This document shows positions 1 through 64,000 of a stretch of 64,000 nucleotides of DNA, piece after piece. Numbering within the stretch: the first letter of the stretch is position 1; each line of letters opens with the position of its first letter. The translations under genes and the position numbers were made by a program. The DNA comes from a virus. Under the pieces are notes generated by a model that was not told the origin of the DNA, searched no databases, and was given only the letters and a program-made list of their open reading frames with translations. Where the stretch lies: positions 18,604-82,603 of the IMG/VR virus record IMGVR_UViG_3300034283_001913. One strand, given 5' to 3'.

Positions 1-291
1 ATCATCGATGGTAACCCATTGTCATCTTATAGCTTTATCATCTTCGATATCACTGATACCGGAAACGATAACATCTTCATGCTGAAGTTATCTTGGGATA
101 ACCAGTTGAAGTGGTGGTACCAGAACGGTACTATGGATTACATGGGCCGTACACAAGGATTTGCATCTACCGGTCAGTTTAACGGTTACCGCGTATACAT
201 GACTCAAACAATGCCAGCAATCTGGGTGAAAGACCCAACCAAGGTATTGAAGATCGTTATGCGTAACCCAATCACCGGCGGATCATTCTAA
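1..291 (+). CDS. Probable major capsid protein, C-terminal fragment
   Basis: The reading frame is open from the first base of the window, so this is the last 96 codons of a longer gene that begins outside. The visible part is rich in aromatic residues and beta-strand patterns and ends in a TGGSF-type tail. It uses codons typical of strongly expressed phage genes (CGT, AAC, GGT). In crAss-like phages the major capsid gene lies upstream of the ring, muzzle, cargo and RNA polymerase genes on the same strand, which is the arrangement here. A structured non-coding segment follows at once, as is common after abundant virion genes. I do not recognise a diagnostic motif in the fragment itself, so another abundant head protein is possible. 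Confidence 0.55.
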   Translation: MIDGNPLSSYSFIIFDITDTGNDNIFMLKLSWDNQLKWWYQNGTMDYMGRTQGFASTGQFNGYRVYMTQTMPAIWVKDPTKVLKIVMRNPITGGSF

Positions 292-304
292 TGCTCCGCA
301 CTCG

Positions 305-346
305 CACTGGCAAGGGAGTACCCGTAAGTCTCCCTTGCAATCAGTG
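305..346 (+). other. Long bulged hairpin downstream of the capsid gene
   Basis: A 9-bp perfect stem (310-318 with 330-338, GCAAGGGAG/CTCCCTTGC) with an 11-base loop is extended by a second 5-bp stem (305-309 with 342-346, CACTG/CAGTG) across a 3-base bulge. It begins 14 bases after the capsid stop codon. No U-run follows, so it is not a classical intrinsic terminator. It may protect or process the 3' end of the abundant capsid message, or cause partial termination. Confidence 0.6.
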
Positions 347-350
347 CCTT

Positions 351-413
351 AGCTCAGATGGTGTTTTGCCGGCAAACAGTAGAAACACGAAAGGTTCGAT
401 CCTGATCTGAGCT
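351..413 (+). ncRNA. tRNA-like structured element, not a canonical tRNA
   Basis: A 9-bp perfect stem (351-359 with 405-413, AGCTCAGAT/ATCTGAGCT) closes a segment. Inside it is a 5-bp hairpin with a 7-base loop (362-366 with 374-378, resembling an anticodon arm). A GGTTCGATCC string (393-402) matches the T-arm consensus of tRNAs, and TAGCTCAGATGGT (350-362) resembles a D-arm start. The element is only about 63 bases long. Its T-stem would be poorly paired, no D-arm can be placed, and the 7-base loop lacks the usual U33. No CCA is encoded. It could be a decayed tRNA, a tRNA mimic, or an RNA processing signal between the capsid gene and the next gene. Confidence 0.4.
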
Positions 414-450
414 CTAACGTCAGTAATATAACCAACCAACAATCAACAAA

Positions 451-1467
451 ATGAGTAACTTTATCATGACAGAGCTCCCTACGCTTTCAGAGCAAGGGAA
501 TGTTTCAATTAAACCGTTCTTTGACCCTAATGTGGATAATCTAGGTTTGCAGAACTATGGCTTATCTCTTTTCGATGGAGTATTCCACGAAGAGCAACTT
601 GCTTGCATAGAGCAAAATGGTACAAAAAGGTATATCACCGGTTTGAATCCTTTTGCTCCAGAAGTAAAACTTCTTCCTCAAGAACTTCGTGAGGCTCGGA
701 TTAAAGAGATTAACAAAATAGTTTCACAGCTAGAGGCTGAGCTTAATGCTAATATTCTTGATCCTAACGATCCGGATTTTTGGAATAAGGTAAAGCTTCT
801 GCGTCCTGATAACTATGAGTTTTGGGAAAAGATCTCAATTCGCTGTGGTAATCAGCCGGTTCCTCTTGATCCGTCGAAAAATCCTTTTGATTTGATCAAG
901 TTATATGCTGTTGAAGCTGGAGGATTCTCAATTGTAGCAAAGAGCTACGAAGATGCGAGAAGTCGTCCGGTGTCACCAAAGTTCTACCTCGATAAATCTA
1001 TCAACACTATTGCTAGCAAAACAGAGATCAAAAAGCTTAAGAACAAAGCTCTTGTTGAACTTGAAGGTTTATTCCGTTCTAAACAGAATAAGCTTATGTA
1101 TGTAGCAAAAGTTGTAGACGGTAACAGTGTTCAATACAAGAAGTCTACACCTAATGATGTTATCTATGATAACATGGATAAGTTTATCAACGGTGAAGGT
1201 GTAGAAAGCAACATACGTCGTGCAGCTGAAACCTTTATTGATGCTGCCTCTTTAGATATCGAAACTCTTAAGCTTAAAGCTCTTGTGAAAGATTCAACTT
1301 TCTACAAGTTGATTTCACCTAAAGGTGACGGCATGATTTACCACTTAGCTACAAACAGTATTATGGGCCGTAATCCATCAGAGTGTTTGGAGTTTTTGAA
1401 GAATCCTTTAAATGATAAAATCCTCGAAGATCTTCTTAAGATTGTAGAGGCTAACTGGAAAAAATAA
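451..1467 (+). CDS. Virion-associated protein of unknown function (338 aa)
   Basis: I do not recognise a domain. The protein is soluble and mixed alpha/beta. The N-terminal third is rich in Pro and Asn. A charged helical stretch follows (around residues 85-110), and the C-terminal part looks mostly helical and lysine-rich. It has no signal peptide or membrane segment. Its position directly after the capsid gene and before the small basic proteins and ring genes suggests a head or head-assembly role, but that is inference from context alone. The start is ATG at 451, about 160 bases after the capsid stop. The next gene starts 11 bases after its TAA. Confidence 0.85.
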   Translation: MSNFIMTELPTLSEQGNVSIKPFFDPNVDNLGLQNYGLSLFDGVFHEEQLACIEQNGTKRYITGLNPFAPEVKLLPQELREARIKEINKIVSQLEAELNANILDPNDPDFWNKVKLLRPDNYEFWEKISIRCGNQPVPLDPSKNPFDLIKLYAVEAGGFSIVAKSYEDARSRPVSPKFYLDKSINTIASKTEIKKLKNKALVELEGLFRSKQNKLMYVAKVVDGNSVQYKKSTPNDVIYDNMDKFINGEGVESNIRRAAETFIDAASLDIETLKLKALVKDSTFYKLISPKGDGMIYHLATNSIMGRNPSECLEFLKNPLNDKILEDLLKIVEANWKK

Positions 1468-1478
1468 AACATCATACC

Positions 1479-1664
1479 ATGGCTAAAAATCAAGCAGGCG
1501 TTGGAGGGGTAAAGAACCCTAACACCGTATTCACAGAAGTAGTGAAGAATCCTACCCGTTATAAGGGCGGCATGAACACTTGTCCTGAAGTTGTTAAAAA
1601 CCCTACTCGTTATACAGGCGGTCTGAATCAGGCAGCTTGTGACGTTCCTAAAAAAGGTAAGTAA
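1479..1664 (+). CDS. Small basic protein with two 17-residue repeats
   Basis: This 61-residue protein starts MAK and ends in KKGK. It holds two copies of a 17-residue unit, EVVKNPTRYKGG... and EVVKNPTRYTGG..., starting at bases 1536 and 1587. A partial third copy (GVKNPN) lies before them. The two DNA copies differ mostly at third codon positions, which points to selection on the peptide. It is the first of a run of very short lysine-rich genes, and its stop overlaps the next start (TAATG). Function is unknown. A nucleic-acid-binding or packaged peptide is plausible from charge and position. Confidence 0.75.
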   Translation: MAKNQAGVGGVKNPNTVFTEVVKNPTRYKGGMNTCPEVVKNPTRYTGGLNQAACDVPKKGK

Positions 1665-1843
1665 TGGCAAAGAAATCTAGTAAACCCGGACCTAATAAGG
1701 TAAACATGAAGACTGTAGGTAAAACTACAGCTTTAGTTACAAACTATGGTAAGAACTACAAAGGACCTCAGCCTAATAAGTCTAGAACAGGAAAACCTGC
1801 TCCAGCTTTCAAAAAAGGCGGAACGCTTAAGAAAAAGAAATAA
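1664..1843 (+). CDS. Small lysine-rich basic protein (59 aa)
   Basis: The start ATG overlaps the previous stop by one base. The 59-residue product begins MAKKSSKPG and ends FKKGGTLKKKK, with almost no acidic residues. It carries the KKGG motif found in several neighbours and in the large cargo protein at 19764. The frame, the coupling and the shared start and end style support a real gene despite its size. I recognise no family. A role in neutralising or condensing packaged DNA is inference. Confidence 0.7.
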   Translation: MAKKSSKPGPNKVNMKTVGKTTALVTNYGKNYKGPQPNKSRTGKPAPAFKKGGTLKKKK

Positions 1844-1845
1844 CT

Positions 1846-1974
1846 GTGGCAAAACAACAAACTAAGGTATCTTCATCAAAAACAGTTTTTGGTAAGAGAA
1901 GAGTAGGTAAAGCTAAAAAGCGTAAATCGCCTAAGGATAAACTTACTAAACCTTATATTGGACAAGGAAAGTAA
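1846..1974 (+). CDS. Very small basic protein with GTG start (42 aa)
   Basis: The 42-residue frame begins with GTG at 1846, two bases after the previous TAA, and reads MAKQQTKVSSSK at the start, the same MAK opening as its neighbours. Its centre, GKRRVGKAKKRK, is strongly cationic, and it has almost no acidic residues. The lack of an ATG makes it easy to miss. The packing between its neighbours and the conserved opening support it. Confidence 0.65.
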   Translation: MAKQQTKVSSSKTVFGKRRVGKAKKRKSPKDKLTKPYIGQGK

Positions 1975-1978
1975 AACT

Positions 1979-2131
1979 ATGGCAGCCAAAGATAAAAAGT
2001 GGATACAAAAAGCAGTGAATCCTAAACATAAGGGTTACTGCACCCCTATGTCTAAGCCGACATGTACACCAAAAAGAAAGGCTCTTGCCAGAACTTTTAA
2101 AGCAATGGCTAAAGCTAGAAAAGGAAAATAA
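1979..2131 (+). CDS. Small basic protein with two cysteines (50 aa)
   Basis: This 50-residue frame runs from ATG 1979 to TAA 2131 and opens MAAKDKKWIQKAVNPKHKG. It has two cysteines eight residues apart in the middle (GYCTP...PTCTP) and a basic helical tail ending KARKGK. Genes with this WIQKAVNPKHKG-type opening occur in large DNA phages as short uncharacterised proteins, by my recollection. It sits in the tightly packed basic cluster, four bases after one gene and two before the next. Confidence 0.7.
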   Translation: MAAKDKKWIQKAVNPKHKGYCTPMSKPTCTPKRKALARTFKAMAKARKGK

Positions 2132-2133
2132 CC

Positions 2134-2322
2134 ATGGCTAAAACTAAAAGCAAAGTAAACCAAGCAGGAGTCTATACCAAACCAGGTATGAGAAAATCTT
2201 TGTTCAACAAGATTAAAGCTGGTTCTAAAGGCGGAGATCCCGGCGAATGGTCTGCTCGTAAAGCTCAGTTACTTGCTAAAGAGTACAAGTCAAAAGGTGG
2301 AGGATACAAAACCAAGAAGTAA
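2134..2322 (+). CDS. DUF5872-like small basic protein
   Basis: The 62-residue product contains YTKPGMRKSLFNKIKAGSKGG followed by a PGEWSARKAQLLAKEY segment and a C-terminal GGGYK. This matches my memory of the DUF5872 type, a short domain seen in phages and large eukaryotic viruses with the consensus KPG-R...I..GSKGG.PGQWSARKAQL. Its biochemical role is not established. It is lysine-rich like its neighbours and shares a TAATG junction with the next gene. Confidence 0.75.
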   Translation: MAKTKSKVNQAGVYTKPGMRKSLFNKIKAGSKGGDPGEWSARKAQLLAKEYKSKGGGYKTKK

Positions 2323-2588
2323 TGGCAAAGAATCCTCAGCAAAGTCTTAGAGACTGGACAGATCAAAAGTGGATGACTTCTGGCACTTATGCTAATAAGA
2401 AGAAGGGATCATCTAAAGAAGTAAAGTCAAAGGGTAAGAAAAGATATCTTCCCGAATCAGCTTGGTCTTCTTTATCTGCCGGAGAAAAGGCTGCGACTAA
2501 TAAAGCAAAAGCTGAGGGTAATAGAAAAGGTAAACAGTTTGTTTCCCAACCAAAAAATATAAAGCAAAAAACTAAAAAACACAGATAA
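2322..2588 (+). CDS. Basic phage protein with DWTDQKW / RYLPE motifs (88 aa)
   Basis: The 88-residue product has an N-terminal SLRDWTDQKWMTSG, a central KKRYLPESAW, and a C-terminal GNRKGKQFVSQPKNI segment. I recognise this combination from short uncharacterised proteins of phages and giant viruses, where it often stands next to the family represented by the preceding gene. It is highly basic and has no cysteine. It overlaps both neighbours by one base at TAATG junctions, so the three genes are likely translated as a coupled set. Confidence 0.75.
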   Translation: MAKNPQQSLRDWTDQKWMTSGTYANKKKGSSKEVKSKGKKRYLPESAWSSLSAGEKAATNKAKAEGNRKGKQFVSQPKNIKQKTKKHR

Positions 2589-2746
2589 TGGCAAAGAACG
2601 CAAAACAACAAGCGGCAATAGCGATGTCTATGAAAGCTGTAGGTAAGAAGCCTAAGATGGCTAAAGGTGGTGCAGCAGGCACTGCTCTTAAGAATGCCTT
2701 GATTAAGGCAGGTTATAAAAAAGGCGGATCTACTAAGAAAAAGTAA
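2588..2746 (+). CDS. Small lysine-rich basic protein with KGG motifs (52 aa)
   Basis: A 52-residue frame from ATG 2588 to TAA 2746 opens MAKNAKQQAAIAMSMKAVGKK and closes AGYKKGGSTKKK. It has two GG motifs preceded by lysine (MAKGG, YKKGG). Both ends are TAATG junctions with the flanking genes. No acidic residue is present. I know no family for it. It most resembles the product of 1664-1843 in composition and tail. Confidence 0.7.
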   Translation: MAKNAKQQAAIAMSMKAVGKKPKMAKGGAAGTALKNALIKAGYKKGGSTKKK

Positions 2747-3000
2747 TGGCAAAGTCACCAGCTTGGCAGCGCAAAGAAGGCAAGTCTCCTAGTGGAGGAC
2801 TCAATGCTAAAGGTAGAGCTTCTTATAACAGAGCTAACCCTGGTAAACCTGGGCTTAAAGCTCCACAACCTGAAGGTGGTTCTAGAAAGAAATCTTTCTG
2901 TGCCCGAATGTCAGGTATGAAGAAGAAGCTTACTAGCAGTAAGACAGCTAATGATCCCAATAGCCGGATCAATAAAGCGCTGCGTAAATGGAAATGTTAA
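2746..3000 (+). CDS. DUF6321-like basic protein
   Basis: The 84-residue product reads AWQRKEGKSPSGGLNAKGR near the N terminus, then a Pro/Gly linker, then SFCARMSGMKKK, and it ends NSRINKALRKWKC. I recognise this pattern as the DUF6321 type, carried by T4-like cyanophages and other aquatic phages. Two conserved cysteines are in SFCARM and at the C-terminal residue. Function is unknown. The high conservation of a short basic protein across unrelated phages suggests a defined structural or nucleic-acid role. It is the last of the coupled set, and the next gene starts 19 bases later. Confidence 0.8.
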   Translation: MAKSPAWQRKEGKSPSGGLNAKGRASYNRANPGKPGLKAPQPEGGSRKKSFCARMSGMKKKLTSSKTANDPNSRINKALRKWKC

Positions 3001-3019
3001 CCTTTAAATACTATAAACA

Positions 3020-3256
3020 ATGAAAAAAGTAACACCAAAAGCAAAAACCGGAAAGATGGTAAACCCTAATCCTACAGCTAAAGCGTCTCCTATGAAAAGC
3101 GGAGGAAAGGTTATGGCTAAAACAGGAAGAACTATTACTAAAGATCAGCCTCTGAATGCTCAAAATTCAGGTATGGCTAAGTACGGTAAGTCTATGACTA
3201 AAGCTATGTACGGCAAGTCTATGATGAAAAAGGGTGGTGCCAAAAAAGGCAAGTAA
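3020..3256 (+). CDS. Small basic Met/Lys/Gly-rich protein (78 aa)
   Basis: This 78-residue product is made largely of Lys, Met, Gly, Ala and Ser. It repeats a short unit YGKSM twice (KYGKSMTKAM, MYGKSMMKKGG) and ends AKKGK. It has MKSGG and MKKGG motifs. Only one acidic residue, an Asp, is visible. It closes the run of small cationic genes before the ring-type gene at 3265. The composition predicts an unstructured polycation. I do not recognise a family. Confidence 0.7.
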   Translation: MKKVTPKAKTGKMVNPNPTAKASPMKSGGKVMAKTGRTITKDQPLNAQNSGMAKYGKSMTKAMYGKSMMKKGGAKKGK

Positions 3257-3264
3257 TCTAAGAG

Positions 3265-3969
3265 ATGGATAATAATACCATATATCTAAAGATTAAGCAA
3301 CGTCTTAACAAACTTGCTAGCAACGACTATGATAACATAGAGTGCTGGCAAGTTGTTGAGGCTTTTAATAAGGGCCAGGTAGAATGGTGCCGTAGAAACC
3401 TTCATGGCACAAATCTTAAGCAAGAAGGGGATGAGCAATCTAAACGCCGGATAGATGATTTGCAGAAGCTGCTTATTAGCGTTCCTGTAGTATTATCAGA
3501 TGCCCAGCTTTATTTCGAAACCCCCGATATTCCTGCTGATTATTTAGAGTGGAAAAGAATCTCGGCTTATGCCAAAAATGATTGTTGCCCTAAAGGCCGG
3601 CGGATGGTTATTTACCTCGCTGAAGAAGGCAACGTAGATGAATTACTCCGAGATAAAAACAAACAACCTAGTTTTGAGTGGGCAGAAACTTTCTGTACTA
3701 TTATCAACAACCGGGTGCGTATTTATACCAATAATAAATTTTCGGTAGAAGATGTAGAACTTTCATATTACCGTCAACCGGTAAGAATCCAAATAGCTAA
3801 CTGTGTGGACCCGTATACACAGCAAGTAAGCCTTGTCAATGTAGAATGTGAGTTTAAAGATGATCTTGTAGAGGTGCTCATTGATGAAGCGGTAAAAATC
3901 ATAGCGGGAGATATTGAGTCAATAAATCAGATGCAGCGTGCTTCGCAGTCTGTAGAACAGAATAACTAA
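3265..3969 (+). CDS. Probable portal-proximal ring / tail tubular protein (234 aa)
   Basis: The protein has an N-terminal helical part (residues 1-75), a beta-rich middle, and a C-terminal helix with DDLVEVLIDEAVKIIAGDIES. This layout (helical base, beta insertion, helical end with a conserved VELSYYRQP strand before it) resembles the T7 gp11 / P22 gp4 tail tubular fold used for ring proteins in crAss-like phages. Two other genes in the window (12972 and 13640) share the layout. It would assemble as a 12-mer below the portal. The identification rests on pattern, not on a catalytic motif. The ferritin gene starts two bases after its stop. Confidence 0.5.
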   Translation: MDNNTIYLKIKQRLNKLASNDYDNIECWQVVEAFNKGQVEWCRRNLHGTNLKQEGDEQSKRRIDDLQKLLISVPVVLSDAQLYFETPDIPADYLEWKRISAYAKNDCCPKGRRMVIYLAEEGNVDELLRDKNKQPSFEWAETFCTIINNRVRIYTNNKFSVEDVELSYYRQPVRIQIANCVDPYTQQVSLVNVECEFKDDLVEVLIDEAVKIIAGDIESINQMQRASQSVEQNN

Positions 3970-3971
3970 CA

Positions 3972-4562
3972 ATGGAAAAGCCCGGAAATATCCTAAAGCG
4001 TAGTCTAAAGACAGATAGTCCTGCCGCTCAACAGACTATACAAAAAAAACCTTCTGTTAAAAAACATAATCCTCTTATCAGTGATCACTGTATAGAGTAT
4101 TTGAATTACAGGATTGAACAAGAAGAATATTCTGGCAGAATATATCTTGCTATGTCTATGTGGTTGAATGATAATGGATATCTCAATGCGGCTAAGCTAT
4201 GGAAGAAGTATTCTGATGAAGAAATGCTTCATGCTAACGATGCTAGAGAATATCTTTTAGCTATGGGCGTACAGCCTCTGACTCCTAAGTTAGATGCTCC
4301 TAATCAGTCTTTTACAGGACTTCCTGATATTATCCAGAGATCTTATGAACATGAGATCGAGGTTACTACTCAGATTAAAGACTTATCGACAGAAGCTCTT
4401 AAAAAAGGTGATCATATGCTTTATCAGTTAGGTTTGGCTTACTTAAAAGAACAAGTAGAAGAGCATGGAAAGATGCAAGATCTCATGGATCAGATTGAAT
4501 CTTTTGGTACAGATAAGATAGCTATGCGTCTTTTTGACCACGAGCTGAAAGATTACCTCTAA
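3972..4562 (+). CDS. Ferritin with complete ferroxidase centre and basic N-terminal extension
   Basis: Residues 38-196 follow bacterial ferritin (FtnA) along the whole four-helix bundle. The metal ligands are all present: E52 in helix A (EEYSG), E83, E84 and H87 in helix B (EEMLH), E128 in helix C (YEHE), and E160, E163 and E164 in helix D (EQVEE). The C terminus DKIAMRLFDHELKDYL matches the short helix E. Known role: it oxidises Fe(II) and stores Fe(III) in a 24-subunit shell. Unlike FtnA it has about 35 extra N-terminal residues that are rich in Lys and lack helix signals, similar to DNA-binding tails of Dps proteins. It sits inside the virion block, two bases after a ring-type gene. Whether it is packaged, attached to the particle or acts in the infected cell cannot be told from sequence. 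Confidence 0.92.
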   Translation: MEKPGNILKRSLKTDSPAAQQTIQKKPSVKKHNPLISDHCIEYLNYRIEQEEYSGRIYLAMSMWLNDNGYLNAAKLWKKYSDEEMLHANDAREYLLAMGVQPLTPKLDAPNQSFTGLPDIIQRSYEHEIEVTTQIKDLSTEALKKGDHMLYQLGLAYLKEQVEEHGKMQDLMDQIESFGTDKIAMRLFDHELKDYL

Positions 4563-4578
4563 AAAATATTTATATTAG

Positions 4579-4610
4579 TTTGCAAAATCTGATATAAAAT
4601 CTTATATTAT
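4579..4610 (+). promoter_or_regulatory. Bacteroidota-type promoter upstream of the 534-aa structural gene
   Basis: TTTG at 4579-4582 and TATATTAT at 4603-4610 are separated by 20 bases, close to the Bacteroidota consensus (-33 TTTG, -7 TAnnTTTG). The region is very AT-rich. Transcription would start about 30 bases before the ATG at 4649. The same pair with the same spacing recurs at 9183-9214. Confidence 0.6.
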
Positions 4611-4648
4611 AGTGTTAATATTGTTTATCAACCTAAAATCAAACAAAA

Positions 4649-6253
4649 ATGGCTTATTTTAACCACGCCTTTACCAAGATGTTCTTAGGAACTCAGGTAA
4701 CCGGATCAGGGGCCGGTCAAAACCCTAACACAAATCTTAGTGATGGTTTTATTATTACTTCTGGTATTCCAACCTCTGCGTTGGCTAATACTACAGGTAC
4801 AGTAAACAGTATCTATGGACCAGGGTCTTATGGATTCTTTGACGCAACTACTTATTTATCTGTTACAGAATCAGATATTACAGGATGTTGCCCATTGATT
4901 CTTGCGTCTGCTTCTCTTTTGTCTAAAGACAAAATCGGACCTTTCCACGGTGGATACAAAGAATCTAACAAGTCTAAGGTTATCAATCCTCGTTATGTAA
5001 CTAAAGCTTACGTAGTAGAGGAGTGTGCTCCTCAGCAGTCTATTACTTCTATTGGTAATACTGCTTACACTAGCACTTTGGTTACAGCTATGTCTGTAAC
5101 AATTACTGACGGCGGCACCGGATATACTCCAGGTACTTATACAAACGTTCCTTTTACCACATCAGGATCAGGTGTAGGTGTTTTGGCAACAGTTGTTGTT
5201 TCCGCTGGTGGAGTAATCACTAGTGTAGTAATTACTAACTTCGGTTACGGATATGTGTCAACAGACACAATTACTCCAAATGATACAGCTTATCCAGCTA
5301 TCGGTACTCCAACTGATGATGCAATTATTACTCTTACAGTAACAGGTGCTCCTGCAAACTGCTGCTATGAGTTCCTTTGCGGAGAAACTTACTACTTGCG
5401 TATCGATCTTAAAGGGTCTCCGGTTTTGCGTTATCTTAACCACAATGCTTATCAGACTCTTTCAGCTTACACTGGATGCTGCTCTGGTCCAACTCCAACT
5501 GCAGTAGATTCTACTTTGGTTATGATTGAGTGGGGTAAAGCATTAGTTATTAACCAGTATCTTACACCTTTTGTTCTTCCAGTTGTATTTGATGAATCAG
5601 GTGTAGCTTGGTTCCCTCCAGGAACTACTGTAGATCCTACAACAGGAGCTCCGGTAACTTCGGCTCAGTGGTGGGATGCTTATGTATCTCCAGGTCACAC
5701 TCCAGGTGAGTGCGCAGGTTTGCGTTTATTTGGTGCTTATGTAGAGACTAAGTTTGGTAACTGTTCTTTCCAGCTTACTGACTTCTTCGAAAAAGAGCCT
5801 GTGTTGATTTACGCTTCTCTTGTTGATTATAACGGAGATCCTTGCGTATTCGAAAGCATCTGCGTTTATCGCGAGTGTACAGGTCTTCAAGGAATGGGCT
5901 TTGGTGAGCAAGTTGTTCGTGATTTGATTCTTGCTGAATCTTATCTGCAGAACTTCTTCCACACTGATATCCGTATTCGTGAAATCACTCAAGGTGATCA
6001 GATTTTGAATAGTGTAAACCGTAACGCATTATATACTCGTTACTACCTCTTGCACAGTGTTCCTCGTCTGAACAATCCTACCGGTGTATTTGATAACGAT
6101 CAGTACATGTTGGAAATTATTTCTACAGGTCGTAACACTGATTTGGAAGACTTCTTGAATACTTGGTTAGAAGCTTGCGCAGGTTGTGTACCATTTGAAG
6201 TAAACTCTTGTGTACCTTGCGTAGTTGTTCCTAACTTCGAACCAGTAGGTTAA
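4649..6253 (+). CDS. Abundant virion structural protein with inserted beta domain (534 aa)
   Basis: The N terminus reads MAYFNHAFTKMFLGTQ, and the C-terminal third is mixed helix and strand (AESYLQNFFHTDIRIREI). Residues about 145-225 hold an inserted beta-rich module with GGTGYTPG...YGYVSTD repeats. The same type of module is seen in the 314-aa protein at 11295. Cys pairs (CC at four places, CxxC near the C terminus) are frequent. The gene has its own promoter and a strong terminator, and uses expressed-gene codons, so it is likely a high-copy virion protein such as a head decoration, head fibre or tail component. It has no signal peptide or membrane segment. I cannot assign it to a named family. 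Confidence 0.75.
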   Translation: MAYFNHAFTKMFLGTQVTGSGAGQNPNTNLSDGFIITSGIPTSALANTTGTVNSIYGPGSYGFFDATTYLSVTESDITGCCPLILASASLLSKDKIGPFHGGYKESNKSKVINPRYVTKAYVVEECAPQQSITSIGNTAYTSTLVTAMSVTITDGGTGYTPGTYTNVPFTTSGSGVGVLATVVVSAGGVITSVVITNFGYGYVSTDTITPNDTAYPAIGTPTDDAIITLTVTGAPANCCYEFLCGETYYLRIDLKGSPVLRYLNHNAYQTLSAYTGCCSGPTPTAVDSTLVMIEWGKALVINQYLTPFVLPVVFDESGVAWFPPGTTVDPTTGAPVTSAQWWDAYVSPGHTPGECAGLRLFGAYVETKFGNCSFQLTDFFEKEPVLIYASLVDYNGDPCVFESICVYRECTGLQGMGFGEQVVRDLILAESYLQNFFHTDIRIREITQGDQILNSVNRNALYTRYYLLHSVPRLNNPTGVFDNDQYMLEIISTGRNTDLEDFLNTWLEACAGCVPFEVNSCVPCVVVPNFEPVG

Positions 6254-6269
6254 TATTTTCTTGTAATCT

Positions 6270-6326
6270 GGGAGAGTGAACTCTCTCCGTATATAGGGGG
6301 AGAGTTCATCTCCCCCTATTTTTATT
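6270..6326 (+). terminator. Tandem hairpins with T-tail after the 534-aa gene
   Basis: The second hairpin, GGGGGAGA (6296-6303) with TCTCCCCC (6309-6316) around a 5-base loop, is followed by TATTTTTATT: a classical intrinsic terminator. A weaker hairpin (6271-6276 with 6283-6288, GGAGAG/CTCTCC) precedes it. Because GGAGAG and CTCTCC can also pair with arms of the second hairpin, the two could compete. Confidence 0.85.
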
Positions 6327-6332
6327 ATAGCT

Positions 6333-6884
6333 ATGGCCCAACACGTTCTTAGTCTAGAAGCTCCAGATACGATGAATAAAACTATTCTTCGTATTGTTGA
6401 TACAAGTGTTTATAATACCCAGATTCCTGTAACCTGCCCTTTATTGCAAGTAACGCTTCCTGGTTTTGATAGACCTGTAAATTTTGACAGTTCTTTTATA
6501 CAACCCGGTTTTATCTTAAATTTGACAGCTTGTGATTTAGAAATCCAGACGGCCGGTTGTGGTACAACCTATAATAATCTTGCAGATGGGATTTACATTA
6601 TTAAGTATAGCGTATCTCCTAATGACCAAGTTTATGTAGAGTATAACCATCTTCGTATGACTACAGCGTTGTGGAAGTATTACAACTTGATGTGTGATCT
6701 AGACTTGGGCGCTTGCGATCCTCCGGAAAAAGTAAAGGACAAGCTTAATAAGCTTCGTCTTATCCGGATGTATTTGGATGCTGCAAAATCTCTTGTAGAG
6801 TTTTGCCATCAGCCTGATAAAGGAATGCAGATCTTTAATTACGCCGTGCGTCAGCTGGACAAAATGGATTGCAAGTCTTGTTAG
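6333..6884 (+). CDS. Virion protein of unknown function (183 aa), possible fibre adaptor
   Basis: The N-terminal 110 residues are beta-rich with scattered cysteines (TCPLLQ, TACDLE, TAGCGTTY). The C-terminal 70 residues are helical and charged (EKVKDKLNKLRLIRMYLDAAK) and end CKSC. This beta-then-helix layout fits a connector between a head or tail surface and a fibre, but the assignment is inference. It starts six bases after a terminator T-tail, so some read-through or an internal start must feed it. Its stop is TAG, showing that TAG is not reassigned. The next gene starts 24 bases downstream. Confidence 0.7.
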   Translation: MAQHVLSLEAPDTMNKTILRIVDTSVYNTQIPVTCPLLQVTLPGFDRPVNFDSSFIQPGFILNLTACDLEIQTAGCGTTYNNLADGIYIIKYSVSPNDQVYVEYNHLRMTTALWKYYNLMCDLDLGACDPPEKVKDKLNKLRLIRMYLDAAKSLVEFCHQPDKGMQIFNYAVRQLDKMDCKSC

Positions 6885-6908
6885 TGTAACCAACAAAACC
6901 TATATACC

Positions 6909-7097
6909 ATGACTTGTTCAAATTGCGGTGCTAAATTATCTTGTGGCTGTCAAAAAAGAGTAGCTTCTAATGGAGCTAATGTGTGTTCTACTTGTCAAAT
7001 TTCTTATGAAGCTATGCTTAAAACACCGTCAGCCCCATCTAGTCCAAATGCTCCTTCCAATATAAATATCAAGTATAATCCTCCTGGTAGACGTTAA
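6909..7097 (+). CDS. Small Cys-rich zinc-ribbon-like protein (62 aa)
   Basis: The product opens MTCSNCGAKLSCGCQKR and continues to VCSTCQISYE: two CxxC pairs separated by about 20 residues, plus a CGC between them. This is a typical zinc ribbon arrangement. The second half is a Pro/Ser/Asn linker ending PPGRR. A similar Cys-rich opening (CPTCKCTKLPCGC) begins the protein at 10727, so it may be a small zinc-bound cap or adaptor of the fibre module. It abuts the next gene, with TAA directly before ATG. Confidence 0.7.
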   Translation: MTCSNCGAKLSCGCQKRVASNGANVCSTCQISYEAMLKTPSAPSSPNAPSNINIKYNPPGRR

Positions 7098-9182
7098 ATG
7101 CAAACCTCAAAGACATATTGGGTCGGTGCATCCGGCACTGCTTATCGCTTAGATAACTTTACTCTTCCTTGGATTAATGTTTCTGTAGCTAATACTTTTC
7201 CAGATGCTGCAAAGCTTCCTCTCTACGATGTAGAGACAGATCCTATCGATTCTAATAAAGTCTTTGCTGTGGGTATGGGTAATCCCTCAGATTCAATCTT
7301 TGGGATATACGTATCTACTGATGGAGGAGTCACCTGGTATGTCCCCGGGGGAAACTACCAAACAAATCAGTTTAGTTCTACACAGATTACCTGGTATGAG
7401 GTCCATGTTCAGGATTCTCAAAATATCATGGTATCTGGTCAGAACGGTTATATTGCTGTAAGTACAGATGGAGGTTTAACTTTCAATCTAAGTACTCAGA
7501 TGCCTCTTTTACCAGAAGGAGGTTTAGCACCAGATTACCCTACTTGTTATAGTTTACATTTTATCAGCCCTTTGATCGGGGTAGTAGGTACTCGTAGACA
7601 TGTGCTTATTACATATGATGCCGGTGTTACTTGGCTCATTCTTAATTTAGGTAATCCTATTACAAGTACTTTAGGCCAGTTTGCTCTTGAGATTCGAGGT
7701 ATACATTTATCTGCAGATCAACAGACTGTTGTAGCTCTTTCTAGTAATTACATATTTACTTCTACTGACGCTGGAAATACTTTTGTAGATACAGAATCTT
7801 TCCTTGGAGAGAACGGTTTACACCTTACTTGGACAACCGATTCTATTCTTTGGGGATTTGGAGCTAGAGATATGGTATTCCAGACTCTAGATGGTGGTTC
7901 TACTTGGAGTGTTATCCAACCTTATTTTGCACAAGGGCTGCCTCATTATGCCGGTCATTTCTATACGAACACCGAAGGGTTTTTTAGTGAGAACAATGAG
8001 CTATTCTCTACTTCGAATGCTGCTTTAACAGGAACATCTTCTTGGTCTGGAAACATTCGTATAAATGCTGTTTGGACAGTAAGAGAACCTGTTGTATGCT
8101 TTCTTCTTGAAGACTGCGAAGACAAGTTGCCTGATATTATAACAGATACAGATCTTTCTTCTTATCTGGGTCAAGTAATAAAAATTAAAGGTTACACAGC
8201 TTGTTGGACTGTATCTGAGACTCAAAACTGTGATACAGTTGTACCGGTAACAGTATCTGGTACACCATATCAAGACTGTACAGCTTGTTTATCTGTACCT
8301 TGTTATTTACTTACAGATTGTAGTAATCCTCAAAATACTATAGAAGTTACTAATCCAGAGTTTGCTGGGTATATAAATCAAGTTGTACAAATCTGTTCTG
8401 AAGCCGGATGCTTTTGTTATACAATAACAGATAACGGAACATGTTTACCTAACATTCTCTTATACACTTCTATTACGTGCTTTGAAGATTGTCAAAGTTG
8501 TTTACCTCCGCCTATTCCTCCAGTTGAACTTATTAAGCGTACGGTAAAACCTGGATACAATACACCAGGATGCCCACCGGCTTATACAGAAAAGATCAAC
8601 TGTACATTTGGAGAACAGGTTTGGGATGAAGTAGTAGCTGTAAGATATGGCGTAAAGATTTGCTGTGATCACGATGTGGATAAGTGGGATATTAAAAAAC
8701 AAATACTCGATTTGAAAGCTATTTATGACCCTGCTTTAGATATACCACCTACACCTAGTTGTAAATGTTATATCATAAATCAGTATGCTGGATCAGCTAC
8801 ATATAAGTTTATTAACTGTGGTGGAGCACTTACTGAAATTGTAAGCGCGCCTAATACTACCTATAATATCTGTGCTCAAGACTTTCCAAAAGTTTATTGT
8901 TTATCTGAAGGAGGTTCTTTTGAGATAACTAAACAAGATACTTCTTGTACAGATGATTTAGGTTGTATACCTATTCCTTGTTATTGTTACAGCACAATTA
9001 ATACAACTAGAAATCCAATAGATGTTACATATATAGATTGTGCTACAAAAACACAAGTTACTGTATCATTACCTAATGGAGAAGGCTTATACATCTGTGC
9101 TCAAGAAGGTAGTGTTATTGGTGGTATAGTATCTCCCCCTGGAGAATCTTGTAATACATCTGAAGAATGTCAACCCATCTAA
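7098..9182 (+). CDS. Asp-box beta-propeller fibre protein with Cys-rich modules (694 aa)
   Basis: Residues 1-330 contain five Asp-box (BNR) repeats of the form STDGGxTW at about 73-80, 122-129, 172-179, 222-229 and 263-270, spaced about 40-50 residues, as in sialidase-like and YCF48-like propellers. No sialidase catalytic set is obvious. Residues 335-480 hold two related Cys-rich units beginning CFLLEDC and CYLLTDC. After a linker, two more related units begin CKCYIINQY and CYCYSTINT and end near YICAQ...C. The last type recurs in the 314-aa protein at 11295. A carbohydrate-binding or host-recognition protein on head or tail is the best reading. No signal peptide is present. Confidence 0.75.
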   Translation: MQTSKTYWVGASGTAYRLDNFTLPWINVSVANTFPDAAKLPLYDVETDPIDSNKVFAVGMGNPSDSIFGIYVSTDGGVTWYVPGGNYQTNQFSSTQITWYEVHVQDSQNIMVSGQNGYIAVSTDGGLTFNLSTQMPLLPEGGLAPDYPTCYSLHFISPLIGVVGTRRHVLITYDAGVTWLILNLGNPITSTLGQFALEIRGIHLSADQQTVVALSSNYIFTSTDAGNTFVDTESFLGENGLHLTWTTDSILWGFGARDMVFQTLDGGSTWSVIQPYFAQGLPHYAGHFYTNTEGFFSENNELFSTSNAALTGTSSWSGNIRINAVWTVREPVVCFLLEDCEDKLPDIITDTDLSSYLGQVIKIKGYTACWTVSETQNCDTVVPVTVSGTPYQDCTACLSVPCYLLTDCSNPQNTIEVTNPEFAGYINQVVQICSEAGCFCYTITDNGTCLPNILLYTSITCFEDCQSCLPPPIPPVELIKRTVKPGYNTPGCPPAYTEKINCTFGEQVWDEVVAVRYGVKICCDHDVDKWDIKKQILDLKAIYDPALDIPPTPSCKCYIINQYAGSATYKFINCGGALTEIVSAPNTTYNICAQDFPKVYCLSEGGSFEITKQDTSCTDDLGCIPIPCYCYSTINTTRNPIDVTYIDCATKTQVTVSLPNGEGLYICAQEGSVIGGIVSPPGESCNTSEECQPI

Positions 9183-9214
9183 TTTGTAAAAGAGCTAATA
9201 ATTCCCTATATTAT
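9183..9214 (+). promoter_or_regulatory. Bacteroidota-type promoter upstream of the 496-aa fibre gene
   Basis: TTTG (9183-9186) and TATATTAT (9207-9214) are separated by 20 bases, identical to the pair at 4579-4610. The -7 element lies inside a short inverted repeat (9203-9209 with 9213-9219, TCCCTAT/ATAGGGA). This could also form a hairpin in read-through RNA. The ATG of the next gene is at 9235. Confidence 0.6.
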
Positions 9215-9234
9215 AGGGAGAATAAAAGATAAAA

Positions 9235-10725
9235 ATGAAGCCTCTAAACGCCGATTCTGCAAGCTGTACGCCGATCTCATCAAATTGTGTGATCTGGCAG
9301 GGCCCCGATATTCCGTGTATAAAACTCTGTAAAGGAGATACAATAAGCGCTGTTGTTTACAAGCTTGCTGTAGAACTCTGCACAATTATGGAGCAGACGG
9401 ATATAACTAATTATGATCTTACCTGTCTTAATATTCAGGGATGTGGGCCTAAAGATTTAGCAGAACTCATTCAGATTTTGATTGATCGTATCTGCGCTTT
9501 AGAAGGTTGTTGTAATGATAACCCACCTACACCGGGTACGGGTTGTCAAGATTGTGTTGTTAATATCGCTCCGTGTTTTTATTATACAAATGAGCTTGGG
9601 GATACGATAACTACCATGCAGCTAAACGACTATGTTTTAGCTATTGGTAATCGTGTTTGTAGCATTTTAGATCAGATCACGATCATCAATGCTATTCTTA
9701 ATAACCATGAGATCCGAATCACGGCTTTAGAAAACGCTCCTCCTCCAACATTTACACTTCCTAAAGTAACACCTGTTTGTGTTCTTCCATCTGTACCTAC
9801 AGATATGAACCTGGTGTTATCAGCTTTGGAATCTCAGTTCTGTACTTTACTTACAGCAACTGGGACAGCTACAAATATTTTTGATGCTATTCTTTTCCAG
9901 TGTCCTGGATTAAATAGTGCTCCAAGATTAGGAGGTCCGGGAACAATGTCTTCTATACCAGGTTGGGTAAATACTGTTCAGAATCTTTCTGACTCTATTA
10001 AAAACATCTGGTTAACCATCTGTGATTTAAGAGCTGCGGTAGTAAATATTCAAGAGAACTGTTGTCCTCAAGCTTGTGATGGAATCGATATTACTATTAC
10101 AGCTAGTTTGACCGGAAGCACGCTTACTATTTTCCCTACAGGAACTATTCCTGCAGGATTTACACAATGTGCTCCAAGCTTCCTTACATCGTTTAACGTG
10201 TCTGATGAAAGCGGCAACTCGATTGTTCTTACTGGTGATATTATTGGTAACCTCAATTCTAGTATTGTTTTCAATCTTGCAGCTACTCCAATCAATGTTT
10301 TAGATAATCTGACCATTACAACAACAGTATGTCTTACTAAAGATGGTAATGTCTGCAGTTATAGTCTTAGCTACTACTTAGCTAATACGGGAGACTGTCC
10401 GGTTATAACCTATAGTGTAACAGACACAACTATTAATTATAGTGGTTTGGTAACTATGACTGGTACTGCAACATATATTGTAGAACTTTGGAATGGAGCA
10501 GGAACAAGTTTGTTATCTAGCCAGTCTACTGCTCTTACTGTTCCGCCAGCAAGTCCTTTAACGGGTACCTTTAGCAGTCTTACTGCTAGCACTACTTACA
10601 AGCTAAGAGTAAGAGTAACTTCTGGCGGATCTACTATATTTACCTGTCCATTTACTACAGTGGTGACCCTTGCTCCGGCATGTCCTCCACCAACTAGTGT
10701 TGTACCTTCAATAACTATCCCATAA
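9235..10725 (+). CDS. Probable trimeric fibre protein with C-terminal FN3-like domain (496 aa)
   Basis: The N-terminal 100 residues (IPCIKLCKGDTISAVVYKLA ... NYDLTCLNIQGCGP) are of a type I associate with attachment domains of fibre proteins in Bacteroidota phages. Two alpha-helical segments that could form trimeric coiled coils (about 150-165 and 260-280) separate Cys-bearing sections. The C terminus from about residue 390 (STALTVPPASPLTGTFSSLT ... TYKLRVRVTSGG) is fibronectin III-like. In crAss-like phages head fibres of this general design project from the capsid. Its promoter is just upstream, and the following gene begins one base after its TAA. Confidence 0.65.
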   Translation: MKPLNADSASCTPISSNCVIWQGPDIPCIKLCKGDTISAVVYKLAVELCTIMEQTDITNYDLTCLNIQGCGPKDLAELIQILIDRICALEGCCNDNPPTPGTGCQDCVVNIAPCFYYTNELGDTITTMQLNDYVLAIGNRVCSILDQITIINAILNNHEIRITALENAPPPTFTLPKVTPVCVLPSVPTDMNLVLSALESQFCTLLTATGTATNIFDAILFQCPGLNSAPRLGGPGTMSSIPGWVNTVQNLSDSIKNIWLTICDLRAAVVNIQENCCPQACDGIDITITASLTGSTLTIFPTGTIPAGFTQCAPSFLTSFNVSDESGNSIVLTGDIIGNLNSSIVFNLAATPINVLDNLTITTTVCLTKDGNVCSYSLSYYLANTGDCPVITYSVTDTTINYSGLVTMTGTATYIVELWNGAGTSLLSSQSTALTVPPASPLTGTFSSLTASTTYKLRVRVTSGGSTIFTCPFTTVVTLAPACPPPTSVVPSITIP

Positions 10726-10726
10726 T

Positions 10727-11293
10727 ATGGCAACTTGTCCAACATGTAAATGCACAAAACTACCGTGTGGGTGTGAAGATCAAGGTCTTCACACCGGCTC
10801 ACCGTGTGCTATTAATACACCATATTGTCCAAATCCTGAACCGTGTCCAGAGACATTTAGCGATTGCTGCATTATCCACAATGGAGATACTATTTATGCG
10901 GGAGCTAATAATCCTACTCAAATATTTCCGATTGCTCAAGGAGAAAGACTTTGTGATATTCTTCAAAAAATGGTAGTGTGGCTTCAAGATCCTGAAGCTG
11001 TTATAGGAGACTGTCCGGCCGTTATAGGTATTAAATCTATGGCTATCACTTCTACAAGTATTCAGGTTGTTTGGACTACTTCCGCAGGAGCTGTTAACTA
11101 TGTAGTAGGCTATACTACCGATCCAGGTGTTGTAGCTTGGACAAATAGTGCTTCTCTTGCACCTACTACGACTAGTTATACTATTACCGGACTTACGGCA
11201 AATACTACATATTTTATAAGAGTAGTACCTACATGCTTAGCTCCTGCAAGTAACCCTTACGTCATCATTCAAGTAACGACCAAATCAGTGTAA
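10727..11293 (+). CDS. Cys-rich fibre-associated protein with FN3 domain (188 aa)
   Basis: The opening MATCPTCKCTKLPCGCED is a possible zinc-binding knot. Then comes a segment with HNGDTIYAG and ERLCDILQKMVVWL, which resembles the KGDTIS...VVYKLA part of the 496-aa fibre. Residues 105-188 are a fibronectin III domain ending YTITGLTANTTYFIRVVP. The order Cys knot, short helical attachment segment, FN3 suggests a smaller fibre or fibre cap that sits on the same platform as its neighbour. The junctions are one base on each side. Confidence 0.7.
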   Translation: MATCPTCKCTKLPCGCEDQGLHTGSPCAINTPYCPNPEPCPETFSDCCIIHNGDTIYAGANNPTQIFPIAQGERLCDILQKMVVWLQDPEAVIGDCPAVIGIKSMAITSTSIQVVWTTSAGAVNYVVGYTTDPGVVAWTNSASLAPTTTSYTITGLTANTTYFIRVVPTCLAPASNPYVIIQVTTKSV

Positions 11294-11294
11294 A

Positions 11295-12239
11295 ATGGCT
11301 CCAGTACCAGCAACGCTTCAAATAGACTTTACCAGTAATTATCCAGCAGGATCTCATAGAGTTTGCTATCGAATCGCAGGATCAGGATCACCTTATACAT
11401 GCACTACAGTAGCATGTACACCGTTTGTGCCCCCTGCTCCTCCTGTAGGTTGTCAAGCTCTTATTGCTATTACAGTAGACAACGAATCTTGTGATCCTGT
11501 AACTTACGAAGGATATGTTCAAGCTACCTGCGAAGCACTAAGTTCTACTGCGGGTAGAGGACCTTTCACAATTACATTTACTCCTGCGCCTACGTGTACT
11601 CCAGTAAGACTTCAGTGTAACAATGTAGACATACTTAGCATTACTATTACGAACGGCGGTACAGGTTACGATCCTCTTAGTCTTCCAAATGTAACTGCAG
11701 TTGGAGGAGGAGGAACTTCTGTTCTTACAGCTGTGGTAAGTGGAGGTGGAGTACTTACGGGAATAAATGTAGTATCTTCTTCTGGATATTCTTCTTTACC
11801 GGCAATATCTATTGATCCATCACCTGCTCCAGGCGGCGTTCAAGCAACAGCGGTTGCGGTAATGTCTCCTTGTCCTGGATTTGTTGCAGGTGATAACTGT
11901 GACGGATCATCTAAAGGTTCTATCGGTGAACAAGAAATTGGTGCAGATTTTAATATCTGTTATACCGGTGGTTTAAGTGGAGGAGGAACTCCTGTGTTCC
12001 CTTCAGAATATACAGCTACCAATGCTACAACAGAGTGTTGCTATGATTGTAGGATTTATACTATTTCCGCAATCGATCCATCAACTGCTGTAACTTATAG
12101 CGATTGTACAAATAACGGTAATACTGCAACAGTAAACGTATTACTAGGAGCTCCTCCAACAATTATCTGCGCAACAGAGGGATCTGTTACTGCTTATCCT
12201 TCTTCAGGTGTAAGTATTGTAATGGGAGCAGCTTGTTAA
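11295..12239 (+). CDS. Modular beta-rich surface protein (314 aa)
   Basis: The first 105 residues resemble an FN3-like domain with cysteines. Residues about 112-190 are a Gly-rich module with NGGTGYDPLSLP ... SGYSSLP, the same kind as the insertion in the 534-aa structural protein. The C-terminal 65 residues (CYDCRIYTIS ... IICATEGSV) match the Cys-rich units at the end of the 694-aa propeller protein. The gene is thus built from parts found elsewhere in the module. A terminator closes the fibre operon 47 bases after its stop. Confidence 0.7.
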   Translation: MAPVPATLQIDFTSNYPAGSHRVCYRIAGSGSPYTCTTVACTPFVPPAPPVGCQALIAITVDNESCDPVTYEGYVQATCEALSSTAGRGPFTITFTPAPTCTPVRLQCNNVDILSITITNGGTGYDPLSLPNVTAVGGGGTSVLTAVVSGGGVLTGINVVSSSGYSSLPAISIDPSPAPGGVQATAVAVMSPCPGFVAGDNCDGSSKGSIGEQEIGADFNICYTGGLSGGGTPVFPSEYTATNATTECCYDCRIYTISAIDPSTAVTYSDCTNNGNTATVNVLLGAPPTIICATEGSVTAYPSSGVSIVMGAAC

Positions 12240-12285
12240 AAATATGTCATGGGTAAAGTTGGTTTACTAATGACTGACGGCGGGG

Positions 12286-12311
12286 GCCCTGGGGAAACTC
12301 AGGGCTCTTTT
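12286..12311 (+). terminator. Intrinsic terminator closing the fibre module
   Basis: GCCCTG (12286-12291) pairs with CAGGGC (12300-12305) around an 8-base loop and is followed by TCTTTT. A 23-codon ATG frame (12249-12320) overlaps it but is unlikely to be a gene. Confidence 0.8.
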
Positions 12312-12334
12312 GCATCCTAAACCTAGAATGTTTA

Positions 12335-12366
12335 TTTTTATCACTCAAAAAGTTTTTGTATATTAT
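12335..12366 (+). promoter_or_regulatory. Probable promoter of the ring / muzzle operon
   Basis: TATATTAT at 12359-12366 is identical to the -7 elements of the promoters at 4603 and 9207. Twenty bases upstream is TTTT (12335-12338) instead of TTTG, so the -33 element is weaker. It lies between a terminator and the ATG at 12383, which is where a new transcript is needed. Confidence 0.5.
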
Positions 12367-12382
12367 ATCTGCCCAAGTCATA

Positions 12383-12970
12383 ATGGAAACATTTCAAAGC
12401 CCTGATATTAAAGCTCCTCGTTTTAGATTAACATCTAAGAGTTATCTCAATCGTGAGACCTTTGATGCTTTTTTCAAAAAGCATCCAGAGTATAGCTCTT
12501 ACAACATGGAAGATGTTAAAAAAATCATTAACACTTTCAACGAGATGATTTACAAGGGGATTATAGAAGAGCGCGATGGAATAGAACTTCCGGAAAATCT
12601 TGGGAATGTTTTTATAGGATCTTGTAAAGCTCCCAAAAAACAGAACACTGATTTTTATAAATCCAAGGTATATGGAACCAGAGTGATTAATCGTAATCTT
12701 GCTTCTGATGGATACCTTGCTAAAATATTTTATACTAACTATCAAAACAGATACAAGTTTCGTAATGCGGGTCTTTGGAAACTAAAAGGTTGTCGGGATT
12801 TTACTAGACTTGTTTCTTCTACATATAAAGAAGATTGGCCGAAATACATTGTTATAGAAGAGTACGTAAAGATTTCTTCTATGCTCAAGAAACATAAGAT
12901 TAAATCTTATGCTAAGATGAAGAGCCAAGAGCCGATCCCAGATAATTATAATGAATTTGATCTAGACTAA
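12383..12970 (+). CDS. Portal-vertex protein with IHF/HU-like segment (195 aa)
   Basis: Residues 41-80 (NMEDVKKIINTFNEMIYKG ... ELPENLGNVFIG) follow the HU/IHF pattern of an amphipathic helix, a basic turn, and a LPxxLGxF strand. Crass-like genomes carry IHF-like genes just before the ring and muzzle genes, and this gene holds that place. The rest is basic with many aromatic residues (FYTNYQNRYKF). I chose ATG 12383 over an in-frame ATG at 12356 because the earlier codon lies inside the -7 promoter region and would give an atypical leader. It may bind DNA or, as in crAss-like virions, serve as a structural ring component. Confidence 0.5.
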   Translation: METFQSPDIKAPRFRLTSKSYLNRETFDAFFKKHPEYSSYNMEDVKKIINTFNEMIYKGIIEERDGIELPENLGNVFIGSCKAPKKQNTDFYKSKVYGTRVINRNLASDGYLAKIFYTNYQNRYKFRNAGLWKLKGCRDFTRLVSSTYKEDWPKYIVIEEYVKISSMLKKHKIKSYAKMKSQEPIPDNYNEFDLD

Positions 12971-12971
12971 G

Positions 12972-13640
12972 ATGATTACAGTAGGCGACAGCATCTCACG
13001 AGTACGTAATGTGCTTAAAGCTGTTAAGGAAGATCCTTTCTTGACAGATAGATTTATAGCTAGTATTATTCTTAAATATGCTAAGCTATTGATTAAGCGT
13101 CAAGATGATGCTAATAAAATCATGCGCTTTCAAAGCTTGTTTGATGTTTTGCCTTGTGTAGATCTTATTGAAATAGATAGAGTAGAAGCTTGCTGTGGAC
13201 CAATCAGATCCAAGTGTATTATTAAGCGTACTAAAGAGCGCTTACCTCAAATACTAGAGGGAACATACGGACCTCTTTTCAGATCTGTTACATCGATTGA
13301 TGGATCTGTAGAGCTTTTCAAAACTTATCCGGCTACATATACCGCGATGAGTAACACTACTAATTTTAAGTATAACAAGACAAAATACTTCTGGTATCTT
13401 AACGGTTATCTATACTTTCCAAATATTGAGTGGGATGCTATTCGTATCGAAGCTTTATGGGACGGGGATGTAGAATATTTTAAGTGTGATGTTGACCCTT
13501 GTCTTCCTATTCAAGATCAATCATTCAGAATACCAGAATACTTGTTTGCTGAAATAGAGCAGATGGCTCTTAAGGAAATACTTACTACTGGTCAGATTCC
13601 ATCGGATGGTGCTGATAACCAGCAAAACATTCTTAGATAA
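12972..13640 (+). CDS. Probable ring protein / tail tubular protein (222 aa)
   Basis: The N terminus is helical (VRNVLKAVKEDPFLTDRFIASIILKYAKLLIKR), followed by a beta-rich middle with a Cys cluster (EACCGPIRSKC). A late strand and helix (IRIEALWDGDVEYF, then FAEIEQMALKEIL) match the T7 gp11-like layout. It would form one of the stacked rings between portal and muzzle. It begins one base after the IHF-like gene and overlaps the next start at TAATG, consistent with coupled production of complex partners. Confidence 0.55.
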   Translation: MITVGDSISRVRNVLKAVKEDPFLTDRFIASIILKYAKLLIKRQDDANKIMRFQSLFDVLPCVDLIEIDRVEACCGPIRSKCIIKRTKERLPQILEGTYGPLFRSVTSIDGSVELFKTYPATYTAMSNTTNFKYNKTKYFWYLNGYLYFPNIEWDAIRIEALWDGDVEYFKCDVDPCLPIQDQSFRIPEYLFAEIEQMALKEILTTGQIPSDGADNQQNILR

Positions 13641-14686
13641 TGAGCTACAATTATACACTCAAATATAGAACCTTCGAGCAGCTTCTTAGCGAAGTGCTTG
13701 TAGATTTTCAGAACTATAATCTGGAAGCTTATATTGAACCTCATCAGCTAATCAAAGTAGCCAAAAGAGTTAACTATGATTTGGGGCTGAGAATCTTTAT
13801 GACGAAAGAAGCAGTTCTCGAAGTAGAGAAAGGACGTGTAAAACTTCCTGATGATTTCTTTGTCTTAAACTTTGCACTCATCTGTGATGAGGTTACAGTT
13901 CACCAAGGCATGCCGCAGGGAACCTGGATAGAAGAAAGACCTTACGTTCCTTTTTATAGAGAACAACCTGCTGTTATAGATCCTTGTACAGCTCCTGTAG
14001 TTAATTGTCAAGTTTGTCAGCAACCTTCTTGTACTTGCCAAACAGCTTGCAATATAGATGGAGAGTGCACCGGATCTTTTAATCCACAAGCTCCTTACGG
14101 TAACTATTGTAATAAACCACGGGTTTATCTTAATTGTAAAGACGAGTGCTACGAACTGGTACAGATTGTAAAAACTGAGACAAGAACATACAAGCGTCTT
14201 ATTCCGATTAAGATAATTAACAATGCTCAATCTATAGATTGTGATTGTCCTAATCTTTATTGGGATACTCCTAATATGGCTTGGATAAAAGACAATTACC
14301 TTTATACCACTTTAGACTGTGCTAAGATCTATATCAATTATCAAGGCATGTTAGAAGATGAGGAAGGTAATCTTATGGTACCTGATCATGATATGATCAA
14401 TGAGTATTATGAGTATGCTATGAAGCAACGTATCCTAGAAAATCTTATCATGAACGATGAGCCTCAAGCTGCGCAAAAACTTCAGCTTGTTGAAACAAGA
14501 TACAGAGCGGCAAGAAACTATGCTTTGAGTATTGTGAATACACCAAACTGGTCAGAGATGAAACAGCTTTGGGAAATGAATCGTAGAGCACAATACGCTA
14601 AGTATTATAATATGTTCAAGAGCTATCCATGGAACCAATGGTTCCCGGGTAATCTGGGTGTGGTATCTACTAATAAAGGAAGATAA
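13640..14686 (+). CDS. Probable ring protein with Cys-rich insertion (348 aa)
   Basis: Residues 1-90 are helical then strand (FEQLLSEVLVDFQNYNL, VELPDDF-type turn), like the tail tubular fold. Residues 115-150 are a Cys-rich insertion (CQVCQQPSCTCQTAC). The C-terminal 130 residues are long helices (INEYYEYAMKQRILENLIM ... YRAARNYALSIV) ending in an aromatic tail with KSYPWNQWFPG. It precedes the muzzle gene, as ring 1 does in crAss-like phages. It joins both neighbours by one-base stop/start overlaps. The cysteines could bind metal or form disulfides outside the cell. Confidence 0.55.
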   Translation: MSYNYTLKYRTFEQLLSEVLVDFQNYNLEAYIEPHQLIKVAKRVNYDLGLRIFMTKEAVLEVEKGRVKLPDDFFVLNFALICDEVTVHQGMPQGTWIEERPYVPFYREQPAVIDPCTAPVVNCQVCQQPSCTCQTACNIDGECTGSFNPQAPYGNYCNKPRVYLNCKDECYELVQIVKTETRTYKRLIPIKIINNAQSIDCDCPNLYWDTPNMAWIKDNYLYTTLDCAKIYINYQGMLEDEEGNLMVPDHDMINEYYEYAMKQRILENLIMNDEPQAAQKLQLVETRYRAARNYALSIVNTPNWSEMKQLWEMNRRAQYAKYYNMFKSYPWNQWFPGNLGVVSTNKGR

Positions 14687-17600
14687 TGGCAGGTTTGCAA
14701 AATACATCTAGTCAAGATCCTCGTCGTTTTGACAAGGAGATGAATGAAGATATAAATGATTTTCATCTCTCGCCGGATTCTTGGACACAAGCTCGTAACG
14801 CTATCAATAACTCTAAAACAGGAGATATTGGTAAGATAGGTAATGAGCCGTCAAATCTTTTTTGTACAAAAGCTCCTTATCCTATAATCGGTGTAATACA
14901 TACTCAAGCTGATGAATGGGTTGTGTTTTCTACAGACGATGTAAATTCTGAGATAGGTACTTTCAAAGAGTCTAGCTGTACTTACACTACTTTAGTTAAT
15001 GATCCTTGTCTTGCTTTTGATAGAGCTAATCTTATCAAAGGAGTGTCTCGCCCTACCGGAGAATGTAGTTTCAAGGTATACTGGGATGATGGAAAAAATC
15101 CTTCTAGAGTTCTTGATTTAGAAAATATTCCTTGGATACAAGTTTGTACTGATGAGAATGGTGTAGTTATTCCTGGTCCTGCTGGCTATGATCCTGTTGG
15201 ATGTATTACATGTGTAGATACTACTAATCTTGATTGTGATAAAATACGGTTAGCAAGACTTGTTACACAACCTTGTATAACAGTACAAAAAGGTACAGGC
15301 GGAGGAACATTACCAAACGGTTCTTACTTTGCGGTAATAGCTTATACAATCGGGGGATCAAATACTGAAATAAGTAGTCAAAAAGTTACTGATTACTTTC
15401 CTCCGAGCAATCTTCAAAGTTTATTTGATCATGAAAATGTAGCTGGTTCTTTAGATATTATTATAGATTCTATTGATCCAGATTTTGATGAGTATGAGCT
15501 TGTTTTAGTATCAATTATTAATCAGCAAACTGTAGCTCGCCGAGTAGGTATTTATAGTACTCAGCAAAAGAGAGTTACTCTCGATATTATTGATTCTCGC
15601 TGGGTAAGTGTACCTATTGAAAACATTCCTATTCGTACTACAGTATTTGAAAGATCTGATGCGATGTTTTCTGTAAATGACTATTTGATCAGAACGGGAC
15701 CTCGTGCAAGATTTGATTTTAACTACCAGCCTTTAGCTAACCAGATTGTTACAAAATGGGTAGCTGTTGAGTATGATCAAGACTATTATAAGGATGGCGG
15801 ATCAAATACTGGTTATATGCGCGATGAAGTATATGCGTTCTTCATACGCTGGATATATGACACCGGTGATAAGTCTGCATCATATCATATTCCAGGAAGA
15901 CCAGCTTTTGCCGGAGAAAAGAATTTTCAGGTATCAGATGCTCTTCCTGAAGAAATATCAGGAGGCTTTAACTATAAGTGGGTAATAGAAAATACAGCTT
16001 CACAAATCGGCCCTCCAACAGCAATCCCTACAGCAGATGGCGGATTTCAGATTGCTGAAGGATACATGGGCTATTGGGAGTCTACTGAAGAATACCCTGA
16101 TAAAAAACCAGAGATTTGGAATGCCAATGATCCAGCGCATCCGTGGACAGCTCCTAACATAGTACCTTATCCAGGTACCAATCCTAATGCTAATGGTGAT
16201 TATGATCTCTGTGGAGAAAAGATTCGTCATCATCGTTTTCCAGATAGTATTTTGAACTTTACAAATGGTACAGCAAACCACTTTGTAGGTTCTTCTCCCA
16301 ATTTTAATGGTGATCCCGCGATACGGATAATGGGCGTAAAGTTTGAAAACGTGCGCCCACCCGTAGACAATCAGGGTAACATTATTTCTGGTGTTGTAGG
16401 ATTTGAAATCTTGCGTAGCACCCGTCAAGGGAATCGTACAGTTCTTGCTAAAGGTGTAGTATCCAATATGGGTGTCTACACTATTGAAGGCAACATTACA
16501 CCTCGCACCGGTTTATATCCTAACTATCCTTACAACGATCTTAATATAGATCCTTTCTTATCTGCTACAGAAACTAATGCGCCTGTTTGCAAAATAGATG
16601 GTTCTCCTACGGCTGCAGGAGATGGCTATACGCCAGTAGGAAGTTTTTCTAATACTATTTATAGTTTCCATTCCCCTGATACAAACTTTAGTAAACCTTT
16701 TTTATCAGGAAAAGAGTTTAAGATTTATGAAGAACTAAGAGGCACTGTTACAGGGAAGTTTGAGTTTTCTGAAAGACATCCTAAGACTAAGCTTATTTCT
16801 AATACAGCTTTTTATACATCAGTTATTGTAGGTATAGGTATAGCATCTGTGGCTATGAATGGGGAAAGAACCATTCGTAGAAACATGCCGTATCAAATCA
16901 TGACTCCTACGGATCTTATTACAAATGCTCCAGGAGTTGCTGCAGCAAACGCTGGTTATGGTGTTATGGCAACAGCCCTTGCTACCGCTAACGCTGCTGC
17001 TTGGGATGCTGGAGGAATTTTAGGTTTGAATGCTTTAGGATTTGGTCCAGGAACTTATTATGCAACTCTTGCGACTATTGGAGCTACTGCAGGAATTATT
17101 CCTGGATTAGCTGGATATAGTTATCAAATTGATCAAAAAGGAGGAGCAACTGAAGATATTCCTGTTCCGTTACTTATTGTTCAAGGTATCCCTACTTTTA
17201 TATCGTTTTGGTCGCAGGGGGTTGATTCAACACTAGATCTTATAAGATCTATTATTAAATATAGAGATTTTGCTCTTAAGTATAATTCTCATTGTTTGTA
17301 TGATTCTTTTGCTATTCCTCCAGTATCTGGTGATCGTCGTAGAAGTATTATCGAGCAAAGTTATCTTGGGCCGAACATTTTAGATTTTGGTAGCAACTAT
17401 CGAATCAACAATCTGTTTAGATCTACTACTGTAGCTTTACAAGTAAATTCTCCATTACCTTTTCCTGTAGGTGATAATACTCGTCAGCTTGCTACATCTC
17501 CTGTAGCCAATCTTATGGAACCATATGGATTGTTTAATAATCAAATGAGACTTATCAATCCAACAGCAAAAGCTTTCACTACAAATTCGGTTTGCTATTA

Positions 17601-19767
17601 CGTAGGCTATAAGCAAAGACTTCGTAATCAATATGGTCAAATAGAAGGTATAATTCAGGTTCCGGTATCAACTTGTTGGACAGATAAGAGTACTAAATCT
17701 ACTGCTGAAACAGTAACACTTTTTAATGGTGATATTTACTTAGCTAGATATACAGAAAAGAATACTTTCTTCTATTTCTACGATTGGTTGTATGATCAGC
17801 CGGATGGTTATGAGTTTAACTATCTAGAAAAGCGGATGCTTCCTTATCCTCGCTTTTGGCTCAATAGTCAAAAGTTTGAAGTACAGGATTCTATATCGGC
17901 GCTTACTGATTCAGTGACGTCGTTGTTTACACCTAGCGATCCAATTTGGGAACAGATTCCACCTAGTAGACAATTTTCTTTAGATGGATATTCTTGTCAT
18001 GGTATCCTTACTCTTCAAGGAAAAGGCTTTGCTGTAAAGTTTGCGTACTTTTATCTTTTCAACTCTGGAGTAAAAGATTTCTTTGTTGAGACAGAGATTA
18101 ACGTAGGCTTACGTGATTGGGGCGATATGGATTCTCAGAAACATTACCCTATCCTCGATGTCAAAGCTCTTTTTGATACTTCGATTATAAAAGCCGGTAA
18201 CTATTACAAATACGATATAAGTCTGGGCATTGGTAAAACGTATCTCAACTATGTTTCCTGGGGAGAAACACAACCTAGAATATATGATCCAAACCTAGCT
18301 GAAACTTGTTATCAGTATTATCCTACAAGAGTAATCTACTCTCTACCTGCACAACGTGAAGGCACAAGAGATAACTGGTACTTGTTTCTTGCCAACAACT
18401 ACTTTGATTTTAACAATAAAGTAAGTTGTATCAAACCGATTAATAAAAACGGTGCGGTAATCTTTTTCTATGCCGAAAGCCCTGTACAATTCTTAGGAGT
18501 AGACCAGCTTCAAACAGATGCTGGTACTAAGCTTACGATTGGTGATGGAGGATTGTTTAGTCAACCTATGCAGAGTCTTCTTAATGCTGACAAACCATAT
18601 CAGTATGGATCTTGTCAAGACAGACTTAGTGTAATCAATACTCCTCTAGGTATCTATTGGATTAACCAAGACCAAGGTAAAATCTTCACTATCAAAGGTG
18701 GTATAACAGAAATATCCGGCGAAGATTTGAGATGGTGGTTCCTTAACTATTTACCATACAAGCTTCTCGAGGCCTTCCCTAATTTTGAGTTAGTAGAAAA
18801 CCCAGTAATCGGTATAGGATGTCAATCTATCTACGACAACGAAAACCAGTTAGCGTATTTTACTAAGCGAGATTTTGTTGTAAAAAGAAGTCTTCCGGCT
18901 GGGACTACTATTACATATGTAAACAGGGATAACTTCCTTGTAAACAATATGCTTCCGATAAAGCTAGGCGATCCTGATTATTTTGAAGATGCATCCTGGA
19001 CCGTAAGTTTTGATCCTAAGCGAGGAGCTTGGATTAGCTGGCACGATTGGCATCCTAATCTTTTGATCCCAGGTAAAAATACTTTCCTGAGCGTTCTTAA
19101 TGATAATCCTAATCAGAATCAGGAGAATGGTATATGGATACATAATTACCGCTGTGACAGCTACTGTAACTATTACGGTATAGACTATCCTTTCGAGATA
19201 GAATATATGGTCAACACTGTGCAGAACGTAAACACATTGCGGTCGATTCAGTATCAGATGGAAGTATACAAATATGCTGATAACTGCTACGATCGATTCC
19301 ATGTGCTAGATTTTAACTTTGATGAAGCTGTTGTTTATAACACAGAACAGTGTTCAGGTCTTCTCAAGCTTAATCTTACACCTAAGAACAATGCTCCTTT
19401 GATCTTGAGCTATCCACAGGTTAACCCGACTAATATTGAGATCCTTTATTCTAAAGAAGAACAGAAGTATCGCTTCAATCAGTTTTGGGATATTACAGAT
19501 AGCAGAGGAGAGTTTCCGATTGGATCGGCTTATCCTCCTCCTACACCTAACGTAGGTTCGTATGCTGAGAGGATGATTTGGAACACAGAACCTAATGGTT
19601 ATGTTAGGATTCTTAATCCAAATAACTTAAATTATAGTAAAGATCCTCTGCAAAGAAAAAAGTTTAGACACTACGCAAATTTTGTATTTTTACGTAGAAA
19701 GGTGTCTGGCAATCGTAAGATCCTGGTACTCATTACAAACAACAAAAATCTTCTATCTCAGCGATGA
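14686..19767 (+). CDS. Tail stabilisation / muzzle protein (1,693 aa)
   Basis: The N terminus (MNEDINDFHLSPDSWTQARN, then an IGNEPSN and VVFSTDD segment) is the form I know from crAss-like muzzle proteins, related in role to P22 gp10 and T7 gp12. The bulk is beta-rich with propeller-like strands (YWDDGKNPSRVLDL, YWINQDQGKIFTIKGG). A Gly/Ala-rich stretch lies at about residues 748-808 after a short hydrophobic strand near 708, and may line or plug the channel. The length is in the range of known crAss-like muzzle proteins or a little longer. It starts by TAATG coupling to the ring gene, and its TGA overlaps the next ATG (ATGA). It closes the tail tip and opens for ejection (family knowledge). 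Confidence 0.75.
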   Translation: MAGLQNTSSQDPRRFDKEMNEDINDFHLSPDSWTQARNAINNSKTGDIGKIGNEPSNLFCTKAPYPIIGVIHTQADEWVVFSTDDVNSEIGTFKESSCTYTTLVNDPCLAFDRANLIKGVSRPTGECSFKVYWDDGKNPSRVLDLENIPWIQVCTDENGVVIPGPAGYDPVGCITCVDTTNLDCDKIRLARLVTQPCITVQKGTGGGTLPNGSYFAVIAYTIGGSNTEISSQKVTDYFPPSNLQSLFDHENVAGSLDIIIDSIDPDFDEYELVLVSIINQQTVARRVGIYSTQQKRVTLDIIDSRWVSVPIENIPIRTTVFERSDAMFSVNDYLIRTGPRARFDFNYQPLANQIVTKWVAVEYDQDYYKDGGSNTGYMRDEVYAFFIRWIYDTGDKSASYHIPGRPAFAGEKNFQVSDALPEEISGGFNYKWVIENTASQIGPPTAIPTADGGFQIAEGYMGYWESTEEYPDKKPEIWNANDPAHPWTAPNIVPYPGTNPNANGDYDLCGEKIRHHRFPDSILNFTNGTANHFVGSSPNFNGDPAIRIMGVKFENVRPPVDNQGNIISGVVGFEILRSTRQGNRTVLAKGVVSNMGVYTIEGNITPRTGLYPNYPYNDLNIDPFLSATETNAPVCKIDGSPTAAGDGYTPVGSFSNTIYSFHSPDTNFSKPFLSGKEFKIYEELRGTVTGKFEFSERHPKTKLISNTAFYTSVIVGIGIASVAMNGERTIRRNMPYQIMTPTDLITNAPGVAAANAGYGVMATALATANAAAWDAGGILGLNALGFGPGTYYATLATIGATAGIIPGLAGYSYQIDQKGGATEDIPVPLLIVQGIPTFISFWSQGVDSTLDLIRSIIKYRDFALKYNSHCLYDSFAIPPVSGDRRRSIIEQSYLGPNILDFGSNYRINNLFRSTTVALQVNSPLPFPVGDNTRQLATSPVANLMEPYGLFNNQMRLINPTAKAFTTNSVCYYVGYKQRLRNQYGQIEGIIQVPVSTCWTDKSTKSTAETVTLFNGDIYLARYTEKNTFFYFYDWLYDQPDGYEFNYLEKRMLPYPRFWLNSQKFEVQDSISALTDSVTSLFTPSDPIWEQIPPSRQFSLDGYSCHGILTLQGKGFAVKFAYFYLFNSGVKDFFVETEINVGLRDWGDMDSQKHYPILDVKALFDTSIIKAGNYYKYDISLGIGKTYLNYVSWGETQPRIYDPNLAETCYQYYPTRVIYSLPAQREGTRDNWYLFLANNYFDFNNKVSCIKPINKNGAVIFFYAESPVQFLGVDQLQTDAGTKLTIGDGGLFSQPMQSLLNADKPYQYGSCQDRLSVINTPLGIYWINQDQGKIFTIKGGITEISGEDLRWWFLNYLPYKLLEAFPNFELVENPVIGIGCQSIYDNENQLAYFTKRDFVVKRSLPAGTTITYVNRDNFLVNNMLPIKLGDPDYFEDASWTVSFDPKRGAWISWHDWHPNLLIPGKNTFLSVLNDNPNQNQENGIWIHNYRCDSYCNYYGIDYPFEIEYMVNTVQNVNTLRSIQYQMEVYKYADNCYDRFHVLDFNFDEAVVYNTEQCSGLLKLNLTPKNNAPLILSYPQVNPTNIEILYSKEEQKYRFNQFWDITDSRGEFPIGSAYPPPTPNVGSYAERMIWNTEPNGYVRILNPNNLNYSKDPLQRKKFRHYANFVFLRRKVSGNRKILVLITNNKNLLSQR

Positions 19768-22700
19768 AGAAAAAAGGAGCCATAACAAATACCGGGTATC
19801 TACCTAACTCGCCAGATAGGTTTAATGATTTCAACATTATACCTAGTCCTTACATTACAATGCAGGGAGTGCCTTATCCTATAATGGCTATACCTAATAA
19901 CCAGGGTCCTCCGACGGTTATGTATCCTGGACAGAATTACATGTTTCCAGGGAGCACTATGGTGAAGGAAATACCTATGCCTATTTTTGAAACAAAAGAA
20001 GATTTCTATAAAGATGCTCTTCGTAGAAAAAGAGATGCTTACTGGGATAATACTTCTTCTGGATCAGGCATACCGTTTCCTACAGCAAACATGCCTTCAA
20101 GATCTACAGGTGTACCATGGCCTACGGTAAAATCTGAATATACTGGGATAGCAATGCAAGTAGGGGGTCCTAGACCTACTATTGTTTACGATAGAAATGA
20201 TCCTAGATTAAAAGCTTATACAGACAGTCTAAGTACATATAACAACGCTCAGCTTTATAATATAGCGATACAAAATTTAGTAAATCAAAACCTTGCAAAT
20301 CGTGCTACACGTACTCATGATCGTTATTACCTGACAGGATGGGGATCAAATTATGGTTTTTCATCAGAAGACGAAGCAAAGAGAGCTTATCATCAATTTA
20401 AGGGGCAGCAAAATAGACTACAATCTCAATACGGATTAGTGTATAATAATGCTGTTAGTCATACAGTTCCTTTTAGGAGTACAGGAACGTTATATTTTCA
20501 TCATCCTCCAACATATGATCAGCGTCGAGGATTTACAAATGTTTTCGGGGTGTGGCCCCAAACTGCAATTTTTCCAAGACCTCAGCCTGTAATATATCAA
20601 GCGCCTCCTGTACCAGCTAAACCGGCATCTAAACCTAAATCAAGTAAGCCGGTGCCAGCCAAACCTAAACCTGCGCCTACTTCAACTCCTGTTTCAACAC
20701 CAGCACCAGTACCAGCACCAGTACCAGCACCAGTACCTGTACCGGTACCTGTACCGGTACCTGCACCAAAAGTGCCGGCTCCAGTACCAGTAGCTAAACC
20801 TGCTACTTATCAACCTCCTCAATACCAGGTTATGCAAGCAGGTAAACCTCTTTTTAATCCGGATGGTAGCCCGGTGATGCAATCAGGTCGTGCTCCTTTA
20901 CCAGCACACCTTCAAGCACCAAACACAACTCCAGAGCAGCGTGCTGCTTGGTGGACAAGTCATGGATATAATTCAACTGGTACAGGTGTTTATAATGCTC
21001 CACCGATTAAAAAAGGTGGTTGGATTAATCAGTATCAGAAAGGTGGAGTAACTATCAACTCAGAAGAAGAGTATCAAAAATCTCTTCTCATGAAGAATAA
21101 GACTAAGGAGAGAATAGATGCTGAGAGAGCTTGGGTTGCTAAAAAAGTAGCTGCCGCTAATCAAGCTAAAACTCAGCAACCGTTCTTTACCTCTTTTCCA
21201 AAGAGTAGTGGTACACCTTTACCTCAAAGTAGTCCAGCATATACTTATAACTGGAGTCCTGCAGATATTCAATCTAAACCAGGTTCTGTTGCAACACCGC
21301 AAGTAGTTATGACCAGTGCCTCTATGCCTCAATATGATTATATCAGAGAGGGAAAGGTCATTAAAGCTAAGGCAGAAGCAAAAGAAAAAAAGGATGCGGC
21401 TGACTTGCAGGTTCAAAAAAATCTTTATGGTAATACCTTAGGAACACTTAGATACTACGCTAATAAAACAGAGGAATGGGCAGAAGGAGAAGAAGGATCT
21501 AAGTATTATTACAAAGACCCAGATACTGGGCAGATGAGATCTTTTAGCGAAGTAGGAGCTTACGAACAAGTAGGTATACCTTTACAATCTGCAGCGTATG
21601 GTTCTTTTCCACTTTTTGAAGCAGCAGCACCTGTTGTTTCTTTAATGGGAAAAGGAGTTAGTAAAGCTATAGCTCCTATAATGAAGTCAGCATATGTAAC
21701 TAATCTAAAACAATCTTTACCTATAGTTGCTAAGGAAACTAATTACGCAGCGCTACGTTTTCTAAATCCTAAGCTTTATAAGCAACAGGTAGATGCTTTA
21801 AATAGAGGAAATACGTGGTCAAAGAATTGGATACAAGATGCGGCTACTATTGAAAAAATTAATAATGATCTTTTAGCGGGAGATATCGGTATAGAAGCCG
21901 CAGACCGCTTATATCGTTGGGAACATGCTCAGTCTAAATTTTATCCATTAAGAAATCAGTACGCTGATATGCTTATAGGAAGACCTCATATTTTTACTGA
22001 TCCTAAAGATCTTGGCGGCAGCGGTGTCATAGGTGGTGTGTATTACCCTCCAAGTTTTACAGCATATGATGATGCTTTATCAGCAATTTTTCCAAAAAGA
22101 TCAGGACAATCTTGGGTAAATAGAACCCTTTCTCCTGAAGAATTAGAATCTGTTGCGGTGCATGAAAACACACATGCTTGGACTGATGCTAATGATTATT
22201 TACCACAGCTCCATCAGGATGTTTATAGATCTATGATTCGGAATCCGATTTATGCTAGACCTAAAACAGATTTTGCAGAGTATATGGTAGATCCTACAGA
22301 AATACATGCTCGAGTAATGCAGTTACGTCATGCAGAAGGTATAAGACCTAAAGATCTTATTGATGATACTGCGGCCGAAATGTATATGGGATTAGCTTCT
22401 GAAGGTTATTATCGTAACATTTTTGGCGGAAAACAGTTTGGCCAGATGTGGGATAATCCTACTCAAAAAGTAACAGGTTTGTATTTTTCTGAACCTGTTG
22501 AAAGTCAGTATCCTTTAAGTGCTTTGTTTATGGGATCTTATGCTAAAGGCGGATCTACAAATCCAGATACAGCTAAGAGAATTTTACAATCCGGTTATTC
22601 CTACGGCAGAAGACTAAGCACTGCTCAGAGAAGATATTTTGCTGCAATAGCGGGTACTGATGAGTACGGTAATGATCCGAAAGAGCAAATGGAAGACGAA

Positions 22701-25700
22701 ACAGAAGTTATGATGGAGTATAAAAAAGGCGGTCTTAAGCGTGGACGCGATAGCAAGCGCACTTCTAAAAATATAAAGAGCAGTATCAATGAGATTCTTT
22801 ATAAAAGAAATGAAGATCTCTTTGGACCAAAGGGTAAGAAATATTTTAAGCCTTACCAAGATGGTGGTCAACCTGCAGCTCCTATGACTTACGACGAGTA
22901 CGCGGATGCTTATTTTCAAAAGCTTGCGGAACTAGAAGCTGAAAAAGCTCGCGTTGCTCAAGTGAGATCTAATATTATACCTACAGCTCAAAAAATAGAT
23001 GCAGCAGCCAACCCTCAAAAATTCTTAGTAGGAGCACCTGCTACTGGTAATTTTTGCAATGCTTATACAAATCAGTGTTACAATATTGCTGGTGCTACAA
23101 CAGTTGCTCCAATTGGGAACATACCTGCAGGATCTCGTATGCCAATGATTCCTGGTAACCTTGCTCAACAAGCTGTTTTATCTCAAGAAGGAATAGTTCC
23201 TATTCCTTTATCAGAAGCTCAACCAGGAGACATTATAAAGAAAGAGTACTATTCACCGGGTCTTCCTTGGCAAGGAAATTATAATCCGAAAGGAAATCCT
23301 TATTGGTCACCGGGACATAGTATGATCTATGCTGGTACTGATGCTCAAGGAAATCCTATGGTTTACAATAGTCCTGGTGGTAGAAATGTTTTTGAGTCTA
23401 GAACTTTCAAACCTTCTGAGTGGAAAGAAAATACTCGAGGTACTTTTACAGGTAGCCCTATGGGTACATCTAGAATGCAAGCTTATAAGTATGTAGGTAA
23501 TACTCCAACTCTTGAATCAGAAGCTCAACAGAATCGTCAACAGATGCTAGCAGCTACACCTTACATAGCACCAAAACCAGCATATTTGTCTTCTCCAGTT
23601 ACTGGTGTTATTACTCCTAACTACCAGCAAATGTATGATCAAAGAAAAGAGCAGTTTGATCAAGAAAGAAAAGCTATAGAAAATAAAAAATATTTATCAA
23701 AACGTAAGAAAAAAGCTGATTTAGAAGCTCTTGATCAACAAGAAAAAGATACTTTAGCAATGTACATACAACCTACGTCACCCGTAGTACAAAACAACAA
23801 TGATATGAGTACTCCACAAAAAAAGCAAGGAGGCATCGCATTCCCACAGCAGCCTACTGAAGAAAGATTCTTTGAAAGAGGATATGTTCCTAATTCTCCT
23901 GTGGGATTTTATGCTATGGGAGGGCCAACAGATATGATTGCTTTCCCTCAGCAACCGCCGGCAAATATGTTCTTTAGCGGCTATCCGTTCCAACCTCAAT
24001 ATATGGGTGGCGGAAGTACTTATACTCATTATAATATGGGAGGAATTTATCAAAACGGAGGAAGCCCTCAAAATTTAAGTACAGTATATTCTGACTATAA
24101 AACTGTTTATCAAGGGATGTCTCCTCAAGATATTCAGGAAGAATTGTCAAATGTTAATGCTCAAATAGCTGCCCCTAATGTTTATCCTCAAGAAGGATTA
24201 GACATTAAGCGACAAGTTCTTATGGATATACTTTATGCTCCTAAAAAGAATATGGGAGGAAAAGTTCTTCCTGGAGGAGCTCATGAAAATGTTCCTTGTA
24301 TGGAATGCGGAGGAAGCTACGATGTTGGCGGATCAATCTTCGGATACGGTTATCGCCCTGCCACTGAGTTTGGTGGTAATGTAGGTTTAGAGCAAGCTCA
24401 AAATGAGATGGTAGAGACTTACAAAAAGGGTGGTAAAAAAGCTAAAGCTGCTCTAATGAAATACATGCGCTCTATGCGTAAACAAGACGGTGGAGAAGCT
24501 CCTCAGAATGTAGGTCAGAGCGGTTATCTTATGGATAATCAAACAACTTTTAACAACTACCTAAAAGATAATATGCTTACTGCGGTAGATGAAAAAGTTG
24601 CTGATGAAATGTTTCAAGATGGCGGAAGCTTCGGATTCAATCCTTACAACTCTATGCAACAAAGAGCGGATATGAATCGATATAACTCAGGAGAACAAGC
24701 TAGAGCACAAGCTCGTGCTAACATGAGAGCTATGAATCAGCAGTTTATTCCGCAAGCTTATAACTCAATCTTTGCTCAAGCTGGAGCGGCTATGCCGGAC
24801 ACTTATACAGATGATCAAGGTAATGAGGTACCAATGACTCCAGAAAAATGGGCTCAGATACAGGCAGGAACACCGGGAAGTAATACTAATTATGATCCTT
24901 CAATGATTTGTACAAGTCAAGGTTGTTTTCCTCAAAGAACTGGTCAAACATCTTCTAATTATCTTACCAAAGAGGATGCTCAAAAAATGCTTGATGATTA
25001 TCTAAAGCAGTATTACCCTCAGGGAAATTATCCTGTATATAATCCGTATGGATATAATCCTTATGGGTATAATCCTGAGTATAGAACTGGTTATGGCATG
25101 TTCCCTTACAATCCTACTGGACCTTATTACAAAACTAAGTTCAAAGGATGGAGCAACATGCCTACTACGTATAACTGGCAACAAGGCACCGGTTATGTAG
25201 CAAACAATCCTACAGCCGGTATGACTCCTGAACAAATAGAAAAGTACTGGGGAGATAAAGGCTTTAAGGCTAATGTTGAAGTAGATAAAAAAAGCGGCCT
25301 ATTACATACAATTGCTCCTACAAGATTTGCACCTCGCCGAGTAAAGACTAATGTAAGTCTTGAAAGGATGCCTGGTCAAAGCGGATCATCTTCAGCGAGT
25401 GGATCAAGTTCTACAACTGGATCATCTTCGACAACAGGATCAAATTATACAGACCCTAATGCTAATCCTGCAGGAGATATGCCAAGAGATGCTCAAGGAA
25501 ATATCATAATGGCTAATCCTTATGCTCAAAGATTTGAACAAGTTGTGACACCTGAACAAGAACAGCAGATGGATGCTCTTTTATACCGTCGTAAAATGGG
25601 AGGAGCATATGCATACGGTGGATATTATCAAGATGGTGGTGAAGAAACGGCTCATGAAGGAATAGGTAACTCTATGGGTTATAGCACTGATGAGCGTCGT

Positions 25701-26078
25701 CGTTTTGGAATCTTTACAAATCCTTCTACACCACCGTGGATGATTGCCGGATTAGATTTAGGAGCAAGAATCGGAGAGATGGACGAACAACAAGCTATGT
25801 TGGATCGTATCCGCTCTCGTCAAGGAGCGGATGCTAACTATTACGCTCAGGGTATGAAAAAAGGAGATTATACATTTGATATTTATGCCGGACAAAGTTT
25901 CCGCCCAGATCAAATGGGAGCAAAGGTTCAACCTGGATCTATGGGTAATATAGGAGCTATGAATATTGGTAATCCTTATCAAAGTAAACTAGGTGGTGAA
26001 AACGACTATGTTTACATGGATGACAATGAGATTGCGGAGTTTATGGCAAAAGGTGGTACAATTGAATACTTAGACTAA
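19764..26078 (+). CDS. Giant cargo protein with zincin motif and NlpC/P60-like domain (2,104 aa)
   Basis: In order: a Pro-rich N-terminal third with a Pro-Val/Ala-Pro tract (about residues 290-335), a charged helical zone, a metalloprotease motif H800-E-N-T-H804, and a segment around residues 1095-1230. That segment has C1098, a PGDII turn and H1185 in a GHSMIYAG strand, which is the layout of NlpC/P60 or CHAP peptidoglycan hydrolases. The remaining 850 residues are low-complexity and rich in Gln, Tyr, Met and Gly. More than fifteen xGG motifs (YKKGG, YQDGG, YAMGG, NMGG) are spread from residue 420 to the C terminus, which reads AKGGTIEYLD. Position after the muzzle gene matches the cargo genes of crAss-like virions. 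A wall-penetrating ejected protein is likely. The cysteine hydrolase call is moderate. Confidence 0.65.
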   Translation: MKKKGAITNTGYLPNSPDRFNDFNIIPSPYITMQGVPYPIMAIPNNQGPPTVMYPGQNYMFPGSTMVKEIPMPIFETKEDFYKDALRRKRDAYWDNTSSGSGIPFPTANMPSRSTGVPWPTVKSEYTGIAMQVGGPRPTIVYDRNDPRLKAYTDSLSTYNNAQLYNIAIQNLVNQNLANRATRTHDRYYLTGWGSNYGFSSEDEAKRAYHQFKGQQNRLQSQYGLVYNNAVSHTVPFRSTGTLYFHHPPTYDQRRGFTNVFGVWPQTAIFPRPQPVIYQAPPVPAKPASKPKSSKPVPAKPKPAPTSTPVSTPAPVPAPVPAPVPVPVPVPVPAPKVPAPVPVAKPATYQPPQYQVMQAGKPLFNPDGSPVMQSGRAPLPAHLQAPNTTPEQRAAWWTSHGYNSTGTGVYNAPPIKKGGWINQYQKGGVTINSEEEYQKSLLMKNKTKERIDAERAWVAKKVAAANQAKTQQPFFTSFPKSSGTPLPQSSPAYTYNWSPADIQSKPGSVATPQVVMTSASMPQYDYIREGKVIKAKAEAKEKKDAADLQVQKNLYGNTLGTLRYYANKTEEWAEGEEGSKYYYKDPDTGQMRSFSEVGAYEQVGIPLQSAAYGSFPLFEAAAPVVSLMGKGVSKAIAPIMKSAYVTNLKQSLPIVAKETNYAALRFLNPKLYKQQVDALNRGNTWSKNWIQDAATIEKINNDLLAGDIGIEAADRLYRWEHAQSKFYPLRNQYADMLIGRPHIFTDPKDLGGSGVIGGVYYPPSFTAYDDALSAIFPKRSGQSWVNRTLSPEELESVAVHENTHAWTDANDYLPQLHQDVYRSMIRNPIYARPKTDFAEYMVDPTEIHARVMQLRHAEGIRPKDLIDDTAAEMYMGLASEGYYRNIFGGKQFGQMWDNPTQKVTGLYFSEPVESQYPLSALFMGSYAKGGSTNPDTAKRILQSGYSYGRRLSTAQRRYFAAIAGTDEYGNDPKEQMEDETEVMMEYKKGGLKRGRDSKRTSKNIKSSINEILYKRNEDLFGPKGKKYFKPYQDGGQPAAPMTYDEYADAYFQKLAELEAEKARVAQVRSNIIPTAQKIDAAANPQKFLVGAPATGNFCNAYTNQCYNIAGATTVAPIGNIPAGSRMPMIPGNLAQQAVLSQEGIVPIPLSEAQPGDIIKKEYYSPGLPWQGNYNPKGNPYWSPGHSMIYAGTDAQGNPMVYNSPGGRNVFESRTFKPSEWKENTRGTFTGSPMGTSRMQAYKYVGNTPTLESEAQQNRQQMLAATPYIAPKPAYLSSPVTGVITPNYQQMYDQRKEQFDQERKAIENKKYLSKRKKKADLEALDQQEKDTLAMYIQPTSPVVQNNNDMSTPQKKQGGIAFPQQPTEERFFERGYVPNSPVGFYAMGGPTDMIAFPQQPPANMFFSGYPFQPQYMGGGSTYTHYNMGGIYQNGGSPQNLSTVYSDYKTVYQGMSPQDIQEELSNVNAQIAAPNVYPQEGLDIKRQVLMDILYAPKKNMGGKVLPGGAHENVPCMECGGSYDVGGSIFGYGYRPATEFGGNVGLEQAQNEMVETYKKGGKKAKAALMKYMRSMRKQDGGEAPQNVGQSGYLMDNQTTFNNYLKDNMLTAVDEKVADEMFQDGGSFGFNPYNSMQQRADMNRYNSGEQARAQARANMRAMNQQFIPQAYNSIFAQAGAAMPDTYTDDQGNEVPMTPEKWAQIQAGTPGSNTNYDPSMICTSQGCFPQRTGQTSSNYLTKEDAQKMLDDYLKQYYPQGNYPVYNPYGYNPYGYNPEYRTGYGMFPYNPTGPYYKTKFKGWSNMPTTYNWQQGTGYVANNPTAGMTPEQIEKYWGDKGFKANVEVDKKSGLLHTIAPTRFAPRRVKTNVSLERMPGQSGSSSASGSSSTTGSSSTTGSNYTDPNANPAGDMPRDAQGNIIMANPYAQRFEQVVTPEQEQQMDALLYRRKMGGAYAYGGYYQDGGEETAHEGIGNSMGYSTDERRRFGIFTNPSTPPWMIAGLDLGARIGEMDEQQAMLDRIRSRQGADANYYAQGMKKGDYTFDIYAGQSFRPDQMGAKVQPGSMGNIGAMNIGNPYQSKLGGENDYVYMDDNEIAEFMAKGGTIEYLD
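20699..20766 (+). repeat. 12-bp repeats encoding a Pro-Ala/Val-Pro tract
   Basis: Units of CCAGTACCAGCA switch to units of CCTGTACCGGTA within the cargo gene. They encode alternating proline with alanine or valine, an extended rod-like linker. The repeat also makes a spurious long aromatic frame on the other strand. Confidence 0.85.
25022..25080 (+). repeat. Imperfect repeats encoding NPYGY units
   Basis: A repeat of about 18 bases (TATAATCCTTATGGG with variants) codes for NPYGYNPYGYNPEY in the low-complexity C-terminal half of the cargo protein. A Ser/Gly/Thr repeat (about 25380-25445) follows in the same gene. Confidence 0.7.
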
Positions 26079-26079
26079 C

Positions 26080-28611
26080 ATGAAAAGAAAAGTCAGAATA
26101 GTGTCCATGCCTAAGGCACAGTCTGGGCTGGCTGTAAAGATGAATGCCGGTAGAGCAGCGATTGGTTTAAATGCTAATCAGCTTAGCTGGCCTGTTATGG
26201 CCGGCGAGTTTTCTGCTCCAGATCTTAAGGTAGCAAGTACAATACAAGAAGCAAAGGGTCCTTTTAATATTGAAGCTGAAAAAGGTGAAACTATTTTTCA
26301 GCCTGCAGGTTTTGGAGGAATCCCAGCGCACTTTAAAATCGGTGGTAAAAAACACTACGATGGTGGAACAAAGCTAAATGCTCCACCAGATTCCTTTATC
26401 TTCTCTGACCACAGTTCTATGAAGATAAAAGATGGTGATGTCCAAAAGATGTTTGGTAAAACCGAAAAGAAAAGTGGATATACCCCGGCCGATATTGCTA
26501 AGCAATACGATATAAACAAGTATGTCAAGATTCTTAGAGATCCTGATTCAGATCGTCTTCAGCGCGAAACTGCAGAGATGATGATCACCAACTACAATTT
26601 AAAGTTGGGTAAGCTCGCTTTAGCGCAAGAGTCTATCAAAGGATTTCCTCAGGGGATCCCGGCTATTGCTATGCCGTATATGATGACTATGAATATTGAT
26701 CCTAATGATTTTACACAGACGCAGGGTCAACCGGAACAACCAGCTCCAGACAATATGTCTAAAGGAGGAAGTTATGTTCCTAAAGCTCAGCGAGGATTAT
26801 TCAATCGTCGTAAAACAACAATGCGTTATAATCCTCAATCCGGAGCTTACGAAGTTCTAGATGAAAACGGTAACGTTATTGGTTTTGGTAATCCTGGACC
26901 TCAATATCCTGCTCCGCCGGTATACGGTGGATATCCTCCTGTTATGGGCGGAGGTATGGGTATTCCTGCTCCAGGTAAATCAGGTACTGAAGTATCTAGA
27001 GTAGTTAAGCGCCAGGATATACCTAAAGACGGTATTATCATCAAACGTGCTGATTATAAAACAGAAAAAGAATACATAGAGGCTCGTGACAATGCTTACC
27101 AAACTAGAGGAAACAAAAAAGTTTATACTCAAGGTTCGGATGGTAAATACTATAAGGTTGGTGAAAAAGCTCCTACGGGAACTACACCTGATGAAAACCT
27201 TAGCATGTTAGGAAAAGCTTTTGGTAATGACAAAGTACAGAAAGCTCTTTACGATAAGACTTTAGCTGCGGCTAAAAACTCAGAAAACCTAGGAAAAAAT
27301 CCAGGCTTCACTGTACAAGAGTTAGAAGCTATGACTCCTGCTCAACTTACAACACAATTTCTTGAGATGCAGAACAGAAATGTTAAACTGTCTGCTCACT
27401 TAAAAAGTGAGGGTATAGGGTTTAACTGCTTTGATAATAAAGGAGATTTTAAGTCCGGTCCTGACTGTAAAAACGATAAGTATAAAACTTTAAATGAAGC
27501 TTTTGTAGGAGCAGGTGTTCAACCTCCAGCCGATAGAAAAGCAATAGGGATTCAACAAATATCCTACATCGGATATCGTGACCTTCTATCTGATAAAAAG
27601 CTAGACCCAACTTTAGCAGAAACTCTTAAGCCTTTTGCTATTGAAGCAAAAGGCTATGACGATGAAACAGGACCAGATGCAAACAAAAGAATTTCTAAAG
27701 CTGACGGTGTTTATACCAATACTACAGCTGGTGAGGTGGCAGGTATAAGAAGCGCTCCGAGTATCATCGAAGAGCTTGCAGAAGAAACTGAAGAAAAAGT
27801 AACTGATCCTGCGGCTCCTGAATACACAGCTGGAAATCTTTCCGCTCCTTGGTGGTTACAAGATATCATAAATATTTCAGGTAAGTTTGGAGATTGGGCA
27901 AGACTTAGAAAACGTTATCCAAATCTTCCTGTACCTGAAGTAGTACTTCCAGAAGGAGTGTTCGCTGATCCTAATCGCGCTCTAGCAGCTAATGCTGAAC
28001 AAGCTAATATTATGGCTCAGAATCTTGCTGCTTTCCAAGGACCTCAAGCTTTATCTAGTCGTTCTTCTCAGATTCAAGGACAGGCTGCTCGTCAAGCTGC
28101 AGACATCATGGGTCGTTACGATACCATGAACGTCGGTATAGCAAATCAGCTAGAGTCTCAAAGATCACAAATCCTTAATGCGGCTAATACAAATCGAGCT
28201 AATATAAAAGCTCAAGAAGATATGTATAACGCTATTGTAGATCAGAACTTCCAGAACGCTGAGACAGCAGCTAGAAATAATCTTCGCCAGTCTTATATCA
28301 ATGCTATGAATAATCGCTGGACAGCCTTTAACGTTAATCAGCTTACAGATCAATATCAGATGCATCCGGAAATTGGTGGAGGAATCTTCTTTGATCATGG
28401 AAGACCTGTTCAGCCGGATAGCTCATCTTCTACATCACTTAGCGATGCTTTCATGACAAATCGTGAAAATATGCCAGGTGTAGATGACAGCGTTATCTGG
28501 CAGATTACAAAGAACCAGATGGGAGTAGCTGATGAGAACGCGGTTGATCCTAACTACCAGGCTATGCTTCAGGCTCAAGCTAACATGTACAATACATCAC
28601 AAGGACAATAA
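26080..28611 (+). CDS. Probable cargo protein 2 (843 aa)
   Basis: It starts with a basic MKRKVRIVSMPKAQSG segment. Residues 40-130 form a compact domain (FNIEAEKGETIFQPAG ... HYDGGTKLNAPPDSFIFSD) that I associate with crAss-like phage virion proteins encoded next to the muzzle gene. A second PKAQRGL string follows SKGGSYV near residue 240. The middle is Pro/Gly-rich (YPAPPVYGGYPPVMGGG). The C-terminal third is long helices rich in Ala, Gln and Asn (about 625-760), compatible with packing as a helical bundle inside the tail barrel. No enzyme motif is visible. It starts one base after the stop of the previous cargo gene. Function beyond cargo is unknown. Confidence 0.65.
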   Translation: MKRKVRIVSMPKAQSGLAVKMNAGRAAIGLNANQLSWPVMAGEFSAPDLKVASTIQEAKGPFNIEAEKGETIFQPAGFGGIPAHFKIGGKKHYDGGTKLNAPPDSFIFSDHSSMKIKDGDVQKMFGKTEKKSGYTPADIAKQYDINKYVKILRDPDSDRLQRETAEMMITNYNLKLGKLALAQESIKGFPQGIPAIAMPYMMTMNIDPNDFTQTQGQPEQPAPDNMSKGGSYVPKAQRGLFNRRKTTMRYNPQSGAYEVLDENGNVIGFGNPGPQYPAPPVYGGYPPVMGGGMGIPAPGKSGTEVSRVVKRQDIPKDGIIIKRADYKTEKEYIEARDNAYQTRGNKKVYTQGSDGKYYKVGEKAPTGTTPDENLSMLGKAFGNDKVQKALYDKTLAAAKNSENLGKNPGFTVQELEAMTPAQLTTQFLEMQNRNVKLSAHLKSEGIGFNCFDNKGDFKSGPDCKNDKYKTLNEAFVGAGVQPPADRKAIGIQQISYIGYRDLLSDKKLDPTLAETLKPFAIEAKGYDDETGPDANKRISKADGVYTNTTAGEVAGIRSAPSIIEELAEETEEKVTDPAAPEYTAGNLSAPWWLQDIINISGKFGDWARLRKRYPNLPVPEVVLPEGVFADPNRALAANAEQANIMAQNLAAFQGPQALSSRSSQIQGQAARQAADIMGRYDTMNVGIANQLESQRSQILNAANTNRANIKAQEDMYNAIVDQNFQNAETAARNNLRQSYINAMNNRWTAFNVNQLTDQYQMHPEIGGGIFFDHGRPVQPDSSSSTSLSDAFMTNRENMPGVDDSVIWQITKNQMGVADENAVDPNYQAMLQAQANMYNTSQGQ

Positions 28612-28647
28612 ACTTTATAGGTTTAAAAAACTTATAAGATTTTTGTC

Positions 28648-28655
28648 TAAATTTC
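28648..28655 (+). promoter_or_regulatory. Possible -7 element before the 1,082-aa cargo gene
   Basis: TAAATTTC in the AT-rich 53-base gap before 28665 matches seven of eight bases of the Bacteroidota TAnnTTTG element. No clear TTTG sits at the right distance upstream (TTTA at 28622-28625 is 22 bases away), so this is weak. Confidence 0.3.
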
Positions 28656-28664
28656 GCAGATACA

Positions 28665-31600
28665 ATGGCAACATACATACAAGGTGTAACTGATTATATT
28701 CCAGAGCTACAACCGTTCCAACCGGATTTTAATATGCTCGCTAACGTTCTGCAGACTAAGCAGAGTCGTTATGATGCGGCCCACAAACAATTAAGCAGTG
28801 TATATGGTACATTGCTTAATTCTCCTATGCTTAGACAGCAAAATATTGATGCTCGAGATCAGTTCTTTAAAAGCATCGATCAAGAGATTCAAAGGATGTC
28901 TGGGATAGATCTGTCTTTGCAGCAGAACCAAACTGCAGCTATGGATGTGTTCAAAGGTCTTTATGAAGATAAGAATGTGGTGAAGGATATGATGTGGACT
29001 AAGAACTACATGAACGAGCTCAAGCGGGCAGATGCTTTTAAAAGTTGTGTTGATACTAAAAAGTGTGGTGGTAGTTGGTGGGAAGGCGGAGTAAAAGCTC
29101 TTAACTACAAAGCTCAAGAGTTTAAAAATGCTTCAACAGAAGATGCTTTAAATTTTGCTGATGCTTCTTACGTCGCAGCACAAGACTTTACAGAAGATGC
29201 TATTAAGCTTGCAAAAGACTCAGGCTTTGAAGTAAAGTTTGATGAAGTTAAAGGAGACTGGATTGTTACTACCAAAAATGGTAAAGAGATGATTCAGCCT
29301 CTTGCTGATTTCTATCTTTCTCGTTATGGCAACGATGGTAAAATCGTAGAGTTCTATAAGACGCGGGCTTATCTAAATCGTATGGATTGGGTAACAGCGA
29401 ATCTATCTAACTATGCAGATGCCAATGAAGCTAACATGGCTTACATTAGTAATCTTGTAGAAGCATCTAAGAGAAAAGTTACTCAAGGAAAACAAGAAGC
29501 TTCTGAAGCCGCAGATATTGCAAAGACTCGATCTCAGCGTATTGACAAGACCATTAAAGAGCAAGGATATATTCCTAGCATGAATTGGTTAGAGGGGTGG
29601 AGAGAAGACAAAGAAGAAGTAGGTTCTACAGAACAGACTCTACAGGTATATGACGATGCTGATAACAATTTAAAAGCTTTAGGCATAAACCGGGATAATG
29701 TTCGCTTTGCTGTAGATAATTTTGATTCGGTGATGGGCTTTAATATGCTCAGAGAAACTACCTACAACGTAGCAGAAGGCTATGCTAGACTGAACCAAGA
29801 AGTTACTATTAAAGAAAACCCTTATGCTGTCCAGGCTAAAGCTCAAGCTTTCCAATTACAAAGAGCTAGAGAAAAAGAAGGTTACGTTGAAATAGATCCT
29901 GAAACTGGTCAAAGACGATACGTTTGGGGAACCGATATGTATCAAAAGTATGAGCTTAAAAGAATAGAAGAAGAAGAGAAAAAAAGAGCTGAGGCAGAAC
30001 TTGCAAAAAAATTAACTACCTACACTCCTAAAGATTTTGGAGGAACAGCTACAACACTTGTTGATCAGAACAAAGCTTATAAGGATAACGTTTCTCAAAG
30101 AAATGCTCTTCTTGATAGAAAAAATAGTTCAGCTAAACAATATGTTTTAGAGGGTATTCGTGCTATTCAACAAGCTCATCAAGTAAACCAAAATAACCCT
30201 AAAGCAGGAGCTTCTTTAGATGCATTAAATCAAGTAACTTACAATATCTTAGGCGGTGCCTCAGGCAAAATAACACCATATGACCTAAGTGATGTAACTT
30301 ACGGTACGATAGGTAAGAAAAACAAGTACGGCATAAACCCTCAAGCTCTTATTACCGGAGATAAAAAAGCTGTTGAAGATTTTGAAAAGCTATTAGACGA
30401 TCCTGCAATTCTTAATCAGCTCTACGCTAATACTAAAACACAATTTGATCCTACAAACGGTTCAGGATGGCTTAATAATTCTTGGGTGACAGAAGATACT
30501 CGTACTACGTTATCTAAATACGAGAAAGACTTTAAGCTTAGTGATCAATTTGTAGAGGCTCATACCGACTTTTCTAAAAAACAATCTGAGCTAGCTATCA
30601 CTCTTGCTCAAGCGGATCTTAGTCAAAAACAAAATACAGAAGATGAAGACGATTGGAATGAGATGGATCGCTCTTTTAAAGTGTTTAAAGAAGTTTACGA
30701 TACCTCTAATGTTGATGGTTTTGTAGCAGATGACCCTGCTACAAATAAAACACTAGATGAGAAATTAAAAAAGATTGCTACAGAAAGAGTAAATAATTTT
30801 AAAAAGAGTAATCCTAGAGGTTATCAGGAGCATAACGCAATGGTTCTTGCTAGAGAAGCTCGTGATGTTTCATTAAATGCTCAAGCGGTAGCAACACCTT
30901 TTGGAGGATTAACTAAAGCCTTTGTAAAAGCAGGAGAGTATATTAATCCAAGTCTTCAAGCTCTTAGTCAATTAGGTACTGTAGAAGAAATGTCATATGA
31001 TGCTGTTGTAAAAGAATATAAGCAAGGCTATGCTATGTGGAGACAAGCTTATTCAGATAAAGGAGCTTCTTGGACAAATCCAAAAGGATTAAAAGCTACA
31101 GATGACGCCGCTCATGGATATTCCGGAGTCATAGATTCTGGAGTAAGTCCTGAGTATTCTCAATCCAATATGGATTTTATGGATATGATTCAGAACTATA
31201 ACACATTGAGAGATGAGGCAAAAATCTATTACGGTAACATTGAAAATACAGGTGAAAGATATAGAGATGGTGAAGACAATGATGCTGGAGCTAGAGACAT
31301 ATTAGACCAAGTAATAAAAGATTTTCCTTTAGGTGGAAGACTTTCAAAAGAAGGTTTACCGATAAATGAAGATAGAGTTGCCGGAGGATTTGATATTGTA
31401 CCTATAGCCGCAGGTGATGAAAAAACTATGGCTTTTAGAATTGTTCCTAGTAAAGCTTGGGGTAAGCAATATCGTTCAGCTCAAGGTAAAAGCGATAAGC
31501 TTATTGATGATGACAGATACGCTGATGAAGGGATTGTTGTATACATGCCTAAGGATAAAATGCAAAGTGACTATCTAAGAAGAAGTGTATATGACGAGTA

Positions 31601-31913
31601 TGATTTTATTATGGAAAATACAGGGAAGCTTAAAATAGAAAACCCTATGGCTGGTAATATTACTATAACAAAAGAAACAAACATGTATCGGTTAGATATG
31701 AATCTTATCGAGTACGATGATAATGGTAATAATATTTCACGAGCCGCTGAACCTACCTATCATGACCTTACGTTAGATCTTGGCGATCTTTATACAAGAT
31801 TTAGTCAAAATCTTGATATCAATGCTATGCTTAATAGAACTACTTTGACTAATGCCGCTCAACAGTATAAAGGAGATCCTAATCAGATTTTATATAACAC
31901 CCCAGCTCAGTAA
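28665..31913 (+). CDS. Probable cargo protein 3, helical (1,082 aa)
   Basis: The N-terminal 90 residues (YIPELQPFQPDFNMLANVLQ, then SRYDAAHKQLSSVYGTLLNSP) are a helical domain I have seen at the start of conserved crAss-like virion proteins. A predicted coiled coil lies in the basic/acidic stretch around residues 420-450 (KRIEEEEKKRAEAELAKK). Residues 125-140 hold the only Cys pair (SCVDTKKCGG). There is no signal peptide, no clear membrane segment and no catalytic motif. It sits between cargo and polymerase genes, with a gap of 53 bases on the 5' side and five bases on the 3' side, so it is probably co-packaged and ejected. Confidence 0.65.
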   Translation: MATYIQGVTDYIPELQPFQPDFNMLANVLQTKQSRYDAAHKQLSSVYGTLLNSPMLRQQNIDARDQFFKSIDQEIQRMSGIDLSLQQNQTAAMDVFKGLYEDKNVVKDMMWTKNYMNELKRADAFKSCVDTKKCGGSWWEGGVKALNYKAQEFKNASTEDALNFADASYVAAQDFTEDAIKLAKDSGFEVKFDEVKGDWIVTTKNGKEMIQPLADFYLSRYGNDGKIVEFYKTRAYLNRMDWVTANLSNYADANEANMAYISNLVEASKRKVTQGKQEASEAADIAKTRSQRIDKTIKEQGYIPSMNWLEGWREDKEEVGSTEQTLQVYDDADNNLKALGINRDNVRFAVDNFDSVMGFNMLRETTYNVAEGYARLNQEVTIKENPYAVQAKAQAFQLQRAREKEGYVEIDPETGQRRYVWGTDMYQKYELKRIEEEEKKRAEAELAKKLTTYTPKDFGGTATTLVDQNKAYKDNVSQRNALLDRKNSSAKQYVLEGIRAIQQAHQVNQNNPKAGASLDALNQVTYNILGGASGKITPYDLSDVTYGTIGKKNKYGINPQALITGDKKAVEDFEKLLDDPAILNQLYANTKTQFDPTNGSGWLNNSWVTEDTRTTLSKYEKDFKLSDQFVEAHTDFSKKQSELAITLAQADLSQKQNTEDEDDWNEMDRSFKVFKEVYDTSNVDGFVADDPATNKTLDEKLKKIATERVNNFKKSNPRGYQEHNAMVLAREARDVSLNAQAVATPFGGLTKAFVKAGEYINPSLQALSQLGTVEEMSYDAVVKEYKQGYAMWRQAYSDKGASWTNPKGLKATDDAAHGYSGVIDSGVSPEYSQSNMDFMDMIQNYNTLRDEAKIYYGNIENTGERYRDGEDNDAGARDILDQVIKDFPLGGRLSKEGLPINEDRVAGGFDIVPIAAGDEKTMAFRIVPSKAWGKQYRSAQGKSDKLIDDDRYADEGIVVYMPKDKMQSDYLRRSVYDEYDFIMENTGKLKIENPMAGNITITKETNMYRLDMNLIEYDDNGNNISRAAEPTYHDLTLDLGDLYTRFSQNLDINAMLNRTTLTNAAQQYKGDPNQILYNTPAQ

Positions 31914-31918
31914 TAATC

Positions 31919-34900
31919 ATGGCAGAACCGGTTAATCCTTTAGATGCTCCTACTTCTAACATACAACTTGATGTATCGGCAGGGTTAGTAGATCCTAGAA
32001 GTTTAGATATCACTGATATAAAAGTTCCAGATCCTCCTCGGTCATATCCTGTGGGAGTGATGAGTACAAACATGATACCTACTCAAAAACAGGTAAGTGT
32101 TTCCTCGTCTCAAGCAGGTGCCGAAAGATTAAGAGAACTTGGTAGAACAGCTGGAACTTGGGCTAATAACCCTACGTACTATTCTAAAGTAAAAGCTTAT
32201 AACTCTGATTATGATGGAGCAAACTTTAAGAAGTATGCAGCTTTGCCTAGTGTTTATAAAAAGTATGGCTTTACTCCTTTCAGAGATAATGAATCGCTTT
32301 ATAATAAAGAATCTAGTTGGCTAGAGAGATATAGTCGAAGTTTGACCTCTAGTTTGAATCTTGCTCAGTCTGCATATACAGATATGCTTCCTTGGAATAC
32401 TTGGAGGGATTGGAATGATCCTAATATTACATCGGCTAAAGAAATGGCTCGATGGCACGCTATAGGTCATGACAGCAAAGGAGGGCTAGGATCTTGGATT
32501 AATAATATGACTGTAGACTTTGGTTATACAGGAGGTATTCTTGCCGAGATGGCCTCAGAAGAAATTGTTATTTGGGGGGCGTCTACTCTTTTAGCTCCAG
32601 AGACTGCAGGAGCAAGTTGGGCTGCAGCGGCCACACAAGCTGGTAGAAACATTAAAAAAGCTCTTAATCTTTACGATAAGTTCAAAGATGTACAAAAAGG
32701 TATCACTACCACATATGACTGGCTTAAAAAAGCAGATAAAGCAAATGATTTTTGGAAGTTTGCTAAAACATACGGAGGCAAGGGTATTAGCGGTATAGGA
32801 AAAGCGATTCTTCCAGAAACATTTAAGTATGGAACAGAGCTTGCTAAAAGTCCTAAAGCTTTTGAAAAAGCTCTTAGTTGGGCCGGAGCCTCTAAAACAT
32901 TTGGAGCTTTCTATCGCGATGCTCGAGCTTATACAGCAATAGTATCCGAATCCAAACTAGAAGGAGGAAGTACAGAACTAGATGTAAGAGATAGTCTTAT
33001 AGATGAGTACTATAAGAAAAACAACGGAAAGCTTCCTGGAGAAGAAGATTTAAAAAGAATCTATGAAGAAGCCGGTAATGCCGGTCGACAAGCTTTCTAT
33101 TGGAACCTTCCTGCTCTTTGGATATCTAATAAGATAGTTTTTGATAAAGCTCTCAGAGGTTGGAAACCGATGTCTGCTTTTAGAGAAGAACTTGAAAAAG
33201 GTATTAAAGGTAAACTAGTATACGATGAAGCTTTAAGAAAAGCAGGTAAAGCTGCCTGGAGCGTTGTAGATGATGGATGGAAAGGTACTTGGAAAACTCT
33301 TACTACAGGCGCTACATATCGACCTAAAAATCTTCTCAATAACGCCTTAGGTTCTTTTGTAAACTATAGCAAAGCCAATATTACAGAAGGTCTTCAAGAA
33401 GTATATCAGGACGTGGTACAAAATACCATGACTGATTATTATAAAGATCGTTTCCATAACTTCTATACTACAGGTTCAAGATCTGTATTTGGATCTTTTT
33501 ATGATCATATGAAAAATATTGATCCAGGAAGAGCTGTTGAAACTTTTTCTTCAGGATACTTTATGGGCTCTATGGCCAAGTTTCCTCAGAAGCTAATGTT
33601 CGATATTGTACCAGAACAGTTTCATAAGTGGACTAAACCGGAAGATTATAAACAGTGGAGGGATAGTCAAGAAAAAAACACAAAGAGTATTGTAGATGCT
33701 CTTAACGCTGCTACTGAGAATAACGGTTTCTGGGATGCTATTACTGAAAACACAGTATCTCAGATTACCAATCAGCGAGAAGCTGATATGGCCAATGAGG
33801 CCAATGACAAGCGTTCTTATTACACTATTACAGACGATAGTGTATCTCAACATCTTCATACTCTTATTCGTTTCGGAAAACTAGATCTTATAAGAGATCA
33901 AATTAAGGATATGAAAGGTCTTGATGCTAAAGGTTTACAAGAAGCCTTTGGTCCAATGGAGGGCACTGATCAAGAAGTAAGCAATGAATATCAATCTCGC
34001 TTAGATTCTTTCCTTAAGAAAGCTGATATGGTCGAGAAGATGTTTACTGAAACTGAAGAGAAATACGGTAATCCTTTTGATCCAAAAAGCTATAACCGTA
34101 AGACTGATCCTGAAGGGTATGAAAGAGAATATAACGCTTGGGTAGGATGGGAAGAAGCTAAAAAAGCTGCTGTAAAATCTAGCTACGACTTTTTCAGAAC
34201 AACTGGTCGTATGAAGAGTGTTATGGATGAGCTTATTGCAAATAAGCCAGTTGCTGAAAGTATAGCTTCTGAATACATGATGGCTCTTAATACTAATACT
34301 CTTGATGTAGAAATAGAGTCTCTTAAAGGTAATAAAGCCAAAAATGAAAAAGGTCTTATTGAAGTTTACCGTGAAGGAGATGAAGAATCTCAAAAGAAAG
34401 CGGATGAGCTGCAGGGTAGATTAGATGTTCTTGAAAAATACAGAGACGCTATCGACGAGTATAAAAAAGCCGTTGAGATAGATAAAGCTAATCAAACAGG
34501 AGTTGTTAGCGAAGAACAGAGATCTGTCGAAAAAGGAGCTAAAGTAAAACAAGGTACAAAAGTCAAGAATAAAAAAGGCCGGGAAGCTGTTGTTGCTAAG
34601 ATTAAAAAGGGCAAAGCTTATGATGAAAACGGCGGTCTTATCGGTAAGGTAAGCAGTTTAGAAATACTTGAGGGAGAAAGAGAAGAGGATATACTAACTA
34701 GTGCTACACAGAACCTTTACGACAACTATAGAGAATTTGTCAAATATATTTCTAGAGCTAAAGGTGAAGTAGCAATAGATGCTGGTATTGATGAGTCTTT
34801 TATGAAGCTCAAAGATTACTATGCTTTAGGAGTTGACCGAGAGTCTTATGCAGCAGCTGTTGACATCCTGCACAATCCTAGTAAGTTTACAGAATACGCT

Positions 34901-37534
34901 AGTCGTATTGCTCAACTTGCTGGAGAACTTAAGCGTCAAAATAAAGCTAAGATTGAAGAAAGCTATAAGAAGTTCTTAGCAGGTATGCATAAGAGCCAGC
35001 TTTTCTCAAAGCTTTATGAGATGGGAGTATTTGTAGATGAAAAAGGTATGGAAGCTATCCTTGAAGAAAAGATACCTTCTGTTTTCTACTACATTGCCGG
35101 CGAAAAAGAAATGGTTCCTTTTGAATCTGATACTTATAAAAAGATCCTTGATCTATTTGAAAAGTATGAAGCTGCACAAGGAGTTCGATTTACAGAGAAG
35201 CCTATACCCGAAGAAGAGATGCGGATGGATGCTCTTATGTTTTCTGGACAAACCCGTAATAAAATCAAAGGTGACGTCAGAACATATGAGGATCTTGCCA
35301 AAGAATATGGCTTTAATCTTGACCCTTCTGTAGAAACTAAAGTTAAAACTAGAGATATTTTACAAAAAATAATCGATAGTAAGTATTCTACTTACCGGGA
35401 AAAAGCTCTTGCTAGACGTCTTTTAGGTATTGTATCTAAGGAGAGTGTAATAACCTTTAAGAAGCTTAGCCTAGGCGGATACTTTCAATATAGTGCTGAT
35501 GGTAAAACAGGAACCTTTATAGATCCTAGATATTTTTCTTCAGACTATAGAGGAGATTCAAAAGCTATTGAAACAGTTTTTCTTCATGAGCTTATCCATG
35601 AGATTACCAGCTTTGAACTAGATAAAAACCCTCAGTTCAAAGCGGCTATTAAAAAGCTTATGGATAGAGCTATCAAAGAGTATGAGACTAATCGTCCTTC
35701 TGATGAAATGGTATATGGTTATGCTGTATCAAAACCTTTCTATGGTCTTAAAAATGAACATGAGTTTCTTGCTGAGATGTTTACAAATCCTAGGTTTGCG
35801 GCATGGCTTGATACAATAGAATACGAAACTACAGGCAAAACTGTTTGGAAAGAGTTTTTGAATATGCTTCAGTATATGCTGTCGCAGATTCTTGGAGTAA
35901 CAAAGGATAATACTCTCCTTAAGGAAGCTCTTAATATTGCTACATCCTACATCGAAACTATCCATGGTCAGAGCGTGGCTCAGCCAGAAAGAGTTGGAGA
36001 AAAGATACGTCCTGGTCGTCGCAGACCGTCTACCGGACCTACAGCAGGAGCTACGCTTAATCCTGGATCAAGTATTGAACAATACAGATCGGCGGGTGTA
36101 TTGCCAGCTCTTGTGCAGTCTTATAGAAATTTTGTTAAAGATCGTACAGGGGCTGATAGCCTTACTGCAGAACAGTGGCCGGATCAAAACGTTGCTTCTA
36201 AAACAGATGACGAGGTAGCAAATAGCCCAGAATTTAGACAGTATCTGCAGATGGGCAGCGGAGAAGTACAAAGGATTCTTAATGAATACAATAGAACAAA
36301 AGTTGCTCCTCAACCGACTCCTGCTCCTACAGCAGCAACATTTACTCCGACTACACCTTATGGTACACCAACAGGGGCTCCTCTTACAACAGCTACCCCT
36401 GCTCCTGCTGTCCCTACCGGTATAGTAGAAGTTACTCCTGAAAAAGAAACTGAGATTATCAATGCTGTTACTGAAGAAGATTACATTGCTTCATCAGAAG
36501 GTATTACAGAAGAGGGTATTCAAAAAGCCAGAGGAGCCGAAAAACAAAGAGCTGTTGCGGATGCTAAAACTGCAGCTAAACATGCTCTTGATTTTATCTC
36601 TGGTAAGATAGATGCTAAAAACTATCTCAATAGATTAGGCTATGATATGGCGTCTCTTACTCCGCAAGACATTACAGATCTCTCGGAAAGAGAGTCTGCA
36701 TACTGGCGTAGTAAACTGGGACCAGTTCCTCAAGCTCAGCCGGTTGCAACTCAAGAAGTTGTAGATGGTGCTGAGGCTGCTGCAGTAGAAGATACTACAC
36801 CTGCTGAATACCAGCAGAAGAAACAGCTTGTTTCAGATCTGGGTTACAACTGGAATCAGGTAAACCGGATGACTAAGTCGGAAGCTCAATATCTTATTGA
36901 TAATGATATTTCTGCTGAACAGCTTGCTGAAAGTAAGCGTATGGCGGAGGAATCCGCTAGAAGAGCCGCTGAAGAACAATCTCAGATGTTGTACCAAGCT
37001 ACCATGCAGGAGCTTGAGCAAATGATTGCTGATGCGGAAAGCAAGTCTGAGTTAGACGCTGCGGAAAGCGCCATCTCTATAGCGATTTACGAAGATGAGA
37101 TAAGTGTAGCAGATGTTTCCAGATTGGAAAGCCTTATTGAACAAAGAAAACAACAGCTAGCCCGAGATATCAAGTATGAGGATATTGAAGAAAACACAAG
37201 CTTGATCATGAAAAATGGATCTAGAGTAGTTGTTGTTAAAAAAGAAAATAATACTTTATATCTTCGTCCTTACGGTCAGCCCGGAGGAAGAGTCTTTACA
37301 GTTAAAGCTGACAAAGTCAAAGAAAAAATCTTATATAAAGACCAACCATTTGTGGAACAATTTGACGTAATCCCTCCAGTAGATCCTGAAAGTCAAGCAG
37401 CCGCTGTACAAGTTATTAATGACGCGGTTGAGCTGAATACTACAGATACTATTACCGAGGATCTTGAGGATGCTCGTACAGCTGTTACAGCTGAGATAGA
37501 AGATGATTTTGATAACTCTTTAGGATGCCAATAA
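31919..37534 (+). CDS. Giant RNA-polymerase-associated protein with zincin motif (1,871 aa)
   Basis: This is the first of three consecutive giant genes. A hydrophobic Ala/Gly-rich stretch lies at about residues 214-242 (IVIWGASTLLAPETAGASW) and could insert in a membrane. A metalloprotease-like motif H1223-E-L-I-H1227 follows FLxT-type strands, with an EHEFLAEMF segment some 55 residues later offering a possible third ligand. From about 1465 to 1500 there is a Pro/Thr linker, then charged coiled coils (around 1660-1710) and a short beta domain (SRVVVVKKENNTLYLRPYG). In crAss-like phages such proteins stand next to the virion polymerase, and some have been noted to carry zincin-like domains. 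Whether it cleaves virion proteins is unknown. One base separates it from the polymerase gene. Confidence 0.7.
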   Translation: MAEPVNPLDAPTSNIQLDVSAGLVDPRSLDITDIKVPDPPRSYPVGVMSTNMIPTQKQVSVSSSQAGAERLRELGRTAGTWANNPTYYSKVKAYNSDYDGANFKKYAALPSVYKKYGFTPFRDNESLYNKESSWLERYSRSLTSSLNLAQSAYTDMLPWNTWRDWNDPNITSAKEMARWHAIGHDSKGGLGSWINNMTVDFGYTGGILAEMASEEIVIWGASTLLAPETAGASWAAAATQAGRNIKKALNLYDKFKDVQKGITTTYDWLKKADKANDFWKFAKTYGGKGISGIGKAILPETFKYGTELAKSPKAFEKALSWAGASKTFGAFYRDARAYTAIVSESKLEGGSTELDVRDSLIDEYYKKNNGKLPGEEDLKRIYEEAGNAGRQAFYWNLPALWISNKIVFDKALRGWKPMSAFREELEKGIKGKLVYDEALRKAGKAAWSVVDDGWKGTWKTLTTGATYRPKNLLNNALGSFVNYSKANITEGLQEVYQDVVQNTMTDYYKDRFHNFYTTGSRSVFGSFYDHMKNIDPGRAVETFSSGYFMGSMAKFPQKLMFDIVPEQFHKWTKPEDYKQWRDSQEKNTKSIVDALNAATENNGFWDAITENTVSQITNQREADMANEANDKRSYYTITDDSVSQHLHTLIRFGKLDLIRDQIKDMKGLDAKGLQEAFGPMEGTDQEVSNEYQSRLDSFLKKADMVEKMFTETEEKYGNPFDPKSYNRKTDPEGYEREYNAWVGWEEAKKAAVKSSYDFFRTTGRMKSVMDELIANKPVAESIASEYMMALNTNTLDVEIESLKGNKAKNEKGLIEVYREGDEESQKKADELQGRLDVLEKYRDAIDEYKKAVEIDKANQTGVVSEEQRSVEKGAKVKQGTKVKNKKGREAVVAKIKKGKAYDENGGLIGKVSSLEILEGEREEDILTSATQNLYDNYREFVKYISRAKGEVAIDAGIDESFMKLKDYYALGVDRESYAAAVDILHNPSKFTEYASRIAQLAGELKRQNKAKIEESYKKFLAGMHKSQLFSKLYEMGVFVDEKGMEAILEEKIPSVFYYIAGEKEMVPFESDTYKKILDLFEKYEAAQGVRFTEKPIPEEEMRMDALMFSGQTRNKIKGDVRTYEDLAKEYGFNLDPSVETKVKTRDILQKIIDSKYSTYREKALARRLLGIVSKESVITFKKLSLGGYFQYSADGKTGTFIDPRYFSSDYRGDSKAIETVFLHELIHEITSFELDKNPQFKAAIKKLMDRAIKEYETNRPSDEMVYGYAVSKPFYGLKNEHEFLAEMFTNPRFAAWLDTIEYETTGKTVWKEFLNMLQYMLSQILGVTKDNTLLKEALNIATSYIETIHGQSVAQPERVGEKIRPGRRRPSTGPTAGATLNPGSSIEQYRSAGVLPALVQSYRNFVKDRTGADSLTAEQWPDQNVASKTDDEVANSPEFRQYLQMGSGEVQRILNEYNRTKVAPQPTPAPTAATFTPTTPYGTPTGAPLTTATPAPAVPTGIVEVTPEKETEIINAVTEEDYIASSEGITEEGIQKARGAEKQRAVADAKTAAKHALDFISGKIDAKNYLNRLGYDMASLTPQDITDLSERESAYWRSKLGPVPQAQPVATQEVVDGAEAAAVEDTTPAEYQQKKQLVSDLGYNWNQVNRMTKSEAQYLIDNDISAEQLAESKRMAEESARRAAEEQSQMLYQATMQELEQMIADAESKSELDAAESAISIAIYEDEISVADVSRLESLIEQRKQQLARDIKYEDIEENTSLIMKNGSRVVVVKKENNTLYLRPYGQPGGRVFTVKADKVKEKILYKDQPFVEQFDVIPPVDPESQAAAVQVINDAVELNTTDTITEDLEDARTAVTAEIEDDFDNSLGCQ

Positions 37535-37535
37535 G

Positions 37536-40500
37536 ATGATTTGCGTATTAACAACAGAACAACAGCGAAAGTTCCGAAAAAAGGTTGCGAAGAACTTACT
37601 AGACATAACAGAGCAAAATACTCCTTTCAGTGTAAAGGAGTATGCTACTTCTGTCTATAACCGTGTCTTAGAGAAGACGCAGAACTCAGATCTTGCTCTT
37701 ACATATGCGGCTCTGGCTCCTCTTTATATTGATCAGATAGCCAGTGCTGACAGAAATGTCAAGATGGCTTTGATGGATAAAAACGTGAGCTTTGATGAAA
37801 TAGCTCGGATGGTAAGAGATTTTGGAAATGAGGAAACAGGTCTGGAAGCTGTTAAAACTACTTTAGGTATAGCAGCTAATATCGTCGGTGATGTTCGTAA
37901 TATGAACGAGAGTTTGCAACAACAGACTCAAGAGCCTCCGGTTCAAGCCCCTCCCGTAACACCATCTGTTTCTGCTAATCAACCGGTACCTGATCCTGAT
38001 TTAAGGACATCTTCTTCTAAGAAACAGTTTAATGCGGCTAAGCCTACTATTATGGCTACAAGAACGCAAGAAGCTATTTCTGATAAAAAGGGTGATCCAA
38101 ACTACAATGTGCCTAATCCTGTTCTTGTTCCTTTCTTTAAAACAATTAGAGATGTTTTAACTAAACTATTTTCTCCGGTTGTAGATAGAGATGCGAATAA
38201 GATAGAGATTGTTCCAGGTATGCCTGGCGTAAAGTTACGCTTGATGCCTATTAATCAGATTGACAGATCTAAAGTCTTAAGTAGAGATCTTCAACCTGCA
38301 GAGGCAAACAAGCCTAGTAACTATGATTCCAATGAGCCTGTACTTGTCCTAACAGATAAATACGGTCAGCCTATTTTTTTTAATGATAACGGTGAGTATG
38401 ATCCAAACGGAACACCTCGTTACTATTATTTCAGACAACTCTATTCTGGAAACTTTGATGCGCAAGGTAATCTGCAACCGTATAGAGCAGTTACACCAGG
38501 TACAGCAGATGATTACAGTCGCATAGATGCTTTAGCTAGACAGAAAAGAATTTCAAAAGAGGAAGCTCGTGCACAGATTATAAAAGATCTTGAGCTTGTT
38601 CAGAAACTTCGTAAAGCTCTTAAGGATAATCCTGATGAGATGCTTCTTATGGATATTACGGGAGGAAGCATGGGTTATGCTGACTGGGACTTTAATACTT
38701 TTACTCGTCTTTCTTCTATTGATTTTGCAGGTGAAAATATCAGATTTGAATCTGCTAAAACAGAAGGAGGCGTGGTTGATTTAGGAAGAGTTGTATTTAC
38801 TACAAAACAGTTACCTGGATTAAAAATTGAGCTAGAGAGACCTGTAATAAAAGACTCTCCCAATATGGTAGATCTTTTGGCAAACCTTATGACTCAAGAT
38901 CTTGTAGAGAAGAATAGTGTTGGAGATACTGTTAAAGTAAGTGTTCAAAAAAGAATCGATTATATCAATCAGTATTTCATGACCAGACAAGAAGGTCTGG
39001 ATGTTTACTCTAATGAAGATGGTTCTTTTACTGTGAAGTTGATGGGTAATGTAATATACCAATCTCTTCCTACTCTTTATAAAAATCAACAAGGAGACTT
39101 TGTCAATAGAGAAGTTGCGCCTACAGCTCAAGAGCTCGCTGAAAACGAGCTCATGGGTCAAACAGCTAGGACTGAAATAAAAAATTATCTTTCTAATCTT
39201 CAGGTTCAAGCTAAACCTTTGGATTCTAATAGTGTTACAGATTTTCAAAAGCGTAAAGCTATTTCTGGTACAAACTTTTATGATCCGCAAACTAGATCTA
39301 AGTTTACAAAACCTGGCGATATTTTTTATAATACAGCTACAGGTCTTTATTACAGTGTACAGTATCCTAAAGGTAACGTCAAAGCCGATTTATTAAATAG
39401 AAATTTCTCTGATCTTTCTATTGCTAGAGAAGGCGATCGTTTCATGGTTAATCAAACAGAAAAACCATATAACGATTACATAAAAGAAAACTTTACCATA
39501 CACTATCCTTTAAACGCTCAGCGCCAGCTCTTCCGTCTTAATGCCTATCTATCATTTGAGCCTACTAGTTCTACGATGGAAAAGATTAATCCGAGAGTTG
39601 AACCTCGTGTAGAAACACCAGTTGCTACATCTACTACTACGGATGCTACTGTGCCTCCTGTACAGACAAGTGCTCTACGAGATGCGATGAATAATCCAGA
39701 ACTTGATAAGGGCATAGATGTAAAGAAAGATGAGTTAAAAGCTACTGAAGCTCAAATCGAGGCTGCCCGTAAGTGGTACGAAAATCATCCTCTTAGTAAA
39801 TACTTTCCTTTTGAGGCCATGTTTACCATGGTTAACTCAAAAAATCGTCGTGCGGTAGCTACATGGTCTATGCAAGGTATTACTTTGTATAGAGGATCTG
39901 ATTACTCAGATCTCTACCACGAAGCATGGCATGGATTTACTCAAGCTTTTCTTTCTCCTGCTCAGAAAAAAGCTTTGTATGCAGAAGCTGGTAAAATGTC
40001 TGGATCCTTTGTAGATTACAAAGGAAACACTGTTAAATTCTCTGATGCTGATGAAAAGCAGCTTGAAGAGTATCTAGCTGAAGATTTTCGTAAGTGGATG
40101 CTCAAAGGTGGAAAAGCAGATATTGCGCAGCCTGTTAAGAAGACTATCTTCCAGAAGATACTTGATTTCTTAAAAGCTTTGTTCGGCGACCTTACTTATG
40201 ACGAAGTTGTAGCAGACTCTAAAGCTCTTCGTACTATTCATACTTTATATGAAAAACTCCGTGTAGGAAATCTTAGCGAATACACATTCTCTGAAGACAA
40301 CGCTACTTTCGGAGTACTAGAAAAAGGTATGATGGCTATCAAAGAAGATGCTTCTGTAAAATCTTTGAGCTATGAAGACTCTAGATATCTTGTAGAGTTG
40401 ACTGATTCTTTGATGTCAGAGTTTGTAGATGAATTTTCTAAGAACAAAAGATCATCAGGAAATATATCATATAAATGGACCAGCACTCTTCTTAAGAAAA

Positions 40501-43500
40501 AAGCAGGTCTCAAACTTGCTTATCAGCATGTTCTAGAAAGATCTATCAATACTAGAAATGCTCTTAAGGCAAAGTTGGATGCTGCTACAGAAGACGTTGT
40601 AAAAAACAGTCTTACCAAACAAGTTCAGCGCCTAGATTGGTTCATTGACAACTTTGGTAATGTTGATAATCTTCTTGAGAACCGTCCTAAAAAAGGAGAG
40701 GATACTCGCAGCGTTATTGCTTATCATATGCTTAAGTCTCAGGTTCTTGAACCTGAAACAAAAGAAGGTTTCTTTGATGAGGATGTTACTAAAGAAGAAG
40801 ATCTTTGGTCTAAAGGAAGAGAAGGATATGATAAGGGAGGTAACGAGCTTTCTCACCAAGAGATGGCGAGTACCGAGATTCTATTCTTAATGCGTAGTCT
40901 ACACAAAGTAGACAAGAACGGTCAGCCGGTATATATGCCTGGCACAGAATATGAGTATGAGGAAAACGGTGTAAAGAAAAAAGCAGGTGTTCCTCAGCTT
41001 GAATCGTTTGACCGGGTATGGAATGCTACAGCAAAGCTTTTGCAAAACACTCTAAACATTGAGACTATGTTTGCTAAGTTAGCTGAATACAGAAAGAACA
41101 ACAAAGATTTCCCTATGGCTCAGCTTATGGATAAGATGGGCCCTGTGGATACAACGGGTACAACAGAATGGCATCTTTGGACAAACTTCTGGCAAACTTT
41201 TAATAAATCTCGTGTACCTCTTGTACAAGCTGGTGTAGAGATTGTTAATGTAAATAAAGAAGGTAAAGCTCTCAATTTTGAAAACTGGAGATACGAGATT
41301 AAGATTGGACAATCTTCTGGTAATATAAAACGGGTTGCTACAGATTGGGAACATTACTTTGCTTCAGCTAAAACTAGGTTTATAAAACCGGATAAAAATG
41401 GTGTAAACTATCTGGACATGGCTGAGGTAATTAAAGCTTACCCTAAAGCGCCTACAGGAGCTAAAGAACAGTTAGCTTTTTTAAGAGATATCGGATTCTT
41501 ACTAGAGGAAGATAATCTTGACATTGAAAATGCTCTTCTTGATGAACAGTTTGATGCAAAACCTTTTTGGTATGTAATTAGTAAGCTTAATAAGAGAAGA
41601 GATAATTCGGGTAAACCCGCTGTAAAGATTACTAGACTTTCTCATCTTAAAGAAAAGTATCCTTCTTTTCAAGGTAAAGATGATAACGGCAGAGATGTTA
41701 CATATCCTGAACTAGAAGGTGAAGGCCAAAACTGGAATAAGATTCTTGAAGCTGAAGCTAAATACTCAGATCTCAGAGGAAACTTCATGGTTACAAATGC
41801 TGAGGGTAATACTCAGTTTGAACATACCTTGAATAACTCTTTGACTATTATGGTCAATGCTGTTAACGATGTATCTACTTATCAAGAGCTTATCAACTTA
41901 CCGTGGATGAGACATCTTGATGTAAAGAGAAACCCGTGGGCTAAGTCTTCTGTATGGCTTAATTCCATATTTGATATGGAGGATCTTGATGGAGAAGGAA
42001 ATATTATAGGAAAGAAAAGATTAGATCCTAAAGGACAACCTGTAAAGTTTGTATTAGAAAATCTTAGCGGTGTTGCTGTAGAAAAAAATGGTGAGTTTGA
42101 AAATGAAAAAGGTATTTCTTCTGCCAAGGCCGATGTAGTTACAAAGCTTTTGATGGACCTACACTTAAGTATATTAAGAGGTTCTCCGGAGCTTATGAGA
42201 CATGCTGATAAGGGAACATCTTTTTCTGTATTTGTAAGTCGTATATACAATCCTAAAGTTTCTACAAAAGCTGGACAACTTGCTACAGCGTATGTTCCTA
42301 CTATTCAGTTGCTCAGAGATCTGAAAAATGATAACAATCAGTCTCTTGGTTATAGTGAAGGAGATGAGAATATGTTTAGCAACTATATGCTTGGTTATAT
42401 CAATGCAGAGCATGCTCGTATAAGACAGCTCCGTAAAATGGCCAAGGACGGTGCAACAGATTTTGACTTTAAGTATCTGACCAACGGTAGAGGATTTGTA
42501 GCTTTTTCTGATGTATTAACTATAGATACTAAGAAAGCTTTGCTTAAACTAGATCAAGACCTAGATACGTATCTTAAGCAGAATACAGAAGACGCAAGAG
42601 CTCTTCGTAATGCGATGAAGACTGATGTGATTCAGTACTTTAACAAAGAGACGGCTCGTGTAATGGATATGTTTAAGAATGCTAGAGGTATCGATGGTAA
42701 GCTTTTGGTCGGTAAAAGCGTCTTGACAAAACTTAGTGGTCAAATCCGAAATGAAAATCTTGGGTCTGATAATCTTAAAACAGGAGCTCAAGAAAATGCC
42801 CTGGTTAAATCTTTCGTAATAAACAGTTGGATTCACAATATGGAATCTGTATCTGTTATCTATGGTGATCCTGCTCTTTATAACATGAAGAAAGAGGAGT
42901 TCCATAAACGTAACGCAGGTGTAGGTTCTACCGGTACAATTTATCGTACAGATTCTTTGGCTATGGACTATGTAAATGGAGTTCTTGGCCGAGGATATCG
43001 TAAAAAGAGATTCCCAGAAAAACAAGAAGACTATCCTTTTGATGGTCGTATGAACACAGCTGTTGTAAGGGATAATGAAATCCGTTCTACATATTTTAGT
43101 CAGTATGCTGATGCTCTTATTAAAGATGAGATGGCTCGTACTAATGTTAGTCGTCAGGAAGCAGAAGCTAAAGTACTTGGAGCGGAAAGAGATAAAGATG
43201 GTAATATTACCAAACTTGGTACTGTATCAGATCCTATTGAAGGAGGCTTGATATATGCGTACCAGAAGATGAATGAAGGAGATGCTCAAGGTTGGATAAC
43301 TTTTGACTCTTATAGAATACTTCTTAACCTAGAAGGTAAGTGGAGTGATCAGCAAGAGGAGATGTACCAGAAGATTATAAATGGTCAAGATATCGATCAT
43401 AGAACACTTACTCAATTCTTCCCTCCTCAAAAGCTGCAGTATTTTGGACCGCTCGATACTGAAGGATTGCCTATTACGGCGTTCCACAAGTTTTCTTTAT

Positions 43501-46500
43501 TTCCTCTTGTACCTACAGTAATCAAAGGTACCAAGCTTGAAGATCTACACGATAAGATGGTCAATGAAAACATTGACTATGCTTTATTCCAATCAGGTTC
43601 TAAAGTAGGTACCATTACTAAGGAGGCTAAGAAGAAAGAAAAAGATGGCTTTACATCTTTTGATCCAGTATATGATAAGCTTTATTCTTCTGATGGAGAT
43701 CGCCAGATTTCTGAAGAAACCTTTACTAAAAACACAATCTTCTTAAATTATCTGAAGAACCAGCTTGAGATTGCACCGGAGTTTAAAGAGAAGGTTACTT
43801 TCTCTACTCAGTTACGAAAGCTTATTGAAGATGGTCTTATTGAAGGAGGAGTGCCTGTAGATTTCCGCAAAGATGTAAAAAATATCAATCAGCGTCGAGC
43901 TCTATGGAAAGCCCTCAGAACAGAAGAAGCTAGAGAAAGAGAATCTCCTAAATACAAGCTTTATAAAAAGTATGAGAGCAATGTTCAGAAGCTTACTGAG
44001 CTTAAGAAGCTAGAGCTTTTGGATGAGATGAACTGGAAGATGGTTAATGGCAAACCAGAAGGTAGCCTGAAAAATCTTTTAGAGTTTGTAAGAAAAGAGA
44101 TGACTCGTCAGGAGATGGCGGATCACGAGATTGATTTTGTAGATCTTGGCTATGGCGGAAATAAGATTAAGCATGACTTTTCAATGTCTCTGTCTGCAGA
44201 GAAGATTGAGAAGATGCTTAACTCTATTGTTACTCGTCGACTGATTAAGCAGAAAGTAAACGGTGAGGCTCTTATTCAAGTATCTGGTGCTGGATTTGAA
44301 ACAGCCTCTTCTACTGGTAGAGATTATACTAATCCTACAGATGAGCAGAGAAAGAGATGGGGTACAAACGATCTTCCTACTTATCATAAAAAAGCTGACG
44401 GTACAACTGCAGCTATGAAAGTAAAAGTTGCAATGCAAGGGCAGTTTAAGAAACTACTTAATCTTCGCGACAAAGAAGGTAATAGAATAGGTACCGTAGA
44501 TAAGCTTAACACTTTGCTTCAAGATGAAGAGTGGTTAAATACAGCGGATCACCGGCGCATGATTACGATGGTCGGTGTGCGTATTCCAGTTCAGGGTCTT
44601 AACTCTATGGAGTTTATGGAGGTGTATGAGTTCTTACCAGAAGAAGCTGGTAATATCATAGTGCCGCCGGCAGAGATTGTTGCTAAATCGGGATCTGACT
44701 TTGACATTGATAAGCTTACAGTGATGATGCCATCATATACTACGGAGATCCAAGAAGACGGATCTCGTAGAATAACTATGGCTAGGCAGCGTACTAAGCA
44801 AGAAGTAGATAAACTCTATGCTCAATATGAAAGATACTATGTAGAAAAAGAAAGAGCTCTTACAGAAGTATCACCTGTTACAGGTTCTCTTGAAGATCTT
44901 GCACCTTTTAATAGTCTTTTATTTAGCATATTTGGAGACACTGCTGAAAATCTGGATGCGGAGCTTGCAGATATTCTTAGAGAAGAAGGTAAGATTTCTT
45001 CTAAAGAAGATTTTGCTCGTAAGCTCAATGGTACAAAAGCCGTTGAGAATGATCTCATCTGGAACATTAAAGAGATCCTTGAGCTTGAAGATAACTTTGC
45101 TGCTCTAATTAAGCCTAACGGTACAGATATTGTTAAGCCTCTTGCAGACGAGCTTGCTTCTAAAGTCACTCAGTATAATCCTAAACAAAGACTTTCGGGA
45201 GAACTTTCAGCAGAGGATGCTGCAGAGCTTGGTGAAATTCCTGGTCAGATTGCTGGAACAAGAATATTTGAAATAGGTTACAACCAGTATAAGCATAGTT
45301 CAAATAACATTGGTAAACAAACTCTTGGTCTGGGTGCCGTAGATAATACTTTCAACAGCATCTTTAACCGAATAGGAGCTTATCTATTACCGGTAGCTAA
45401 AGTCCCTACCAAACGAGGTAGTAAACAAACTTTTGATGTTGTCCAGACTCTTCGTGTTCCTCATAATACTTTAGATATTAATGGTCAGCAGGCTATCTCT
45501 TTGAGTCATATCATGGCTAAAGATGGTAACCGTATTTCTGATGTGATATCCCAGCTTATTAATGGTTGGGTAGACATTGCAAAAGATGCATGGATCTTTA
45601 ACATTCAAGGTAATAAAGAGATTGCACCTATTCTTCTCTTTATGGTTCAGGCCGGTGTACCTTTTAAAACAGCTGTATACCTTGCTTCTCAACCTATTGT
45701 TAGAGAATATGTAGAAGCTCAGCGTAGAGCTAAGAGTACTTTTGGAGACATGATGGGAACAGCTCCAGAAAAAGGAGCAATGATGTTCCGAGTAGAAGCT
45801 CGTTCTAAAATACTTTCTGATGGTCGATTTAACTTCTTAGAGGATCTTAATCTTAATGCTCGGGATGTAAATAAAAAAGCAGTCTTCTACAAGAAGACCG
45901 AAGATTTTCTTGATAGAACTCTTGGCGCAACTAATGAGTTTTCTGAAGCAGATCTTAAAAAAGAAATAGAAGATCATGCAGAAGCTTTAGAAAAAGGAGA
46001 AGAACCTAAATACTCAGATGTACAAAAAGCAGCATTCTTGCACTTTATACAGATTGAGGAAATGGCTACTGCAGTTAGAGATGTCAAGATGAGTATGAAC
46101 TTTGATACCTCTAAGTCTGATAGTTTGTTCGATGCGCAGAACAGAACTTTGATGCTGCAAAAACTTAGAGAAAATGGTCGTTTACCTGAACACCTTGTAG
46201 ATGATATCTTAAAAGAAACCATCATAGGAAGCTTTTATGTGCAGCCTTTCCAATTAGAGATTTGGAAAGATCTCTTCCCTCTTCGTAACAGTAAGGTTCT
46301 AAATGATTGGTTAGCTGAAAAGCTCGCTTCTAATATCGCTGATGATGTTAATGCAACCTTCGGTGATGCTGAAGTTTTTTCTAATGAGTTACGCAACGAC
46401 CTAGTAAACTTTATTTTCCAAAATACTCTCAAGAACTTTAATATAGGTAAGCTTACTCATTACAAAGGGGAAGCTGTAGAGGACATTATGGCTTCTAAGC

Positions 46501-48071
46501 TTAATGAAGCTGAGAAGATTAAGAGTCTTTCTATAGGTGTCTTCTTTAAAGACGGTAAAGCTTATTACGACAGAAGATCTTTAGATCGTCAGTATGCTGG
46601 CCAGCTTTACAATAAGGCAGAGTATGAAGAGCTAGGTTTAGCTAAGCTTCCTATTACAACATTCAGTTCTAAAGAAGAGTATTTCCACTATGTTTTCGAA
46701 AGAGAATATTTAAGAAGTCTTTATCCTAAGCTTTCTGATGTAGAAAAAAGCGCAGAATATGCTTGGATTGCTGGTAATGTTAAGTCGAATACTAAACGTA
46801 AACAGGGAGAAACGGATGAGGCTTTTGCTAGCAGGCTTAAAACTTTGAGCTATGAGGAGTTTCTCAAGGAAAAAGCTTTAGAGAACATCTTTAACACAGA
46901 CAAGATTTTTAAAGGTGAGCTTAGCTTTGCTGATAAACTTGTAATGATTAAAGAGAACTACGGTAAAGAGCTTGCTGAACAGTTCAGTATTATCGAAGCT
47001 CTTGTACCTAACTCTGGAGGCGGTGTAAACAACGTTGTCCTTAAGTCTAAGTTAGATGATCCTGACAAGCTCAATCTCTATTACGAAAACGTAGTTTCTC
47101 TAGCCGATCCTACAGTTAAAAAACTGGAAGACCCTATGGCTAATCAAATGGTTAGCGAGTTCTTTGCTATGCTTCCTCTTGTAGGATTCTTACAGTCCGG
47201 TATGAGTACTAAGTCTATGTTCTCTATTAATAGAGCTATGCCTCAGGATCTCTTTATCAGACTTATGGAGCGTCCTATAAAGGAGTACACTGAAAAACTT
47301 AATCCTTTGGCTCTAGACTTTTTCTATGAAAAGTTCTTGTCTCAGAACAGTCTGAGCAGTAGATCTAAGACTAGAAAGCGCTTTAAGGACTACTATTCTC
47401 AGGACTTTAGTTTAGATGAGACTTATAAACTTCATAAAGAAGGCGTAAAAGAGTATTCTCCTAGACCTTATGCTGAAGAAGCAAAAACGCTTATTGGCAC
47501 TAATGAAGACGGGGTTACGGTTATGAGTAGCTCTATGATCAATCTTGATGTAGCTACAGCAATGGCTGCAGAGAATCCGGATAGCATCTTTGTTTTTAAC
47601 GATGCTTTCCAGGCGGTTCCTCTTACCTTTCCTCAAAGATTATTGCAGGATAGAAACTTCCGAGGCCTGCCTATCTCTAACAAGTTTGGGTTACCTACTT
47701 ATACTGTCTACAGCGTTACAGAAAACTCTGCAGTAAAAGACATTAACGGTACTATAGCACCATTCATGAAACAAAAGATTGATGATGCTATAGATTCTCT
47801 TAAAGCTGAAGCTGAGCGTGGGATGAAACTAGTCTTCAATAGTTCAGGATATGGGCAAGAATGGATAGGTAATTTTATAGATCCTAAATACAAGGATATA
47901 CGAGCCCGTGCCGAGCAAACTTTCTTATATTTGTCTGAGAGACTGTATAAAGAATTTGGGTATGTAAACCCAGGCTATGACCTTACAACACAGGGTAAAA
48001 AGACCCTGCAAGAGTTACAGCCTATTACAGACGATGACGTAAGAGAATTTATGTTAAACTGTTATAGATAA
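37536..48071 (+). CDS. Giant virion RNA polymerase polypeptide with zincin motif (3,511 aa)
   Basis: The catalytic loop D2388-F-D2390-I-D2392 in GSDFDIDKLTVMMPSY is the metal-binding triad of the crAss-like virion RNA polymerase, described for Cellulophaga phage phi14:2. Before it, R2349-IPVQGLNSMEFMEVYEFLP and IVPPAEIVAKSG form the double-psi beta-barrel strands. Upstream at 795-799 is HEAWH, a zincin motif, and Pro-rich linkers occur at about 130-150 and 690-720. The protein is much longer than a polymerase alone (about 2,200 residues in phi14:2), so an N-terminal part of roughly 900 residues may be a separate ejection or protease module. Known role: it is packaged, ejected into the host and transcribes early genes. 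The next giant gene begins five bases after its stop. Confidence 0.88.
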   Translation: MICVLTTEQQRKFRKKVAKNLLDITEQNTPFSVKEYATSVYNRVLEKTQNSDLALTYAALAPLYIDQIASADRNVKMALMDKNVSFDEIARMVRDFGNEETGLEAVKTTLGIAANIVGDVRNMNESLQQQTQEPPVQAPPVTPSVSANQPVPDPDLRTSSSKKQFNAAKPTIMATRTQEAISDKKGDPNYNVPNPVLVPFFKTIRDVLTKLFSPVVDRDANKIEIVPGMPGVKLRLMPINQIDRSKVLSRDLQPAEANKPSNYDSNEPVLVLTDKYGQPIFFNDNGEYDPNGTPRYYYFRQLYSGNFDAQGNLQPYRAVTPGTADDYSRIDALARQKRISKEEARAQIIKDLELVQKLRKALKDNPDEMLLMDITGGSMGYADWDFNTFTRLSSIDFAGENIRFESAKTEGGVVDLGRVVFTTKQLPGLKIELERPVIKDSPNMVDLLANLMTQDLVEKNSVGDTVKVSVQKRIDYINQYFMTRQEGLDVYSNEDGSFTVKLMGNVIYQSLPTLYKNQQGDFVNREVAPTAQELAENELMGQTARTEIKNYLSNLQVQAKPLDSNSVTDFQKRKAISGTNFYDPQTRSKFTKPGDIFYNTATGLYYSVQYPKGNVKADLLNRNFSDLSIAREGDRFMVNQTEKPYNDYIKENFTIHYPLNAQRQLFRLNAYLSFEPTSSTMEKINPRVEPRVETPVATSTTTDATVPPVQTSALRDAMNNPELDKGIDVKKDELKATEAQIEAARKWYENHPLSKYFPFEAMFTMVNSKNRRAVATWSMQGITLYRGSDYSDLYHEAWHGFTQAFLSPAQKKALYAEAGKMSGSFVDYKGNTVKFSDADEKQLEEYLAEDFRKWMLKGGKADIAQPVKKTIFQKILDFLKALFGDLTYDEVVADSKALRTIHTLYEKLRVGNLSEYTFSEDNATFGVLEKGMMAIKEDASVKSLSYEDSRYLVELTDSLMSEFVDEFSKNKRSSGNISYKWTSTLLKKKAGLKLAYQHVLERSINTRNALKAKLDAATEDVVKNSLTKQVQRLDWFIDNFGNVDNLLENRPKKGEDTRSVIAYHMLKSQVLEPETKEGFFDEDVTKEEDLWSKGREGYDKGGNELSHQEMASTEILFLMRSLHKVDKNGQPVYMPGTEYEYEENGVKKKAGVPQLESFDRVWNATAKLLQNTLNIETMFAKLAEYRKNNKDFPMAQLMDKMGPVDTTGTTEWHLWTNFWQTFNKSRVPLVQAGVEIVNVNKEGKALNFENWRYEIKIGQSSGNIKRVATDWEHYFASAKTRFIKPDKNGVNYLDMAEVIKAYPKAPTGAKEQLAFLRDIGFLLEEDNLDIENALLDEQFDAKPFWYVISKLNKRRDNSGKPAVKITRLSHLKEKYPSFQGKDDNGRDVTYPELEGEGQNWNKILEAEAKYSDLRGNFMVTNAEGNTQFEHTLNNSLTIMVNAVNDVSTYQELINLPWMRHLDVKRNPWAKSSVWLNSIFDMEDLDGEGNIIGKKRLDPKGQPVKFVLENLSGVAVEKNGEFENEKGISSAKADVVTKLLMDLHLSILRGSPELMRHADKGTSFSVFVSRIYNPKVSTKAGQLATAYVPTIQLLRDLKNDNNQSLGYSEGDENMFSNYMLGYINAEHARIRQLRKMAKDGATDFDFKYLTNGRGFVAFSDVLTIDTKKALLKLDQDLDTYLKQNTEDARALRNAMKTDVIQYFNKETARVMDMFKNARGIDGKLLVGKSVLTKLSGQIRNENLGSDNLKTGAQENALVKSFVINSWIHNMESVSVIYGDPALYNMKKEEFHKRNAGVGSTGTIYRTDSLAMDYVNGVLGRGYRKKRFPEKQEDYPFDGRMNTAVVRDNEIRSTYFSQYADALIKDEMARTNVSRQEAEAKVLGAERDKDGNITKLGTVSDPIEGGLIYAYQKMNEGDAQGWITFDSYRILLNLEGKWSDQQEEMYQKIINGQDIDHRTLTQFFPPQKLQYFGPLDTEGLPITAFHKFSLFPLVPTVIKGTKLEDLHDKMVNENIDYALFQSGSKVGTITKEAKKKEKDGFTSFDPVYDKLYSSDGDRQISEETFTKNTIFLNYLKNQLEIAPEFKEKVTFSTQLRKLIEDGLIEGGVPVDFRKDVKNINQRRALWKALRTEEARERESPKYKLYKKYESNVQKLTELKKLELLDEMNWKMVNGKPEGSLKNLLEFVRKEMTRQEMADHEIDFVDLGYGGNKIKHDFSMSLSAEKIEKMLNSIVTRRLIKQKVNGEALIQVSGAGFETASSTGRDYTNPTDEQRKRWGTNDLPTYHKKADGTTAAMKVKVAMQGQFKKLLNLRDKEGNRIGTVDKLNTLLQDEEWLNTADHRRMITMVGVRIPVQGLNSMEFMEVYEFLPEEAGNIIVPPAEIVAKSGSDFDIDKLTVMMPSYTTEIQEDGSRRITMARQRTKQEVDKLYAQYERYYVEKERALTEVSPVTGSLEDLAPFNSLLFSIFGDTAENLDAELADILREEGKISSKEDFARKLNGTKAVENDLIWNIKEILELEDNFAALIKPNGTDIVKPLADELASKVTQYNPKQRLSGELSAEDAAELGEIPGQIAGTRIFEIGYNQYKHSSNNIGKQTLGLGAVDNTFNSIFNRIGAYLLPVAKVPTKRGSKQTFDVVQTLRVPHNTLDINGQQAISLSHIMAKDGNRISDVISQLINGWVDIAKDAWIFNIQGNKEIAPILLFMVQAGVPFKTAVYLASQPIVREYVEAQRRAKSTFGDMMGTAPEKGAMMFRVEARSKILSDGRFNFLEDLNLNARDVNKKAVFYKKTEDFLDRTLGATNEFSEADLKKEIEDHAEALEKGEEPKYSDVQKAAFLHFIQIEEMATAVRDVKMSMNFDTSKSDSLFDAQNRTLMLQKLRENGRLPEHLVDDILKETIIGSFYVQPFQLEIWKDLFPLRNSKVLNDWLAEKLASNIADDVNATFGDAEVFSNELRNDLVNFIFQNTLKNFNIGKLTHYKGEAVEDIMASKLNEAEKIKSLSIGVFFKDGKAYYDRRSLDRQYAGQLYNKAEYEELGLAKLPITTFSSKEEYFHYVFEREYLRSLYPKLSDVEKSAEYAWIAGNVKSNTKRKQGETDEAFASRLKTLSYEEFLKEKALENIFNTDKIFKGELSFADKLVMIKENYGKELAEQFSIIEALVPNSGGGVNNVVLKSKLDDPDKLNLYYENVVSLADPTVKKLEDPMANQMVSEFFAMLPLVGFLQSGMSTKSMFSINRAMPQDLFIRLMERPIKEYTEKLNPLALDFFYEKFLSQNSLSSRSKTRKRFKDYYSQDFSLDETYKLHKEGVKEYSPRPYAEEAKTLIGTNEDGVTVMSSSMINLDVATAMAAENPDSIFVFNDAFQAVPLTFPQRLLQDRNFRGLPISNKFGLPTYTVYSVTENSAVKDINGTIAPFMKQKIDDAIDSLKAEAERGMKLVFNSSGYGQEWIGNFIDPKYKDIRARAEQTFLYLSERLYKEFGYVNPGYDLTTQGKKTLQELQPITDDDVREFMLNCYR

Positions 48072-48076
48072 TCAAG

Positions 48077-51000
48077 ATGCAAGCATGCCCTATTGGTCCA
48101 GAATGGGATCTCCTCGTAAAAGAGGTAGGTCCCTTTCAGGCATACAGAGACTACCTACAAACTGGTGGCGAAATACGTACTCCTTCCGAAGTAAAAAGCA
48201 AGCTTCAGTCAGAAGGTGTACTTACTTCTATCTATCCGGCTCATCAGTATCAGCTAGAAAGAACTCAGAATAGTATTCCTCCGGCAGATCTAAATGCTTT
48301 AAAAAAGCTGGCAGAAACACTTACTGCTAAGTTTCCGGGCTATGCTTATAAGATAGAGAATCTTCCTAATGAGAACTTTAAGGGAGTATTGGTACCTTCT
48401 ACAGACCCTAGAGCTGTAGGAGGCAAGCCTACAATTATAATCAATGGAGCAAAGGCTAGCAAAGACACTCCTTTACATGAGTTTGGCCACGTGCTTCTCA
48501 ATATGGTTAAGGCCGAAAATACCAGACTCTACTTCGGCCTTCTTAATAAGATGTTTGATTCTTATACAGAAGAGGTAAGGCCTGGAGAAAAAGTTACTAA
48601 GTATCGAGTTAAGGCTAAGTACAAAGAAGAGTTTGCTATTATAGAAGCTCTTTATCCTATTCCTGAAGGACTTAATGATAAGCAAAGGGAAGCTGCAGAA
48701 GTGTACCAGATAGAAGAGTTGATGGTAGAAATGATGGGTAGGTTTGCTGCAGAGTTTTATGACGATAATGGCGAGTTTAAAGATGACCACGTAAGTAGGG
48801 ATAAAACCCTTCAAAGCTTATCTAAAGCTTTAAGAAAGATTTGGGAAACAATTAAAAATATGTTGTTGGGAGGTGTTCAAAATATTGACGCTATTAATAT
48901 TTCTCCGGATGCTTCTCTTGATGACTTAGCTATTATTCTTGCTAATCCTAATATTGCAGTAAAATCAGGAGAGTTAAGTCCTGCTAAACCTGAAATAGAA
49001 AAAATCAATAATAAGATTTTAGAGCTTACATCTTTATATAACCAGATGGATTCCAACGATGTAAAGCTTGTGCAGCTAGGAGAAAATTTCTTTTATCTTA
49101 CAACAGCTCAAGAAGAAGCTTTAAAGAAAGTACAAGAGGCTCTTCTTTGGTATAGAAACTATGTAGACGCAGGAATAGCGCCTAACATGACTACTCCTAA
49201 GATTGAAACAGGTTTAAAGTATGTTTATCAAAAGATTAAAGAGAAAAAAACTCTCTTAGGTAGACCTCTTACGTTTGAAGAATATGAACAGATTTTAGAT
49301 GAGCCTCGTTTAAGATATGTAAAGATTATTTTACAAACTTTTTTCAATAACCATGCAAGATTTAGACTATATAACAACTTTGCCACTAGTACTGAAGGCA
49401 GCATTAGATCTGCTATTGCTAGCTTTGTAAGTGATCTTAATGAAAGGATGTTAGGTAACAGAAGAGGTTATGATCCTAATACTTACGGCGTGAGTCCAGA
49501 TGCACAACTTGGTAATATATTAAAAGATCCTGGTCATTTTTTAAGACCTCTCTTTGTAGCTCAGATGGCTCCTGTTGGAGGACAACTTTTTTCGTATACT
49601 ACACGCAAGACTCCTCAGTATAGAACTAGTAATTATGATAATCTTTCAGATGCTATATTTGATGAAGTTGCTAAGCTTGAAGAAAATAAAAGAAATACTA
49701 AGGCTTATAGAGAGGCAACCTTTACATTAAAATATATAGATCCGGCTACAGGCCAAGAAACTACAGAAGATATAGATGTAGATGGGACTCTTCAGCCAAA
49801 CGGACTAATTAAGACAAATTTTAGATCTGATAAATTTTCTTTTGGTGATGCGGAATGGATAGTTCCAGCAACTGAAGATAATGTAAAAGCTAGATCTATT
49901 GTTTCATATAACTATAATCGTTATGGTGTAGTAGAGGTTAGTAATGGAAAAGCTTTGATTTTACCAGGAGATGGTATTACAGGAACCAGATATAAAGACT
50001 GGTATAAAGCTATTAAAAATAAAGATTATGCCAAAGCTTCCGAGATAGCAAATAATCACGGGGTTCTTAGAGACATTCAAGATCTTAAAGCAGTGATCGA
50101 TATGCCCAACCGGGTTCTGGAAGTAATGGGGCGCGTAATAGATACGGTTTCTTCTCTTTTTGCAGATGCTGACTACGCAGGTATTGAGTTTACTCCTGCT
50201 AGCGGATCATCATCTATAAGAGATTCTGGAGAAGAAAGAGAAAGGATCTATAACCTAATGTTTGCTAGAACCTTTGGTAGATACTCTACTGTTAAAGTAG
50301 GAGATAGAGGACACTCAATGATAGTTCCTACCTGGTATCGATCAAGCCTTAATGTCAATCAGCCTGTTTTTCAGCTAGACCGTACACCAGATTCTATACA
50401 AGAGTTTGCAGAAAGTACAGACACGTCTTTAGCCACAGTTGCTATAGAACCTATGAGGGCGTCTATATCTGTTACTCCGGAAACAACAAGCAACACTAAA
50501 GGGATATCCGGCCTAAAAGCTCTATTACGTAACCTGGCCAACAAGCTTTATGCAAAAGCCCTGGCTAATCAGTTTATGGTAGGCCAGAACGCTATCAAGT
50601 ATGAGTTTATCGATGCGGCTGAAGCAGCAGAGATTACGAAGAACAAGACAAATCCTTGGAACGGAGAGAAAGCTTTCTTCATAGGAGACACAGTATACTT
50701 TGTAGGAGACAGAGTAACCATGGGAGATATGTTCCATGAGTTCTCTCACCCTTTTGTAAGAAGTCTGTATTACCAGAACCGGGAGATGTTTAATAAGATC
50801 TACCGGGATTTACTGAAGACACCTGAGGGATTGGCCTTGTACAGGCAGATGAAGATTGATTATCCGGAACTTAGCGAGACAGACCCGCTGTTTGCTGAGG
50901 AGATGATAGTAAGAACACTTACTGCCGCGTCCGGAATGGAACAGCGTGGTGAAGCTAAATCTGATAGCTTTGCTTCTGTCCTTAAAGATTTGATGTTTGC

Positions 51001-54000
51001 TCTACGTCAAATGCTACGTCAGTTCTTTGGTAAGAGTATTAATGCCTCTAAGCTTACTCCTAATACTAATATTGTAGATCTTGTTAATATGCTTAAGGAA
51101 GGTCAGGTCTTCGAGATAGCTGATGAAGCCCTCGAGGATATCGACACCGTAGCTTATATCCGAGATACTAACCAGTATGTTACTGATCTACTGCGTATCA
51201 GTAAGCCTGAACTTATTGGTCTTACCGTTAGAGCTCACGACATCGCGTTAAAGCAAATCGATGCTGTTTCTCGTAACCGTAATTATGAAGAGATTGCTTC
51301 CCTGCTTGCTGATGAGTTTAAGCGTGGCGACTTACAAGAGATGAAGCGCAATCTTTCGAAGTTTGCTAAACCTCTTGAAGATAAACTACGCCAGAAGCGA
51401 GACGAGGTTGAATATAATAAAGCGCATGCTACCGCGATGGTTAACACCTTCTTCCGGTTGCAGAACATGACGGATAAGATTCGTGGTCACATGTTAGAAC
51501 TATCTAAGGATAAGGACAACATTGACAACATGCACAAAGCGGTCTATTACAACTACTTACTAGACTACTGGTCCAAATATATTGCAGAGGTTATCAAGAC
51601 TATGAATGAGGCTGGTGTACCTACTAGTAATCCTTTGTATTCTCTTGTTACTAGTATCGATGGTAATATCAAAGGGACCCAGAAATATACTAAGGATATC
51701 TACGAAAGAGGTAGCCGGGATGTTATCTATAGCCAGCTCATGCCTATGGCTGAGAACATCGATAAGCGCTATAAAGGTATCATCCAACGTCTTAAGGATA
51801 GAAACGCTTCACCAAAGCTCATTGATTCTTGGATGGTTGAATACACTGGTCTTACCCAAGTAGAAAACGATGAGAGAGATACTCTTCAAAGTTTAAAGGA
51901 TCAGGGTAAGAGCACGTTTGAACAGAACAAGCGCCTAGCGGCTCTTGATAAAAAATCTTTAGATGGCGCTCAAATCACTGAGCAAAAAATTGAGAAAGCT
52001 CTTAAGGGTGAGCTTAAGGACGGTAACGTCTTTAATGCTTTCTTTGAAGGTTACATGTATAGTGCCGATCCTGTTGTAGGAGGCTTTGCTCTTTATGTCA
52101 AGAATCAGATGTCTGATGTAATGAACAAGGCTATGGGCAAGTTTAATGACTATGCCCGAGACATGGCCCCTTTACTTAAAGCTGCAGGTTATAGCGGAGC
52201 TAATGTGAACGCTCTTATAGAAAGAGTAGCTCGTGTAGAAAAGATAGGTCGTATCAATGAAAAAGGTGAGTGGGAAGAAAGAGATGTCTGGACACTGAAG
52301 AGTGCTCATAAAAACTGGCGGATTGATCTAGATCGCGCACGTTATAAAGTAGACGAAGCTCATAAAGAGTACTCCCAGCATAATACCGATGAGACTTACA
52401 AAGCTCTTATTCAAGCTATCGCTGATCGTAAAAAACTTCTTAGAGATTACTTTCACCAAGAATACCAAGCTAAGGTCTATGCTCGAGATTATATGCTTGA
52501 GCAAGGATATCGCGTTGTAACTATTAATGGTAAGCAAGTTGATGTTGGCTTAGAAGCGGCATATCTTAAAGACCGTCTGTTTGAACTGATGGGTGAGATT
52601 ACCAATTCTAATACTTCTCAATTAGACGAGCTTCAGACTTCAGATAAGATGGATGATCTCTGGAGACAATATCACCAGCTCTTTTCTTTAGTAGACGCTA
52701 ACGGTAAGATGAAGACTGGTCTGGATAAAGAGATCGCTGTTCTCTTAAAAGAATATCGCGAAGCTTCAAAAGATCCAGATACCGGCGAGTCTTATTTTGA
52801 ATGGAAGCCTCGCACAGGTTTGTTTGAAAACTCCATGGCTCAGTTTGAGCAAGAACTTGCTCAAAGATTTGCTCCAGGTAGCCCAGCATATGAAAGAGAG
52901 TTTTCAAGATGGGTGCGCAAGAATAGCCGCGTCGCTATAAAGAAAGAATACTTCGATGAGATCCGCAGTATCATGGCGGATATAGAATCGATTATGAGCA
53001 AGCTTCCTGATTCTACTAAGAAGAAGTATGCAATCTCAGAGACTTACTCTAAGATTATGGATCTTGTTGCAGGTAACCGTGATGATGACGGTCAGCCTAA
53101 TGGTATGAACTTTACCCAAAAAGGTATAGAGTTTATCAAACAGCAGCAAGAGCTTCTCAATGAGATGATGAAAGGGTTTGCTAATCTGTCCGGATTAAAC
53201 GAAGATGAAGCTTCTCGTTACAGTTACTACTGGGACCAGATCAATAACAAGGTACCTCTTAGTGCTGCAGAACAATCCGACTTTAATAATCTTAGAAACA
53301 AGTCTGATAATACAGGTCTTAGTAAACTTCAAAAAGAAAAACTCTTTGCTTCATTTGCTAAGCTTGATGGCTTACGTAAAAAAGAGGCCACCACTTATTA
53401 CTGCCTGATCATGAATAATCAGCTGAGCAAACTTGATACAGCTCAGATGATGAGAATCATGAATACTAATAACATCACATCTGAATCTGCAGATCTAATC
53501 TTGCAGGGTAACGTGATTAATTCTCTTCTTGGTCAGAGCGCAGAGTTCGATGCTTGGTTCTATGCTAACCATATCCAGAAAGAAGTATATGATCAGGAGC
53601 TTGGTGCAAAGAAACCTGTATGGCAAAGAATATATGTGTGGAATGTAACCCGTCCGGTTAATGAAGATTTTTATGAGAAGACTGTAGTAACACGCGCAGA
53701 TGGCAGATCTTATACTATAAAAGGTTTGCCGGCAATGAAATACTATAGCCGTGTTGTAAAGCCTCAGTATCGTACTGAAAGAATCATAGGCAATACTGTA
53801 GATAACCAGGGGAACTTCCTACCTCGACTGGACATACCAAATAGCCCTTATATAGATCAGGACTATTTGAATATGCAGAGTACAGATCCTAAGCACTATG
53901 CTATCCTTGAAAAGATGAAGGAGCATCATCTCCGGAATCAAGAAGGATTGTCATATAGAAGCCGACTCTATCTTGATATTCCTAGATATAGAAAAAATGC

Positions 54001-56041
54001 TCTAGAGGTTCTCCGTACTAAGAAGCTATCCGCTATAGCAGGCGATGTTGGTGAAGATAACTTCCCTATTCTTCAGCTTATGATAGAACGTTTTAAAAAC
54101 TTCTTCCGTAAAGCTAAAGATGAAAAAGGTGAGGGTTACGCTTGGGAAGACGATGCTATGCTTGTTCGTGCAGACATGTTTGATAATGAGGTAGCTAGTG
54201 TACCTATCACAGGTCTTTACGATTTGGATATCAACGACGTGTCTCCGGATGTAAACCAATCTCTGATGCGTTACATGTTCTCAGCAGAGCGTCAGAAGAA
54301 GCTTATTGAAATTAATCCTGTAGCTAGAGCTTTACAATCTACTCTTAACAACCCGGATAACTTTGCTAAAGAGATGAACAAGATCAACAAGTTCAACTTT
54401 ATGCATAGAGGGATCATGACTTACTTAAATAAGAAGGGTAAATATGTAAGGCAGTATGCGGTTAATAATTTTATAGAAAGAGAGTTTGAGGGTATTACAG
54501 ATGTGGGTTGGACAGCGGGTATGCCTTTCTTACAGAATGTTACAAAGATGATGCTTAGCAGAAGCTCTCTTGCTTTCTTCGCCCTTAATTTTCCTAGCGC
54601 TATAAAAAACGTTTTAGGTGCTAAATACCAAGGCATGATTATGTCTGCAGGAGGTATAGATATAGATCCTATTTCTATGGCTAAAGGAGAAGGCTGGGCA
54701 TTTAATACAATGTCTCAGGTTTCCTTTAATACTTATGCTCGCGGACCTAAGCCTTTGAATATGCAAATAGCAGATTCATTTGATGCTATTCGCGGTAGAG
54801 CAGAAACTAAGCTCCCTGAATCTTTATCTCGTACTTTCTTGCATGATGTAGCTAACTTCAGCTATCTGACCAATTTTAGAAAGTGGACAGAAGATGAAGC
54901 TGCACTGCAGCTCTTTGCCGGCATGATGTATAAAAAGAAGATTACACGTGATGGTAAAGAGATTAATTATATGGAAGCTTGGGAACAGGTGGACGGTCAA
55001 CTTAAACTTAAAGATGGTATAGATGTTCGTTATAGTAACATGCCTACTAACTATACACTAGAGGATGGCGATACACTAGAATCTCTTGCCAAGAAGTTTA
55101 ATATGACTAAAGAGGATCTCCAACAATCTATCAAAGGCCAGTCTTTTAAAACCGGAAAAGAAATTAAGATTGACAATCTGCTTTATAAGGCTTTCCGTAA
55201 TAGGTTCCATACAGTACAGATGAACCTTAACGGTGCCTATGATAAGTTTGATCAACCGGAAGCAGCGCGCTATCTGGCTTATAGAATGATTGCCTTTCTT
55301 AAGCGTTACTTTACCCCGATGTTTATTAATCGTTGGGCCTTTAGTGGAAACATGTTTGGGCCTAAGCGAGGTAGATACAATCCCGGTTTAGGCGATATGC
55401 AAGAGGGTTACTATGTTACAACTCTTAAGATGCTCTCTCGTACTTTTAAATACGGTACAGAGAACTGGGCTCACATGACTCCGGAAGAGCATGCTGCTTG
55501 GAAGAAAACCGTAGTAGAGATAATTGGTCTATTGGCTATTCTTAGTGTCCTAGTTCCAATGTTAGGATTTGATCCTACAGATCCAGATAGATATGAAAAG
55601 ATGCGTCAGCGTAGCGGTAACTTGCCTTTCTTTGGTCTTTCTCCTGAAGATCCCGAGCATCCTTGGAATGCTGGAGGATGGCTTACCAACCATGCTATTC
55701 TTATGGCCCTTCAGGTTAGAGCAGAAAACGAAGCGTTTGTACCATACCCTGGATTTGGTTTAGATAACTATTATGAGACTTTCACTGATGCAAGCTCTTT
55801 AAGTTTCGGCGCTACGTTGAAGACTTATAAAGAGATGATTGAGCTTGCTTATATGGAAGCTACCGGTAATCAGTATGCTAGATATCAGAAAGACTCCGGC
55901 CCATACGAGTGGCAAAAAGAAGGAGGCTCTAAGCTTTGGACAAGTTTCTGGAAGTCTGTCGGATTTACCGGTGGTACATTAGACCCTATAACAGCTACCA
56001 AAAACAATCCAACCTTGGCAAGTTCAAGTAGTTCACAATAA
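48077..56041 (+). CDS. Giant ejection/polymerase-associated protein with two zincin motifs and LysM (2,654 aa)
   Basis: Motifs in order: H134-EFG-H138; H887-EFS-H891; long helical regions (1000-2100) with coiled coils. A hydrophobic segment lies near 2162-2185 (LAFFALNFPSAIKNVLGA). A LysM-like domain spans about 2326-2370 (YTLEDGDTLESLAKKFNMT, ending TGKEIKI), and a clear membrane helix sits at about 2479-2498 (VVEIIGLLAILSVLVPMLGF). LysM binds peptidoglycan in other proteins. Together with the membrane helices this suggests a role in crossing the cell envelope. In crAss-like phages the genes flanking the polymerase encode large co-ejected proteins. It is the last gene of the plus block and is followed by a strong terminator. 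Confidence 0.72.
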   Translation: MQACPIGPEWDLLVKEVGPFQAYRDYLQTGGEIRTPSEVKSKLQSEGVLTSIYPAHQYQLERTQNSIPPADLNALKKLAETLTAKFPGYAYKIENLPNENFKGVLVPSTDPRAVGGKPTIIINGAKASKDTPLHEFGHVLLNMVKAENTRLYFGLLNKMFDSYTEEVRPGEKVTKYRVKAKYKEEFAIIEALYPIPEGLNDKQREAAEVYQIEELMVEMMGRFAAEFYDDNGEFKDDHVSRDKTLQSLSKALRKIWETIKNMLLGGVQNIDAINISPDASLDDLAIILANPNIAVKSGELSPAKPEIEKINNKILELTSLYNQMDSNDVKLVQLGENFFYLTTAQEEALKKVQEALLWYRNYVDAGIAPNMTTPKIETGLKYVYQKIKEKKTLLGRPLTFEEYEQILDEPRLRYVKIILQTFFNNHARFRLYNNFATSTEGSIRSAIASFVSDLNERMLGNRRGYDPNTYGVSPDAQLGNILKDPGHFLRPLFVAQMAPVGGQLFSYTTRKTPQYRTSNYDNLSDAIFDEVAKLEENKRNTKAYREATFTLKYIDPATGQETTEDIDVDGTLQPNGLIKTNFRSDKFSFGDAEWIVPATEDNVKARSIVSYNYNRYGVVEVSNGKALILPGDGITGTRYKDWYKAIKNKDYAKASEIANNHGVLRDIQDLKAVIDMPNRVLEVMGRVIDTVSSLFADADYAGIEFTPASGSSSIRDSGEERERIYNLMFARTFGRYSTVKVGDRGHSMIVPTWYRSSLNVNQPVFQLDRTPDSIQEFAESTDTSLATVAIEPMRASISVTPETTSNTKGISGLKALLRNLANKLYAKALANQFMVGQNAIKYEFIDAAEAAEITKNKTNPWNGEKAFFIGDTVYFVGDRVTMGDMFHEFSHPFVRSLYYQNREMFNKIYRDLLKTPEGLALYRQMKIDYPELSETDPLFAEEMIVRTLTAASGMEQRGEAKSDSFASVLKDLMFALRQMLRQFFGKSINASKLTPNTNIVDLVNMLKEGQVFEIADEALEDIDTVAYIRDTNQYVTDLLRISKPELIGLTVRAHDIALKQIDAVSRNRNYEEIASLLADEFKRGDLQEMKRNLSKFAKPLEDKLRQKRDEVEYNKAHATAMVNTFFRLQNMTDKIRGHMLELSKDKDNIDNMHKAVYYNYLLDYWSKYIAEVIKTMNEAGVPTSNPLYSLVTSIDGNIKGTQKYTKDIYERGSRDVIYSQLMPMAENIDKRYKGIIQRLKDRNASPKLIDSWMVEYTGLTQVENDERDTLQSLKDQGKSTFEQNKRLAALDKKSLDGAQITEQKIEKALKGELKDGNVFNAFFEGYMYSADPVVGGFALYVKNQMSDVMNKAMGKFNDYARDMAPLLKAAGYSGANVNALIERVARVEKIGRINEKGEWEERDVWTLKSAHKNWRIDLDRARYKVDEAHKEYSQHNTDETYKALIQAIADRKKLLRDYFHQEYQAKVYARDYMLEQGYRVVTINGKQVDVGLEAAYLKDRLFELMGEITNSNTSQLDELQTSDKMDDLWRQYHQLFSLVDANGKMKTGLDKEIAVLLKEYREASKDPDTGESYFEWKPRTGLFENSMAQFEQELAQRFAPGSPAYEREFSRWVRKNSRVAIKKEYFDEIRSIMADIESIMSKLPDSTKKKYAISETYSKIMDLVAGNRDDDGQPNGMNFTQKGIEFIKQQQELLNEMMKGFANLSGLNEDEASRYSYYWDQINNKVPLSAAEQSDFNNLRNKSDNTGLSKLQKEKLFASFAKLDGLRKKEATTYYCLIMNNQLSKLDTAQMMRIMNTNNITSESADLILQGNVINSLLGQSAEFDAWFYANHIQKEVYDQELGAKKPVWQRIYVWNVTRPVNEDFYEKTVVTRADGRSYTIKGLPAMKYYSRVVKPQYRTERIIGNTVDNQGNFLPRLDIPNSPYIDQDYLNMQSTDPKHYAILEKMKEHHLRNQEGLSYRSRLYLDIPRYRKNALEVLRTKKLSAIAGDVGEDNFPILQLMIERFKNFFRKAKDEKGEGYAWEDDAMLVRADMFDNEVASVPITGLYDLDINDVSPDVNQSLMRYMFSAERQKKLIEINPVARALQSTLNNPDNFAKEMNKINKFNFMHRGIMTYLNKKGKYVRQYAVNNFIEREFEGITDVGWTAGMPFLQNVTKMMLSRSSLAFFALNFPSAIKNVLGAKYQGMIMSAGGIDIDPISMAKGEGWAFNTMSQVSFNTYARGPKPLNMQIADSFDAIRGRAETKLPESLSRTFLHDVANFSYLTNFRKWTEDEAALQLFAGMMYKKKITRDGKEINYMEAWEQVDGQLKLKDGIDVRYSNMPTNYTLEDGDTLESLAKKFNMTKEDLQQSIKGQSFKTGKEIKIDNLLYKAFRNRFHTVQMNLNGAYDKFDQPEAARYLAYRMIAFLKRYFTPMFINRWAFSGNMFGPKRGRYNPGLGDMQEGYYVTTLKMLSRTFKYGTENWAHMTPEEHAAWKKTVVEIIGLLAILSVLVPMLGFDPTDPDRYEKMRQRSGNLPFFGLSPEDPEHPWNAGGWLTNHAILMALQVRAENEAFVPYPGFGLDNYYETFTDASSLSFGATLKTYKEMIELAYMEATGNQYARYQKDSGPYEWQKEGGSKLWTSFWKSVGFTGGTLDPITATKNNPTLASSSSSQ

Positions 56042-56070
56042 ACTCTGTGTCAGAACGACTAGGAAAAAAA

Positions 56071-56096
56071 AGGGGGAGCTAAGCTCCCCTTCTTTT
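56071..56096. terminator. Bidirectional terminator between convergent blocks
   Basis: GGGGAGC (56073-56079) pairs perfectly with GCTCCCC (56083-56089) around TAA. TTCTTTTATTT follows on the plus strand, and an A8 run (56064-56071) precedes it, giving a U-tail on the minus strand too. It ends both the virion block and the minus block. The minus gene's stop (56095-56097) lies in the T-tail. Confidence 0.9.
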
Positions 56097-56478
56097 ATTT
56101 CATAAGAATAAACTCGATATCTGGTGGTGTGTATCCGGGTCCCTTCATGATCTTTCCGTCTTCTCGTCTAACCGGTTTACCATCCATTCCCATCTTGCTC
56201 ATGTTAGATCTATGGATCTCTGCAAACACTTCTTCTATTTTGTGTTGAAGACCGTGTTTAAGAATAGTACCACACAAGATGTAGAGCTGATCTCCTAGAG
56301 CATCTGCTACCTCGGCAAGATCTCCGTTCCAACAAGCTTCTAGATATTCATCGTTTTCTTCTTTCATAAGCTTGTGCCTTAAGATAAAAGTATCTTCAGG
56401 AGCAAGCGTTGGAGAATGTTCGTTTTCTATCTCAAAAGCATTGTGAAATTGTTCTACTGATTCAAGCTGTTGTTGCAT
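56095..56478 (-). CDS. MazG / HisE-like all-alpha NTP pyrophosphohydrolase (127 aa)
   Basis: The metal-binding pattern EExxE (KEENDEYLEA) followed by ExxD (LAEVADALGD) is diagnostic of the all-alpha NTP pyrophosphatase superfamily. The C-terminal segment (FAEIHRSNMSKMGMDGKPVRR ... GPGYTPPDIE) is typical of the phage branch that resembles phosphoribosyl-ATP pyrophosphatase. Expected role: hydrolysis of a nucleoside triphosphate to monophosphate and pyrophosphate, keeping abnormal or specific nucleotides low during replication. Substrate is not predictable from sequence. Its start overlaps the end of the upstream gene by 17 bases, so it is the last gene of that operon. Confidence 0.85.
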   Translation of the reverse strand: MQQQLESVEQFHNAFEIENEHSPTLAPEDTFILRHKLMKEENDEYLEACWNGDLAEVADALGDQLYILCGTILKHGLQHKIEEVFAEIHRSNMSKMGMDGKPVRREDGKIMKGPGYTPPDIEFILMK

Positions 56479-57139
56479 CTTTCTTAAATATAAAGTCTGT
56501 GTCTTCTTCAGATAAGTGGTCTAAGATACCGTTTTCTTTAATATTGCTGCCAAAAAATCCCCAGCAAGAATCTTCTATATCCTCGTGGATATGACCGTGG
56601 TCACACATATTTTTCTTTACAACGGAAAAACCATAGACATCTCCAGTAAGATACTGGTCATAGACTTCTACTTCACCCTCTAATACCTGTGATACTTTTT
56701 CTAAAGTCTCTGGTGAAACGTCTTTGTATTCTTCAAGGATTTTCGATGTAGGACAAAAGATATAACCAACCTGGCCGGAATCCCATCTGCAGCTAAAAGA
56801 TGATGTGCTGATTGTTATGCCACTGTGATCATACAGATATAAAGGTAGACAAACCCAGTCTTCACGAGAATTAAGCCACTCTTGTAGTTTATCTGGATCA
56901 GTGTAGATCTCCTCATAGAGATCCATGTCTTCTATGATACGAGTAATGCCCATATCGTCAGCCATTTCCTGAAGCATTTGCAGGTGACTATCTGCTTGAA
57001 CATCTCCTAAATCGTAGCACCGATGAACACATATCATTGTACCCAGATTATCCCAACTTCTAGGAGACTCTGGAGATTCGTCATAAAAAATCTTAAGTTC
57101 TCTGTTATTTGGGAGAGGATACTTTTCAATTGTTTCCAT
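56462..57139 (-). CDS. Conserved phage protein of unknown function with WDNLGTM motif (225 aa)
   Basis: The start PRSWDNLGTMICVHRCYDLGD is a pattern I have met in many phage and plasmid proteins without an assigned function. The protein is acidic. It has a middle stretch with the strands WVCLPLYLYDHSGITIS and SGQVGYIFCPTSKI, and a C-terminal Cys/His group (CDHGHIHEDIEDSCWGFFG) that could bind metal. It starts after an A/T-rich gap that also holds the terminator of the operon upstream. It overlaps the next gene (MazG-like) by 17 bases, so the two are expressed together. Confidence 0.75.
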   Translation of the reverse strand: METIEKYPLPNNRELKIFYDESPESPRSWDNLGTMICVHRCYDLGDVQADSHLQMLQEMADDMGITRIIEDMDLYEEIYTDPDKLQEWLNSREDWVCLPLYLYDHSGITISTSSFSCRWDSGQVGYIFCPTSKILEEYKDVSPETLEKVSQVLEGEVEVYDQYLTGDVYGFSVVKKNMCDHGHIHEDIEDSCWGFFGSNIKENGILDHLSEEDTDFIFKKDATTA

Positions 57140-57162
57140 TGTTTTTGTGGGTTATTATAGAT

Positions 57163-57211
57163 AAAAAAACAAGCCACAAGTGGAAGAGCCACCCTCTAAG
57201 GGTGTTCTTCC
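57163..57211 (-). terminator. Terminator of the polymerase-side minus operon
   Basis: On the minus strand a long hairpin (GGAAGA with TCTTCC outside, CACCCT with AGGGTG inside, 57182-57211) is followed by a second short hairpin (CCAC/GTGG, 57174-57183) and then U7 (from 57169 down to 57163). It separates the 276-aa gene from the 225-aa gene, whose promoter probably lies right after it. Confidence 0.75.
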
Positions 57212-57244
57212 TCTCATAGTTTTTATATTTCTCTTTTAAATCTT

Positions 57245-58075
57245 TCACATTTGAATCTGATTATTTGCCTCCTCTTCTGCGATCACATCGTCAATTGTCA
57301 TCTGATATCCACCAGTTACTTCAGGTTGTTTTACCTTAGGTAAAGGCTGTACAGAGGACTCGATATTAAAATGATCACATAAGAAAAAGTGAATAAGCCT
57401 TTGTTGATCCAACCAAGTCTTAGGATGAGACTTTTGTAGAGAATAGATTACGTTGCAATAAAGTGCCCACAAACTATCTTTATCACAGTTATAATCATAA
57501 CTCGGCTTTTTCATCTGGTCTTTAATAATCATAGTCTGCTCGGTATTGAGCAGCCCATGTTCAAAGTATATTACTCCAAGCCCTGCTGCTCTTTCTCTTT
57601 CAGTAAGAAGAACATTCTTCATGTTCTCTTTGTCTTTGAGCAACTGACTATAATACACATTTGCTGATTCAATCTGATGAGTGATTGTTTGTAACGTTTC
57701 TTGATCAGCGGTACCTGTGTGTTTTCTACCCCAGGTTCCCATGTTACCAGAAACTACAATGCTACCTGATTTAGTAAGGTAGCCACCGATAGCACATTTA
57801 AAGCGCATCGATTTATCATACGAATTAGCCCAAGCAAACATCATTCGCATCTCTTGATCATCACCGGCATTTAGGTGTAATACTCCAGATGCTATTTGAC
57901 CATTACTGGACATCTTATAAAGCTCTCGCTCTATTTCTAGATTTGCTTTAGCTAGCTCCGCCTCTACGCTACTCATTACAAAATCATGTGATATGACTGT
58001 GTAACTAGAAGTCGCCATAGGAAGCGGTGCTTGCTTAAGCATTTCTTTTGTTGTAACACCAGCTTTTTTTGGCAT
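57245..58075 (-). CDS. Conserved phage protein of unknown function (276 aa)
   Basis: The central region (MMFAWANSYDKSMRFKCAIG, SGSIVVSGNMGTWGRKHTG) has an alternating strand pattern with conserved Trp, Arg and Asn residues, somewhat like DUF932-type phage/plasmid proteins. I could not confirm a family. A helical part follows (TLQTITHQIESANVYYSQLLK) and then a Cys-containing segment (YNCDKDSLWALYC). Its ATG overlaps the stop of the DNA polymerase gene by one base (58075), so it is translated with it. A role in replication is inference from that linkage. The stop is TGA. Confidence 0.75.
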   Translation of the reverse strand: MPKKAGVTTKEMLKQAPLPMATSSYTVISHDFVMSSVEAELAKANLEIERELYKMSSNGQIASGVLHLNAGDDQEMRMMFAWANSYDKSMRFKCAIGGYLTKSGSIVVSGNMGTWGRKHTGTADQETLQTITHQIESANVYYSQLLKDKENMKNVLLTERERAAGLGVIYFEHGLLNTEQTMIIKDQMKKPSYDYNCDKDSLWALYCNVIYSLQKSHPKTWLDQQRLIHFFLCDHFNIESSVQPLPKVKQPEVTGGYQMTIDDVIAEEEANNQIQM

Positions 58076-59988
58076 TATTCAAAAAGATTAAGTTGTTGTG
58101 ATTTTTTAGGAACTACGCTTGCTATCTCTCGATAGATATACTCTAGATAATAATCGTCATTCACATCATACTCTTCCCACTTCTTCTTGACGTTTTTATT
58201 AAATACAGTCTGCATCCATGGACCAGCCTCTAATTGTATTTGTCTACCGTCAGACTTGTGTACCTTAATGATCTTACATCCTCCGTTGGATACATAATAT
58301 CGGATAGTGTTTTGCAAATCTTCATAAGTAACCTCACCGTTCTTCACACATGTTTGCTTAAACCCCCAGTCACCCTTGATCTTTACGCCGGCGCAATAAT
58401 CAAAGATGTTTCTGTTTTCTAAAAGATATCTTTCCGGAGGGACGTTGTTTACGAAATAGTTAAAGACTGCTTTGCGTATAATGAGCTGGCTCTTGTTTTT
58501 ATGCAAGGCTAGTCCCTCAAACTCAAATCTGCCTTTACACTTCGTCTTCCCATTCTTGTACACGGCAATATAATTATTCACATCCGCCAATATGAGTTTC
58601 TTATACTGATCATGTTCAAGTTGAAGCTTAGTTATCCTCTCCCATTCTGCACAAATCTCCATGTACTTTTCCTCAGCTCCTGCAGGTATCATCATCTCCA
58701 AACCATCTGTATTCTGCATTAGCGGGATTGATCCAGGTATACCTTCTGACAGCATCTCATACAACATCGTCAATAGCATTTGCCCATTAATAGTGATCTG
58801 CATCCCGAACTGCGGATCATATAAAAACGAGTTAGGCTCTATTGACAAACCATATGTTGCATTGAGTATAATCTTATAAACATAGTTCTTGGGATCTTTT
58901 TTAGGTATCTTTTTTCTTTCCTCAAAGAACCATTCATACAATCTACAGAACTCTTCCTTAGGTAAGTGTGCCGGCGACCAACCATTTCTGATAGCCAGAT
59001 TAGGATAGAAACTTGTCACATCTGAAGTCATGATTATCATATCTTCAGTAGACTCATATACCCCACTATTAGCGGCACCATGCAAACCACCTAAGCCATA
59101 TTCTGTTTTAACACCTTTATGCATTGCTACATATTTGAAAGCTCCTTTTATACTTGAAGGATTAATCGTAAGATTACGATAAGCTTCTTGTAGCTTTTTA
59201 AACTCTGGTGTTTTAAAGTCGATGTAAGGCAAGAGGATATCCTTTACTACAATCCTATCCCTACGCGTCCTCATTTGCTTTAACTCATACTTCGGTATGC
59301 CAGTACTTTTACTCAAAAACAATAAGAATAGCTCTTTTGAAATCCGTGGTTCTGATGCACTATACAGGGTGATATTATATTCGCCTGTAAGAGTCGCCCG
59401 CAGATTTATCTGTTCAGAGCTGAGTCGCATAATCTCCTTAGTACTCCTCACGTCATTTATACAATAATCGATCACCGTGTTTATTTGTTTAACAGAGGTG
59501 ATCGCTGTACTATGATGTATAGGCATCTCCTGAATATTGTCCCAGTCTACACTATACTGAATCCACTTCAGAGAGGATCTTTTGGCCGGATTGTCCCAGT
59601 GATTTAGCTTGAATACATCTACCTGTTTTATCTTCAAATCTCTCTCGCTAAACTCTGGAAACTCTCCTCGGTCCTGCCTGGATATGATATCCTGAGCTCT
59701 CTGATACAGAGCTGCAGCTACATCGTGAGCGCTAGATTCTAATAAGATATCCTTTTCTCTTAGGATGTACTCAGTAATCTGCGCGTCAAAGGCTAGACCA
59801 TTAAAGGAAATGTGCCACTCCTTGTTCTTACTATTCTTCTCCAAAAAAGCTATAAGCTCTTTGAGATGATTTATTTTCTCATGTACTATGAAGATCCTTC
59901 TTTCTGTATTTTGATAGTGTTCAAACACCGCAATAAAGCAGTTGCTTAAGGTCTCATAGTCCATGACCCAATGACTAGTCATGCTCAT
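58075..59988 (-). CDS. Family B DNA polymerase (637 aa)
   Basis: The 3'-5' exonuclease motifs are D10-x-E12 (MDYETL, exo I), N63-x4-D68 (FNGLAFDAQ, exo II), and Y175-xxx-D179 (YCINDV, exo III). A GGLHG turn (300-304) precedes the polymerase part. Motif A is D323-VTSFYP329, motif B is K372-xxx-N376-xx-Y379-G, and motif C is N426-T-D428-G in place of the usual DTD. All catalytic aspartates needed for two-metal chemistry are otherwise present. At 637 residues it is short for the family and close to other crAss-like PolB enzymes. It replicates the phage genome. It is followed by the 276-aa gene with a one-base overlap. Confidence 0.95.
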   Translation of the reverse strand: MSMTSHWVMDYETLSNCFIAVFEHYQNTERRIFIVHEKINHLKELIAFLEKNSKNKEWHISFNGLAFDAQITEYILREKDILLESSAHDVAAALYQRAQDIISRQDRGEFPEFSERDLKIKQVDVFKLNHWDNPAKRSSLKWIQYSVDWDNIQEMPIHHSTAITSVKQINTVIDYCINDVRSTKEIMRLSSEQINLRATLTGEYNITLYSASEPRISKELFLLFLSKSTGIPKYELKQMRTRRDRIVVKDILLPYIDFKTPEFKKLQEAYRNLTINPSSIKGAFKYVAMHKGVKTEYGLGGLHGAANSGVYESTEDMIIMTSDVTSFYPNLAIRNGWSPAHLPKEEFCRLYEWFFEERKKIPKKDPKNYVYKIILNATYGLSIEPNSFLYDPQFGMQITINGQMLLTMLYEMLSEGIPGSIPLMQNTDGLEMMIPAGAEEKYMEICAEWERITKLQLEHDQYKKLILADVNNYIAVYKNGKTKCKGRFEFEGLALHKNKSQLIIRKAVFNYFVNNVPPERYLLENRNIFDYCAGVKIKGDWGFKQTCVKNGEVTYEDLQNTIRYYVSNGGCKIIKVHKSDGRQIQLEAGPWMQTVFNKNVKKKWEEYDVNDDYYLEYIYREIASVVPKKSQQLNLFE

Positions 59989-60027
59989 AGCGTAATTGTT
60001 CGGTTAAGCCGTTCCCCCTGAGATAGA

Positions 60028-60052
60028 AAAAGCACGGTCATCCCGTGCTTTT
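60028..60052. terminator. Terminator between the 138-aa gene and the polymerase gene
   Basis: AAAAGCACGG (60028-60037) pairs with CCGTGCTTTT (60043-60052) across a 5-base loop. A/T flanks provide a U-tail for minus-strand RNA and a shorter one for plus-strand RNA. The polymerase gene begins 40 bases further on the minus strand, so it needs its own promoter or read-through. Confidence 0.8.
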
Positions 60053-60071
60053 CCATGATTACTAAATTATA

Positions 60072-60488
60072 TTATCGGCCTACAATTTCAATAGCCGGCT
60101 TTTCTGGCGTCATGATTGGGCCAGTAGATGCCATATAAGACTTATAATCAAAGTCTTCAGCATTGTGAGCAAACATATTGATAATTGCTTCAATCTCTTT
60201 TGTCTCTGTAATATAGTGTTCTTGAAATGTCTCCAGTGACCGACGCTCTTCTGGGTATGGTTTACCGTTAGCGCGAGGTCTTTTCAATTTTTGTGGATCA
60301 CCTTGCTCATCAAGCTTTGCCAACATGTGGAAGCTCTCTTTAGTATTCTTACTTACCAGAACAAGTACTTTGTCTGACGGATCATAAATACCTTCTGAGT
60401 ATGGGCAATCTGTTGTAATAGGCATGAGACGGAACGTCTTACGCTCCATCCATGAAGATGTGATTAACATCATTGATTTCTGTGACAT
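60072..60488 (-). CDS. Unknown protein (138 aa), possible DNA-associated phage protein
   Basis: The product begins MSQKSMMLITSSWMERKTFRLMP and continues into strands such as DKVLVLVSKN. A basic segment (KLKRPRANGKPYPEERR) and an acidic helix (TETKEIEAIINMF) follow. I chose ATG 60488. The frame extends upstream to a GTG at 60521, but that would overlap the preceding gene by eight bases and add an atypical leader. The order with the unknown 194-aa gene and the nuclease suggests a replication or recombination accessory, but there is no motif to support it. Confidence 0.75.
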   Translation of the reverse strand: MSQKSMMLITSSWMERKTFRLMPITTDCPYSEGIYDPSDKVLVLVSKNTKESFHMLAKLDEQGDPQKLKRPRANGKPYPEERRSLETFQEHYITETKEIEAIINMFAHNAEDFDYKSYMASTGPIMTPEKPAIEIVGR

Positions 60489-60513
60489 GGTTGTAATAGT
60501 TGGTTTCGACAAA

Positions 60514-61098
60514 TTAAACACTTTTAGGATTGATATGCAAATCTTTTACTGTTGCGATTAGGAGCTCCTGCTCCATATCAGGTTTAGAGCATAGCTCTCC
60601 TACCTCTCTTAAAATACCAAGCATCTTCCCTTCATCTTCTCTCTGAGTTGTAAGCAACTCCGCATATAACTTGAAGTATCTTTCGGGATAAAGAAAGCTG
60701 TCTATGTAACCTAGATTAGCACTACCAAAGAAAGCCCGGATCTTTTTCTTAAGATCCGGACTAAGCTTTGAATATTTTCCTTTAAGGAAATTGTCCCAGT
60801 CGTGTCGATGTTTGCTAAAATCAAAAACATACACCCCCTTGTCGTCATCTGTCATTTTGAAATCATAGAATAATGGGTGACCCATCAGTCTCTGTTTCTC
60901 GAATAGCCTAAATTCTTCATCCTTACGAAGGTGATAAACACATATAAGTTTCTCAGATTGGAAACTATACTGTTCTTTCCACCCTATATAAGTCTGAATA
61001 GGCGTGACGCTTACACCACGTTTTATGTCCAGCATGGGATACAAAAATATCCTGCTCTTCTGGACATAATCCTTATACAAGGAATCTAGTTTAGACAT
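60514..61098 (-). CDS. Unknown protein (194 aa) in replication block
   Basis: I do not recognise a family. The N-terminal 90 residues are strand-rich with many aromatics (FLYPMLDIKRG, QTYIGWKEQY). A run of the form DKGVYVFDFSKHRHDWDNFLKGKY sits in the centre. The remainder is helical (KLSPDLKKKIRAFFGSA ... GKMLGILREVGELC). The many Phe, Tyr and Asp residues suggest a compact soluble fold, possibly a protein partner of the adjacent nuclease. It starts nine bases after the nuclease stop, and both are on one transcript. Confidence 0.75.
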   Translation of the reverse strand: MSKLDSLYKDYVQKSRIFLYPMLDIKRGVSVTPIQTYIGWKEQYSFQSEKLICVYHLRKDEEFRLFEKQRLMGHPLFYDFKMTDDDKGVYVFDFSKHRHDWDNFLKGKYSKLSPDLKKKIRAFFGSANLGYIDSFLYPERYFKLYAELLTTQREDEGKMLGILREVGELCSKPDMEQELLIATVKDLHINPKSV

Positions 61099-61107
61099 AA
61101 AGGATTG

Positions 61108-62133
61108 TTAAAGAAGTACTTTACCTTGAGCGAGTTTGTATGGTAAATCGTAGCGTCTCTCGGAATAATGCCACTCAGCAAGTTTAAGATACTCTTTGAG
61201 ATCTTCTTCCCACTTCTGCATGGTTTCCTTAGATACTTCATAGCAATAGATCTGTTTGTATTTATCTACTACTATAAAGCTAAAGGTTATCTTCCACTCT
61301 TCGGGATCCATGTTATTATTCACAAGAAACTCTTGGACCACCATACGTTTATACAGGACCGCTTGCAGCCATAGCTTGAAGAAGTCTACGGTTTCAGGAA
61401 AATCTGTTAGACATTTACTTGTTGTCTTGAGATCATTTATACGGATTGTCTTGTTCCCAAAATCAACACTTACATTGTCTATGATACCCTTTAGCCCGAA
61501 GCTGTATCCATCCACAGTTTCTGTCTGTATCGGTAGCTCGTTAAACACCTGTACGTTTTCATCTTGGTTATCTATACCAAGAAGCTGAGTGACTTCTGAG
61601 TGCTGTTTGAGTAGCTCTGCGATTTCGTTACAATACTCTAGGGTCGGGATATCTACGATGTCCTTACCTTTTGCAGTAATCAAGAAGGAGAAGTATTCTT
61701 TATTACTTTCAGTGAGCATCTTCTCGAGTCTTTGTTGATCGGTTTTGAGGGACTGATGAAGGTTGATTTCTTTAAGGATATCTAAAATCATATCCCCATA
61801 GTCATCAAGTGTAGCGTTCATATTAACCTCTTGACCTAGAGCGACTTGCTCCGACCAGTGATTAAATATTTGATCTACTACTTTCTTAGGGTTATCACTG
61901 GGCATATTCCCGGGTAACAACACAAACTGTTTGTCAAACGCATCTTTGTCTAATATAAGACAATGGATGAGTTTGCCTTGCAGTGTTGCTGGCGTGGCCT
62001 CCTGCTCTCTTTGTTTAAGGACATAATCCTTATAAAAGAGCTGAGGTGAATAGACTAGCTTGTTTAAGCTGCCGTAACTAAAATAAAATTTGTCTGCGTA
62101 GAACTCTAGTTCTAAAGCGTTGTTATCACTCAT
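61108..62133 (-). CDS. PD-(D/E)XK nuclease, RecB/Cas4-like (341 aa)
   Basis: The motif set is that of the PD-(D/E)XK superfamily in the RecB/Cas4 style: GKLIH57 near the N terminus, E199 (NELPI), D219 (GIIDNV), D234-L-K236 (NDLKTTS) and Q257-xxx-Y261 (LQAVLYKR). All active-site positions are present, so a working exonuclease or a recombination-linked nuclease is expected. Candidate roles are resection for phage recombination or host DNA breakdown. The gene overlaps the end of the previous one by eight bases. No iron-sulfur cysteines are seen, unlike Cas4. Confidence 0.88.
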   Translation of the reverse strand: MSDNNALELEFYADKFYFSYGSLNKLVYSPQLFYKDYVLKQREQEATPATLQGKLIHCLILDKDAFDKQFVLLPGNMPSDNPKKVVDQIFNHWSEQVALGQEVNMNATLDDYGDMILDILKEINLHQSLKTDQQRLEKMLTESNKEYFSFLITAKGKDIVDIPTLEYCNEIAELLKQHSEVTQLLGIDNQDENVQVFNELPIQTETVDGYSFGLKGIIDNVSVDFGNKTIRINDLKTTSKCLTDFPETVDFFKLWLQAVLYKRMVVQEFLVNNNMDPEEWKITFSFIVVDKYKQIYCYEVSKETMQKWEEDLKEYLKLAEWHYSERRYDLPYKLAQGKVLL

Positions 62134-63229
62134 GTTCTTCTGAGATAATAGATTCTTGAGTCTCAGCTTGAATAGGACTTTGAGTAGAAATCTTGAGTGC
62201 TTTTTGTTCGGCTTCTTCTAGAGCATTGATAAATGTCTCTGTAGGCTCGATATCGGAATAGCGAAAGTATTCACTACCTAGATTATCTCCAAATTCTGCC
62301 TTAGCTAAAGTTATTAACTTTTTATAATCCTCCTTTGTAATACAGTTTTTCTCAATGAGCTTCTTTACTACATCATCAAAATCTATCCAGTTACCTAATT
62401 CAAGATCGAAGAAAGTGCACAAGCTGCTAAAGTTTACGTGCCGCGACTCTGATGTATTATATATTGCAGATCTAAACTCTTTAAATAACATCAAAAGATA
62501 CATAGCAGACTTTTGATAATTGCAATTTGCCATCAGCTCAAGAGCTAGTACATGATTGTTTTTATCAGCAGACTCAAATATCTTTCTTGTTTCCTCATAC
62601 ATCTCCTCTGTCATTACTGTTTGATTACACTTATCCATAAGAAAAGATTCTTTAACAATAATCTTTCCTTCAAGTATAGCATCTTCAATATCTCTGAGTC
62701 TTTTTTCCTCGGTTATCCAACTTTTTACAACAAGAGTTGCTACCGTTTTATAATTGTTCCATTCTCTATATACATTATAATCTTTAAATATAAAATAAGG
62801 ATAACAATCGTCTGATTCAAGAATGTTTTTTATTTCAAGACTTTCGGGATCTCCTATAGAATACTTTTTTTCTATGTATTCTTCAAGATATTCTAAGGAG
62901 CAACTATAATGGTCAACATCTTTTTTAAGAATACTTTTTCCTGTTTCTTCACCTACTATAACAACGTCGGCAGATTTGCTGTTTTTAGTTAAACTTACAC
63001 CTATAGATTTAAAATAATTATTAGTCTTAAATCTAGCAATAGTGCATCCAGGCAAAAAGAATACTTTCTCTTTTTCTTTGAAATCATAGCTATCTTGAGG
63101 GCTTAGCAAATCATCTATAGCGTCCTCATTCAGATCTTTATAATCTATAGCCAGCCTTGTTGCAAACACTAAAGGTTCATTAGGCGAGCTTAATAATACA
63201 ATCTGTTTTTTGAATACTTCTCTTAGCAT
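62126..63229 (-). CDS. Conserved phage protein of unknown function (367 aa)
   Basis: The first 110 residues alternate strand and helix: KQIVLLSSPNEPLVFATRL, then EKVFFLPGCTIARFKTNNYF, then ADVVIVGEETGKS. The LPGC, IARFK and ADVVIVGEE segments look like a small alpha/beta (BRCT-like) fold, but I cannot claim it. Residues 180-300 are mainly helical (DVVKKLIEKNCITKEDYKKL), and the C terminus is acidic and unstructured (IISEEHE). Its position between the AAA+ ATPase and the nuclease links it to DNA metabolism. The end of the gene overlaps the nuclease start by eight bases. It starts after a terminator, so a promoter is expected between 63230 and 63275. Confidence 0.75.
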   Translation of the reverse strand: MLREVFKKQIVLLSSPNEPLVFATRLAIDYKDLNEDAIDDLLSPQDSYDFKEKEKVFFLPGCTIARFKTNNYFKSIGVSLTKNSKSADVVIVGEETGKSILKKDVDHYSCSLEYLEEYIEKKYSIGDPESLEIKNILESDDCYPYFIFKDYNVYREWNNYKTVATLVVKSWITEEKRLRDIEDAILEGKIIVKESFLMDKCNQTVMTEEMYEETRKIFESADKNNHVLALELMANCNYQKSAMYLLMLFKEFRSAIYNTSESRHVNFSSLCTFFDLELGNWIDFDDVVKKLIEKNCITKEDYKKLITLAKAEFGDNLGSEYFRYSDIEPTETFINALEEAEQKALKISTQSPIQAETQESIISEEHE

Positions 63230-63245
63230 AATGGTTAAAATAAAA

Positions 63246-63267
63246 GGGGCCAGAAAAATCTGACCCC
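63246..63267 (-). terminator. Terminator after the AAA+ ATPase gene
   Basis: GGGGTCAG and CTGGCCCC pair on the minus strand (8 bp including one wobble) around ATTTTT, followed by a TTTTATTTT tail toward 63236. It lies between the ATPase stop and the start of the 367-aa gene. Confidence 0.75.
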
Positions 63268-63275
63268 TTATGTTA

Positions 63276-64000
63276 TTACTTAGTTGCCATTCGGATAACC
63301 TCCGGGTTAGTCAGCATCTTCTGGAACTTCTGTTTGTTTCCGTTGATGAGCTGTTTAACCATGACATATTTAATGTCATTCATAAAGGTATCTTCGTCTG
63401 TAACAAGACGAACTAGTCTTTCAATGTGCTTCGTCTCAACACTGTTTTTCTCAGCAAAAGTTAAGCTGTAGTTAGTGATACGACGGCCCATGATACTAGC
63501 AATATCTGGACGATAGTTTCCATCTCGGCCGATACAACCGCGAAGCTCTCCTATAACATACGCCTCATTATCGTGAGTGAGCACTGTCTTAGGATCAATT
63601 AGCTTATCGAAGCGTCCGTGGATAAACGTGGTAAACATAGTGGTAAACTCAGGTCCTACTGAACCTTCACCAATCATCTGGATAAGAGGAAGCTGTTTCT
63701 CAAACTCTTCAATACTACTGATAGAGTTAAAGAAGTTTGTCACAGAACGAGCATTGATCCCGCTCGACGCCTCATCCATAAGCTCCGGATGCATCAACAT
63801 GAAGTTGATACAACGAGAATCAATCTGAGCAGACTCTGCCCAACGTGCCCATACATCGATATCATACTTCAGGTTTACACTAATAAAACGTGTGCGCTGA
63901 GCATTGTCAATCGATTGTACAAGATACTCTCCATTGTCCGGGTTAGCGGTCAGGATAATGTGCCAATCCTTAGGAAGCTTCCAAGAGATATACTCCTGAC
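63276..64000 (-). CDS. AAA+ ATPase (MoxR-like), C-terminal part
   Basis: The frame is open to the window edge, so the Walker A part is outside. The visible N-terminal end has ILTANPDNGEYLVQSI, with sensor 1 asparagine in TANP, then NAQRTRF, which looks like the arginine finger. A helical lid (WARWAESAQIDSR) and the domain with the string SGINARSVTNFFNSI follow. This is the MoxR/AAA_5 style of ATPase, which crAss-like phages encode near their replication genes, often with a VWA partner. It may act as a remodeler in replication or assembly; partner genes would lie upstream of the window. Confidence 0.75.
   Translation of the reverse strand, partial: QEYISWKLPKDWHIILTANPDNGEYLVQSIDNAQRTRFISVNLKYDIDVWARWAESAQIDSRCINFMLMHPELMDEASSGINARSVTNFFNSISSIEEFEKQLPLIQMIGEGSVGPEFTTMFTTFIHGRFDKLIDPKTVLTHDNEAYVIGELRGCIGRDGNYRPDIASIMGRRITNYSLTFAEKNSVETKHIERLVRLVTDEDTFMNDIKYVMVKQLINGNKQKFQKMLTNPEVIRMATK

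Follow-up and report, generated by a model that had tools for sequence, protein, structure and literature searches.

In many environmental crAss-like phages, the junction between a gene for a tail-ring-type protein and the downstream gene p534 is a dedicated slot with two interchangeable occupants, an FtnA-type ferritin and a Dps-like protein. The two occupant families usually have a short N-terminal peptide in common, which varies with the phage lineage. Judged from sequence, this arrangement suggests a putative iron-oxidising protein as part of the particle or of its assembly.

The window, that is, the whole analysed stretch of 64,000 nucleotides (positions 18,604 to 82,603 of IMG/VR record IMGVR_UViG_3300034283_001913), is part of a virus record of 82,603 bases. 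Terminase (phrog_6681) and portal (phrog_6547) are encoded upstream of the window, and the major capsid gene spans its start (PF23898 Crass_capsid, 108.5 bits). Since a crassvirus capsid, ring proteins (Table 1) and crassvirus terminase and portal families were all found, the phage is crAss-like. Its host is probably a member of Bacteroidota, a flavobacterium, because relatives of the ring gene occur in Cellulophaga and Flavobacterium phages and the nearest cellular ferritins are flavobacterial. The ring-type protein that forms the left border of the slot is a probable homologue of the R3/R4 ring proteins. As the PDB gave no useful match to it, either by sequence or by profile, this assignment is based on PHROGs, gene order and the annotation of its homologues, a ring protein in csAssE-Sib and a virion structural protein in phi17:2. 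On the right border, p534 is the positional counterpart of the structural protein gp63 of phi17:2; beyond short partial matches, no homologues of known function were found for it. The ferritin ORF starts 2 nt behind the stop codon of the ring gene and ends 86 nt before the next virion gene. The ORF map thus bears out the position, between a ring-type protein and a structural gene, that was claimed in an earlier note made from the sequence alone. A promoter search of the slot region gave nothing above shuffled sequences. The Lys/Gly-rich small ORFs between p338 and the ring gene, which differ in number between relatives, are possibly DNA-condensing or assembly proteins. One of them, a basic DUF6321 protein of 84 aa (2746-3000), reaches 98% identity between phages in which the ferritins are 81% and the ring proteins 70% identical. 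Much longer phage protein families likewise match the DUF6321 domain at their C-terminal ends.

Table 1. Features of the window in and around the slot (positions are those of the window).
Feature	Position	Strand	Basis
p338, conserved protein between capsid and ring genes	451..1467	+	conserved order; position of crAss001 gp33
Five small Lys/Gly-rich ORFs, one with DUF6321	1479..3256	+	ORF cluster between p338 and ring gene
Tail-ring-type protein, 234 aa, left border of the slot	3265..3969	+	phrog_29507 virion structural protein; annotated homologues
FtnA-type ferritin with basic disordered N-terminal tail, 196 aa	3972..4562	+	PF00210, AlphaFold2, Foldseek, ligands
N-terminal peptide MEKPGNILKR, lineage tag common to both occupant families	3972..4001	+	motif statistics, lineage correlation, homology ends
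p534, right border of the slot, virion protein by position	4649..6253	+	weak partial PHROG virion matches; conserved order
CrAss_Ring_2 tail ring protein	12972..13640	+	PF25702, 76.7 bits
CrAss_Ring_1 tail ring protein	13640..14686	+	PF24228, 41.3 bits
Large virion structural protein, muzzle position	14686..19767	+	phrog_37948; order as crAss001 gp44

The product of the slot gene in the window matches PF00210 with 80.8 bits, the cut-off being 24.5 (Pfam profile search), and its best relatives in the PDB are bacterial FtnA proteins, with 3qz3 from V. cholerae at the top (E 1.7e-21). The AlphaFold2 model, for which an alignment of 27 phage proteins served as input, is a four-helix bundle with a short fifth helix (pLDDT 87.7), and Foldseek superposed it on 3qz3 with 1.2 A rmsd and a TM-score of 0.94 of the target. 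The Pfam match, the related FtnA structures and the predicted fold agree with the description of the gene in the earlier note as a complete ferritin; the prediction shows the ferritin fold and not a protein lacking the four-helix ferroxidase bundle. The extra N-terminal tail of about 35 residues, also described there, is real and mostly predicted to be disordered (pLDDT <50 at residues 8-23 of the AlphaFold2 model). With residue numbers transferred from E. coli FtnA by an ungapped offset of 34, we take sites A and B to be formed by E51 (E17 in E. coli FtnA), E84, H87, E128, Q161 and E164, and site C by E83, E160 and E163 with E164; Y58 and Q161 complete the set. None of the ten residues (E51, Y58, E83, E84, H87, E128, E160, Q161, E163 and E164) varies among the 57 distinct slot ferritins. 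Among the ligands listed earlier, E83, E84, H87, E128, E160, E163 and E164 thus stand, and E52 should be replaced by E51: residue 52 varies between E and D, with D in 12 of the 57.

A first scan of IMG/VR with the ferritin yielded 64 relatives, most of them with the order ring, ferritin, p534. Absence of the gene from all related phages, which would have pointed to an assembly chimera, is therefore not what is seen; the gene is kept at the same junction in most of the related crAss-like genomes. In a second scan with the ring protein, from which 80 loci were kept of at least 598 confirmed, most loci lacked ferritin, and in many of these another gene, of 134-172 aa, occupied its place. Altogether, 167 distinct complete junctions were collected from all fetched loci, and their counts are biased by the queries: 54 contain ferritin, 99 the alternative, Dps-like gene (98 of them alone, one together with a small ORF) and two both genes in tandem, while 11 are empty and one has a different occupant, a small basic ORF. 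Restriction to the ring-query loci (80 kept of at least 598 confirmed) leaves 40 junctions with the Dps-like gene, 7 with ferritin, 11 empty and one other. Ferritin and/or the Dps-like protein are thus present in 155 of the 156 occupied junctions. Nine records that have neither family at the junction were searched further: seven in which it is empty, a short fragment in which it is also empty, and L088, where a different small gene takes the place. Models of both families, each with positive controls, found no match elsewhere in these records, some of which are fragmentary. The slot enzyme is therefore accessory, and it is not essential, since some close relatives lack it entirely. No such gene is present at the corresponding junction of crAss001 (gp35/gp36), phi17:2 or csAssE-Sib, and the phage records searched yielded no Bacteroidota crAss-like isolate with the slot gene.

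The alternative occupant belongs to PF19174 (DUF5856), or phrog_858; all nine proteins searched scored 56-84 bits, where the cut-off is 34.6. Its AlphaFold2 model is a four-helix bundle, for which the best PDB matches in Foldseek are Dps proteins, with TM-scores of about 0.6-0.7 and a best E-value of only 3e-3. Residues H48, H60, D75 and E79, the counterparts of H51, H63, D78 and E82 of E. coli Dps, are invariant in 102 of 102 sequences. The counterpart of D67 (E. coli Dps numbering) is N or G in 100 of the 102 proteins, and the model, with four helices only, does not contain the B-C loop helix of Dps, which is why we call the protein Dps-like rather than Dps. Both slot families are under purifying selection, with a median dN/dS in close pairs of 0.10 for the ferritins and 0.13 for the Dps-like proteins. 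DUF5856/phrog_858 has matches in more than a thousand phage records. The family includes Sajous1 gp217, phiR1-37 g280 and rI.-1 of T4-type phages, and carries the label 'starvation-inducible transcriptional regulator'. The members compared from outside this clade share the invariant H, H, D and E with the slot proteins but have no N-terminal extension with the peptide, and no exchange with ferritin is known for them. In the unrelated podoviruses DSL-LC05 and ctNMl277, a gene of this family lies directly behind the portal gene (L349:3001-3363 and L350:3001-3363).

The N-terminal peptide takes several forms: MEKPGNILKR in the window, and MEKPRMLKR and MQKI-x-RP, each of which occurs in both families. 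The triplet LKR is found within the first 16 residues in 26 of 48 ferritin and 57 of 84 Dps-like representatives, and in at most 4 and 3, respectively, when the N-termini are shuffled. A wider motif, chosen post hoc from sequences already seen, is present in 44 of 58 ferritins (76%) and 83 of 102 Dps-like proteins (81%), versus 12 of 1,357 unclassified ORFs of the same loci; about one-fifth of the slot proteins do not have the motif as defined. Similarity between the peptides of ferritins and Dps-like proteins drops with the distance between the ring proteins (Spearman -0.38; lowest of 500 permutations -0.15), which ties the peptide to the phage lineage and not to the domain that follows it. 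Some of this lineage signal could have arisen because the peptide hitch-hikes with the ring gene next to it. That explanation fails for the tandem of L044, in which the ferritin and Dps-like genes start with the same lineage peptide (MQKIVRPTV and MQKIPRPSV), because the second gene of the tandem is not adjacent to the ring gene. In the phage ferritin L186, which is encoded outside the virion block, the motif is absent.

A broader reading of the peptide was rejected: it is not a general start of virion proteins, being found in none of 475 ring, p534 and p183 proteins and in 8 of 168 p338 proteins. We do not claim that large cargo genes share it, since LKR-like starts occur near the ferritin of L059 but the large downstream proteins of the window do not have them. 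The N-termini of the p338 family carry a conserved motif of the type IA[VI][KR]P[FY], in a loose form in 144 of 158, which somewhat resembles the slot peptide. A binding site shared by the two may be possible.

On a tree of 152 ring proteins, a quick tree built without bootstrap, the state of the slot changes at least 33 times, and even if only well-supported branches are counted, 11 changes each are required for ferritin and for the Dps-like gene. The ferritin of the window groups with that of L085, whereas its ring protein groups with those of other phages, which indicates transfer of slot genes from one lineage to another. DNA homology in five close pairs (L085/L087, L120/L315, L214/L318, L107/L245 and L218/L111) covers the ring gene, stops 26-45 nt into the slot gene and resumes near its end. 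As the homology ends just behind the peptide, the domains were exchanged while the tag stayed constant. For example, MENPSPNMLKRTLK precedes the ferritin in L085 and MEFPAPNMLKRTLK precedes the Dps-like domain in L087. In the ferritin tree, the slot ferritins make up a supported clade together with three ferritins encoded elsewhere; the stress-island ferritins of flavobacteria are positioned close outside it and canonical flavobacterial FtnA is far away. The nearest cellular relatives found are the stress-island ferritins of Lacinutrix, Winogradskyella and Maribacter, at 45-49% identity. Bacterial FtnA and stress-island ferritins have the same fold, site A/B/C ligands and core length as the slot ferritin, which differs from them in the extra LKR-type tail, the location in a virion operon and the separate phage clade. 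The closest flavobacterial ferritins (L150-L158) lie in a conserved neighbourhood that resembles a stress island, and they are distinct from the canonical FtnA of these bacteria.

Several observations bear on a location in the virion. Ferritins of the family are also encoded between the portal and crassvirus capsid genes (L051, L063, L232 and L238), behind the muzzle gene (L059 and L062) and between very large genes (L064). Together with the junction common to most relatives, the Dps-like exchange and the shared peptide, these sites support the virion-block setting proposed in the earlier note. A second two-family site was seen in a crassvirus contig, in which adjacent Dps-like and ferritin genes lie between portal and capsid (L025:7549-8513). 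Sajous1 gp217 (L353:4948-5301), a distant member of the Dps-like family (phrog_858, E 7e-44, and PF19174), was detected by mass spectrometry in CsCl-purified particles and modelled by the authors as a ferritin; according to them, low spectral counts cannot separate virion proteins from debris (PMC10892097). The record of phiR1-37 annotates g280 as 'phage structural protein'. Gene position, the tag and the detection of the distant Sajous1 homologue point to a putative virion location. Crassvirus particles have space for cargo, with several megadaltons of additional protein known from their heads and tails; the cargo proteins of crAss001 (gp45, gp46, gp47, gp49 and gp50) are ejection and RNA-polymerase proteins, unlike the slot enzymes (PMC10172136).

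The reading that we favour, with moderate confidence, is a peptide-docked ferroxidase, encoded in a virion-operon slot, that shields the virion or the DNA in it against iron and peroxide. The slot protein would combine a docking peptide (mostly LKR, or a form such as IxRP) with an iron-oxidising four-helix protein. FtnA forms a 24-mer cage and Dps a 12-mer cage, both with the N-termini outside. If the slot ferritins and Dps-like proteins form cages of this kind, many copies of the peptide would be displayed on the surface, because the N-termini would point outward, and could anchor the cage to the virion or to an assembly component. The enzyme would then oxidise Fe(II), consuming peroxide or oxygen near packaged or assembling phage DNA, and Fenton damage would be limited during late infection, lysis or the life of the particle. 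Three elements of this reading are inferred: the cages, their docking to the virion, and protection. Internal proteins of T4 are brought to the capsid by a short N-terminal capsid targeting sequence. The comparison is by function alone and implies no sequence relation: a short N-terminal peptide could bring different proteins to the particle. Whether the lineage-specific peptide is a virion-targeting tag, behind which two enzyme families are swapped like cartridges, and the particle carries an active anti-Fenton enzyme, we regard as evenly balanced. The suggestion of the earlier note that packaged DNA is protected from oxidation in the manner of Dps gains support, since the alternative occupant is itself Dps-like.

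The main rival is a late auxiliary enzyme acting free in the infected cell, in iron storage or in iron/peroxide detoxification, with its gene placed in the virion operon for late expression. Its tail, which is basic and disordered, would bind DNA or another cell component, as some Dps tails do. The accessory nature of the slot gene fits such an enzyme, and the phage Dps and Mn-catalase of other phages are read in this way in the relevant passages of PMC8008677 and PMC6669764. However, the strict virion-gene neighbours and a lineage-tied peptide across two unrelated families argue for a specific partner, and we hold a free enzyme to be rather unlikely. It is very doubtful that the four-helix bundle was co-opted as a structural part of the particle and carries out no iron chemistry. 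The gene does lie beside ring genes, and the Dps-like occupant has neither the usual Dps B-C helix nor the counterpart of the D67 ligand, but a purely structural role is disfavoured by the invariance of the ligands, namely the ten ferritin site residues, including site C, and the four Dps ligands in 102 sequences.

The earlier note had also raised an iron-bearing particle in the sense of the Ferrojan Horse, in which a ferritin iron core would aid entry via host iron uptake or deliver iron. A ferritin can hold an iron core and the slot is beside tail genes, yet the Dps-like protein fills the slot more often than ferritin, Dps-like proteins store much less iron, and close relatives have neither protein. 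Delivery by ferritin would moreover need unfolding, because a folded 24-mer would not pass the tail. The Ferrojan idea has already been published for a ferritin-like particle protein of Sajous1, although infection by this phage was independent of TonB and FeoB in the host tested (PMC10892097). Since that protein, gp217, belongs to DUF5856/phrog_858, the published proposal concerns the Dps-like family. The Dps-like exchange and the TonB/FeoB independence of Sajous1 disfavour iron delivery; the proposal thus found no specific support, and we consider it very improbable. The chance of an assembly chimera, or of a random insertion hot spot for host genes, is negligible. The gene did come from cells, and part of the clade lacks it, but census and trees exclude both: a single one of the 156 occupied junctions contains anything but the two families, the arrangement recurs with the same synteny in dozens of contigs, and the phage ferritins form their own supported clade with flavobacterial ferritins outside. 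The low dN/dS of the slot genes also speaks against a chimera or hot spot.

Dps and Mn-catalase genes, members of the ferritin superfamily, have been described in gut phages (Gratiaviridae and others; PMC8008677) and in Lactobacillus phages (PMC6669764) and were proposed, as here, to act against oxidative stress. In the relevant passages of these papers they are read as enzymes of the infected cell, with no shared tag or exchange described. Neither a ferritin in this crAss-like clade, nor the ferritin/Dps-like slot, nor the shared peptide turned up in the open-access literature, preprints excluded, and searches there for DUF5856 in phage and for Dps-like virion proteins gave no paper. Within that literature, the statement that ferritins are undescribed in crAss-like virions holds, but among the environmental phages of this clade the gene is common. 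The enzyme families are known, and it is their arrangement that we did not find described in these sources.

The crAss-like phages are very abundant in the human gut and occur also in water. If the favoured reading is true, two unusual things would come together in the slot: a phage particle equipped with an enzyme for chemical protection, and crAss-like phages with a targeting peptide. As a short tag, the slot peptide is a candidate for binding to a docking site on the particle. For DUF5856/phrog_858, now labelled a transcriptional regulator, a function with iron and peroxide is suggested. The question of whether phage particles contain iron or iron enzymes can thereby be put to a direct test on a defined gene.
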